Source of the DNA: a virus | Virus record (IMG/VR): IMGVR_UViG_3300005289_000067 | Location: 1 to 37,611 of that record | DNA: 37,611 nucleotides | Strand: one strand, 5' to 3' | Shown here: positions 1 to 37,611 of the stretch, in pieces | Numbering within the stretch: the stretch's first letter is position 1 | How the letters are laid out: each line of letters opens with the position of its first letter | The notes under the pieces: model-generated | The model's input: only the letters and a program-made list of their open reading frames with translations | What the model was told of the DNA's origin: nothing | Database searches by the model: none | Position numbers and translations under genes: made by a program

Positions 1-37
1 TTAAAAAATAAATGTGAAGGAAATGAAGGATTTCACA

Positions 38-538
38 ATGCAAGAAATGACTTTAAGCCGAGATGCGCAGATAGCACTTTGGCAAATGGTAAATAAAACA
101 CCAAATTGCACAGCAAAGGAAATTGCCCAAGCAATAGGGGACTCACATAACTCTGTGTGTAATTACGGCAATCAGAATATGCCCGCATATTTGCCAAGTT
201 TGAAAAAACTTGAAGCAATGATTTATTTCACACAGAACCCAGCATTATTAAAGGTTTGGGCGCATGAATTGGGCTTTGCATTAGTTCCAGTTGGGTGCGA
301 CAGCTCTAAACATCATGAGTTATCAATCTTTGAAGCAATGATGCAGCACAACATTAAAAACGGAAAAGCGAACAGTGTTGTTTATGAGGCGTATGAAGAC
401 GGAATTATCACGCCGTTGGAATATGAAGAAATTCATCACCTGACACAAAACCTTATTGAACTTATCACAGCAGTTGATCAGGCAGCATTGAAGCAAATGA
501 AAAAATGTTCAGCAACGTTCGGAAATGAAAAAGCCTGA
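38..538 (+). CDS. CII-like phage transcriptional regulator
   Basis: The 166-residue protein resembles the phage regulatory CII family. It has an N-terminal helix-turn-helix region at about residues 8-45 (CTAKEIAQAIGDSHNSVCNY) followed by helical segments and an acidic, helical C-terminus. Proteins of this family bind DNA and activate establishment or early promoters. The in-frame frame opens earlier (GTG at 14, ATG at 23), but ATG 38 has AAGGA seven bases upstream, so I start there; ATG 47 is a weaker option. It is the first gene of the rightward early operon in this window. Its stop codon lies inside a 9-bp hairpin. Family assignment is from the HTH pattern and position, not a search. Confidence 0.6.
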   Translation: MQEMTLSRDAQIALWQMVNKTPNCTAKEIAQAIGDSHNSVCNYGNQNMPAYLPSLKKLEAMIYFTQNPALLKVWAHELGFALVPVGCDSSKHHELSIFEAMMQHNIKNGKANSVVYEAYEDGIITPLEYEEIHHLTQNLIELITAVDQAALKQMKKCSATFGNEKA

Positions 539-555
539 TCTCGTACATCAGGCTT
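531..555 (+). terminator. Hairpin overlapping the end of the CII-like gene
   Basis: AAGCCTGAT (531-539) and ATCAGGCTT (547-555) form a perfect 9-bp stem with a 7-base loop that includes the stop codon. The following sequence is AT-rich but lacks a clean T-run, so it may be an attenuator or RNA-stability element rather than a full terminator. Confidence 0.5.
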
Positions 556-587
556 AGTAATTCAATTACTTGCTAGAGGAATCGAAT

Positions 588-917
588 ATGCAAACTAATT
601 TATCAAATCAAACAGCTAAAGACAAACTTTTAGAACAGAAGTGTCAGCAAAGTTATCAGTCATGGCATGAGCCAGCTTTAAGAACTTTATCTGGTTTGCT
701 GGAAATTCGTAAGAAAAATCTAGCACGCCAAAATCGTGACGAAAAAAATGCTGCGTTAACACGTGAAGAATTTATGCAAGCCCTGATAGATCAACACGGC
801 AAACATGGTCTTTATCTCGGTCATGCTGGTCAAATCATCTCAAGTTTGTATCGGGCTAAAAGAATCCGTTACTTAGGTAGCACTTTCATTCAAATGAATG
901 AAGAGGGGGATAGATGA
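588..917 (+). CDS. Small early phage protein, unknown function
   Basis: A 109-residue soluble protein, mostly helical, with charged segments (EIRKKNLARQNRDEKNA around residues 40-58) and a winged-helix-like C-terminal half ending in RIRYLGSTFIQMNEEG. I chose ATG 588 because GAGGA lies seven bases upstream; a TTG at 570 in the same frame has no such signal. The gene ends in an ATGA overlap with the O-like gene, so the two are translationally coupled, which suggests a role in replication or its control. I do not recognise a family. Confidence 0.7.
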   Translation: MQTNLSNQTAKDKLLEQKCQQSYQSWHEPALRTLSGLLEIRKKNLARQNRDEKNAALTREEFMQALIDQHGKHGLYLGHAGQIISSLYRAKRIRYLGSTFIQMNEEGDR

Positions 918-1873
918 GCTTAGATGCAACAGTTTGGGCTTGGAAAACCCGTCAAAAACAAAAGGCGGGTGGTGCATTAAAGCCACTTAAAAAATTAGTC
1001 CTTCTTTCGCTAGCCGATCGAGCTGGTGAAACACATGAATGCTATCCAAGTATTGCTCGTTTAGTAGAAGACACAGAAATGGACCGTAAGACAGTTTTGA
1101 AAATTATTGACGAGCTAATTGAGGACGGATTTATTATCGATACTGGCAAACGAGAAGGTAGAACTAAGCAGGTAAAAGTATATCTTTTGATTGGAGTTAA
1201 AGGCCGTGAAACAGTGCCAACAACGGTACTCTTTGACTCGGGAAATGATGATTTAAACAGTCCCAACAATGGAACAGTTCCAACAACGGAACAGTTCCAA
1301 CAATTCCATGAAAGAGTCCCAACAATTCCGTTAAACAGTCCCAACGTTGGGACACGGAATCTTTCAAAGAATCTATCAGAAGAATCTAAAAATAAAAAAA
1401 CATGGTTGAGTTTGAAAAAACTTGGTGAAGAAATTCTTTTGGCAACTGATCAGGAAACTTACGAGCAGATAAAAAATGCGACTTGGTTCGATAGAGAATT
1501 ACGAGCATTTGAACTCTACAACGCCGAGAAGCATCTTTGTGATGAACTCATGAATTACCACTTTGCAGATTGGTTAATCAACGCATGTGGAAAATACAAA
1601 TCACGTGAGCAAGCTAAAAACTCAAACACTGGAACACAGGTTCGAGTCCCGCAGGGGGAATCAATCGTACTTAGTTCAAAACAGATTTATTCATTTGCTC
1701 AAAAACTTTCTGTTCTTCCTGAATTTGCTAGCAAGTATGCGGAAGGAAACGAGAGCTATGAACAACTTGCTGCACGTATCGCGGTAAAACTTACAGATCC
1801 TGAGCAACAACAAAAATTGATGCCTTATCTCATTCAAGTTGGTTTTCAACAGGGCAAAGGAGCGGCAGCATGA
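914..1873 (+). CDS. O-like replication initiator (HTH domain protein)
   Basis: The 319-residue protein starts with a winged helix-turn-helix at about residues 25-80 (LADRAGETHECYPSIARLVE, then DRKTVLKIIDELIEDGFI), as in the HTH_36-type replication proteins of phages. A low-complexity linker follows (residues ~98-150, rich in Thr, Pro, Asn, Gln), then a helical C-terminal region of about 150 residues. Lambda O and its analogues bind iterons located within their own gene and load the helicase at the origin. The linker DNA here contains six iteron-like repeats, annotated separately. It overlaps its neighbours by 4 bases on both sides. No helicase loader or helicase gene is recognisable nearby, so host DnaB recruitment may be direct. 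Initiator role is inferred from domain order and iterons. Confidence 0.65.
   Translation: MSLDATVWAWKTRQKQKAGGALKPLKKLVLLSLADRAGETHECYPSIARLVEDTEMDRKTVLKIIDELIEDGFIIDTGKREGRTKQVKVYLLIGVKGRETVPTTVLFDSGNDDLNSPNNGTVPTTEQFQQFHERVPTIPLNSPNVGTRNLSKNLSEESKNKKTWLSLKKLGEEILLATDQETYEQIKNATWFDRELRAFELYNAEKHLCDELMNYHFADWLINACGKYKSREQAKNSNTGTQVRVPQGESIVLSSKQIYSFAQKLSVLPEFASKYAEGNESYEQLAARIAVKLTDPEQQQKLMPYLIQVGFQQGKGAAA
1211..1353 (+). repeat. Iteron-like repeats in the O-like gene, possible phage origin
   Basis: Six related 19-base units begin at 1211, 1257, 1274, 1291, 1313 and 1335. The consensus is close to ACAGTYCCAACAAYGGAAC. The last five are spaced 17, 17, 22 and 22 bases apart. Most units are imperfect palindromes, and the last contains a perfect 16-bp palindrome, GTCCCAACGTTGGGAC (1338-1353). 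The spacing and the position inside an initiator-like gene match lambdoid origins. The alternative is simple expansion of a Thr/Pro/Gln linker. Confidence 0.55.
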
Positions 1874-1992
1874 ATAAATTCGAGATTTTAGGGTGGGGTT
1901 TACTCATTTCATTTTTTACAGCTGCTCTATGCGGTGCGGTGGTTTTGTGGTGTTTGGCTCGTAAAGAACATGATGAGGTGATGAATGTATAA
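1870..1992 (+). CDS. Small single-span membrane protein
   Basis: A 40-residue ORF starts at ATG 1870, overlapping the TGA of the O-like gene (ATGA), and overlaps the next gene's start at 1985. Its sequence is MNKFEILGWG, a hydrophobic stretch of about 20 residues (LLISFFTAALCGAVVLWCL), then ARKEHDEVMNV. This predicts one membrane span with a charged cytoplasmic tail. The tight coupling on both sides supports translation. Function is unknown; small membrane proteins in early phage operons can act in host takeover or exclusion. Confidence 0.55.
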   Translation: MNKFEILGWGLLISFFTAALCGAVVLWCLARKEHDEVMNV

Positions 1993-2326
1993 GCCACGGA
2001 AATTTGAAGAAGTATTCAACGAGGCCTATGAATATTGGGTAGATGATTCAGATCCTCTTGTGCATGAAGGTGCCAAAGGTTTAGCTGATCAAATATGGCA
2101 ATACCAGCAAGCGAAAGTGGAACAACTTAAAGGTCAACTCAAAAGTGCGGGTTATACAGATAATGGTGGGGAATTAATGAAGCCACCATTAGGAAAACCG
2201 CCTACTTTTATTATGTTGAATGAGCGCCCAATTTGTAAAAAACGTGCAAGAAAATTACGTAAAAGAGCGGGTGTAAGTGTTTATTGGTCCAAACACCTTA
2301 AATGCTTTGTATGGGTGAAGAACTAA
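1985..2326 (+). CDS. Early phage protein, unknown function
   Basis: A 113-residue protein with an acidic N-terminal half (FEEVFNEAYEYWVDDSDP) and a very basic C-terminal segment (CKKRARKLRKRAGVSVYWSK, about residues 84-103), suggesting nucleic acid contact. ATG 1985 follows GAGGTG at suitable spacing and overlaps the preceding small membrane gene. Its stop overlaps the next start (TAATG). No family recognised; the context is the replication/recombination part of the early operon. Confidence 0.65.
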   Translation: MYKPRKFEEVFNEAYEYWVDDSDPLVHEGAKGLADQIWQYQQAKVEQLKGQLKSAGYTDNGGELMKPPLGKPPTFIMLNERPICKKRARKLRKRAGVSVYWSKHLKCFVWVKN

Positions 2327-2727
2327 TGACCTCAATGAGCCTTGCCGATTACAAACGTCTTTATGCAAAACCACGAAACAAACCTAAGCGTCGTGCTTCA
2401 GTCAAAAAAGAACGAGTTGTAAGTGAAGGCGAGGCAACGCTTGTACAGCACTTAAAGTCACACAAGATTGGTTTTGAACAGGAATATAAATTCCATCCAA
2501 CTCGTAAATGGAGAGCAGATTTTTTAATTAAAGGTACAAAGATTTTGATAGAGGTGGAAGGCGGGATCTGGAGCGGTGGACGTCATACAACGGGCAAAGG
2601 TTACATCGGGGATATGGAGAAATATAACTCAGCATCAATGATGGGTTTTACAGTTTTACGGTTCAGTACAGAGCAAGTGAAAGCAGGCGTGGCGATCAAA
2701 CAAATTGAGCAATTGGTAGGTGAATAA
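2326..2727 (+). CDS. PD-(D/E)XK-like phage endonuclease
   Basis: The 133-residue protein has the order expected of a small restriction-fold nuclease: Glu36 in an early helix (SEGEATLVQHL), Asp65 in KWRADFLI, and the ILIEVEGG strand with Glu76/Glu78, followed by a conserved-looking GGRHTTGKGYIGDMEKYN. This resembles VRR-NUC/DUF559-type nucleases that process branched or damaged DNA; lambdoid phages often carry a Holliday-junction nuclease at this place (RusA, Rap). I start at ATG 2326, which overlaps the preceding stop; ATG 2335 is an alternative. It overlaps the Q-like gene by one base. Exact substrate cannot be read from sequence. Confidence 0.6.
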   Translation: MTSMSLADYKRLYAKPRNKPKRRASVKKERVVSEGEATLVQHLKSHKIGFEQEYKFHPTRKWRADFLIKGTKILIEVEGGIWSGGRHTTGKGYIGDMEKYNSASMMGFTVLRFSTEQVKAGVAIKQIEQLVGE

Positions 2728-3167
2728 TGAGTGCAGCTTTTAAAACACAACAAATGGATTGGTCTAAATACACTATTGATGGCTGGTTGGAGCAGTTTGG
2801 CGCTTGGTGCGAAACGGTTCGTATAAAAGGAGGTGATTTACCTGATGGACTTCATATTAATCAAATTTACTGGTTAATGCGTGAAGCAGACAGAGAGCTT
2901 CCAAAAGGTAAATCTTACATTCGATGTGAAATTAATGATTTTGAGGCAGATCAAATACAATCAATACTCAAGACGGTATTTAAATCTGAAAAATGTGATT
3001 ACACAACCAAGTTTGCGGTGATATGCCTTGTTAAGCATAAGGTTGAGAACCGATCATTAAGTGCAGTTGCGGCTATTACCAATCAATCCAAAAGCCAAGT
3101 GAATATCATGGTTAGTAGTGCTAGATTTTACCTTCTTGGTAAATATAACTTTCTAACAATGGTGTAA
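2727..3167 (+). CDS. Q-like late antitermination protein
   Basis: The 146-residue protein resembles the phage antitermination Q family (PF06530 type). It has an N-terminal WLEQFGAWCETVRI segment, a middle part with polar spacing (INDFEADQIQSILKTVFKSE), and a C-terminal helix-turn-helix-like part (NRSLSAVAAITNQSKSQVNIMVSSARFYLLG). Q proteins load onto RNA polymerase paused at the late promoter and let it read through terminators. It is the last core gene of the early operon, and 410 bases downstream there is an extended -10 promoter followed by an intrinsic terminator. The many terminators in the late region support the assignment. Confidence 0.65.
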   Translation: MSAAFKTQQMDWSKYTIDGWLEQFGAWCETVRIKGGDLPDGLHINQIYWLMREADRELPKGKSYIRCEINDFEADQIQSILKTVFKSEKCDYTTKFAVICLVKHKVENRSLSAVAAITNQSKSQVNIMVSSARFYLLGKYNFLTMV

Positions 3168-3169
3168 AA

Positions 3170-3544
3170 ATGAGTGAAATATGGAGCTTTGATTATAAAG
3201 ATGGTTGGCAAAGAGAAAATGATTTTATAGATCAGATTGTTGCTTTGCATAAGGAAGATGACATTAGCAAAGTACTGAAAATTCTTGAATATAATTCAAC
3301 ATCAGGTATTTATGCTATGAATGACAATATCTTAGGTGATCCTATAAAAATTTATGTTAACAGTCGTGATTCAGAAAATACTACATTGCCAAAATATTTA
3401 ATTGAGTTTAGTCCAATAGGCGATGAAGTTGAATATTTAGGTGCTCGGAATCTACCAAGTTTAATTGAACTTTTAAATAAATTAACTCCTTTAGTAACAG
3501 CTACTACTGTATGCGATTATATTAATGACAAGTATGCGAAATAA
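3170..3544 (+). CDS. Hypothetical accessory protein
   Basis: A 124-residue acidic, soluble protein with no motif I recognise. It starts two bases after the Q-like gene's stop, so it may share its transcript. Base composition is noticeably more AT-rich than the Q-like gene, and it lies exactly between Q and the late promoter, a common place for transferred accessory genes. Segments such as YLIEFSPIGDEVEYLGARNLPSLIELLNKL suggest a small alpha/beta fold. Function unknown. Confidence 0.6.
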   Translation: MSEIWSFDYKDGWQRENDFIDQIVALHKEDDISKVLKILEYNSTSGIYAMNDNILGDPIKIYVNSRDSENTTLPKYLIEFSPIGDEVEYLGARNLPSLIELLNKLTPLVTATTVCDYINDKYAK

Positions 3545-3579
3545 AGCCTTGATCGTTTAAACGCGATATGGCATATTCG

Positions 3580-3588
3580 TGTTATAGT
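3580..3588 (+). promoter_or_regulatory. Candidate late promoter (pR'-like), extended -10
   Basis: TGTTATAGT (3580-3588) matches an extended -10 element (TGnTATAnT-like). No strong -35 lies 16-18 bases upstream. It sits just after the Q-like operon and about 30 bases before an intrinsic terminator, as in lambda pR'-tR'. Confidence 0.45.
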
Positions 3589-3617
3589 GATCGAAGTGTA
3601 TGTAGTTCACTGGTATT

Positions 3618-3647
3618 AAAGCTCATCAAATGATGGGCTTTTATTTT
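3618..3647 (+). terminator. Intrinsic terminator (tR'-like) after the late promoter
   Basis: AAAGCTCATCA (3618-3628) pairs with TGATGGGCTTT (3631-3641), with one G-T pair, followed by TTATTTT. It would stop late transcription soon after the start unless RNA polymerase is modified by the Q-like protein. Confidence 0.75.
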
Positions 3648-3693
3648 ATAAGAATGAGTAAACTATCTTTAAATGAAAATCTCGAAAAAGTTA

Positions 3694-3722
3694 TTGCAAC
3701 AATATTTTAATCGTTAATAATA
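3694..3722 (+). promoter_or_regulatory. Possible promoter for the downstream membrane gene
   Basis: TTGCAA (3694-3699) is followed after 17 bases by the AT-rich hexamer AATAAT (3717-3722), just upstream of the membrane protein gene. The DNA is generally AT-rich, so the match is only suggestive. Confidence 0.3.
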
Positions 3723-3746
3723 AAATTTTCTTTGCTAAAAAACTGC

Positions 3747-4397
3747 ATGAGAATTTTATTTTCTTTAATTACATTTGTCTTATTCTCATTTGTTTCCTTT
3801 ATCCTTTTGAAGGATAAATACATTGAGCCAAACCACTTCGTTATTTTGATAATATTTTCTGCAATTGTATCCGCAATAATTGCATATTTTGATGAGGTTC
3901 AAGAGCTATCTATTGGAGGCAATATTGTTAAACTAAAAGAAGCAAAAAAGGAGTTACAGGTAACAATAGATCAATTAAAGTCAATTAAAGTGTCTACATA
4001 TCGGATGTTACTTTTGAAAAGTTTACAATCTTCTGGTGGTTTTGGAAGCAGCTATTTAGTGGATCGTAGAGCAGAATATTTTTTTTCACTTACTAATGAA
4101 ATTAAACAATCAGAGTGTTTTAATGATCTTAAGTCAGAAATAAAAGTTCAATTAACAAGGTTGTTAAATGATCAATTAAATAAATTCTATTCGATATTTT
4201 ATGACAAGCAATTCAATGATAACGATGAATTCCCTAAACCTACGGTTTTTTATATCGATTTGAAAAAAGAGATTATTGATAAAGTTCATAAAAATCAGAC
4301 ACCTGTTATACCTTTCGAACAAAAAAAAGAGGAAATTGTCTCAGCTATAGATAACTATGCAGCTTTGTATCTTTTATTAAAAGAAGTTGAACAGTAG
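3747..4397 (+). CDS. Membrane-anchored accessory protein, two N-terminal spans
   Basis: From ATG 3747 the protein has 216 residues. It has two hydrophobic segments at about residues 2-21 (RILFSLITFVLFSFVSFILL) and 31-49 (HFVILIIFSAIVSAIIAYF), then a helical, charged cytoplasmic domain of about 165 residues (KLKEAKKELQVTIDQLKSIK). The frame is open from TTG 3732, but neither start has a clear ribosome site. The gene is AT-rich, has a possible promoter of its own, and is followed by a strong terminator, the pattern of an independently expressed accessory gene. No family recognised. The architecture is shared with three other genes in this prophage, which suggests exclusion or defence, but this is inference. 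Confidence 0.65.
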   Translation: MRILFSLITFVLFSFVSFILLKDKYIEPNHFVILIIFSAIVSAIIAYFDEVQELSIGGNIVKLKEAKKELQVTIDQLKSIKVSTYRMLLLKSLQSSGGFGSSYLVDRRAEYFFSLTNEIKQSECFNDLKSEIKVQLTRLLNDQLNKFYSIFYDKQFNDNDEFPKPTVFYIDLKKEIIDKVHKNQTPVIPFEQKKEEIVSAIDNYAALYLLLKEVEQ

Positions 4398-4528
4398 GAT
4401 AATATTTATTTTTCTGCTTAATATGATGAATTTAATTAAATTTTTTCAATAATAATCTCTTTTAAGAGGATTTTAAAACTATTACCGTTACGATTCTATA
4501 AAAAAGTTGCCGAGCTTATTACGGCTCA

Positions 4529-4566
4529 AAAAGCCCCGCTAAATATTGATTATTGGCGGGGCTTTT
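4529..4566 (+). terminator. Intrinsic terminator
   Basis: AAAAGCCCCGC (4529-4539) and GCGGGGCTTTT (4556-4566) form a perfect 11-bp stem with a 16-base loop and a T-rich end. It ends the membrane accessory gene unit. The stretch 4398-4612 holds no gene that I can see. Confidence 0.8.
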
Positions 4567-4612
4567 AACTTTATATGTTAAGCTGCCATTCATAATTTTA
4601 TGGAAGCTTGCA

Positions 4613-4843
4613 ATGTATATTTGTATTGGCGGTGATTTGGACGGTGAAGTTGTAAATGACCGTGAAGGTACATATTTTGAAGCAAGTGAAATAGATTCAT
4701 CTAAAGAATCAACTTACAACCGCCAGAGTTATGTGGTGGGTGAAAACACATATAGATTTTGGCTGTGTGCAGAAGTATCGTATTTTGAAACCACAAAAAT
4801 CGCCAAAAAACATCTAGCAGAAAAATACACTTATCTTTCTTAA
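4613..4843 (+). CDS. Small phage protein, unknown function
   Basis: A 76-residue acidic protein (MYICIGGDLDGEVVNDREGT...) starting at ATG 4613, chosen because GGAAG lies six bases upstream; the frame extends to TTG 4553, but that part runs through the preceding terminator. It lies alone between two terminators, so it is a separate transcriptional unit or depends on antitermination. There are no membrane segments or recognisable motifs, and function is unknown. Confidence 0.6.
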   Translation: MYICIGGDLDGEVVNDREGTYFEASEIDSSKESTYNRQSYVVGENTYRFWLCAEVSYFETTKIAKKHLAEKYTYLS

Positions 4844-4863
4844 ACCAGAAATTAAACACTTAG

Positions 4864-4889
4864 AAGCCCGCCATTTGGTGGGCTTTTTC
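4864..4889 (+). terminator. Intrinsic terminator
   Basis: AAGCCCGCCA (4864-4873) pairs with TGGTGGGCTT (4876-4885), with one G-T pair and a short loop, followed by T's broken by a C. It sits directly upstream of the ribosome site for the next gene. Confidence 0.75.
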
Positions 4890-4903
4890 TTTTTGGAGTA
4901 TCT

Positions 4904-5095
4904 ATGACTGAATTTCAAAAAAACATAAATGAGATTAGACAGCTCCAAACTGAGCTAAACCACTTGGGAAGCTGTACTACCAAGGGCCTCACAGAACAAC
5001 AGATCGCTCAATTAGATGAGCGATTTTTTTTGACTATTGCAAAGCAAAATAAATTAATTACTCGGCTCAACAATAAGCCTGAGGGGTTTTTATGA
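4904..5095 (+). CDS. Small helical phage protein
   Basis: A 63-residue, mostly helical protein with a heptad-like N-terminus (NINEIRQLQTELNHLG). ATG 4904 follows TTTGGAG. It ends in an ATGA overlap with the metallopeptidase gene, so the pair is coupled. A perfect intrinsic terminator lies inside its reading frame at 5003-5031. Function unknown. Confidence 0.6.
   Translation: MTEFQKNINEIRQLQTELNHLGSCTTKGLTEQQIAQLDERFFLTIAKQNKLITRLNNKPEGFL
5003..5031 (+). terminator. Intrinsic terminator inside a coding sequence
   Basis: ATCGCTCA (5003-5010) and TGAGCGAT (5017-5024) form a perfect 8-bp stem with a 6-base loop followed by eight T's (5024-5031). It lies within the small helical protein gene, upstream of the metallopeptidase and all head genes. 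Confidence 0.7.
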
Positions 5096-5724
5096 AAAGG
5101 CCAGAACCGCCTGAACGCTTACTTAAATTAGATCCTATTTATGACAGTGTTGACTTTGAACCAGCACAAGAACTTGAGAATTGGATTTGGGATACATTCA
5201 TTGACTCAAACTCTCCATTGCATAATCCAGATCACGATCATTTAACTTATTTTGGTAGTAGATTCTTTAAAGTGTTATGGGCATCGACAGCTTTTATTAA
5301 AGCTGGCCAGATTGTGTTGGGGCAAACCGAGAGAGTTATGTTTCGTGCAGGGGGCTGGCAAAAGATGCGTCAAGAAAGACAAATGATTAATTGGTTTGGC
5401 TATATTCCTGAATACGTAATCACTATCGATGCTCAACATACTTCTGAATGTAGTGATATCGATTTTTGTGCACTCATTGAACATGAACTTTATCACATTG
5501 GGGTTAAGCGTACTGATGAGGGTGACATGATCCTTAGTCCTATTACTGGAATGCCAAAGCATTATTTGCGGGGCCATGACGTTGAAGAGTTTCATGGTGT
5601 AGTTGGCAGATACGGCCCAAATGAAGCCGTGCAACATATGGTGGATTTAGCAAATGCGGGTCCGACAATTTCAAAAGCAAAGATTGCTCATGCATGTGGT
5701 ACTTGTCTTCTGAAACTGGCTTAA
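5092..5724 (+). CDS. Putative phage metallopeptidase (HExxH)
   Basis: The 210-residue protein carries a zinc-protease motif, HELYH at residues 131-135, preceded by FCALIE, and a downstream RGHDVEEFHG (160-169) that offers the third metal ligand and acidic residues. This fits the putative phage metallopeptidase domain often encoded just upstream of the terminase in phages of gamma-proteobacteria. It has no signal peptide, so it acts in the cytoplasm. The substrate is unknown; a role in late gene control or head maturation is possible but unproven. It overlaps the previous gene by 4 bases. Confidence 0.75.
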   Translation: MKRPEPPERLLKLDPIYDSVDFEPAQELENWIWDTFIDSNSPLHNPDHDHLTYFGSRFFKVLWASTAFIKAGQIVLGQTERVMFRAGGWQKMRQERQMINWFGYIPEYVITIDAQHTSECSDIDFCALIEHELYHIGVKRTDEGDMILSPITGMPKHYLRGHDVEEFHGVVGRYGPNEAVQHMVDLANAGPTISKAKIAHACGTCLLKLA

Positions 5725-5769
5725 TTTTTTTGCCTGTTTACGTTGACGTACGTTGACAGGAAGAGGTTT

Positions 5770-6246
5770 ATGGCAGCACTTAGAAAAGAGGTAAAACTCT
5801 ATATAGTACGGTCACTTGCTGTATTTAACACACCTCAAGAGACAGTTGAGCTCGTCAACGAAGAATTTAAGGTCAAGATCTCACGCCAACAGTGCGAAAG
5901 ATATGACCCAACCAAGCGTGCCGGCAAAGATCTTAGTCAGGAATTAAAAGAAGAATTTGAGCACACACGAAATGAATTTTTAGAAAAGCCTTTAAACATT
6001 CCTATTGCTAATCTCGCGGTCAGATTACAGAGGCTTGAGAAACAATATTCAGTTCATGCAAAGAATCCTTTATTTTCGCTAAAAATTCTTGAGCAAGCTG
6101 CAAAGGACATGGGCGGTCAATTCACCAATAAAACCGAAGTAACCGGCGCTGGTGGTGGACCATTACAAAGCGAAAATATTACCTATGTGACTGCTACCGA
6201 TGAGCAGGTAAGGCAGGCGATAGATGAACTCGAGAACGAATATTGA
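5770..6246 (+). CDS. terS: Terminase small subunit (DUF2280-like)
   Basis: The 158-residue protein lies immediately upstream of the large terminase and overlaps it by 23 bases. The N-terminal half has a helix-turn-helix arrangement (NTPQETVELVNEEFKVKISRQQCERYDPTKRAG, about residues 19-51), the middle is a helical oligomerisation region (NLAVRLQRLEKQYSVHAKN), and the end is acidic. This matches DUF2280-type small terminases, which bind the packaging site. The frame opens at TTG 5743, but AGGAAG six bases before ATG 5770 marks the better start. The upstream DNA holds two ACGTTGAC repeats (5740-5747, 5750-5757). Confidence 0.75.
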   Translation: MAALRKEVKLYIVRSLAVFNTPQETVELVNEEFKVKISRQQCERYDPTKRAGKDLSQELKEEFEHTRNEFLEKPLNIPIANLAVRLQRLEKQYSVHAKNPLFSLKILEQAAKDMGGQFTNKTEVTGAGGGPLQSENITYVTATDEQVRQAIDELENEY

Positions 6247-7750
6247 TCCTGTTAAAACCAAGGCTAAGCGGATTAAGTGCGAGAAAGAACATTTATTCTT
6301 TACCCGCGCATTTTTCTTGCCTCGCATGGGCTTTAAATTTTCGGTCAACTGGCATCATGAATATATTGCCGACAAGATTGACGAGGTTATTGCTGGCAAA
6401 GTTAAGAACTTAGTTATTAACGTTCCACCCGGTAGCGGTAAGACTGAATTACTAACAAACCTGATTTCTCGTGGCGTAGCGCGTAATCCTCGATCTCGCT
6501 TTTTGTATTTGTCATTTTCACAGTCACTTGTTGAGGATGTATCTGCAACTGCCAGAAATATTGTTAAGTCAGAAGACTTTCAAAGACTTTGGCCTGTAAA
6601 GATTTCTACAGCCACGGATGCTAAATCAAACTGGAAAACTACAGTTGATGGTTATGACGCTGGTCATGTTTATTCTGCATCAATGGGTGGGCAGGTTACA
6701 GGTCGCCGTGCAGGTACATTGGTGGATGAGGGTTTTACTGGCGCAATTATACTTGATGACCCCTTAAAGCCTGAGGATGCATTCAGCCAGACCGCTAGAC
6801 GTAAAGCTAACCGTAAGATTTTAAACACGGTCAACTCGCGTAAAGCTAAATCTGATACACCAATTATTCTGATCATGCAGCGATTACACGTTGAGGATCC
6901 GACTAACTTTGTACTTACCGGTAATGTGCCGGGTGAATGGGAGCAAATCAGCATTCCAGCACTTATTGATGATGAGTACATCAATAAACTGCCAGAGCAC
7001 ATACAGCGCAAAATACCGCGAGATGTTGAACGTGATGAGAAAGGCAGACAAAGCTATTGGCCTTTAAAAGAATCATTACTCTCATTGCTACAGTTAGAGA
7101 AAGGCGGCGAGGATAAAGACGGCGCTACGGTATCGAGATATACATTTGCAAGCCAATACATGCAGAACCCTAAAAAACTGGGTGGTGATCTTGTTAAGGC
7201 TGAATGGTTCCCACGCTATCTTGAGTTACCTGTTCTTAAATGGCGTGCAATATGGGCCGATACGGCACAGAAGGTTAAGAAGCATAATGACTATTCAGCA
7301 TTCATATGTGCTGGTCTTGGCTATGACAATAACCTTTACATCATTGATGTAAAACGAGGTAAATGGGAAGCCCCTGCACTATTAAAAGTTGCTAAGGACT
7401 TTATTAAAAAACATAAGGATGGCAATACAGAAATCGGCAAACTTCGCTATATGGCTGTAGAGGATAAAGCTAGTGGTACGGGATTAATTCAAACCATTGC
7501 TAAAGAAACAACTTTACCTATTCGGGCTATTCAGCGCGGAGATGACAAGCTATCGAGGACTATGGACGTCATTCTTTATGTTGAAGACGGCCGAGTCTTA
7601 TTGCCTGCTAATGCACCATGGCTATTGAATTACGTTGAAGAAATAGAAGGACTCACCGCTGATTGGTCACATGATCATGACGATCAGTGGGATCCGACCA
7701 TTGATGCTATTAACGATTCAATTGCAAGCAAGCCAACTGTATTTGATTAG
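6224..7750 (+). CDS. terL: Terminase large subunit
   Basis: The 508-residue packaging motor has a Walker A PPGSGKT at residues 68-74, a Walker B strand GAIILDDP at 173-180, and a C-terminal RNase H-like nuclease with Asp346 (WADTAQK), Asp414 (VEDKASGTG) and a terminal Asp cluster (HDHDDQWDPTID, about 484-495). It pumps DNA into the prohead at the portal and cuts it at the end of packaging. It overlaps the small subunit and is followed after 8 bases by the portal gene. Whether packaging is cos or pac cannot be decided here. Confidence 0.95.
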   Translation: MNSRTNIDPVKTKAKRIKCEKEHLFFTRAFFLPRMGFKFSVNWHHEYIADKIDEVIAGKVKNLVINVPPGSGKTELLTNLISRGVARNPRSRFLYLSFSQSLVEDVSATARNIVKSEDFQRLWPVKISTATDAKSNWKTTVDGYDAGHVYSASMGGQVTGRRAGTLVDEGFTGAIILDDPLKPEDAFSQTARRKANRKILNTVNSRKAKSDTPIILIMQRLHVEDPTNFVLTGNVPGEWEQISIPALIDDEYINKLPEHIQRKIPRDVERDEKGRQSYWPLKESLLSLLQLEKGGEDKDGATVSRYTFASQYMQNPKKLGGDLVKAEWFPRYLELPVLKWRAIWADTAQKVKKHNDYSAFICAGLGYDNNLYIIDVKRGKWEAPALLKVAKDFIKKHKDGNTEIGKLRYMAVEDKASGTGLIQTIAKETTLPIRAIQRGDDKLSRTMDVILYVEDGRVLLPANAPWLLNYVEEIEGLTADWSHDHDDQWDPTIDAINDSIASKPTVFD

Positions 7751-7758
7751 AGGAAATT

Positions 7759-9093
7759 ATGACTGAAAATAAAAAGTCCGATGCAATTGGCGATGCAGGG
7801 GCGTACACAAACTTTGTCTCAAATATAGGTACAGATCGTGATAAGGCATCACACGGGAGCTTTGTTAAGAAGGTTATTCCTGATGAGCAATTAGAGGCGG
7901 TATATCAACATTGGTTAGCTAAGCGCATAGTGAACCGACCAGCAAGTGACATGCTCCGAGCTGGTTGGTTCTATGAGGGGATTCAGGATAATGAATTAGA
8001 GAAGCTTAAAGAGGCGTGTAAGGCTTTTAATTTAGATGGGGTCCTCTTATCTAGCTTGATCCTTTCTCGCTTATATGGCGTTTGCTATGTGCTTCTAGGT
8101 ACGGTGGACGGCGGCAACTTGGATCAACCATTCGATCTAAATAAACTGGGTGTTGGTCGTTTAGAGTTTTTCACGGTACTCAAGAAAAAGCAGATTGAAG
8201 CCGATACTTCAAAGTACTTGCCACCAAATGAGGCTGGCGGGCTTCTAAAGCAACCTGAATTTTACAAGCTTAAACTCGATGGCAAATCTAACCAACGGAT
8301 CCACCACACACGCTTAATTAAATTTGGTCATGCAGATGTGGTCAATGAAGAGCCTGTAAGTGTTTTACAGGAAGTTTATGAGGATCTGCTTGATCATGCG
8401 GCAGTTAAGAAAGCCACTGCTAGTTTAGTCCATGAATCAAAAATTGATGTGATTAGAACACCGCATTTGGTTGATAAGATCAAAGAGGATCTAAAAGGTG
8501 TAGCAGAACGTTTTTTTAGTGTTGGATTGCTTAAAAGTCTAAACGGCATGATCGTTTTGGATAAAGAGGAGGAGTACGACTCTAAATCTTATAGCTTTGG
8601 TGGTTTGCCTGACCTTATGCGTGAATATTCGATTCAAACTTCTGGAGCGGCCGAAATGCCATATACGGTTTTATTCGGTCAATCACCTGCGGGGATGAAT
8701 GCTACAGGCGAACATGACACACGGAACTATTACGACACTATATCAACCAAGCAAACTTGGTCATTAAAGCCATTCATGTTGAAGCTTTTAAGAGTAATTT
8801 GCCAAGCTACATTTGGTCGTCAGATTCCAAGTTTAGACGTTGTGTTTAACCCATTATGGCAATTAGACGCTAAGGTTCGAGCTGAGGTTGAGAAAGCTAA
8901 TGCAGAACGTGACGATAAATATCTTCAGATGGGCGTCATTACAGAGCCACAAATAGCAAAGCAGCTTGTTATTGACGGTGTTTATTCAGTAATTGACGAA
9001 GAGCATATCAAAGAGCTTGAGACAATGGTGAAGCCAGATGACGACGATAATTCAGATACTGAAACCACACCTCCAGCAAGCGAAGAAGCGTAA
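7759..9093 (+). CDS. Portal protein (DUF1073 family)
   Basis: The 444-residue protein matches the DUF1073 portal family: an early VNRPASDMLRAGW segment, a middle IHHTRLIKFGH, and the signature GQSPAGMNATGEHDTRNYYD at about residues 310-330. It forms the dodecameric ring at the prohead vertex through which terminase packages DNA. The C-terminus is acidic (DDDDNSDTETTPPASEE). Some proteins with this N-terminal family carry an additional anti-CBASS (Acb1) domain; the length here fits the portal part alone. It overlaps the Mu F-like gene by 56 bases. Confidence 0.85.
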   Translation: MTENKKSDAIGDAGAYTNFVSNIGTDRDKASHGSFVKKVIPDEQLEAVYQHWLAKRIVNRPASDMLRAGWFYEGIQDNELEKLKEACKAFNLDGVLLSSLILSRLYGVCYVLLGTVDGGNLDQPFDLNKLGVGRLEFFTVLKKKQIEADTSKYLPPNEAGGLLKQPEFYKLKLDGKSNQRIHHTRLIKFGHADVVNEEPVSVLQEVYEDLLDHAAVKKATASLVHESKIDVIRTPHLVDKIKEDLKGVAERFFSVGLLKSLNGMIVLDKEEEYDSKSYSFGGLPDLMREYSIQTSGAAEMPYTVLFGQSPAGMNATGEHDTRNYYDTISTKQTWSLKPFMLKLLRVICQATFGRQIPSLDVVFNPLWQLDAKVRAEVEKANAERDDKYLQMGVITEPQIAKQLVIDGVYSVIDEEHIKELETMVKPDDDDNSDTETTPPASEEA

Positions 9094-9850
9094 GAAAGGC
9101 CGTAAAGCTTCTAAGCCTAGAGCTGTACACGTAAATCGCCGTGTTGAGCTTTATTACACGCGACAATTACTAGCCATATCAAAATACTGTCAGGAACAAA
9201 CAAAGGATCTAGTCATACCTACAGTAGGCCAGAACATCGGTGATGCTTGGTTTTCTGAAATGATGTGGACGTTTCGGGAAAAACTAACAAAATATGTTGT
9301 TGAGGTTTCCCAACCGTTGGCCACAAAGGTTGTAACTGACACACAAAAGGAAGTAGATAAACAAATTGCTGAACATACCAAATCAATTATTGGTGTCGAT
9401 CTAACGCCGTTCTATCGAGCTGCTGATATTCAGAACGAAGTAGATCTTAATATTACGGCTAATGTCAGTTTGATTAAGTCTATTCCCCAGCAATACGCCG
9501 ATAAGCTTGAAGTCCTTATCAGCAATGCTTTGCAGACTGGACAAACTAATGAAGAGTTAGCAAAAGCAATAAAGCAATTAGGCTTATCTACTGATTATCG
9601 TGTACGTCTTATTGCTAGTGATCAGATGGGCAAGATAAACGGGCAAATTAACCAAGCCAGACAGCTATCAATGGGTGTTGAGACATACACATGGCAAACG
9701 GCGAAAGATGAGCGAGTGCGACCAGATCATCAACATAAGCAGGGTGAAACCTTTAGATGGGATTCACCGCCAGATGGTGGGCATCCCGGTCAGCCTATTC
9801 GTTGTCGTTGCACAGCCTTGCCTAACTATGAGGATATATTGCTAGACTAA
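9038..9850 (+). CDS. Minor head protein, Mu F-like
   Basis: The 270-residue protein ends in the conserved Mu F-like module: TYTWQTAKDERVRPDHQHKQ, then GHPGQPIRCRCTALP (about residues 218-262), with the Cys/His-rich core typical of PF04233. It is a minor capsid component acting near the portal in head assembly. The ATG at 9038 lies 56 bases inside the portal gene in another frame; no closer start is available in this frame. The N-terminus is strongly basic (KKRKKGRKASKPR). It is followed by the inserted SIR2 gene instead of the expected next head gene. Confidence 0.85.
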   Translation: MTTIIQILKPHLQQAKKRKKGRKASKPRAVHVNRRVELYYTRQLLAISKYCQEQTKDLVIPTVGQNIGDAWFSEMMWTFREKLTKYVVEVSQPLATKVVTDTQKEVDKQIAEHTKSIIGVDLTPFYRAADIQNEVDLNITANVSLIKSIPQQYADKLEVLISNALQTGQTNEELAKAIKQLGLSTDYRVRLIASDQMGKINGQINQARQLSMGVETYTWQTAKDERVRPDHQHKQGETFRWDSPPDGGHPGQPIRCRCTALPNYEDILLD

Positions 9851-9890
9851 TAATATTTATCATTATATTTATTTTAAAGATTTAAATACT

Positions 9891-9919
9891 TTGAGATTTT
9901 CTTATATTATCGGTACATA
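9891..9919 (+). promoter_or_regulatory. Candidate promoter of the SIR2 gene
   Basis: TTGAGA (9891-9896), a 17-base spacer and TACATA (9914-9919) precede an AGGGTG ribosome site (9933-9938) and ATG 9944. With the terminator at the other end it makes the SIR2 gene an independent unit inside the head operon. Confidence 0.45.
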
Positions 9920-9943
9920 AAATAATTCTTTTAGGGTGATGCA

Positions 9944-11299
9944 ATGAGTGGATATATTGAGAAAATTAATGATGATTTACGAAACTGTATGGAGTCATTG
10001 CAAGTACAACCTATATTATTTGTAGGATCAGGCCTCTCACAAAGATATTGTGATTTACCTAATTGGCAAGGTTTAATGGAGGAACTAGCAGAGGAATGCC
10101 CTAATATAAAAAGAAGTTTTGCATACTATGAGCAAAATTATGATTCTGATTACAAAAAAATTGCATCTGATTTTTCTAGTATTTATTCGGAATGGGCTTG
10201 GGAGGTAAAAGATGTAAATGATACTTTCCCTGCTGAATTATTTGAAAAAGGTACACCTAAAGATATATATTTAAAACATATAATTGCTAAAAAATTTAAA
10301 GAAAAAACTGCGGGACTAGATTTTTCTTCAAGCCCTTATGCAGAAGAAATTGAATCATTTAAAAAAATAAAGCCACACGCTGTAATTACTACAAATTATG
10401 ATTTAGTGCTTGAGGCTTTATTTGATGAATATACTAGTATTGTTGGGCAACAAATTATACAAGCAAATTTTGTAAGTCCCGGTGAAATACTAAAAATTCA
10501 TGGTTGTTGCTTAAATGAAAAAAGTATTGTTATTACTCAAGAAGATTATGTTGACTTTGATCAAACAAAAAAATATTTAAGTGCAAAACTTCTTACATAT
10601 TTTGCTGAACACCCTTTATTCTTCATTGGTTATAGTTGTTCAGATCCAAATATTACTGCAATTTTGTCAGATATAGATCAAATCCTATGTCCTAACGGTG
10701 AATTAATTCCAAATATTTATTTAATTAGTTATGAAAATAATTTCAATGAATCAAACACATATCCTAGTGAAGTTTTGATACCAATTAATGGTCAAAAAAG
10801 TGTTCGAATTAAGGTAATTTATGCAAAGGACTATAAATGGATTTATGATTCAATCGCTGAGTCAGCACCTGATATATCAGTTAGTCCTAAAATCCTCAGA
10901 GCATTGTTGGCACGAACATACAAATTGATATCTAGGGAGTTACCTCGACAAGAGGTTGCGTTTGATATCCAACTTCTAAAAGATATTTCGGAAGATGATA
11001 AAGAGTTACCAAAATTATTTGGTATATCTGAAATGGATAATGGTCAGGTGATTAACGCTAACTTTATTTACACGTTCAATGAAATGGCAAAAGCTTTAGG
11101 TTATTCATATTGGCATAGTGCTCAACTTTTAGTGGACAAAATTAAAGAAGATACTGGACATGATATTAAAGCTACAGACAATAAATATCATATTAAAGTT
11201 ATGACAGGAGTTAAAAGCTCAACAAGAAAATATTCTAAACAATGTCTAGATCTTCTAATCTTAGTTAGAGACGGCAAGCCTTATAACGTGAATATATAA
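9944..11299 (+). CDS. SIR2-family NADase-like protein, candidate defence gene
   Basis: The 451-residue protein has an N-terminal SIR2-like domain (about residues 20-270) with the NAD-site signatures FVGSGLS (26-32), TTNYD (149-153; Asn151), KIHGC (184-188; His186) and FFIGYSCSDPNI (226-237). Such domains in ThsA, DSR and other SIR2 defence proteins cleave NAD+ on phage sensing. The C-terminal ~170 residues match nothing I recognise and may sense a trigger. The gene is much more AT-rich than its neighbours, has its own promoter and terminator, and splits the Mu F-like/DUF2213 head gene pair. I infer a transferred superinfection-defence gene carried in the lysogen. Catalytic residues appear intact; activity and trigger are unknown. 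Confidence 0.75.
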   Translation: MSGYIEKINDDLRNCMESLQVQPILFVGSGLSQRYCDLPNWQGLMEELAEECPNIKRSFAYYEQNYDSDYKKIASDFSSIYSEWAWEVKDVNDTFPAELFEKGTPKDIYLKHIIAKKFKEKTAGLDFSSSPYAEEIESFKKIKPHAVITTNYDLVLEALFDEYTSIVGQQIIQANFVSPGEILKIHGCCLNEKSIVITQEDYVDFDQTKKYLSAKLLTYFAEHPLFFIGYSCSDPNITAILSDIDQILCPNGELIPNIYLISYENNFNESNTYPSEVLIPINGQKSVRIKVIYAKDYKWIYDSIAESAPDISVSPKILRALLARTYKLISRELPRQEVAFDIQLLKDISEDDKELPKLFGISEMDNGQVINANFIYTFNEMAKALGYSYWHSAQLLVDKIKEDTGHDIKATDNKYHIKVMTGVKSSTRKYSKQCLDLLILVRDGKPYNVNI

Positions 11300-11313
11300 T
11301 AATTTCTTTCAAT

Positions 11314-11337
11314 AACCGCCTTTGAGGCGGTTTTTTT
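11314..11337 (+). terminator. Intrinsic terminator after the SIR2 gene
   Basis: AACCGCC (11314-11320) and GGCGGTT (11326-11332) with loop TTTGA, followed by T's to 11337. It also stands across the late head operon, so late polymerase must read through it. Confidence 0.8.
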
Positions 11338-11350
11338 ATGAGCGCAATTT

Positions 11351-12544
11351 ATGAAAAGCATTTACCGCTTCAAGGTAGGTGACTTTGCGCCAAGTGAATC
11401 CACACGTTCATTTACACCGGAAGGTTATTTGAAATGTGTGAACGTTCGCTTGGGTAAAGCACCTCAGGTACGACAGTACTATGCATATGAGTTCCCAAAT
11501 TTAGAAGGCTTTTCAGCAGATCAGACGATTAATGTCTACTCATCGGCTGAAGAGCTTTTTAAGCCAGCAGCGATTAAAAGTTGGGATGGTGCAGACGCTA
11601 CGGATTATCACCCACCTAAGAATGAAATTAATGCAGCCAACTGGAAGGACTATCACATTGGCTATTGTGAGAACGTCCGCCAAGAAGGCGAATATCTATT
11701 GGGCGATTTGCTCATTAAGGATAAGGACAGCATTGATTTAATCCAGAACAACGAGCGATTAGAAATGTCGCTGGGTTATGGAGCCACATTAGTTTTAGAA
11801 CAGGGCACGGCGCCAGACGGCACGGTGTACCAAGCAAAATTTATCAATTTTATTGGCAATCACGTTGCACTCGTTAAATACGGGCGTTGTGGTGGTGATT
11901 GCCGCATCGGTGACGAAAAGCAAACTCCAAAGGGGAAAACAATGGAAGTAAGTGTAAACGGTATTCGTTTTGACATTGGCGATAACAAGCCCTTGGCGGA
12001 TGCATTAAAGCAGCAACAAGATCAGCTTGAAAACTTGAAGGCTGCAAAACTTAAAGTTGGTGATAAGCAATTTTCGATCGGTGATGAACTAAACGCAGTT
12101 CAGGCGGTTGTAGATCAATTGCATACCGATAAAACCACTCTTGAGCAAAAAGTCGGTGATCTGGAAAAGAATCAGATGACACCAGAAAAGCTCGAACAAG
12201 CGGCTACCGAACGTGCTGCTGTGATTGCTGACGCTAAAGCATTGGTTCCATCAGTTAAAACTGAAGGTTGCACATGTGAGCAAATCAAGCGAGATGTGAT
12301 TGCGGCTAAAGCGGGTGATGCATTAGTGGGTGCGGTATTGGGTAGTGTTGCGGTAGGTGATGCAAAACCCGATCAGATCGATACAGTATTCCGCGCATTG
12401 TCTGCTGTGAAAGGTACACAACCATCAAATCCTGTAGGTGATGCACTTAACCAACAACAGCAAGTCAATGCTGGTGATGGCAAACCAGAAGATGGGGAAC
12501 CTAAACCTAACAACAAAAAAGAAGCTTGGAAACAAAGCTTCTAA
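11351..12544 (+). CDS. DUF2213 prohead protease with scaffold domain
   Basis: The 397-residue protein has an N-terminal globular part (residues 1-190) of the DUF2213 type, with the FIGNHVALVKYGRCG stretch near residues 168-182, probably the capsid-maturation protease. After residue ~195 it becomes a charged, coiled-coil scaffold (KQQQDQLENLKAAKL, TTLEQKVGDLEKNQ) with a disordered, Lys/Glu/Asn-rich tail. Its place just before decoration and capsid genes supports this. ATG 11351 has only a weak ribosome site and lies 14 bases after the SIR2 terminator, so its normal translation signal may have been disturbed by the insertion. An internal start at 11942 probably yields a separate scaffold protein. 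Confidence 0.75.
   Translation: MKSIYRFKVGDFAPSESTRSFTPEGYLKCVNVRLGKAPQVRQYYAYEFPNLEGFSADQTINVYSSAEELFKPAAIKSWDGADATDYHPPKNEINAANWKDYHIGYCENVRQEGEYLLGDLLIKDKDSIDLIQNNERLEMSLGYGATLVLEQGTAPDGTVYQAKFINFIGNHVALVKYGRCGGDCRIGDEKQTPKGKTMEVSVNGIRFDIGDNKPLADALKQQQDQLENLKAAKLKVGDKQFSIGDELNAVQAVVDQLHTDKTTLEQKVGDLEKNQMTPEKLEQAATERAAVIADAKALVPSVKTEGCTCEQIKRDVIAAKAGDALVGAVLGSVAVGDAKPDQIDTVFRALSAVKGTQPSNPVGDALNQQQQVNAGDGKPEDGEPKPNNKKEAWKQSF
11942..12544 (+). CDS. Nested scaffold protein by internal start
   Basis: Within the DUF2213 gene, AAGGGG (11930-11935) stands six bases before an in-frame ATG at 11942. Starting there gives a 200-residue protein consisting only of the helical scaffold half (MEVSVNGIRFDIGDNK...). 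The ribosome site is better than that of the full-length gene. This repeats the lambda C/Nu3 arrangement, where the scaffold is made in excess from an internal start. It is inferred from the start signal and domain boundary. Confidence 0.5.
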   Translation: MEVSVNGIRFDIGDNKPLADALKQQQDQLENLKAAKLKVGDKQFSIGDELNAVQAVVDQLHTDKTTLEQKVGDLEKNQMTPEKLEQAATERAAVIADAKALVPSVKTEGCTCEQIKRDVIAAKAGDALVGAVLGSVAVGDAKPDQIDTVFRALSAVKGTQPSNPVGDALNQQQQVNAGDGKPEDGEPKPNNKKEAWKQSF

Positions 12545-12562
12545 GAAACTGGAGAAAAGAGA

Positions 12563-13033
12563 ATGTCTTTAACACCTCAAGCTATTCCGGGTATGCGTGC
12601 ACGTTTGCACATGCCCGAAGAAATCTTATCTTTGGCAGTCGCTGGCACTACAGTGTTAAGCGATGGGGAGGTAGCGGTACAGTCTACCGATGGAAAAACA
12701 GTAAGCGCGGTAACTGGTGCAACTAACACAAAGTTTGGTGTAGTCGTTTTTCAGCATGTTGGTAAATCAGGAAAAAACGCCTTAGGCAAAGAAGCTTATC
12801 AAGCCAAAGACTGTGCTCCCATCATGCAAATTGGTTCTATCTGGGTAAAACCTACGGCACCAGTAACTGACATCAAAGCAAAGGTGTATGTCCGTACCTC
12901 AAACCCAACAGCACAAGCGCCGTTAGGATCTCTTTCATCTGCAGCATTAGATTCTACTGAACTACCTAATGCCTCTTGGGAAACCATCACTGGTCCTGAT
13001 GGTTTAGCAATCCTTCGATTACGTGGAGCGTAA
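12563..13033 (+). CDS. Structural head protein, probable capsid decoration
   Basis: A 156-residue beta-rich protein (SLAVAGTTVLSDGEVAVQSTDGKTVSAVTGATNTKFGVVVFQH) without Cys-based motifs, preceded by CTGGAGAAAAG. It lies between the protease/scaffold gene and the major capsid gene, where tailed phages of this type encode a capsid cement or decoration protein (gp24-like/DUF2190-like). Function is assigned from position, size and composition. Confidence 0.65.
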   Translation: MSLTPQAIPGMRARLHMPEEILSLAVAGTTVLSDGEVAVQSTDGKTVSAVTGATNTKFGVVVFQHVGKSGKNALGKEAYQAKDCAPIMQIGSIWVKPTAPVTDIKAKVYVRTSNPTAQAPLGSLSSAALDSTELPNASWETITGPDGLAILRLRGA

Positions 13034-13035
13034 AA

Positions 13036-14016
13036 ATGTCAAAACAATTAGAACAAATGAAAATTCGCTTATCGGCCGTTGCACATGGGGTGCAAATTGC
13101 CGTTGGTGATGCCTTTAATTTAGATAACTTTGCCAAGTTACTTTTAAAGCTTGAATCAATTGATGAAATGACACCGCAACTTGCTGAAGCTCAAGCCTAT
13201 GCAAAATATTTGCCTATTGAGTCATTAGACGGCGCAGTAATGGGATCCGCAAGTGTCTTACAGCGTAAGAAAGGTGTAGGGCGTGGAAAGCGCTTCTCCG
13301 GTACAGGCAATGATGTGCCACTTGCTGAAGTGGTGTATGACGAAGTGAAACTCACCGTACAACCGGGTGTTATTGGTTATGAAATTAGTATCTTTGATGC
13401 TGCAGCAGCATTAAAAGCAGGTATTCAGCTTACGACTGACAAAGTTGCAGCTGCTCGTCTGGCTTATGAAAACCATATGAGTGATGTGGCATGGTTTGGA
13501 GAGCCAGAAACAGGATTACTTGGTTTCTATAACCAGACTGGTGTAGAGGTCATTACTTCCACGGTTGATTATGCAACGGCTACAATTGAAGCTGTCCTTG
13601 CAGACATTAATAAGGCAATTAAAGGTGCTACCAATGCTTCAAAGTTTGATAGCAGTGTTCAGCCTGATACTTTCGTGATGCCTGAGAATAAATACACTCT
13701 TCTAGCAAGTCGTGTCGTTCCAGACTCAGCAGGTAAAACTTTCCTTGAGTATATTAAGGAAAAGAACACTTTTGCTATGCAAGGTAAAACTCTCACATTC
13801 ACTTCTGAAAGTATGCTTGAGGGAAAAGGTGAAGGTGGTACGGACCGTAGCATTATTTACCGCCGTGATCCAAGCTGCATTACTTTCCGTTGTAATGAGC
13901 TGGAATTCTTGGCAGCTCAACCTATCAATTATGTGATGCGTACACCGGGGCACTATATGTATGAAGGTGTCTATTTAAAACGTGTCGATTCTCTCCGCTA
14001 CTATGATGTTGAATAA
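13036..14016 (+). CDS. Major capsid protein (DUF2184 family)
   Basis: The 326-residue protein matches the DUF2184 capsid type: N-terminal helical arm (residues 1-60), VPLAEVVYDEVKLTVQPGVIGYEISIFD (about 95-122), WFGEPETGLLGFYNQTGV (around 155-172) and a beta-rich C-terminus ending in MRTPGHYMYEGVYLKRVDSLRYYDV. It would form the icosahedral shell with an HK97-like fold. The start lies two bases after the preceding stop. The next gene has a terminator within its first 50 bases, which may help keep capsid expression above that of downstream genes. Confidence 0.85.
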   Translation: MSKQLEQMKIRLSAVAHGVQIAVGDAFNLDNFAKLLLKLESIDEMTPQLAEAQAYAKYLPIESLDGAVMGSASVLQRKKGVGRGKRFSGTGNDVPLAEVVYDEVKLTVQPGVIGYEISIFDAAAALKAGIQLTTDKVAAARLAYENHMSDVAWFGEPETGLLGFYNQTGVEVITSTVDYATATIEAVLADINKAIKGATNASKFDSSVQPDTFVMPENKYTLLASRVVPDSAGKTFLEYIKEKNTFAMQGKTLTFTSESMLEGKGEGGTDRSIIYRRDPSCITFRCNELEFLAAQPINYVMRTPGHYMYEGVYLKRVDSLRYYDVE

Positions 14017-14028
14017 GGAAAACTAAAC

Positions 14029-14406
14029 ATGCCAAAAATTACTTACAGCGGCTCTCAGGCCGCTTTTTCTTTTGATGGGATTCAGGTCGGTAAAGACCAA
14101 ACAGTAGAAGTCAGTACCGAGGATTTCACAAGAATTTCTAAAGGGAAAGCCTTTAAATCACTCCTTGAAAAAGGTGAACTTGAAGTTCAGGAAATCCCAG
14201 ATGATGAGCCAAAAACAGCAGGTAAAACAGGTGGCCGTGGTGGAAAAGGTGGCAAGCAAAACGATGCAGCTAGTGACGCAGCCAAGGCAGCAGATGAAGC
14301 AGCTCTGGCCGCCGTGAAGGCTGAGTTAACAAAGCTTGAAGTAACGTTCAGTGATGATGAAACACTTGAGCAGCTACAGGCGAAGTTAGATCAGGCTAAG
14401 GAATAA
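14029..14406 (+). CDS. Hypothetical head-region protein with Ala/Lys-rich tail
   Basis: A 125-residue protein with a small N-terminal domain (residues 1-60), a Gly/Lys-rich hinge (TAGKTGGRGGKGGKQND) and an Ala-rich helical C-terminus (AAKAADEAALAAVKAELTKLE). It lies between the capsid and head-completion genes, so a structural or assembly role is likely. An intrinsic terminator overlaps codons 7-15 (14047-14073), an unusual regulatory arrangement. Confidence 0.6.
   Translation: MPKITYSGSQAAFSFDGIQVGKDQTVEVSTEDFTRISKGKAFKSLLEKGELEVQEIPDDEPKTAGKTGGRGGKGGKQNDAASDAAKAADEAALAAVKAELTKLEVTFSDDETLEQLQAKLDQAKE
14047..14073 (+). terminator. Intrinsic terminator inside a coding sequence, after the capsid gene
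   Basis: AGCGGC (14047-14052) and GCCGCT (14059-14064) with loop TCTCAG are followed by TTTTTCTTTT. The hairpin begins 18 bases after the start codon of the gene downstream of the major capsid gene. Confidence 0.6.
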
Positions 14407-14415
14407 GGTGGACCT

Positions 14416-14799
14416 ATGGACGTACAAACGTTTCGCCAGAAATTCTCGACTGATACAACCTTACTCAATTTGCCTGATGCAAAAATTCAGGATGCATTGG
14501 AAGAAGCAGATTTGGTCGTATCTCAAATTGAGTTCGGGGCATTAAAGGAACGTGCTGTAGGTCTATATGCAGCACATATTCTTAAAGTCGGTACAGCAAG
14601 TGGCAATGGTGCTGCTTTTAGTAATGCCTCAAGCATGACTATCGCGGGTCAAAGCGTGAGTTATTCCCGATCATCGAAAGAAGCTTTTTATGATCTCAGC
14701 ATGTATGGCCAGCGCTACCATGCGTTAAAAAATTCTATTCCAATTGATGATGAAGGCACAAACCCTAACCGTTTAGGTGTTGGGGTTTTTGTCGTATAG
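14416..14799 (+). CDS. Head-tail connector (DUF4054-like)
   Basis: A 127-residue protein with helical N-terminal half (FRQKFSTDTTLLNLPDAKIQDALEEAD, then ERAVGLYAAHILKVGTA) and a SYSRSSKEAFYDLSMYGQRYHAL segment near residues 77-100. This helical adaptor pattern matches DUF4054/gp6-like connectors that bind below the portal. Gene order (capsid, small protein, connector, tail joining proteins) agrees. Confidence 0.7.
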   Translation: MDVQTFRQKFSTDTTLLNLPDAKIQDALEEADLVVSQIEFGALKERAVGLYAAHILKVGTASGNGAAFSNASSMTIAGQSVSYSRSSKEAFYDLSMYGQRYHALKNSIPIDDEGTNPNRLGVGVFVV

Positions 14800-14808
14800 G
14801 AGATTCCC

Positions 14809-15000
14809 ATGCCTTTTAAGTATCAGGCACCCCAAGGTTATAAACCAACTAAAGTTGTTGTTGCTGGTCAAAACCTTGATATCAAAAACGGCGTTTTAGA
14901 ATCTGAGAATGACATTATTCATATTTTAAAGCCCTTAGGTTTTGAGCGTTTTGTCGAAGTGGTTGAGCCAAAGAAATCGGCGGCCTCCGCTAAAGAGTAA
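14809..15000 (+). CDS. Small structural-region protein, unknown function
   Basis: A 63-residue protein (MPFKYQAPQGYKPTKVVVAG...) with a short beta-rich body and a Lys/Ala-rich tail. A GGAGATTCCC ribosome site precedes the ATG. Similar small ORFs often occur between connector and tail-joining genes; no function can be assigned. Confidence 0.6.
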   Translation: MPFKYQAPQGYKPTKVVVAGQNLDIKNGVLESENDIIHILKPLGFERFVEVVEPKKSAASAKE

Positions 15001-15006
15001 TAGGTT

Positions 15007-15489
15007 ATGAGCGATTATCGTGTTGATACTCGAGTCAATTTTGATGAGATGAATGATCGCGTTAGGTTTGAAATAAGACGCACGGTAAACGCACTTACTT
15101 TACGCTTACAGCGAACGATTCAGGAAGATATGCTGAGTGGCCAGCGTTTAAAAGTTCAGTCTGGCCGCTTACGTGGTTCCGTTTCATCTAAGGTTGATGA
15201 GGATAAGGATTCGATCGAAGGAACGGTAGGAGCTGGTGGTGCTTTGGTTCCTTACGCATTTGCACATGAGTTTGGCTTAAATGGCTCGATGGGAGTTAAA
15301 GCTCATCTGAGAACTATTAAGCAAGCTTTTGGCCGACCTATATCACCAGTACAAGTCAATATTAAGGCTCATTCAAGAAATGTCAGATTTAGGGAATTAC
15401 GATTCATGCGTGATTCACTAGATATGGTTGCCAAGATTGTGCCGAAAAACATTGATGCAGCAATTCAGCGAGGTTTAGCGAGTGGATAG
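15007..15489 (+). CDS. Head-tail joining protein, HK97 gp10-like
   Basis: The 160-residue protein has the typical pattern of HK97 gp10-like neck or tail-completion proteins: a helical N-terminus, LKVQSGRLRGSVSSKV (about 48-63), a glycine-rich strand (VGAGGALVPYAFAHEFGLNG, about 75-95), then a helical C-terminus. It overlaps the next gene by 8 bases, suggesting coupled translation with the tail terminator. Confidence 0.65.
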   Translation: MSDYRVDTRVNFDEMNDRVRFEIRRTVNALTLRLQRTIQEDMLSGQRLKVQSGRLRGSVSSKVDEDKDSIEGTVGAGGALVPYAFAHEFGLNGSMGVKAHLRTIKQAFGRPISPVQVNIKAHSRNVRFRELRFMRDSLDMVAKIVPKNIDAAIQRGLASG

Positions 15490-15925
15490 CGAAGCAATCT
15501 ATCAAGCGTTGTTTGAGCAGTTAAGTACAAGGGTAGAAGGGCTAGTTACAGTCAGTCGCCGTTTACGTCACTTTAACCATGTGACAGCAGAACAACGACC
15601 AGCCATGTTTATTACTCAAGGTAATCAACAGGAAGTGCCGGTTCATGGTTTAGATTCAAAAGTTGAATTAGCTGCTGAGGTTTATCTCTATATCCATGAA
15701 TCTGACAGGGCAAAGCCACCATCATCACAGATGAATATTTTTATTGATCGTGTACGTGAAGCTATTCAGCCAAACCATCCAGAATTTAGTGAATATCAAA
15801 CCTTAGGTGGATTGGTAGAGCACTGCTGGATTGAAGGCACGATAGAAGTATATGAAGCAGTAGAAAACATGCTGGATGATCAGGCGATTGCAATTATCCC
15901 TATCCGGATCCTCACAACTAACTAA
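15482..15925 (+). CDS. Tail completion/terminator protein
   Basis: The 147-residue protein begins at GTG 15482 inside the gp10-like gene. An alpha/beta pattern (AIYQALFEQLSTRVEGLVTVSRRL; KVELAAEVYLYIHESD; QMNIFIDRVREAIQP; AIAIIPIRIL) fits the gpU-like tail terminator fold that caps the tail tube. Its place between the neck gene and the tail tube gene supports this. The family is inferred from order and predicted fold. Confidence 0.6.
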   Translation: MDSEAIYQALFEQLSTRVEGLVTVSRRLRHFNHVTAEQRPAMFITQGNQQEVPVHGLDSKVELAAEVYLYIHESDRAKPPSSQMNIFIDRVREAIQPNHPEFSEYQTLGGLVEHCWIEGTIEVYEAVENMLDDQAIAIIPIRILTTN

Positions 15926-15943
15926 CAAAATATTCATTTTATG

Positions 15944-15970
15944 ACCGCCTAGATGGCGGTTTTGTCATTT
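15944..15970 (+). terminator. Intrinsic terminator between head and tail genes
   Basis: ACCGCC (15944-15949) and GGCGGT (15955-15960) with loop TAGAT, followed by TTTGTCATTTT. It is a weaker T-tail than the others. Confidence 0.6.
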
Positions 15971-15987
15971 TCGAGAGGTCAAAATAA

Positions 15988-16755
15988 ATGGCTCAATATT
16001 TATTTGGTGCCGGCAAGATCTTTGCCACACCTATTCAAGATGTTTATGGGCAACCGATTAGCAATCCCACACCCGTTGAAGTGGGGGTATTGCAGTCGGT
16101 AGGTGTCGATATTAGTTTCGATTTAAAAGAACTCTTTGGCCGTGGACAGTTCGCCGTTGATGCCGCACGTGGTAAAGGCTCAATCAAAGGTAAAGCATCA
16201 TTTGGCCGTATTAATGGCACATTGTTAAATTCTATTTTCTTTGGAGGCGTAGTTGCTGAAGGTGGAATCGAGACAGTATCTCAAACCATTAATGGTGAAA
16301 CTATTCAAACAGGCGGCTTGGTTACACCTGTAGTTCCAAATGCTGGCACTTTTGTTAAGGACTTAGGTGTTACAGATGGTAAGGCTATTCCACTCAAACG
16401 TGTGGCGTCAGCGCCAGTGGCAGGGCAATACAGCGTGGATAACGTGACAGGTGCCTACACATTTGCTACTGCCGATGTTGGGAAGATAGTTTTTATTAGC
16501 TTCCGATATTCGGCAACAGTTGCAGGTGGTAAGTCAATCACCGTGTCCAACTTAGACATGGGTTATACACCTGAGTTTGCATTAGATCTGCAACGTGATT
16601 ACAAGGGCAAATTCATGCATATGAATTTCTACCGTTGTACTAGTAACAAGCTTGGGTTCAGTTCAAAGCAGGATGACTACGATATTCCTGAGTTTGAATT
16701 CCAACCTATGGCTGATGATCTTAACCGTGTCTTCAAAATCGATTTATCGGAGTAA
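15988..16755 (+). CDS. Major tail tube protein
   Basis: A 255-residue beta-rich protein directly downstream of the tail terminator and upstream of the tail chaperones, the expected place for the tail tube. Segments such as GRGQFAVDAARGKGSIKGKASFGRING and YTPEFALDLQRDYKGKFMHMNFYRC suit a tube beta-sandwich. A well-placed GAGAGG ribosome site precedes ATG 15988. Confidence 0.7.
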   Translation: MAQYLFGAGKIFATPIQDVYGQPISNPTPVEVGVLQSVGVDISFDLKELFGRGQFAVDAARGKGSIKGKASFGRINGTLLNSIFFGGVVAEGGIETVSQTINGETIQTGGLVTPVVPNAGTFVKDLGVTDGKAIPLKRVASAPVAGQYSVDNVTGAYTFATADVGKIVFISFRYSATVAGGKSITVSNLDMGYTPEFALDLQRDYKGKFMHMNFYRCTSNKLGFSSKQDDYDIPEFEFQPMADDLNRVFKIDLSE

Positions 16756-16761
16756 AACCAA

Positions 16762-17076
16762 ATGCAATTTAAGCAAGTTGAAAACCCTCGAGGCTCTACA
16801 GTTATTGTTGATGGTCAACCATTTGTTTTTGCTCCATTGTCACTGGGTGCGGTTGAAAAACTATTGCCTGCACTTCAATCATTCAAGCCAGATGATGTCG
16901 GCACTGTGATTGATGTGGCACACAAATCTTTAAAGCGAAATTACCCCGACATTACTCGTGTTGATGTAGCAGAGATGCTATTTATGGATCAGCTCACAGA
17001 AGTGATGGAAGCTGTAATGTCTGTGTCTGGCCTTAAAGGGAATGTTGACAACCACGCAGGTGGCTCGGGGGAATAG
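16762..17076 (+). CDS. Tail assembly chaperone (gpG-like)
   Basis: A 104-residue protein between tail tube and tape measure, the place of lambda gpG. It has an initial beta part (STVIVDGQPFVFAPLSLGAVEKLLPAL) and a helical rest (DVAEMLFMDQLTEVMEAVMSVSG), with a Gly/Ser/Asn-rich end. Just before its TAG stop there is a run of five G's, and the -1 frame continues into the next ORF without interruption, which points to a gpG/gpGT-style frameshift. Confidence 0.7.
   Translation: MQFKQVENPRGSTVIVDGQPFVFAPLSLGAVEKLLPALQSFKPDDVGTVIDVAHKSLKRNYPDITRVDVAEMLFMDQLTEVMEAVMSVSGLKGNVDNHAGGSGE
17067..17072 (+). other. Probable -1 ribosomal frameshift site
   Basis: GGGGGA at 17067-17072 immediately precedes the UAG (17074-17076) of the first tail chaperone. 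A slip of the GGG codon (17068-17070) back one base enters a frame that is open from here to 17339 and reads GGIDWEELYTHLVLTM. The heptamer is not a classical X XXY YYZ, since only the P-site pairing is fully kept after slipping. Confidence 0.55.
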
Positions 17077-17339
17077 ACTGGGAGGAGCTGTACACGCATT
17101 TAGTGCTGACCATGGGTAAAGATTACGACTATGTAATCAATGAAATGGATCTACCTAGATTAAGAGCATTAAGTGCGTATCAGCAAAATAACCCTCCCGC
17201 ACATATAGGTATACAGCGTCTTTGCCGTATCTTGGAAGCTTTCGCAGGAATTGAAGAGACAAGCCCAACAATCACCGTTTCAGATGATGACGAAGACGAT
17301 ATGCTAGAAGTCTTAGAAAGTTTCCCGCAGGGTGGTTAA
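17070..17339 (+). CDS. Tail assembly chaperone extension (gpT-like)
   Basis: This segment encodes 89 residues, GIDWEELYTHLVLTMGKDYDYVINEMDLPRLRALSAYQQNNPP..., typical of the C-terminal T-domain of tail chaperones, which contacts the tape measure protein. The only independent starts (GTG 17103, ATG 17112) have no ribosome site at correct distance, and they would remove the WEELY part. I therefore read it as a -1 frameshift extension of the preceding gene. The start given is the first -1-frame codon. Confidence 0.6.
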   Translation, partial: GIDWEELYTHLVLTMGKDYDYVINEMDLPRLRALSAYQQNNPPAHIGIQRLCRILEAFAGIEETSPTITVSDDDEDDMLEVLESFPQGG

Positions 17340-17399
17340 GGCCGCCCTTATATTTTTAATGTGACATTAAGTAACCAGTTTGTTAGATTGTACGAACTT

Positions 17400-17405
17400 T
17401 ATAAT
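17400..17405 (+). promoter_or_regulatory. Possible promoter of the TM2 gene (-10 box)
   Basis: A perfect TATAAT lies 14 bases before ATG 17419. There is no good -35 at 16-18 bases; TTGTTA (17380-17385) is 14 bases away. The gap after the tail chaperones and the tandem terminators downstream suggest independent expression. Confidence 0.4.
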
Positions 17406-17418
17406 AATTGGTGAAATT

Positions 17419-17724
17419 ATGACTCAAACAAAATTTTGTTATGCCTGTGGCCAACAAATTGATGTTCGTGCAGAAATTTGCCCTAAATGTGGTGTAAGAC
17501 AGCAAGATGTTAGAATCACTGGGCAAAAAAGTAAGGTGGCTGCTGGCGTATTTGCTTTGCTACTAGGTGGGTTTGGGGCTCATAAATTCTATTTGGGTAG
17601 AGTTGGCCAAGGTATCTTGTATCTTATTTTCTGCTGGACCTTTATTCCGGCAATTATTGCCTTTATCGAAGGTATCCTTTATCTCTGTAGTTCAGATGAA
17701 GATTTTGCAAAAAAATATGGCTAA
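17419..17724 (+). CDS. Zinc-ribbon TM2-domain membrane protein
   Basis: The 101-residue protein starts with a zinc ribbon (Cys7, Cys10, Cys21, Cys24: FCYACGQQ...ICPKCGVRQ) and continues with a TM2 domain (about residues 36-96): two membrane spans around GGFGAHKFYLGRVGQGILYLIFCWTFIPAIIAFIEGILYL. ATG 17419 has GGTGAA upstream; the frame also extends to TTG 17380. TM2 proteins occur widely and have no settled biochemical function in bacteria. The gene lies between the tail chaperones and tape measure, where no structural gene is needed, and has its own -10 box and tandem terminators, so it is an accessory gene, perhaps for lysogen surface change. Confidence 0.8.
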   Translation: MTQTKFCYACGQQIDVRAEICPKCGVRQQDVRITGQKSKVAAGVFALLLGGFGAHKFYLGRVGQGILYLIFCWTFIPAIIAFIEGILYLCSSDEDFAKKYG

Positions 17725-17730
17725 TTAATT

Positions 17731-17739
17731 TGCTATAAT
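17731..17739 (+). promoter_or_regulatory. Extended -10 element just before tandem terminators
   Basis: TGCTATAAT (17731-17739) is an excellent extended -10. A start about 7 bases later would fall directly before the hairpins at 17750 and 17786. It may make a very short RNA or serve as a second antiterminated late promoter for the tape measure gene. Confidence 0.35.
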
Positions 17740-17749
17740 CATCTTTATA

Positions 17750-17776
17750 AAGCCTTGCAATCGCAAGGCTTTTTTA
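17750..17776 (+). terminator. Intrinsic terminator (first of tandem pair)
   Basis: AAGCCTTGC (17750-17758) and GCAAGGCTT (17763-17771) with loop AATC, followed by T's to 17776. Perfect 9-bp stem. Confidence 0.85.
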
Positions 17777-17785
17777 TTTCTCCAT

Positions 17786-17808
17786 AGCTCCTCTAAAGGG
17801 GCTTTTTT
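17786..17808 (+). terminator. Intrinsic terminator (second of tandem pair)
   Basis: AGCTCC (17786-17791) pairs with GGGGCT (17798-17803) with one T-G pair, followed by T's to 17808. It precedes the ribosome site of the tape measure gene. Confidence 0.6.
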
Positions 17809-17826
17809 TATGCCTGTGAGGAAGTT

Positions 17827-20800
17827 ATGGCAAACAATAACCGTGTTGAAGTACATGTCGGCGCCAAGACCTCTGAACTAAAAGAGGGAATGAAAGATGC
17901 AGAAAAAATAGTATCAGAATCATCAAAAAAAATTGAAAACACCAGCGAAAGTATAGATCTTAAAATTGATGTATCAGGCATGCGTTCTGAACTTAATAAT
18001 TTTGCTAATAACATTTCAGATAAGTTTAAAACGGTTGGCAATGACATTAAAGAATCTTTAACAGGTGGCTTTTCACTCATTAAAGGCGGCTTTCTTTTAG
18101 GTATCGGAGAAGAAATAGCAAGAACGGCTGCTGAAGCAATTAGTGCAATACCTGAATTAGTGTCTGCGGTTGGCAAAGCCTCAAAAGAAATTGAAATTCA
18201 ATCACGTTTAGCAAATGCTAATACTACTGAGTTTCAGGAGTGGGCTTTTGCAGCAGGAAAGGTAAATGTAGAGCAAGATAAACTTTCGGACATCATGAAA
18301 GATGTAAACGATAAGTTTGGTGACTTCATGCAAACGGGCGGCGGGGAAATGGCCGATTTCTTTGAAAAGATTGCCCCTAAAGTAGGAGTTACTGCTAAGG
18401 AGTTTCAAGGATTATCAGGACCGCAGATTCTTGAGAAATATTACCAGACCTTACAAAAGGCTAATGTCTCACAGGCTGAAATGACCTTCTACATGGAGGC
18501 AATTGCGAATGATGCGACATTGATAGGACCTTTACTTGATAACAATGCAGAAAAATTAAAAGAGTACGCAAAACAAGCTCACGACCTAGGTGTCATTATG
18601 AGCACTGAAGCCATGCAGTCGACTAAGGAGTTCAATACTGCTTTAGGAACAATAGAGTCTACGTTGCAAGGTGTAATGACTCGCATGGCGGCACAAGCGG
18701 CACCAGCATTAACAGATCTTGCAAATAGATTTTTGACTTTTGCAGTCGAATCTAAAGAAGGTATTGATGATTCGATAAAGTCAATTATCGGAATTTTTGA
18801 AAGTCTATTTGGTATTGTTGGTGAAATCTTTAATACCATTGGAGGCATTTGGAAAGATTTAACTAGTGATATTGGGGATGGTTCAATATCACAAATTGGC
18901 TTCATGGATGCTGTATCAGTAGCTTTAAGAGCTTTAGGTATTGTTGCAACAGGTTTGCAGGTTGCTATTCAATCTGCATTTGCAATTATCCGAGCTGTGG
19001 TAGTTACAGTTTGCCAAGCCTTAATCATTGCATTTAATGGCCTCATGGCTGGATTTGACATGGTACGCAACACCATTCAGCTCGGTTTAGATGTACTTCA
19101 AGTTAAATTTCAAACCTTCGGTAGTGTCGTTAATAATATTCTTCACTTCAATTTCTCAGGTGCTAAGGCTGCATGGGAGGGCGGTTTATCTCAGCTAGGT
19201 GGTATTACTGAACGTTATACCAACCAAATGAAAGGACGAATGAATGACCTCAAGAACTCATGGAACAGCGGGGCAACAACAGCGGCAAATTCACTTGTTA
19301 CGGCTGGGCAAAGGATTCTTGATGTTACTTCTGCCGGTGGCAAAAAAATTACCAACTATGTTTATAAGGATCCTACAAAACAAATAGAAACACCAAGTGC
19401 GCCAAAATTGGGTATTGGTGCTCCACCACCAAGTATTAATAAAGGTATCGGTACTGGTGTAAAAGATGACAAGGGTGGATCTAAGGCATCGGCTAAATCT
19501 AAAGCTGAGCAAGAGGCTAAAGAGCGGCAACGTCAGGCTGAGCAGGCAGCTAAAGCACTTGCAGATATTCGGTATAAGTATGTATCTGAAGAAAAGAAAG
19601 TCGCTTTAGATCTTCAGAAAGCATTAGATGAGATTGAAAAATCTAAGATGACTGCCGATGAAAAAGCCGCTGCTAAAGTCAAAGCCGAAAAGGATGCTTC
19701 AGACAAGATTATTGCTATTCGTTTAAAAGAGTTTGAGGACTACAAAAAAGCTCGTGAAGAACAGATAGACAATTATCAACAGCAAGCACAACGTCTATAT
19801 GAAATAGAAGCGGCACGGATCCAAGCCGAATATGATGCCAAGAAAATTTCAAATCTTCGCAAAGTTCAATTAGAGAAGCAGCTCGAAGATCAGTTACGTG
19901 AAATTAAACGGCAAGGTCTTTTAGAGCGTCTGGCACTTGAGAATGAGCAAACTGGCATTACTGGCAAACAGGGCAATCAAAACCAAATCACAAACAATAT
20001 TTCTGATTTAGAGGCAGATCAGAAAGTTTCTGACACTAAGTCTATGGGCTTAATTAGTGATGCAGAAATGAAAGACTTTGAAGCTAAGTTCGGTGGGTTT
20101 ACTTCTCGGCTTGCAAACCTTTGGGATCAGGGCATTCAGTCACTTATGAATGGCACCTTAACTTGGAGTAACGCAACTAAAGCAGTATTAGCTGACATGG
20201 GTGCATTTGCCCTGCAATCGGCTACTAAAGAGCTACAAGGCTGGCTAAGAATCCAAGCGATTAAGTTAGCTCGAAAGCTTGGGTTTGTTGGGGCAGAAAC
20301 GGCGGCAGAAGCATCTGGCCAAGCGGCTCAAACAGGTGCAACGATCGCAGGTGAGGCAACACGTACCAGTGTTACAGCTGCAGGTGGTTTAACTCGTTTA
20401 GGTTTAAAAGCTGCTGAGGCTGTCAAAGGCATCATGATGTCAGCTTGGGAAGCGATGGCAGGCGCATTTAAAGCAATGGTTTCTATTCCATACATTGGTC
20501 CAGTTCTCGCAGTCGGTGCCGGTGCTGCTGCGTTCGGTTTAGTTGCTGGACTGGCTGGCAAGATCAAATCTGCTCGAGGCGGTTATGACATTCCATCCGG
20601 TGTGAATCCAGTTACCCAGCTTCATGAAGATGAAATGGTTTTGCCTTCACAACATGCAAATACCATTCGTGAAATGGGCAAAGCTATGCGTAGTGGTGCA
20701 AGTTTTGGAGCAGCTGCAGCCGCTGAAGGTGGGGGTGCTGGACCGACTATTCATATTAGCGCCGTAGATGCTAGGAGTATTGAGCGGTTATTAAAAAATA

Positions 20801-20865
20801 ATGGTCGTGCAGTCGCTAGTGGTTTACAGAGTTATGTCCGTGGATTTGGTAAGAATGGTAAATAA
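17827..20865 (+). CDS. Tape measure protein
   Basis: At 1012 residues this is the longest gene, directly after the tail chaperones. It has a coiled-coil N-terminus (TSELKEGMKDAEKIVSESSK), a hydrophobic middle (about 360-410, GIVATGLQVAIQSAFAIIRA), a long charged coiled coil (about 555-715) and a glycine/alanine-rich hydrophobic end (SIPYIGPVLAVGAGAAAFGL). By the usual 0.15 nm per residue, the tail would be roughly 150 nm. It fixes tail length during assembly and probably helps DNA entry. GAGGAAG precedes ATG 17827. Confidence 0.9.
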   Translation: MANNNRVEVHVGAKTSELKEGMKDAEKIVSESSKKIENTSESIDLKIDVSGMRSELNNFANNISDKFKTVGNDIKESLTGGFSLIKGGFLLGIGEEIARTAAEAISAIPELVSAVGKASKEIEIQSRLANANTTEFQEWAFAAGKVNVEQDKLSDIMKDVNDKFGDFMQTGGGEMADFFEKIAPKVGVTAKEFQGLSGPQILEKYYQTLQKANVSQAEMTFYMEAIANDATLIGPLLDNNAEKLKEYAKQAHDLGVIMSTEAMQSTKEFNTALGTIESTLQGVMTRMAAQAAPALTDLANRFLTFAVESKEGIDDSIKSIIGIFESLFGIVGEIFNTIGGIWKDLTSDIGDGSISQIGFMDAVSVALRALGIVATGLQVAIQSAFAIIRAVVVTVCQALIIAFNGLMAGFDMVRNTIQLGLDVLQVKFQTFGSVVNNILHFNFSGAKAAWEGGLSQLGGITERYTNQMKGRMNDLKNSWNSGATTAANSLVTAGQRILDVTSAGGKKITNYVYKDPTKQIETPSAPKLGIGAPPPSINKGIGTGVKDDKGGSKASAKSKAEQEAKERQRQAEQAAKALADIRYKYVSEEKKVALDLQKALDEIEKSKMTADEKAAAKVKAEKDASDKIIAIRLKEFEDYKKAREEQIDNYQQQAQRLYEIEAARIQAEYDAKKISNLRKVQLEKQLEDQLREIKRQGLLERLALENEQTGITGKQGNQNQITNNISDLEADQKVSDTKSMGLISDAEMKDFEAKFGGFTSRLANLWDQGIQSLMNGTLTWSNATKAVLADMGAFALQSATKELQGWLRIQAIKLARKLGFVGAETAAEASGQAAQTGATIAGEATRTSVTAAGGLTRLGLKAAEAVKGIMMSAWEAMAGAFKAMVSIPYIGPVLAVGAGAAAFGLVAGLAGKIKSARGGYDIPSGVNPVTQLHEDEMVLPSQHANTIREMGKAMRSGASFGAAAAAEGGGAGPTIHISAVDARSIERLLKNNGRAVASGLQSYVRGFGKNGK

Positions 20866-20875
20866 GGAGGTGTAA

Positions 20876-21529
20876 GTGTCGAACGTATTATTTCCAGAAT
20901 TACCCGGTCTTGAATGGGATCTATCAAAGACTCCTATGTTTAATACCAAGATCATGACTTCAATTAGCGGCCGTGAACTCAGGGCTAGTTTTCAGGCTGC
21001 TCCAAAATATGAGATCTCGTTGTCTTACGCATTTTTGCGTGAAAATAAGGGGAGAAAGGAATTGCAGCAACTACAAGGTTTTTATTTAGAACGCCGAGGG
21101 GCATTTGATTCATTTCTTTATAAGATGCCTGAGGATAATGAGTTTAGCTGTACCTTTGTTGGTGATGGAGCTACAACCTCATTTCAGCTTTATAAGGATA
21201 TGTATACAAGTCAATTGCCACTGGGAAATACCGAAGAGCAAATTGTCGGTGAAGTAGATCCTAATATGTGGAATCAAACCCCTGTTAAAACCATGTGGAA
21301 TTCCAACCAAGAAAAGTTGATGTGGAATGCCGCATCTGCTCAGGTGACGAGTGACGGCAAATACATTCTTTCACAGCCAATTGAAGAGGGAGTAGAAGTA
21401 ACTGTAAAGGGTTCTTTTTACTATCGATGTCGCTTTAAAGATGACACACAACAATATGTCAACTTTATGCATAAGTTATGGAAGGCGAACAAGGTTGAAT
21501 TAGTTGGATCTCTAGGAAATAAGATATGA
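20876..21529 (+). CDS. Distal tail protein (DUF2460 family)
   Basis: The 217-residue protein matches the DUF2460 family of minor tail proteins (gp12 of the gene transfer agent cluster): FPELPGLEWDLSKTPMFNTKI near the N-terminus and a FLRENKGRKELQQLQGFYLERRGAFDSFLYKMPED core. It joins the tail tube to the baseplate. GTG 20876 has a very strong AAGGAGG site five bases upstream. It ends in an ATGA overlap with the next gene. The order DUF2460, DUF2163, NlpC/P60, tip protein is a standard cassette, here interrupted by two adsorption-type genes. Confidence 0.8.
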   Translation: MSNVLFPELPGLEWDLSKTPMFNTKIMTSISGRELRASFQAAPKYEISLSYAFLRENKGRKELQQLQGFYLERRGAFDSFLYKMPEDNEFSCTFVGDGATTSFQLYKDMYTSQLPLGNTEEQIVGEVDPNMWNQTPVKTMWNSNQEKLMWNAASAQVTSDGKYILSQPIEEGVEVTVKGSFYYRCRFKDDTQQYVNFMHKLWKANKVELVGSLGNKI

Positions 21530-22383
21530 GACAAGCATCACCCAAACTTATCGCCTTGTTAGATGCTGATCAGTTCATCATGGCAGATCTTTACACCATC
21601 ACGACCATACAAGGTATTGAGTACCGTTACACAAGCTATGACGTCAATTTGACGGTTCAGGGTAAGGAGTTTCGTGCTGATGGACCAATCATTAGCCGTG
21701 AAGGTATTAGCCTTTCATTAGGAATAGAAGTTGATAATTTATCTATCAAAATTGAAACCAATGAAAGCACAAAGTTCGGTGATGTGCCTGTAGCACAGGC
21801 ATTTCATAACGGCGTTTTAGATGGCGCCCGTTTTAAGCTTGAACGTATTTTTATGGATATAAATACTCCTACTGATACTAGTGCCGGCACATTAGTTTTA
21901 TTTGAAGGCCGTATTGTTGAGCCCGAGCTTGATCGATATGAAATTAACGCAAGTGTAGTTTCTGACGTTGATAACTTAAAGCTTCAGATGCCGAGAAACT
22001 TATATACACCAGGTTGTTTAAATACCTTGTTTGATAGTGCTTGTGGTCTACTCAGTGCAGATTTTGCCATTAATACTACCATTGGGGCGAATAGCACACC
22101 CAACCGGATACTTTGTGAATTGAGTCAGCCGCAAGGCTGGTTTACACAAGGTGTTGTAGAGTTTTTAGAGGGTGCAAACATCGGTATTAAACGTACTGTG
22201 CGCTTACACGAAGCAGGTTCATTGCTCTTAACTTTACCGCTTTTAGAAATGCCTGAAATCGGTGAAGCAATCCGAGTTTATCCTGGTTGCGATAAGCGAC
22301 TTGATACATGTACCAACCGTTTTAACAACCGTGCTCGTTTCCGTGGTGCGCCGTTCGTTCCAGTTCCTGAAACATCAATTTAG
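21526..22383 (+). CDS. Baseplate hub protein (DUF2163 / phage BR0599 family)
   Basis: The 285-residue protein has the DUF2163 N-terminal domain (RYTSYDVNLTVQGKEFRADG, then GIEVDNLSIKIE) and the BR0599-type C-terminal part with paired cysteines (YTPGCLNTLFDSACGLLSADF at about 163-183; VYPGCDKRLDTCTNRFNNRARFRG at about 251-274). It is the counterpart of gene transfer agent gp13 and belongs to the tail tip hub. The four conserved Cys could bind an Fe-S cluster or metal, as seen in lambda gpL-type proteins. Confidence 0.8.
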   Translation: MRQASPKLIALLDADQFIMADLYTITTIQGIEYRYTSYDVNLTVQGKEFRADGPIISREGISLSLGIEVDNLSIKIETNESTKFGDVPVAQAFHNGVLDGARFKLERIFMDINTPTDTSAGTLVLFEGRIVEPELDRYEINASVVSDVDNLKLQMPRNLYTPGCLNTLFDSACGLLSADFAINTTIGANSTPNRILCELSQPQGWFTQGVVEFLEGANIGIKRTVRLHEAGSLLLTLPLLEMPEIGEAIRVYPGCDKRLDTCTNRFNNRARFRGAPFVPVPETSI

Positions 22384-22400
22384 TTTTTTAAATTTAACCC

Positions 22401-22427
22401 AAGCCCTGCAAACGCAGGGCTTTTTAT
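22401..22427 (+). terminator. Intrinsic terminator
   Basis: AAGCCCTGC (22401-22409) and GCAGGGCTT (22414-22422) with a 4-base loop, followed by T's. It separates the hub gene from the inserted adsorption genes. Confidence 0.8.
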
Positions 22428-22439
22428 TTGGGGGTAAAA

Positions 22440-24290
22440 ATGCCTTTACCTAATGCCGACCAGTTTATTGGTCAAAATGTTACTGAATCGGGTTTTAAAG
22501 AAGCCCAAACACAACTGATTCAATTTCTAGGTGATGAAGTTCCAACTAATGAACAATTAGTTAATATCTTTGCCACAATGGAACTAGCTGACTCTAAAAC
22601 TGAACTGATGCCTATTGATTATAAGGTGACAGTTAGCAATGATCCTGATGAAACAAAAAATGGGGATTACACGTGGAACGGAACGGAATTAGTTAAAAGT
22701 CCTTACGATCCTGTCACAATTTCAAATGGTTACACCAATAGTAAAGTTGATGCTGTTAGTGCTGCAATCACTTTAAAAAAAGCAAATGACCCAACCATTT
22801 TTAATATTGTTAATGATTCTCTTGGCAATTCATTGGTATGGATCGATAAAGCCACAGGTATTTTTAATGCAGTCGGACTTCTACAAAATATTTTTACCCG
22901 TATTTTTCAACTGAAGTCTTATAGCAACACTGATGTAATTGCCGGCGAAGTAGATTCTGATGGAAATGCTTTATGGGGCATCAAAAAGTCAACAGGTAAA
23001 TTTTTTGCTGCGGGTTTAGAGCCTTCATCAGTGCAACAAAAAACATATAAGTATTTTGCACAAAAGCCTATAGCTACTGAAATTAATCACATGCTGAGCT
23101 ACGGTGAGTCTTTATCTGTAGGTGCCACAGCCCAAAATATTTTGAGCACGTCACAGCCTTATCTAAATACAACATTTAGTAAAGGTCCGCGTTTGGACCC
23201 GCTTGGTTCTGGTGAAACGTTAGGAATTATCCCTTTAGTTGAGCAATATAATAGCCCAGCTTCAGATGGCGGTGGGAACCGAGGGGAAACTCATTGCTCT
23301 GGTGCCGCAAACTATGCATCTCTTGAATTAATTCGCAAAGGTATAAGTCCAAACGAACATATTATCTTTGCTTCTACAGCAGGGTATGGTGGTGCCAAAA
23401 TTTCTGATTTAGCAAAGGGCGGTGCTATCTATCCGCGTGTGCTAAATCATATTAACAAAGCAAGAGAACTTAATGCTGGTAAATCCCATAAGGCAGTTTT
23501 TACGCCGTTTATAATTGGAACCAATGACGCTTTTTACGCTACTAGTTACGTAAATTTTAAAAATACCTTTCAGCAGGTCCATTTAGACTTTAATGCCGAT
23601 GTAAAAGCCTTAACAGGTCAAGATGAAGATGTGCTTTTTGCAATTGTTCAGATCAGTTATGGGGTTAAAACACAACCGCAAATATCTAAAGCTCTATGGG
23701 ATCTGCCCCAAGAAAATGAAAATTTTTTATTTATAACCCCTACATATCATCTTCAACATTCTGAAGGCACTCATTTAACTAATATTGGCTACAAACGTTT
23801 AGGTGCTTATTTTGGCCGAGCATACAGTCAGTATTATACGGAAGGGCGATATCCAGATTGTATAAAACCACTTGCTGCATTAGTTGAGGGCAGCAAAATC
23901 CAAATTAAATTTGATGTTCCAGCCTTACCGTTGCAGGTTGACCGGACGACATTAGCACAGACGACTGATGATGGATTTAAAGTACTTCTGCTTGATGAAA
24001 ACGGTCTGATTGCTACCGATACCAATGGCGATGAAATAGCCCTTCCGATTTTAAAAGTGTCCGCAGAAGATGATTCTGTTTTTTTAGAACTTAATGCACC
24101 ACCTACAAATCAAATACTTGTCCGCTATGCAATGGACTATCTAGGTGCCGGTTTAAATATTCTTAACGGTGCGAGTGGGAACCTGCGAGATTCTACCCCC
24201 GATTCAGTTGATATAGCTGGTGTCACTCAACACTTGTATCACGTTTGCCCACATTTCGAGTTAGTAGCCAATTTAGATAAAGGAATTTAA
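22440..24290 (+). CDS. Tail protein with SGNH-hydrolase (esterase-like) domain
   Basis: From ATG 22440 (GGGGGT upstream) the protein has 616 residues. The N-terminal ~200 residues are a tail-attachment and repeat-like region (two similar DNSLGN/VDSDGNALWGIKKSTG units around 125-190). An SGNH-hydrolase core follows: block I GESLS with Ser224, a glycine block (AGYGGAKISDLAKGG, 314-328), block III GTNDA (360-364) and the His block EGTHLTNIGYKRLG with His445. The C-terminal ~150 residues are beta-rich. Such tail proteins deacetylate or deesterify capsule or other surface glycans. Lying inside the tip cassette, it probably helps receptor access on the Acinetobacter surface. Substrate is unknown. 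Confidence 0.75.
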   Translation: MPLPNADQFIGQNVTESGFKEAQTQLIQFLGDEVPTNEQLVNIFATMELADSKTELMPIDYKVTVSNDPDETKNGDYTWNGTELVKSPYDPVTISNGYTNSKVDAVSAAITLKKANDPTIFNIVNDSLGNSLVWIDKATGIFNAVGLLQNIFTRIFQLKSYSNTDVIAGEVDSDGNALWGIKKSTGKFFAAGLEPSSVQQKTYKYFAQKPIATEINHMLSYGESLSVGATAQNILSTSQPYLNTTFSKGPRLDPLGSGETLGIIPLVEQYNSPASDGGGNRGETHCSGAANYASLELIRKGISPNEHIIFASTAGYGGAKISDLAKGGAIYPRVLNHINKARELNAGKSHKAVFTPFIIGTNDAFYATSYVNFKNTFQQVHLDFNADVKALTGQDEDVLFAIVQISYGVKTQPQISKALWDLPQENENFLFITPTYHLQHSEGTHLTNIGYKRLGAYFGRAYSQYYTEGRYPDCIKPLAALVEGSKIQIKFDVPALPLQVDRTTLAQTTDDGFKVLLLDENGLIATDTNGDEIALPILKVSAEDDSVFLELNAPPTNQILVRYAMDYLGAGLNILNGASGNLRDSTPDSVDIAGVTQHLYHVCPHFELVANLDKGI

Positions 24291-24292
24291 AA

Positions 24293-25039
24293 ATGAATAT
24301 TTGCATTCAAATTGAAGACTATGTAAGTCCTTTTGCATCTCAATTGCCAAAAGTTGAAACCGAGGATCTAATTTACGTTGAAAAATATGAAGCAGATTCT
24401 TATGACCATTGGATGTTCGGTAGTGATTCCCACTCTTTAATTGGCAAGGTTAATAGTCATACATTAACTGTTCAGAATGGAGCAACTGTACAACCTTCTT
24501 ACGGTGATAATTATGTTGATCTTAGTGTGAAAGGTGGTAATGCACTCATTTCACAATTGCTTGATTCTAATGTCACAGGTTTTACATTAACTGGTTTAGT
24601 CAAACCTAGAACATCAGAACTTTCAACGCTTATGGGGGTTTTAGGTGCTAGTAGTACATCTGATGGATTTGGGCTGTTTACTGTAGGTGAAAAGTTATAT
24701 GCAACAATTCGTCCTCAAGTGTCATCTTGGGATGTTGGAATAGTCTTAGATCCAGCCATGCCAGTATTTACTTCGATATCAATTAACAAAACCGCAGGAA
24801 CAGCGGTTTTTTGTGCGTATCAAGATGGTACCTTTTACTCAAAGGAAACAGGCAATCTTTCCTATGTAAATTCAAATTTACCCCTATCGATTGGTAATAA
24901 TCGTTACGCATCTTCAGTCAATTCTACTGCCCAACACTTTGAATCAATTCTTCATACAAAAGCGCTTACCGTTTCTCAAATACAAGCATTGGCGCAACGT
25001 ATGAAGGTTAGACAAGAGCATCGTGGGGTAATCTTTTAA
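24293..25039 (+). CDS. Tail-associated LamG-like protein
   Basis: A 248-residue beta-rich protein two bases after the SGNH gene. The body (about 40-225) resembles a concanavalin A/LamG jelly roll: YVDLSVKGGNALISQLLDSNVTGFTLTGLVKPR, PVFTSISINKTAGTAVFCAYQDGTFY, and the end ESILHTKALTVSQIQALAQRM, which is typical for phage LamG-type proteins. It probably binds glycan or fits onto the SGNH protein. A terminator hairpin lies inside the coding region at 24788-24812. Confidence 0.6.
   Translation: MNICIQIEDYVSPFASQLPKVETEDLIYVEKYEADSYDHWMFGSDSHSLIGKVNSHTLTVQNGATVQPSYGDNYVDLSVKGGNALISQLLDSNVTGFTLTGLVKPRTSELSTLMGVLGASSTSDGFGLFTVGEKLYATIRPQVSSWDVGIVLDPAMPVFTSISINKTAGTAVFCAYQDGTFYSKETGNLSYVNSNLPLSIGNNRYASSVNSTAQHFESILHTKALTVSQIQALAQRMKVRQEHRGVIF
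24788..24812 (+). terminator. Intrinsic terminator inside a coding sequence
   Basis: AAAACCGC (24788-24795) and GCGGTTTT (24803-24810) form a perfect stem with loop AGGAACA, followed by more T's. It lies in the LamG-like gene. Confidence 0.55.
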
Positions 25040-25042
25040 GAA

Positions 25043-25465
25043 ATGAAAAACCTTGAAGCAGTAGAAGAAGCGCTTACTTGGCTGGGTACACCATACCATC
25101 ACCAAGGACGAGTTAAGGGTGTAGGTGTTGATTGCGGAACTTTGATTTGTGAGGTCTACGAGAAAGTTGGACTCATGGACCATTTGGATCCACGGCCATA
25201 TCCACCTGATTGGCACTTGCACCAGATGGAGCAACGTTATTTAGAGCTCATTTTAGGGGTGTGTGATCAAGTAGAAGGACCACCACAACCGGGCGACATT
25301 GTTTTATATCAATTTGGCAAGTGCATTAGTCATGGTGCAATCATCATCGAATGGCCGCAGGTCATTCACAGTTATCTCCATCAGGGAGTCATTATTCAGG
25401 ATGGAACCAAAGGAAGTTTAGCCCGCCGTATAGCGGGCTTTTTTCGTATGAAGAGGCTTAAATAA
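25043..25465 (+). CDS. NlpC/P60-family tail peptidase
   Basis: The 140-residue protein has the NlpC/P60 catalytic pattern: Cys31 in GVDCGTLICEVYE, His97 in CISHGAIIIEW, and His109 in VIHSYLHQG. It is the tail-tip cell wall peptidase (gene transfer agent gp14, lambda gpK type) that cuts peptide cross-links in peptidoglycan during DNA entry. It is followed directly by the tip protein gene. Near its end the frame passes through a terminator hairpin (25420-25444). Confidence 0.85.
   Translation: MKNLEAVEEALTWLGTPYHHQGRVKGVGVDCGTLICEVYEKVGLMDHLDPRPYPPDWHLHQMEQRYLELILGVCDQVEGPPQPGDIVLYQFGKCISHGAIIIEWPQVIHSYLHQGVIIQDGTKGSLARRIAGFFRMKRLK
25420..25444 (+). terminator. Intrinsic terminator inside the NlpC/P60 gene
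   Basis: AGCCCGC (25420-25426) and GCGGGCT (25433-25439) with loop CGTATA, followed by T's to 25444. It ends 21 bases before the NlpC stop and just upstream of the tip gene. Confidence 0.65.
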
Positions 25466-27955
25466 ATGGGTGGATTATTTGGTGGTACTACGATTAGTAC
25501 AACGGATACCCGTATTAACTCCATGCGGATCCAGCAATCAGCGTACGGGCTATGTCAGCCTCTTGTGTATGGAAAAACCCGTGTTGCTGCAAACATGTTT
25601 TGGTACGGTGATTTCTTAGCAACACCTCACACTACGGTTGAGAAATCAGGCGGCAAGGGTGGGAGCACTAAAACAAGCAATACAACATTTAGTTATAGTG
25701 CTTCGCTCATGCTTGGGCTATGTGAGAACCAGATTAAGAAGATTGGTTTAATATGGGTTGATAAGGATCAGTACATACCAAAGCAGGAAGGATCTATTAC
25801 GCTTGATCCAATCGATCAGCTTAAGTTTGAATTATACGATGGGAATAACAACCCACCGTGGGGTTGGCTAGTCTCAAAACATCCTGATCAGGCAATTAAC
25901 TATCCTTTTTTAGGATATGTAGCGTGTGCTAATTATGAGATGGGAAATAGCGCCAGCCTTTCAAATCATAACTTTGAAGTGATTAGCACAATTACTCTAT
26001 CAGAAACTATTGATGATGCTAATCCGGCAGATGTGATTGAAGACTTTATTACACATCCTCGGCATGGGGCCGCACCTAATTTGAACATGGCCGATTTAGA
26101 GGAGTTCCGCACTTATTGCCGTGCAGCCAGTCTCTTAATCAGTCCAGCATTTACCGAACAACGAGCGGCTTATGAAACAATCAATGAGATTGTTGAGGCT
26201 GTAAATTGTGCCGTGGTACCAAGTCCAGACGGTTTAAAGATCCGTTCTTATGGCGATTCTGCAATAACGGGTAATGGTGTTACTTTTACTCCGGATCTAA
26301 CACCGGTTTATCACTTAACTGATGATGATTTCATTAGTGATGATGAGCCGGTACGAGTACGCCGTAGCCGTGATACTGATGCCTATAATCATGTGCAGAT
26401 TGAATACATCAACCGGTATAACCAGTACAACACTGAGACGACTGAGGCAAAGGACCAAGCAAACATTGAAATGTTCGGCTTGCGTACTGAAGATCCTGTA
26501 GAAAGCCATTACTTTTGTGAACCCAAAATAGCCCGCCATGCTGCACAACTTCGCTTACAACGATTGCTTTATGTGCGTAATGAGTATGAGTTTACTTTGG
26601 GCTGGAAGTACTGCCGGTTAGAACCAATGGACATTGTGACCATTACTGATGAAGCATTGGGCCTAAATCAATTTCCTGTACGTATTACACGTATTGAAGA
26701 AGATGAGTTCGGTGAATTAACTATTACGGCTGAGGAACTTGCCGTAGGTTCAAGATCTGCCATTGAATACGATTCACAAGCCTCTAATGGCTATCAGGGT
26801 GGTAATGAAGAACCAGGTAATGTGAATGCGCCTGCTATTTTTGAACCTCCACTAGATCTAACAGATGGCAAGAATCAAGTGTGGGTTGCGGTGTCTGGTG
26901 GTATCAATTGGGGTGGCTGTAATGTTTGGGCAAGCCTTGATAATACGACCTATGAAATGATTGGCACCATTTATGGTTCCGCAAGATATGGCCAGTTAGT
27001 AACTGCTATCGATACAGATGATACCGCCTTACAGGTTGAGTTAAATACAGCAAGTCGGATCTTCAGTGGCACATTAGAAGATGCACAAGCCGATCAAACG
27101 CTTTGTAAAGTCGGTGACGAGTACTTTAATTATCAAGTGGCCACTTTAAACGGATCTGGTCTTTATACGTTAAGCGATGTTCTGCGTGGACGTTTTGACG
27201 ATGCTCAGATTCATAATGCTGGTGAGCCATTTGTGCGTTTAGATAAAGCTATTTTTGGGTATGAATTTAATGAGAATCTGGTAGGAAAACAGATCTTCTT
27301 AAAGTTCACTAGCTTTAATGGTCTGGAGCGTAAAGAACAGACATTAGATGAGGTTACAGCATATAGCTATACCCTAAGTGGTGGACGACCAGCAGGGGTT
27401 AAAGGGTTATCACTTCAATCGCCATTTGTCGGTACCACATTTAAGGTTCAATGGCAAAGCTCAACCGGTGCCGATGGCTATCGTGTGCAAGTCTGGTCGA
27501 ATGGCGCAATGATTCGTGAGGTTGATACAACGAATACTGATTATAGCTATTCGATTGAAGAGGCTAAAACTGATGGTATAGGCCGAGCTTATACAATACG
27601 TGTAGCAAGCAAGAACGGCGACCAGATCAGTACTTATGCTGAATTAAGTATTAGTAATCCGGTACCGCCAGTACTTCTAAATGTTTATACAGCTGCTACT
27701 GTAAATTCTATTACTGTGAATTGGGTACCTAGTGAGGTTCCTGACCTTAAAGATTATGCAGTATGGCTCAGCACTACTTCTAATTTTGATCCGACTCAAA
27801 CGCCGCCAACGTGGACCGGCACAGATTTAACAACTACATTTGGAGGATTACCACCAACAACCCCATATTACATTCGTGTCGCTGTACGTGATGTATGGGA
27901 AAACACAGTCTGGAACTATACAAATCAGATTACTCAAAGTACTTCTGAAGGTTAA
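25466..27955 (+). CDS. Tail tip / host specificity protein with FN3 domains
   Basis: The 829-residue protein is the central fibre-like tip (gpJ or gene transfer agent gp15 type). It has a glycine-rich start (MGGLFGGTTISTTDTRINS), hub domains of the phage-tail_3 type up to about residue 440 (LEPMDIVTITDEALGLNQFPVRITRIEEDEFGELTITAEEL), a beta-rich part, and two fibronectin type III-like domains at about 632-720 and 732-825 (SITVNWVPSEVPDLKDYAVWL; PYYIRVAVRDVW). It starts directly after the NlpC stop. It ends at the FN3 domains without a long receptor-binding extension, which fits the presence of separate SGNH/LamG adsorption proteins. Confidence 0.85.
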   Translation: MGGLFGGTTISTTDTRINSMRIQQSAYGLCQPLVYGKTRVAANMFWYGDFLATPHTTVEKSGGKGGSTKTSNTTFSYSASLMLGLCENQIKKIGLIWVDKDQYIPKQEGSITLDPIDQLKFELYDGNNNPPWGWLVSKHPDQAINYPFLGYVACANYEMGNSASLSNHNFEVISTITLSETIDDANPADVIEDFITHPRHGAAPNLNMADLEEFRTYCRAASLLISPAFTEQRAAYETINEIVEAVNCAVVPSPDGLKIRSYGDSAITGNGVTFTPDLTPVYHLTDDDFISDDEPVRVRRSRDTDAYNHVQIEYINRYNQYNTETTEAKDQANIEMFGLRTEDPVESHYFCEPKIARHAAQLRLQRLLYVRNEYEFTLGWKYCRLEPMDIVTITDEALGLNQFPVRITRIEEDEFGELTITAEELAVGSRSAIEYDSQASNGYQGGNEEPGNVNAPAIFEPPLDLTDGKNQVWVAVSGGINWGGCNVWASLDNTTYEMIGTIYGSARYGQLVTAIDTDDTALQVELNTASRIFSGTLEDAQADQTLCKVGDEYFNYQVATLNGSGLYTLSDVLRGRFDDAQIHNAGEPFVRLDKAIFGYEFNENLVGKQIFLKFTSFNGLERKEQTLDEVTAYSYTLSGGRPAGVKGLSLQSPFVGTTFKVQWQSSTGADGYRVQVWSNGAMIREVDTTNTDYSYSIEEAKTDGIGRAYTIRVASKNGDQISTYAELSISNPVPPVLLNVYTAATVNSITVNWVPSEVPDLKDYAVWLSTTSNFDPTQTPPTWTGTDLTTTFGGLPPTTPYYIRVAVRDVWENTVWNYTNQITQSTSEG

Positions 27956-27971
27956 TTTAAATTACGTATTT

Positions 27972-27996
27972 AGCACCCAATCGGGTGCTTTTTTTT
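27972..27996 (+). terminator. Intrinsic terminator after the tail genes
   Basis: AGCACCC (27972-27978) and GGGTGCT (27983-27989) with loop AATC, followed by a run of T's. It marks the end of the tail module. Confidence 0.8.
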
Positions 27997-28018
27997 GCCT
28001 ACTTCTGGAGTAAAAGGC

Positions 28019-28408
28019 ATGGAACCAGTTTCTACAAGCGGTTTAACAGCACTATTAAAATTTTACGGTGCAGCAATTATGATTACGCTTGCAATTGCAT
28101 TAGTTGCAGCAGTTGTTTTGATGACACGTATGCCACGCTCACCGAGAGAATGGGCAGTCGGCCTGATCTGTACGGTTGTATCAAGCTTGGCGGGCGGTTC
28201 ATTCATTATCGTTAAGTGGGGGCTTCATGAATGGGTTACTGATGTTTGGGGGATGATTGCACTCGGTGGCTTCTTCTTTATTTGCGGTTTACCCGGATGG
28301 GCTTTAGTCCGATGGATTTTTAACTTTATTGATAAACAGGAAGGCAAGACCATTATCGAAGTTATCCAAGAAGTAAAGAAAGCCAAAAAAGACATCGAAA
28401 ACAGTTAA
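28019..28408 (+). CDS. Putative holin
   Basis: From ATG 28019 (GGAG at 28007-28010) the protein has 129 residues with three hydrophobic segments at about 14-33 (YGAAIMITLAIALVAAVVLM), 42-63 and 72-98 (VWGMIALGGFFFICGLPGWALVRWIF), and a charged C-terminal tail (QEGKTIIEVIQEVKKAKKD). It lies directly before the endolysin gene. This is the expected topology and place of a class I holin, which opens the inner membrane for endolysin. An in-frame TTG at 27995 lies within the terminator region and is unlikely. Confidence 0.7.
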   Translation: MEPVSTSGLTALLKFYGAAIMITLAIALVAAVVLMTRMPRSPREWAVGLICTVVSSLAGGSFIIVKWGLHEWVTDVWGMIALGGFFFICGLPGWALVRWIFNFIDKQEGKTIIEVIQEVKKAKKDIENS

Positions 28409-28411
28409 TGC

Positions 28412-28430
28412 CGCCTTCGGGCGTTTTTTT
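28412..28430 (+). terminator. Intrinsic terminator between holin and endolysin
   Basis: CGCC (28412-28415) and GGCG (28420-28423) enclose a TTCG tetraloop, with T's to 28430. The stem is short but has the very stable UUCG loop. Confidence 0.6.
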
Positions 28431-28450
28431 ATTACCCTAGGAAAAGTGAA

Positions 28451-29029
28451 ATGAAATTTATCAATCTACAAAGAACACTTGGTGTTGCAGTTGACGGAAA
28501 GATAGGGCGCGGCACCTTTACAGCCTTATTTAAGAAACTTGGCGCAAATCAAAGTCGAGCTGAAGAGCTGGCATTAGCAGCTAACGTGCACTTCAAAGAT
28601 TATGCAATTCTCTACAATGAGTTGCGGTTTGCTCACTTCATTGCCCAGCTTACACATGAATCGGGTAATTTCCGATATATGGAAGAAATCGCAAGTGGTG
28701 CAGCTTATGAAGGCCGTAAAGACTTGGGCAATATTATGGCTGGCGATGGAGTGCGTTTTAAAGGGCGTGGTCCCCTCCAGTTGACTGGACGTGAAAACTA
28801 TCAAAAATATGGTCGAGCATTGGGCATTGATTTTGAATCACATCCCGAACTTGTCGCTATTCCTAGTATCGGTTTGCTTGTCTCTTGCAAGTTCTGGGTA
28901 AATAATGGCCTAAATGAGCTTGCTGATCGTGATGATTTACTAACTATTACGCGCCGTATTAATGGTGGCACTAATGGCTTGGATGATCGTAAATCCAATA
29001 TAACTAGAATTAAAAGTTGGATGTCTTGA
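28451..29029 (+). CDS. Endolysin, GH19 chitinase-like
   Basis: The 192-residue protein is a glycoside hydrolase family 19-type muralytic enzyme. Catalytic Glu70 lies in HFIAQLTHESGNF and a second acidic residue in YMEEI (78-80). The substrate-groove motif KGRGPLQLTGRENYQKYG is at 104-121 and RRINGGTNG near 168-176. The first ~35 residues (LGVAVDGKIGRGTFTALFKKLG) look like a short peptidoglycan-binding repeat. There is no signal peptide, so release depends on the holin. Its TGA overlaps a TTG-started lipoprotein-like ORF. Confidence 0.9.
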   Translation: MKFINLQRTLGVAVDGKIGRGTFTALFKKLGANQSRAEELALAANVHFKDYAILYNELRFAHFIAQLTHESGNFRYMEEIASGAAYEGRKDLGNIMAGDGVRFKGRGPLQLTGRENYQKYGRALGIDFESHPELVAIPSIGLLVSCKFWVNNGLNELADRDDLLTITRRINGGTNGLDDRKSNITRIKSWMS

Positions 29030-29091
29030 CAGCTTTAATATTGCTGAGCATCTTGTTATCAGGATGCTCAGCTCAAATTATTAAATACTAA
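29026..29091 (+). pseudogene. Lipoprotein-like ORF (o-spanin-like), probably truncated
   Basis: A TTG at 29026, overlapping the endolysin stop, opens a 21-residue frame, MTALILLSILLSGCSAQIIKY. It has a complete lipoprotein signal peptide with lipobox LSGC and almost nothing after it. Rz1-type outer membrane spanins start like this and lie after the endolysin. A related copy at 30010 continues further, and this copy shows related sequence in another frame after the stop, so it looks frameshifted. It also encodes a perfect hairpin (29044-29073). Confidence 0.45.
29044..29073 (+). repeat. Hairpin element, copy 1
   Basis: GCTGAGCATC and GATGCTCAGC form a perfect 10-bp stem with a 10-base loop within the lipobox codons. 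No T-run follows. A diverged copy at about 30019-30046 keeps the pairing with a compensating base change. Confidence 0.6.
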
Positions 29092-29166
29092 AATCAATGC
29101 CAGTGTTTAGAGTTGCTTACAATACTTATGATAAAGCCCATAATCATTATTGAAGCAATCTCTAAT

Positions 29167-29835
29167 TTAGTTATTGTTATAATTAAAAAAATGCAAAATA
29201 TCTAATCTTTCTAATTCCGTTAATTGATTTTTTATTGCTTCAGTATAAATACGGTTTTTAGAATCTTTAAATTTAGATTCATTCTTATTTAATATATCAA
29301 TCAAATATCTAATGTCATATCGAAGTACCAAGAGTGATCCTAAATAAGATCCTAAAGCGAAGAACAACTTTTTCTGTATATCTTCATCCCTTATGTTCAC
29401 ATGAAATAGATCATCAAATTTTTCATCTATATTATTTAGAAATTCTATACTATTATTTAAAATTTTTAAAGATTGCCTAACATTTAAGTTTATGTTTTCA
29501 AAATGGTTTTCTAGTAAAATGTCACATGAATACAACTTTAAACTACCTGGTTTCACAGCATTAAAGCCATCTATATCCTCTCCATCCATCAACGCAGCAA
29601 TCTTTTGAAAGACAGTGACTATCATTGAAAATGATTTATCAATGTGAATTATTTCATCATATAGTTCCTGTTCAAGTGCTTTTAAGAGTCTTTTTCTTTC
29701 AATTCGCTTCTTAACTTTTTCAATAAATGGTAGAGCTAGAATACCCAAAATAAGTGTTAAAAGTGGACCAATAAGTGGAATAAATATTTTTAAATCTAAA
29801 CAATATGAGAAGTAATTATAATAATAACAAGCCAT
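29167..29835 (-). CDS. Membrane-anchored helical accessory protein
   Basis: A 222-residue, leftward, AT-rich gene. One long hydrophobic segment at about residues 15-38 (LKIFIPLIGPLLTLILGILALPFI) is followed by a basic stretch (EKVKKRIERKRLLK) and about 170 residues of charged, helical sequence with no motif I recognise. ATG 29835 has AAAGG eight bases upstream, and a perfect TATAAT (29862-29867 on this strand) lies 26 bases upstream. It sits between two copies of the lipoprotein/hairpin element, opposite to the lysis genes, so it is expressed independently in the lysogen. A role in exclusion or defence is inferred from position only. Confidence 0.65.
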   Translation of the reverse strand: MACYYYNYFSYCLDLKIFIPLIGPLLTLILGILALPFIEKVKKRIERKRLLKALEQELYDEIIHIDKSFSMIVTVFQKIAALMDGEDIDGFNAVKPGSLKLYSCDILLENHFENINLNVRQSLKILNNSIEFLNNIDEKFDDLFHVNIRDEDIQKKLFFALGSYLGSLLVLRYDIRYLIDILNKNESKFKDSKNRIYTEAIKNQLTELERLDILHFFNYNNN

Positions 29836-29861
29836 GTAAATTACCTTTGTAAAAGTCTAGC

Positions 29862-29867
29862 ATTATA
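29862..29867 (-). promoter_or_regulatory. Probable -10 box for the leftward membrane gene
   Basis: Read leftward, TATAAT preceded by TG gives a good extended-type -10 (ATGTATAAT). No clear -35 is present. It lies between the umuC remnant and the start codon at 29835. Confidence 0.45.
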
Positions 29868-29875
29868 CATTTAAA

Positions 29876-29971
29876 CTAAGATGTTATTACCAATAATTCA
29901 TCCCACCTAAACAGACTTCTACTAAGTTTATCTCTCGACATCGACCAGTTCAGACCAGGGACAATTCTTTT
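29876..29971 (-). pseudogene. Remnant of the 3' end of a second umuC gene
   Basis: Read leftward, about 31 codons end in TAG at 29876: [20 protein letters not shown], then FRWDELLVITS. This aligns closely with the end of the intact umuC product ([20 protein letters not shown], then DELIVINN). [11 protein letters not shown] is identical. No upstream part of umuC is present, so it is a fragment, diverged from the intact copy. It marks an old recombination junction. Confidence 0.8.
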
Positions 29972-30009
29972 ACGACTGGATAGCTAATCGGGTTTCACTT
30001 TAATGGTTC

Positions 30010-30099
30010 ATGTTTTTGCTGTGCATTCTATTATCAGGATGCACAACTCATACGATCAATAGCAATGTGAGTGTAGGTATTTGTGTGAAAGCCCTTTAG
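30010..30099 (+). CDS. Short lipoprotein, o-spanin-like
   Basis: ATG 30010 opens a 29-residue frame, MFLLCILLSGCTTHTINSNV, then SVGICVKAL. It has a short signal peptide with lipobox LSGC, and the predicted mature lipoprotein is about 19 residues. It is related to the ORF at 29026 in DNA sequence (TTATCAGGATGC is identical). Rz1-like spanin is a reasonable guess, but no inner-membrane partner is visible and no good ribosome site precedes it. It may also be a relic displaced from the endolysin by the inserted genes. Confidence 0.4.
   Translation: MFLLCILLSGCTTHTINSNVSVGICVKAL
30019..30046 (+). repeat. Hairpin element, copy 2
   Basis: CTGTGCAT and ATGCACAAC form a stem around TTATCAGG-containing sequence, as in copy 1 at 29044. 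The pair that is A-T in copy 1 is T-A here. Confidence 0.5.
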
Positions 30100-30121
30100 A
30101 TAGGGCTAACCATATTTGATA

Positions 30122-31297
30122 TTATTTTGAAACTAAATTCTTAATTTCAGAGATTGATTTTACAACTTGATCTAAATTTGTAGTTAATTGATTAAACCCT
30201 TTTTCTTCATTTACTGGTTCTTGATTATCTATATGTCCCTTAAAATAGGATTTAGCTAAATCAATTCTTAAAGTTTGGACTTGTTCCTTCGTTAACTCAG
30301 CTACATAGTCGGGTAAGGCCGTAAGCTCTAAGTAATTTTTCATACAGTAGGTATGTAAAGCTACGAGTCTTGATCTTTCTTTGATAAGAAAAGCTAAGAA
30401 TGCTGATAAAGAAAAAATGAAAGTGGCAAAGAATACATACTTATGCCAGTCATATGAATCATGGTATAGAATTATATTTAATAGAATGGATGAAGGGATA
30501 AGAATAAAAAGAAATACAATTACATAGGTGTAATTTGCAATATTTGAATTATATTGATTAGCCTCGATTCTATATGCATAAATTAAATCTTTATTTTCCT
30601 GTAAACCTAACTTTTTTCTAACATCCTTGTATTCTTCGGTATGTTCTTGTACTTGTTTAGCAAATTCAACTTTATTTAATTCAAGATCAATATCTTTAAG
30701 AGATAAATATAAATCTTTAATCGCTTCTGCCTGAGGTGTTCCTGTTGGGTTGTATAAATTGTGAGCAGCCATAAAGGTGTCAACAATTAGATCTTTTGTA
30801 GAGTCTTCAGTTAAAGGGTGGGAGAAAACCTTAAGAGCAATTTCATTTAATTTTGGCGGATAGTCGACATTATTAATTGAAAATTCATTTTCAATAATTT
30901 CTAATAGATTTAATAAGTTCTCTTCCGTAACATTCTCATAATAAAATTTTTGAAAACTATTAAAATTACACTCCTTAATTTTATTTAAATTTTCATGAAT
31001 TTTGGGGATATATTCTTCACTTTTATATTCGATTAAAAGTTCATCTATTGGCAAAATATTGATTAGATTGTCTATTGTTTTTATTAATTCTTTAAGTACT
31101 GTATGGGGTAAAAAGAATGCAGCTTTGATTGTGAAATTAACTTCATAAGATAAGTTATCTATCAAAGTTAAAAATTGAGTTTTTACTTCACTTTCATTAT
31201 CGATCAATACAAGCTCATCTAGCTGTTTATCAATTTTTAATAATAATGATTCTAGTTTTACATTTAGATTTTTCAAATCATCTGTTCGTGTTGACAA
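30122..31297 (-). CDS. Membrane-associated helical accessory protein
   Basis: A 391-residue, AT-rich leftward gene. Residues 1-255 are helical and charged, with coiled-coil character at the N-terminus (LKNLNVKLESLLLKIDKQLDEL). Two membrane spans lie at about 258-279 (YTYVIVFLFILIPSSILLNIIL) and 290-308 (VFFATFIFSLSAFLAFLIK), and about 80 more helical residues follow. The only usable start is TTG 31297, with GGGAAAG upstream. It sits between the lipoprotein copy and intact umuC. No family recognised. The layout (cytosolic helical domain anchored by a hairpin of two spans) would suit a sensor or exclusion protein, but no function can be assigned. Confidence 0.65.
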   Translation of the reverse strand: MSTRTDDLKNLNVKLESLLLKIDKQLDELVLIDNESEVKTQFLTLIDNLSYEVNFTIKAAFFLPHTVLKELIKTIDNLINILPIDELLIEYKSEEYIPKIHENLNKIKECNFNSFQKFYYENVTEENLLNLLEIIENEFSINNVDYPPKLNEIALKVFSHPLTEDSTKDLIVDTFMAAHNLYNPTGTPQAEAIKDLYLSLKDIDLELNKVEFAKQVQEHTEEYKDVRKKLGLQENKDLIYAYRIEANQYNSNIANYTYVIVFLFILIPSSILLNIILYHDSYDWHKYVFFATFIFSLSAFLAFLIKERSRLVALHTYCMKNYLELTALPDYVAELTKEQVQTLRIDLAKSYFKGHIDNQEPVNEEKGFNQLTTNLDQVVKSISEIKNLVSK

Positions 31298-31343
31298 TTT
31301 AATTCTTTCCCAAATAACAAAGATTATTAAGAATATAATAATA

Positions 31344-32642
31344 TTAATTATTTATCACTATTAACTCATCAAATTTGAATGGATTCCTACTCAACTTATC
31401 CCGCGACATAGACCAATTTCTATTTGGTACAAAGCACGGACCTACACTAATTTTTTTCTTCCCAAACTTGCTATGAATACCATCCATAGCCTGCATCAAA
31501 CATTCCTTTTTCTCTATATGCTTGAAGTCGGTTAATAGGTCATAAGTGTGGCCAGACCTTGGCTCTAAGCCAGTTAGTATTACGCCACATTTTTTGTACT
31601 TAATACCTTCTTTATAAATTTCATAAATCATGCGTACTGCAGCTTTTACAAAATCAGTAGCGCAATCCGTGGGTTCTGAGAACGAACCTGTGATTGATTT
31701 ATTGTAGAAAGGCACATTTGAGTCAAAAGGGTTTGACTGTACGAAAGCAATCATACATCCACATAACAAGCCTTCATCCCTTAAGCGTTTACATGCATCC
31801 TGAGCATACATTGAGATTGCTTCTTTTAGATCCGTTAATTCAGTTACGCGACCGCCAAAAGACCGGCTTGCAACAATCTGTTTTTTTGATGGGGGAGTAT
31901 GCTCGATCTCTATGCATGAAATTCCCTGCAATTCATAGATAGTTCTGGCCATCACAATTGAAAACTTTTTCTGCATCTCTCTCGGCTCAGCACAGGCTAA
32001 ATCAAGCACCGTATTAATTCCCATGCATTGCAACTTTTTTGAGTGCTTGCGGCCCACACCCCAAACCTCACTTACATCGATTTGAGCGAAATAATATTCT
32101 TTGTTGCAAGGATCCATATTTACGAGATCGCACACACTGTTAAAGCCGGGGTTCTTCTTAGCGATATAATTGGATATCTTTGCCTCGGTCTTGCTGCGAC
32201 CAATTCCCACGCACACGGGCAAACCAATCCATTTCCATATTTGCTGGCGCATTTGCTGACCGACTTTCTCTAAATCAAAGTTCTTCTCATAAGCGGTAAA
32301 ATCAACGAAACACTCATCTATTGAGTAAGGTTCAACTTCTTCATCAGTTACGTAAGAACTCAGAATCTTATGAAAACGTCTCGACATTTCAGCATACATT
32401 GCATAATTGCTTGAAAGTACGATTACGTTGTGTTGCTGAACAATGTCTTTAATTTGGAATAACGGCACCCCCATCTTTATGTTTAAAGATTTCGACTCAT
32501 TGCTACGCGCCACGGCGCACCCATCATTATTGCTGAGAACAATCACAGGCTTATTGTTTAAACTTGGGTCAAAGACTCTCTCACATGAGACGTACATGTT
32601 ATTTACATCGATGAGAAAGAAAACTTTGTTCTCATGCTTCAT
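31344..32642 (-). CDS. umuC: UmuC, DNA polymerase V catalytic subunit
   Basis: The 432-residue Y-family polymerase has the catalytic acidic residues Asp12 ([19 protein letters not shown]) and Asp109/Glu110 ([10 protein letters not shown]), the [11 protein letters not shown] palm/fingers motif (37-47), a helix-hairpin-helix ([13 protein letters not shown]) and the little-finger start [10 protein letters not shown]. With processed UmuD it carries out error-prone bypass of DNA lesions in the SOS response. It overlaps umuD by 4 bases (ATGA), a normal umuDC operon. Length matches the family (about 420-430). Acinetobacter strains often carry several umuDC copies on mobile DNA, and this is one. Confidence 0.95.
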
Positions 32643-33136
32643 GACTTTTTTCTTGTCATTTTAATGATATGAGTGACAACGCCCCAAATTATTAATTCCT
32701 GTCCTTCCGAAAGATAAATATTTTTATAATCTGGATTTTCGGCTTTTAGCCATTGGCCTTTTTCATCGATCATTAGGCGCTTAACTGTAAAATCATTATC
32801 GATTAGTGCCACGACAATATCGCCGTGTTTCGCATCTAAGCTACGATCGACAATGAGCTCATCATCAATGTCGATGCCAGCGTTGAGCATTGAGAGTGAT
32901 GCGACTTTGACAATAAAGGTTGCAGTTTCATTTTTTATTAAGTGCTCGTTCATATCGAGAGCTTTATCGATGTAATCTTGTGCTGGACTGGGGAAACCTG
33001 CTGAAATCTTCTCAAGTGCGTAAGGGATAAGCATATGAGAGGAGGGTATAACTAACTTAATAGACATAACATCAGATAAAACAGCACCTTGTAGATACGG
33101 CTTTATCTGGATGATGGATGGTGCAATTTCGCTCAT
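32639..33136 (-). CDS. umuD: UmuD-like S24 peptidase
   Basis: A 165-residue S24 protein with UmuD features: the cleavage region [11 protein letters not shown] (Ala46-Gly47; E. coli has Cys-Gly), catalytic Ser82 in [10 protein letters not shown] and Lys119 in DFTVKRL, and [10 protein letters not shown]. RecA filaments trigger self-cleavage to UmuD', which joins UmuC. I start at ATG 33136, where AGGGGA lies six bases upstream; TTG 33172 in frame falls within the operator. The N-terminal 45 residues before cleavage are longer than in E. coli UmuD (24), which may allow extra roles, as in the longer Acinetobacter UmuDAb repressor, but no clear HTH is visible. Confidence 0.9.
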
Positions 33137-33151
33137 AGAATATCCCCTAAC

Positions 33152-33172
33152 TTGAATTTGTAACATATTCAA
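33152..33172 (-). promoter_or_regulatory. Palindromic operator at umuD (SOS-type)
   Basis: The 21-base site has arms TTGAAT and ATTCAA separated by 9 bases (ATGTTACAA). It is palindromic at all but one symmetric pair and the centre. It lies between the -10 box and the start codon. TTGAA...TTCAA operators are known for UmuDAb-controlled damage genes in Acinetobacter, so this is probably the SOS operator of umuDC. Confidence 0.65.
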
Positions 33173-33173
33173 G

Positions 33174-33203
33174 ATGATATGCTAGAGCTTAGTTAAATTT
33201 CAA
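33174..33203 (-). promoter_or_regulatory. umuDC promoter
   Basis: Read leftward, TTGAAA (33198-33203), an 18-base spacer and TATCAT (33174-33179) make a good sigma-70 promoter. The operator lies immediately downstream, so bound repressor would block transcription start. Confidence 0.6.
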
Positions 33204-33214
33204 ATTTAAAAACT

Positions 33215-33223
33215 TGTGGATAA
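33215..33223 (-). promoter_or_regulatory. DnaA box
   Basis: TGTGGATAA on the plus strand is TTATCCACA read leftward, the perfect consensus DnaA box. Confidence 0.55.
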
Positions 33224-33380
33224 ATAATGACTAGTCACAACTTGTCGTTCGTGATTGTGCGTTTGGTCGGAATTTCTTCACTTTGAAAATATATAATTAC
33301 ATTGTGAACAAGTAAAAAATATACATTATTGGAAAAGTAATAAAATATGAGAAAAATGCTTTAAGTAATTGATTTTGAAC

Positions 33381-33389
33381 TTATCCACA
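33381..33389 (+). promoter_or_regulatory. DnaA box
   Basis: TTATCCACA matches the consensus perfectly. A weaker related 9-mer, TTATCTATA, follows at 33393-33401. Together with the box at 33215 it brackets about 160 bases of AT-rich DNA. Confidence 0.55.
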
Positions 33390-33491
33390 AACTTATCTAT
33401 ACATGATTTGGAAAGCTTTGTTATGTCTTATTCTATTAAATCAAATAGTTAAAAAATTAATAAAAAGTCAAGATTGATCTGCTGTGGCGCG

Positions 33492-33952
33492 TGCTATAAG
33501 CTTAGAAATACAAAGAGATAGCTCGCTATCTCTTTAACTAATGTATTTTTGGTAAGAGAATTTGGTCGTTGATTTTTTGACTAGGAATAAAAACATTAGG
33601 AGGGGCTGCTCACTTTCGAAATTTTGGTCGAGGACGAAAGAGAGCAGCGAATTTAAACAAGCGCGTTTTTAAACACTGTTTAATTTAATTTTCAACGAAA
33701 TTTAAAACGAAGTCTTAAACCGTATTCAATTTTGAATATAGTGACATTGTTTTAAAAAAAATTCAAACAGCGAATTTTGACGCCGAAATAAAGGCGAAAT
33801 GTAATGTTAAGACTTAAGGTCTTGAAATTCGTATGCTTTCACTTAATTGGGATCTTAGCTGATTTAGTTCAGATCGCTGATTTTGTGATTCGTTAAGATT
33901 TTGAAAAATAAGCTGAACTTAGACCCGTTTGCTGGTGCAGGCGGGTCTTTTA
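33492..33952 (+). ncRNA. Candidate structured noncoding RNA
   Basis: An extended -10 (TGCTATAAG, 33492-33500) precedes a perfect 10-bp hairpin, AAAGAGATAG/CTATCTCTTT (33512-33535). Next come an unused AGGAGG (about 33598-33603) and a 13-bp hairpin with one A-A mismatch (GCTGCTC...CTTTCG pairing with CGAAAG...GAGCAGC, 33605-33648). A strong terminator with a T-tail ends it at about 33950. A transcript of about 440 bases without a real ORF would result. No known RNA family is recognised; this is a proposal. Confidence 0.3.
33921..33952. terminator. Intrinsic terminator, 12-bp stem, probably bidirectional
   Basis: AGACCCGTTTGC pairs with GCAGGCGGGTCT (two G-T pairs) around loop TGGT. T's follow on the plus strand and A's precede (AATAAAAGACCC on the minus strand), so it can end the leftward SRAP operon and any rightward transcript. 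Confidence 0.75.
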
Positions 33953-34585
33953 TTTAGGAGCAATTTTATTTTTAGGGAAGTAATCAGCAGTAAATTCACC
34001 GATCGACATGTCAAAGAAAAATTGGTCCGCATCTTCTTTTTTACAATTTAGCCAATCTTCTCGATACTCTTCAGGGATAACGATAATAGACCTTTTCTCA
34101 TCTTCTGGCTTATGAAACTGCGACATGAAAGGGTGGTGATCAGCATTGATAGTAAGCATAGACATCGATCTGACTTGCTGCCCATCAATCACAGTTGAAT
34201 CGTATATAGCCGCTACCGTAAAAGGTAAGCCATCTTCTCTATAAATTCCCCAACGTTCTGCTTTGCCACTCACATAACGTGGTTCATAAATCTTTTCGAC
34301 TGGTATTAGTGCAAACTGGCTTTTAGCCCATGCATGTCGGAAGCTCGGCTTTTTATCAACCGTCTCCGTTCTGGCATTGTAAGTATACTTTGAGAATTTA
34401 AGGTCATGGTTCCATGGTGGAATCATACCGAACTTTACTTGTCTCCATTCAATGTGGCCATCTTTAGAGAAAATAAGAGGGCAGTCGTAACCAGGATAAA
34501 CATCTGCTTTATACTCGAAAGTAGGTTCGAATAGATCTAGCAGATGTGCCCGGTCTTTTGATATTGGTTCATAGTTTGCGCACAT
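33950..34585 (-). CDS. SRAP-domain abasic-site protein (YedK/HMCES family)
   Basis: The 211-residue protein begins MCANY, which leaves Cys2 as the catalytic residue after Met removal. NARTET (Asn70, Glu74), the KIYEPRY strand (Glu101) and TINADHHPFMSQFHKPED (His158) fill the other active-site positions. SRAP proteins crosslink to abasic sites in single-stranded DNA and protect them. The usual FYEW is replaced by IYEPR and the usual HxRMP by HKPED, so this is a divergent phage branch. It lies 17 bases downstream of the membrane gene on the same strand and close to umuDC; a damage-response role in the phage life cycle is likely. Confidence 0.85.
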   Translation of the reverse strand: MCANYEPISKDRAHLLDLFEPTFEYKADVYPGYDCPLIFSKDGHIEWRQVKFGMIPPWNHDLKFSKYTYNARTETVDKKPSFRHAWAKSQFALIPVEKIYEPRYVSGKAERWGIYREDGLPFTVAAIYDSTVIDGQQVRSMSMLTINADHHPFMSQFHKPEDEKRSIIVIPEEYREDWLNCKKEDADQFFFDMSIGEFTADYFPKNKIAPK

Positions 34586-34602
34586 ATCTTAAACCCAATA
34601 CA

Positions 34603-35448
34603 TTAAGCTCTATTTTTACTTTTAATCTTATTATTTATTTCAGTGTAGTAGCTATTCATTAATACGTAATATTCATCGTAGCTTTTGCGTTTTCTTTTTA
34701 TGATCCCTGTTTCTGGATCAGGCTCAATAGCAAAAGCACAATTTATAAAATTTGATGAAAATATCGAATAGAATTTATCAATATCTGTTTTAAATTTTGG
34801 CGTAAATATAATTGAAACCTTTAAATCAGTACTGCTAGATTCATTCATAGTACTTCTCAAAAGTTTATAAATCGAAAAATAGTGATCATTAATTATTTCA
34901 TTGTTTATATACAGAAAATTATTTGCAATTTCATAGAACAGATTAATAAGATATCTAAGTTCCTCATCTTCATTATAGTTTAAAAATCTATTTATATTAA
35001 TATAAAAATCAGTAAGATATGTATTTTTTAAATCATTACTACTGTTATATAAAGAGCTGGCTAAATAGTAATCCTCGTTATTGTCTTTGTATAAAGTATA
35101 AATTTTTATTATTGTTTTACAACTTGGATCAATTTCACCTTTAAATCTAATAAGATTTTCCTCAGAAGCATTTAGAAGTTCAAAATTAGCTTCAAAATTT
35201 TTTTGATGTCTCCATGAGTTAAGCAACAAGATAGCTATAATAGGAGCAAAAAGAGTTGCTGACCAGACAAACATATTTGAAAGAACAGCAGGAATATCAC
35301 TAGGAGATGTACCAAATTTTTTTGTAAGTGACAAACCAATGACTAATGCTAAAATAATTAAAATAAAATAACAAACAGTACTAATTACAATAGTACCGAC
35401 TATTCCATTAGTGGTTTTTCTGTTTTTGAATAATTTAAGTACCTTCAT
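34603..35448 (-). CDS. Two-span membrane accessory protein
   Basis: A 281-residue, AT-rich protein with two membrane spans at about 16-41 (IVGTIVISTVCYFILIILALVIGLSL) and 57-76 (SNMFVWSATLFAPIIAILLL). They are followed by a 200-residue helical, Asn/Tyr-rich cytoplasmic domain (NFEANFELLNASEENLIRFKG). It is the first gene of a leftward pair with SRAP. No family is recognised. The spans followed by a helical domain match the plan of the gene at 3747 and, with one span, that at 29167. Such proteins in prophages can block superinfection, but nothing in the sequence proves this. Confidence 0.65.
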   Translation of the reverse strand: MKVLKLFKNRKTTNGIVGTIVISTVCYFILIILALVIGLSLTKKFGTSPSDIPAVLSNMFVWSATLFAPIIAILLLNSWRHQKNFEANFELLNASEENLIRFKGEIDPSCKTIIKIYTLYKDNNEDYYLASSLYNSSNDLKNTYLTDFYININRFLNYNEDEELRYLINLFYEIANNFLYINNEIINDHYFSIYKLLRSTMNESSSTDLKVSIIFTPKFKTDIDKFYSIFSSNFINCAFAIEPDPETGIIKRKRKSYDEYYVLMNSYYTEINNKIKSKNRA

Positions 35449-35502
35449 TAAGCCCGATTCACTATTTTAATTTAGTTAGTAATTTTTTAAGTTTAACTCA
35501 GC

Positions 35503-35526
35503 TTAACCAACTATTTAACCAACTAT
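35503..35526. repeat. Tandem 12-bp repeat
   Basis: TTAACCAACTAT occurs twice head-to-tail (35503-35514 and 35515-35526). Read leftward the stretch is open for VDSWLNSWLS before TGA, so it may be a coding relic. It lies in the 300-base gap between the membrane gene and integrase. Confidence 0.6.
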
Positions 35527-35564
35527 CTACATAATTAGCCCGCTTTTGCATCATTTCTCTTTGT

Positions 35565-35690
35565 TTAGCTTCTTATCACACTCATAACTATATAATTATT
35601 TTTCAAGCCTAATGACCAGCCGATCTCTTTATAGAATGGCTCACCACATTTAATAGTATGTTCAATGTAAAAATATACCCAATCTCTCAT
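35565..35690 (-). CDS. Possible small protein or gene relic next to integrase
   Basis: ATG 35690 opens 41 codons leftward (MRDWVYFYIEHTIKCGEPFY, then KEIGWSLGLKNNYIVMSVIRS). Downstream, other frames continue with protein-like sequence (YECDKKLNKEK and REMMQKRANYVDSWLNSWLS), as expected of a longer gene broken by frameshifts. The ribosome site is weak. The rest of the 35449-35750 gap shows only AT-rich DNA. Confidence 0.3.
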   Translation of the reverse strand: MRDWVYFYIEHTIKCGEPFYKEIGWSLGLKNNYIVMSVIRS

Positions 35691-35750
35691 ATGCTAATTC
35701 TCAATTTTTAGTAAGAAATTTAATATTTAGGATCATCGTAACCAGTCCAA

Positions 35751-37103
35751 CTATTCAGAATATCTGCTTATAATAATATTGTTGTGCTCAATCCACTTAT
35801 CTTTCATATTCCTTATTGATTTTTGTTCAAAGTAGATTCGGTTTTTGATCAAAGCTTTTGAAACGTCAGATAACACAACATTTTCAATCATATTCATAGC
35901 TTTACGAAGATCATCAAAAGTCACTTGGACATACCCATCGGTTACATCGTTGTCATCATCACTAACCATGTGATTGATGAGTTTTTTAATTGTATAACTA
36001 CCAATCGCTAGACTATTTGCGATAGTTCCAAAGGTTCTCCGCAAATCATGAAATGTAAATTCAATGCCAGTTGCTTCAGTTATCGTATGACGAGCTTCAC
36101 GTTTATCAACGATATGTGAATCAAGCGTATCACCAGCGAAAACGTATTTATTATTGCCAGCAAGTTTTTTGCGTTCTGCCAAGATATACCAAAGCATTTC
36201 TCCCATCGGTAGGAGAAGGTCTTCATGGTTTTTAGGATCCTGAATTTTTATAGTTCCATATTTTAAGTCAACATTCGCCCATTCTAGTGTTTCACCTTCT
36301 TCTCTTCGGAATCCGGTTAGGATCAATAGGAGTAAGAAGTCCTGATTTGTGTAGGCGCGATGATTTAAATTTTGATTGCCTGCCCACCAAGTCGTACACA
36401 CGGCAAGTGACCAGTCATGTATTTGGTCTGCTCGAATATACCCCTTACGGCGTTTTATCTTATTCCATTTCTTTTCTTTGTAAATAACTCCGACAGGGCT
36501 TTTATCTGTGATTATTTTTTCATCATTATCGTTATATAGAATTGAAGCATTGAAGTTGTAGACGGCCGATAAAAACTTCATTGCAAGATTTGCCTGCGCT
36601 AAACTCCTCACAGATAAATCCATATGCTTGTTTAAAGTCATTTTCTGAGTAATTTCAGTAATTTTTATATTTTTCCAATCTTTAAAATAATCATTAGCAC
36701 ATCGGTCATAAGCGTTGATCGTATTAGCGCTTAGCTTCTTTTTACTTTTGTAGACTTCATAAGCTTGTTCAAGCGTTGGGATTAATTCATTTGCTTCTTT
36801 TTCGGATTTAAAGTCATTCTTTAATTGTCTTTTTTGAGCAACCGGATCAATGCCCTGGTGCATCATTAACAATATTTTTTTAGCTTCTGTACGTGCTTGC
36901 TCAAGAGTATATACGCCATGTTTACCAATAGACTTTCTTTTGTTTCGGCCGTCAGGCATTCTCGTTTCAACAAAATAGGTTTTTGACTTTGTTGCAATTA
37001 AGCCAAAACCAATAGTAACTGAGTCACGATAAAATTTACTTCCGCTTTCTTCGAGGGGGATGCTATCGATAAATGTTTTAGTAAGCTTATATCTTTGGGT
37101 CAT
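35751..37103 (-). CDS. int: Tyrosine-family integrase (P4-like)
   Basis: The 450-residue recombinase has an N-terminal arm-binding domain of the DUF4102 type (DSVTIGFGLIATKSKTYFVE; GKHGVYTLEQARTEAKK), a core-binding domain (about 110-210) and a catalytic domain with Arg266 (TGFRREEGETLEW), His352-Arg355 (FHDLRRTFG), His378 (LINHM) and Tyr391 (DGYVQ). All catalytic residues are present, so the prophage could integrate and excise if an excisionase is supplied. It faces away from the host border with its start about 150 bases from the 3' end of the 6S RNA gene. Confidence 0.93.
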   Translation of the reverse strand: MTQRYKLTKTFIDSIPLEESGSKFYRDSVTIGFGLIATKSKTYFVETRMPDGRNKRKSIGKHGVYTLEQARTEAKKILLMMHQGIDPVAQKRQLKNDFKSEKEANELIPTLEQAYEVYKSKKKLSANTINAYDRCANDYFKDWKNIKITEITQKMTLNKHMDLSVRSLAQANLAMKFLSAVYNFNASILYNDNDEKIITDKSPVGVIYKEKKWNKIKRRKGYIRADQIHDWSLAVCTTWWAGNQNLNHRAYTNQDFLLLLILTGFRREEGETLEWANVDLKYGTIKIQDPKNHEDLLLPMGEMLWYILAERKKLAGNNKYVFAGDTLDSHIVDKREARHTITEATGIEFTFHDLRRTFGTIANSLAIGSYTIKKLINHMVSDDDNDVTDGYVQVTFDDLRKAMNMIENVVLSDVSKALIKNRIYFEQKSIRNMKDKWIEHNNIIISRYSE

Positions 37104-37155
37104 GATGACTTAAAAAGTACGAAACGATACGCAGCAATATACCACAATATTTTTG

Positions 37156-37173
37156 AAGCCTACTATAAGCCTA
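37156..37173. repeat. Direct repeats near the integrase start, possible arm sites
   Basis: AAGCCTA occurs at 37156-37162 and 37167-37173, 11 bases apart (one helical turn). A related inverted AATAGG lies at about 37198. They fall between integrase and the predicted attachment region, where arm-type integrase sites are expected. This is suggestive only. Confidence 0.3.
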
Positions 37174-37255
37174 TTTTTGATTAATTTGGTGAAAAATAAT
37201 AGGTTTTGAAACTGATGTTTCTTGTCGTAAGTTATTGTTTTTATATTAAAAGTAA

Positions 37256-37435
37256 ATGCTCCGAAGATGCCGCTGCATGTGTCGTTACCCTGAACCCGAT
37301 GAGTTCAAGGTGGAGGCGACGTATACTTGCTGGGTTTCCTACACGAAGGTAGGCATACACTCTAAATATACAGAACACATCCATAAGTTTAAGTATCGGC
37401 AGGGGAATAGACCCGCTGGCGAACATCCCAGAGAC
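37256..37435 (-). ncRNA. ssrS: 6S RNA
   Basis: Read leftward, the 5' part TCTCTGGGATGTTCGCC followed by AGCGGGT...TCCCCTGCCGATA and the 3' part CACCTTGAAC...GGGTTCAGGGTAACGACACATGCAGCGGCATCTTCGGAG match conserved pieces of E. coli 6S RNA (GAUGUUCGC, AGCGGG, CCCCUG, GCCGAUA, CACCUUGAACC, GGGUUCAAGGG, GCGGCAUCU). The length is about 180. 6S RNA binds sigma-70 RNA polymerase in stationary phase. Its promoter lies upstream at the expected distance. The ends are estimated. The integrase lies just beyond the 3' end, so the prophage is probably inserted at this gene. Confidence 0.88.
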
Positions 37436-37441
37436 AGTTTA

Positions 37442-37469
37442 AGTATAACCGATCTGACCATGTTGGCAA
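37442..37469 (-). promoter_or_regulatory. ssrS promoter
   Basis: Read leftward, TTGCCA (37464-37469), a 16-base spacer and TATACT (37442-37447) place the start near 37435, at the predicted 6S RNA 5' end. This is host DNA. Confidence 0.75.
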
Positions 37470-37570
37470 TCACCTAAACCTCTGGAACTGTAAACTTAGT
37501 TTGCGTTTGATGAAGCTTTGTACACTAACAAGCATAAAATAATTTTCAATTGTCCTAATAGTCTAAATAA

Positions 37571-37611
37571 AAAACGCCTTGCATCTATTATTCATAGAGC
37601 AAGGCGTTTTT
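37571..37611. terminator. Bidirectional intrinsic terminator in host DNA
   Basis: AAAACGCCTTGC (37571-37582) pairs perfectly with GCAAGGCGTTTT (37599-37610). The stem is extended inside by TCTAT/ATAGA (37584-37588, 37594-37598). A's on one side and T's on the other let it work in both directions. It separates ssrS from a gene beyond the window. Confidence 0.85.

Follow-up and report, generated by a model that had tools for sequence, protein, structure and literature searches.

The window, which is the whole 37,611-nucleotide stretch of viral DNA analyzed here, raises the question of how a short accessory region can come to be present twice, with different genes in each copy. Between the lysis genes and the umuDC operon, a small lipoprotein ORF, a predicted leftward membrane gene and a umuC 3' end are followed by a second lipoprotein ORF, a different leftward membrane gene and the intact umuC. 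The interval between the endolysin and umuDC is very probably a tandemly doubled accessory-gene slot, in which two slots of different origin are joined end to end.

Architecture of the doubled slot

The left border of the slot is an intact endolysin of the GH19/chitinase type (28451–29029, + strand; Pfam PF00182, 8e-8; phrog_181 endolysin, 2e-48). The right border is an intact umuC (31344–32642, − strand; Pfam IMS, 6e-39; phrog_1268, 2.7e-185), adjoined by the gene of a umuD-like S24 peptidase (32639–33172, − strand; Pfam PF00717, 2e-27; phrog_811, 1.5e-55). Along the + strand, the order is endolysin, lipoprotein 1, cargo 1, umuC 3' remnant, endolysin 3' end, lipoprotein 2, cargo 2, umuC, and umuD; all ORFs and repeats listed in the original prediction were found again when the sequence was re-examined. 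In these Acinetobacter prophages, the slot separates two convergent operons: the late (lysis) operon, which closes with the endolysin, the small lipoprotein and a terminator, and umuDC, whose 3' end faces the slot. In some A. baumannii prophages (L003, L004, L006, and L010), the right border consists solely of a umuC 3' piece of 50–96 aa, as if the umuC border outlives the gene.

The two lipoprotein ORFs differ in their completeness. Copy 1 (29026–29091, + strand; nhmmer 2e-18 to the post-endolysin profile) begins with TTG, reads MTALILLSILLSGCSAQIIKY, contains the lipobox LLSGC, and overlaps the endolysin stop, as in the GH19-type relatives, but is shorter than in relatives and lacks the conserved tail. 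Copy 2 (30010–30099, + strand; MFLLCILLSGCTTHTINSNVSVGICVKAL; nhmmer 2e-28) is full length and carries a hairpin-forming sequence at its stop. In most relatives, the same small ORF is situated 3' of the endolysin. A signal peptide with a lipobox adjoining the endolysin is a feature of Rz1-like o-spanins, and LLSGC follows the endolysin in most slots. Such spanins also have an i-spanin partner and a long periplasmic part; here, no partner ORF was found between the endolysin and the lipoprotein, and the mature part comprises only ~19 residues. Credible second or third lipoprotein copies are present in L015/L016, L042, L047, and L129. Apparent second matches in L017, L071, and L086 were rejected because the extra match has no lipobox and spans the endolysin tail only.

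The hybrid junction and its origin

A hybrid scar is located between the two cargo genes. Its left part is a umuC 3' remnant of 28 codons plus the stop (29876–29962, − strand; tblastn 2.5e-12), situated 40 nt upstream of cargo 1; this remnant had been predicted at 29876–29971, and it is real but slightly shorter. The right part, which the earlier reading had missed, is the 3' end of a GH108-type endolysin (29956–30003, + strand), which reads QGQFFYDWIANRVSL and a stop and is recovered by tblastn (7e-5) and by nucleotide alignment to L016. Immediately upstream of lipoprotein 2, the window reads QFFYDWIANRVSL followed by the stop. In the annotated Acinetobacter phages compared, the lipoprotein is preceded by a GH108-type endolysin with the corresponding C-terminus, e.g., EQFFYGWIANRVSM followed by the stop. 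With this C-terminus in front of lipoprotein 2, the junction connects a umuC 3' end to an endolysin 3' end plus lipoprotein, and the second unit therefore possesses its own left border. The predicted doubling of the slot is thereby confirmed, while the start of the second unit moves from the lipoprotein into the endolysin 3' end. Among 1000 dinucleotide shuffles of the slot, none reached either match: the umuC remnant scores 52 bits against a shuffle maximum of 24.3 (0/1000), and the endolysin scar 30.8 bits against 25.8 (0/1000). The junction island has a phage-core-like GC content of 38.7% (whole window, 38.5%), compared with 25.7% and 27.2% in the two cargo genes that it separates.

In a comparison with 112 umuC 3' ends or loci, L079 provides the closest umuC to the remnant, with 68/79 identical nucleotides (86%), against 47/67 (70%) for the umuC of its own phage. 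The remnant is thus derived from another umuC lineage, as had been proposed from its divergence. Single slots hold relatives of both cargo genes. Homologues of cargo 1 are placed 39–41 nt behind an intact umuC in L133 (A. gyllenbergii) and in the viral contig L151, which matches the 40 nt between the remnant and cargo 1, and a homologue of cargo 2 (48% identity) is found in L012 within a plain GH108 endolysin–lipoprotein–cargo–umuC slot. The two outcomes named beforehand as refuting the recombination did not occur: a single slot is the rule among the relatives, and the umuC match of the remnant lies far above chance. Together, the foreign umuC remnant and the single-slot relatives of each cargo support the proposed recombination between slots of different origin; the exact parental pair is present on no contig found.

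The same evidence bears on a duplication within one phage lineage, in which sister copies would undergo unequal crossover at a short repeat, and one cargo and the endolysin would later be replaced. A shared word does lie in direct orientation on both borders, and such a crossover would yield exactly the observed junction. However, the endolysin in the scar is of the GH108 type whereas the intact endolysin of the same phage is of the GH19 type (among 70 related slots, 60/70 carry GH108 and 10/70 carry GH19), and the remnant is nearer to a foreign umuC than to its own. A one-lineage duplication consequently needs two further replacements, and we consider it unlikely.

The endolysin 3' end and the umuC remnant overlap at CCAGGGACAA (29955–29964), a word common to umuC (antisense) and GH108 endolysin 3' ends, so the junction lies inside a shared 10-bp word, CCAGGRACAA. 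The antisense umuC of the likely donor type reads GACCAGGGACAAAAC (L079 and L093) or GACCAGGAACAAAAC (L080 and L044), the GH108 endolysin can read AGCCAGGAACAATTT (L079), and the window reads GACCAGGGACAATTC. The commonest 10-mer common to both slot borders is CCAGGAACAA. Shared words of at least 10 bp occur on the same strand in 3.3% of the pairs, compared with 1.5% in the inverted control and 0.4% with codon-shuffled umuC. These words suggest short-homology joining at the junction; within one genome, the shared words are usually only 6–8 bp, and the microhomology is therefore suggestive rather than proof.

For the preferred joining of two slots, the umuC 3' right border of one slot would have been connected to the endolysin 3' left border of another, at or near CCAGGRACAA, by phage- or RecA-mediated recombination between co-resident phages, with both cargoes kept. 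The scar would then have remained in place and provided additional homology for the exchange of cargo around it. The same junction exists in A. calcoaceticus DSM 30006 (L129/L095), with 78% identity over ~140 nt and with other cargo. Both scars encode YDWI, whereas intact endolysins have YGWI or FGWI, and the D occurs in 0/88 intact endolysins of the fetched loci. A rigid pattern search for the junction returned the A. calcoaceticus case only. Since this junction is common to a prophage with other cargo, the scar is old and need not date from the meeting of cargo 1 and cargo 2. The simplest reading is a single old origin of the scar followed by cargo exchange around it, and the present pairing may result from a later exchange around the inherited scar. 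Of the original proposal that two phages recombined and kept both cargoes, the slot recombination stands, but the junction is old and the present cargoes are maybe not the original pair.

Another possible origin is an assembly chimera of two prophages joined at a short repeat. Misjoins at repeats can arise in viral contigs assembled from draft data, and several such prophage loci do coexist in one genome, e.g., G002 and G020. Such a chimera is nevertheless hardly credible, given the same junction, 22% diverged, in the A. calcoaceticus DSM 30006 genome and the independent scars in other slots. L030/L065, L064, and L090 likewise contain a umuC 3' remnant in the interior of their slots, and the one in L064 precedes a truncated copy of the lipoprotein ORF. 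These scars, at least three in number besides the one in the window, show that the joining process recurs. A further origin, insertion of a mobile element (integrase or IS) that targets the umuC 3' end and rebuilds the border, would fit the transposases and the integrase present in some slots. It is very unlikely here, as neither a transposase nor an integrase gene was found in the slot of the window, nor any terminal inverted repeat of an element, and the scars end inside the endolysin and umuC coding sequences and differ between loci. Separately, L030 and L065 have a common umuC 3' scar with related cargo genes on either side, and this scar therefore looks inherited.

The slot as a hotspot and its cargo

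In 70 distinct endolysin–umuC slots, a set that includes host prophages, the site is flanked by the endolysin and umuC, i.e., by conserved core genes on both sides, as is characteristic of hotspots. These slots are 565–4272 nt long and contain 156 ORFs in 79 cargo clusters (46 singletons), and their GC content is below that of their own umuC in 70/70 cases. PADLOC matches in the slots include a fused PARIS AriAB in L077 (3e-121), Septu PtuA (3e-128) and PtuB (7e-72) in L033, an AbiL-like ATPase in L017 (AbiLi, 2e-22), PDC-S45 in L079 (6e-100), and PD-T4-5 in L042 (1e-30); a PD-T7-4 match is also among the cargo set. With 79 cargo clusters including Septu, PARIS, AbiL-like, PD-T4-5, and PDC-S45, the slot is a defense/accessory hotspot, in agreement with the predicted cargo hotspot between the lysis genes and umuDC. 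The insertion sequences IS30, IS5, and IS4 occur in some slots, so the cargo is not all defense.

Cargo 1 (29167–29835, − strand) encodes 222 aa with a hydrophobic N-terminal helix and an otherwise helical chain. It belongs to an orphan family with homologues of 39–56% identity in the same slot of L050, L054/L070, L133/L151, and L152. When viral contigs were scanned, cargo 1 by itself recovered no relatives, and the cargo 1 alignment recovered five loci. Cargo 2 (30122–31297, − strand), located 46 nt behind umuC, encodes a mainly helical, two-TM protein of 391 aa, likewise an orphan, with homologues in the same slot of L012 (48%), L116/L134, L051, L141, and L037. Neither cargo has a Pfam or PADLOC match, neither matched the phage records, and cargo 1 matched no plasmid. 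The AlphaFold models are mainly helical and of moderate quality (pLDDT 78 and 73, respectively): a long N-terminal helix contains the hydrophobic stretch of cargo 1, and cargo 2 shows two hydrophobic helices. We read both as membrane proteins on the basis of their sequences. Foldseek with the two models gave no significant match, and profile searches against the PDB yielded no more than weak matches to helical proteins. The two-TM effector family SLATT_5 matches 2/14 relatives of cargo 2 (E 0.0013) and has no significant match to cargo 2 itself; the possible SLATT_5 link is a lead only.

Both cargo genes share the slot with proven and candidate defense systems, which favors a role in defense or superinfection exclusion. 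By location only, they are, with moderate confidence, candidate phage-defense or superinfection-exclusion genes; as neither family has a PADLOC match, the defense role is guilt by association. Their expression would probably take place in the lysogen, possibly by read-through from umuDC. In 65/70 slots, umuC is adjoined by an ORF on the umuDC strand, and in 42 of them this ORF begins within 100 nt of the umuC stop. In the window, no minus-strand terminator-like site was found between umuC and cargo 2, and promoter-like sites are only slightly above shuffles. With cargo near the umuC stop, on the same strand and without such a site, read-through from the DNA-damage-induced umuDC is possible. 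More speculatively, the borders may form a self-multiplying capture site, in which each joining leaves an endolysin/lipoprotein/umuC scar as fresh homology, so that the slot grows and reshuffles in the manner of a cassette array, but with no integrase dedicated to it. Cargo 1 and cargo 2 would then represent two new anti-phage families that act at the membrane and are expressed together with umuDC upon DNA damage; we hold this combined view to be doubtful.

Relation to known accessory sites

Morons are extra genes in temperate phages, and the slot cargo resembles them as AT-rich extra genes between core genes. Morons have a promoter and a terminator of their own; the slot cargo by umuC, in contrast, often starts within 100 nt of its stop and may be read through from umuDC. 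Anti-phage hotspots are known in P2-like phages and P4-like satellites (Rousset et al. 2022, PMC9122126), where conserved phage genes likewise surround a small variable site with many different anti-phage systems. In contrast, the present site belongs to Acinetobacter prophages with umuDC and lies between the lysis genes and umuDC, its cargo is mostly situated behind umuC on the umuC strand, and its borders can be present in duplicate in the form of hybrid scars. For A. baumannii ATCC 17978, one report gives the order of prophage CP9 as holin, lysozyme, one hypothetical gene, and umuC, and describes the prophage polymerase genes as DNA-damage induced (PMC3978071). The passages accessible from it present CP5 and CP9 as a gene list and do not describe a variable slot, diverse cargo or scars. 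No description of the endolysin–umuC slot was found in the searchable literature; a survey of Acinetobacter defense hotspots (Yi et al. 2025, cited in PMC12421847) could already include it.

The interval from the endolysin stop to the umuC stop provides a simple address for collecting uncharacterized anti-phage genes of Acinetobacter prophages. For most of the cargo clusters no function is known, although they occupy the position in which sister phages carry Septu, PARIS, and other defense genes. The scars also document how accessory genes accumulate in temperate phages, and the location behind the DNA-damage-induced umuDC raises the question of when the cargo genes switch on.

Further genes of note are found elsewhere in the window. 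A SIR2-domain gene (9944–11299, + strand; PADLOC candidate PDC-S25, 7.6e-83) with a GC content of 30.2% lies within the head-gene cluster, and its location is another accessory site in the phage. An AT-rich leftward membrane gene (34603–35448, − strand) is situated between the SRAP gene and the integrase and matches phrog_17209; two cargo genes of the lysis–umuC slot match this family as well. In the early region, a membrane protein gene (3732–4397, + strand) matches phrog_8083 (1.7e-98).
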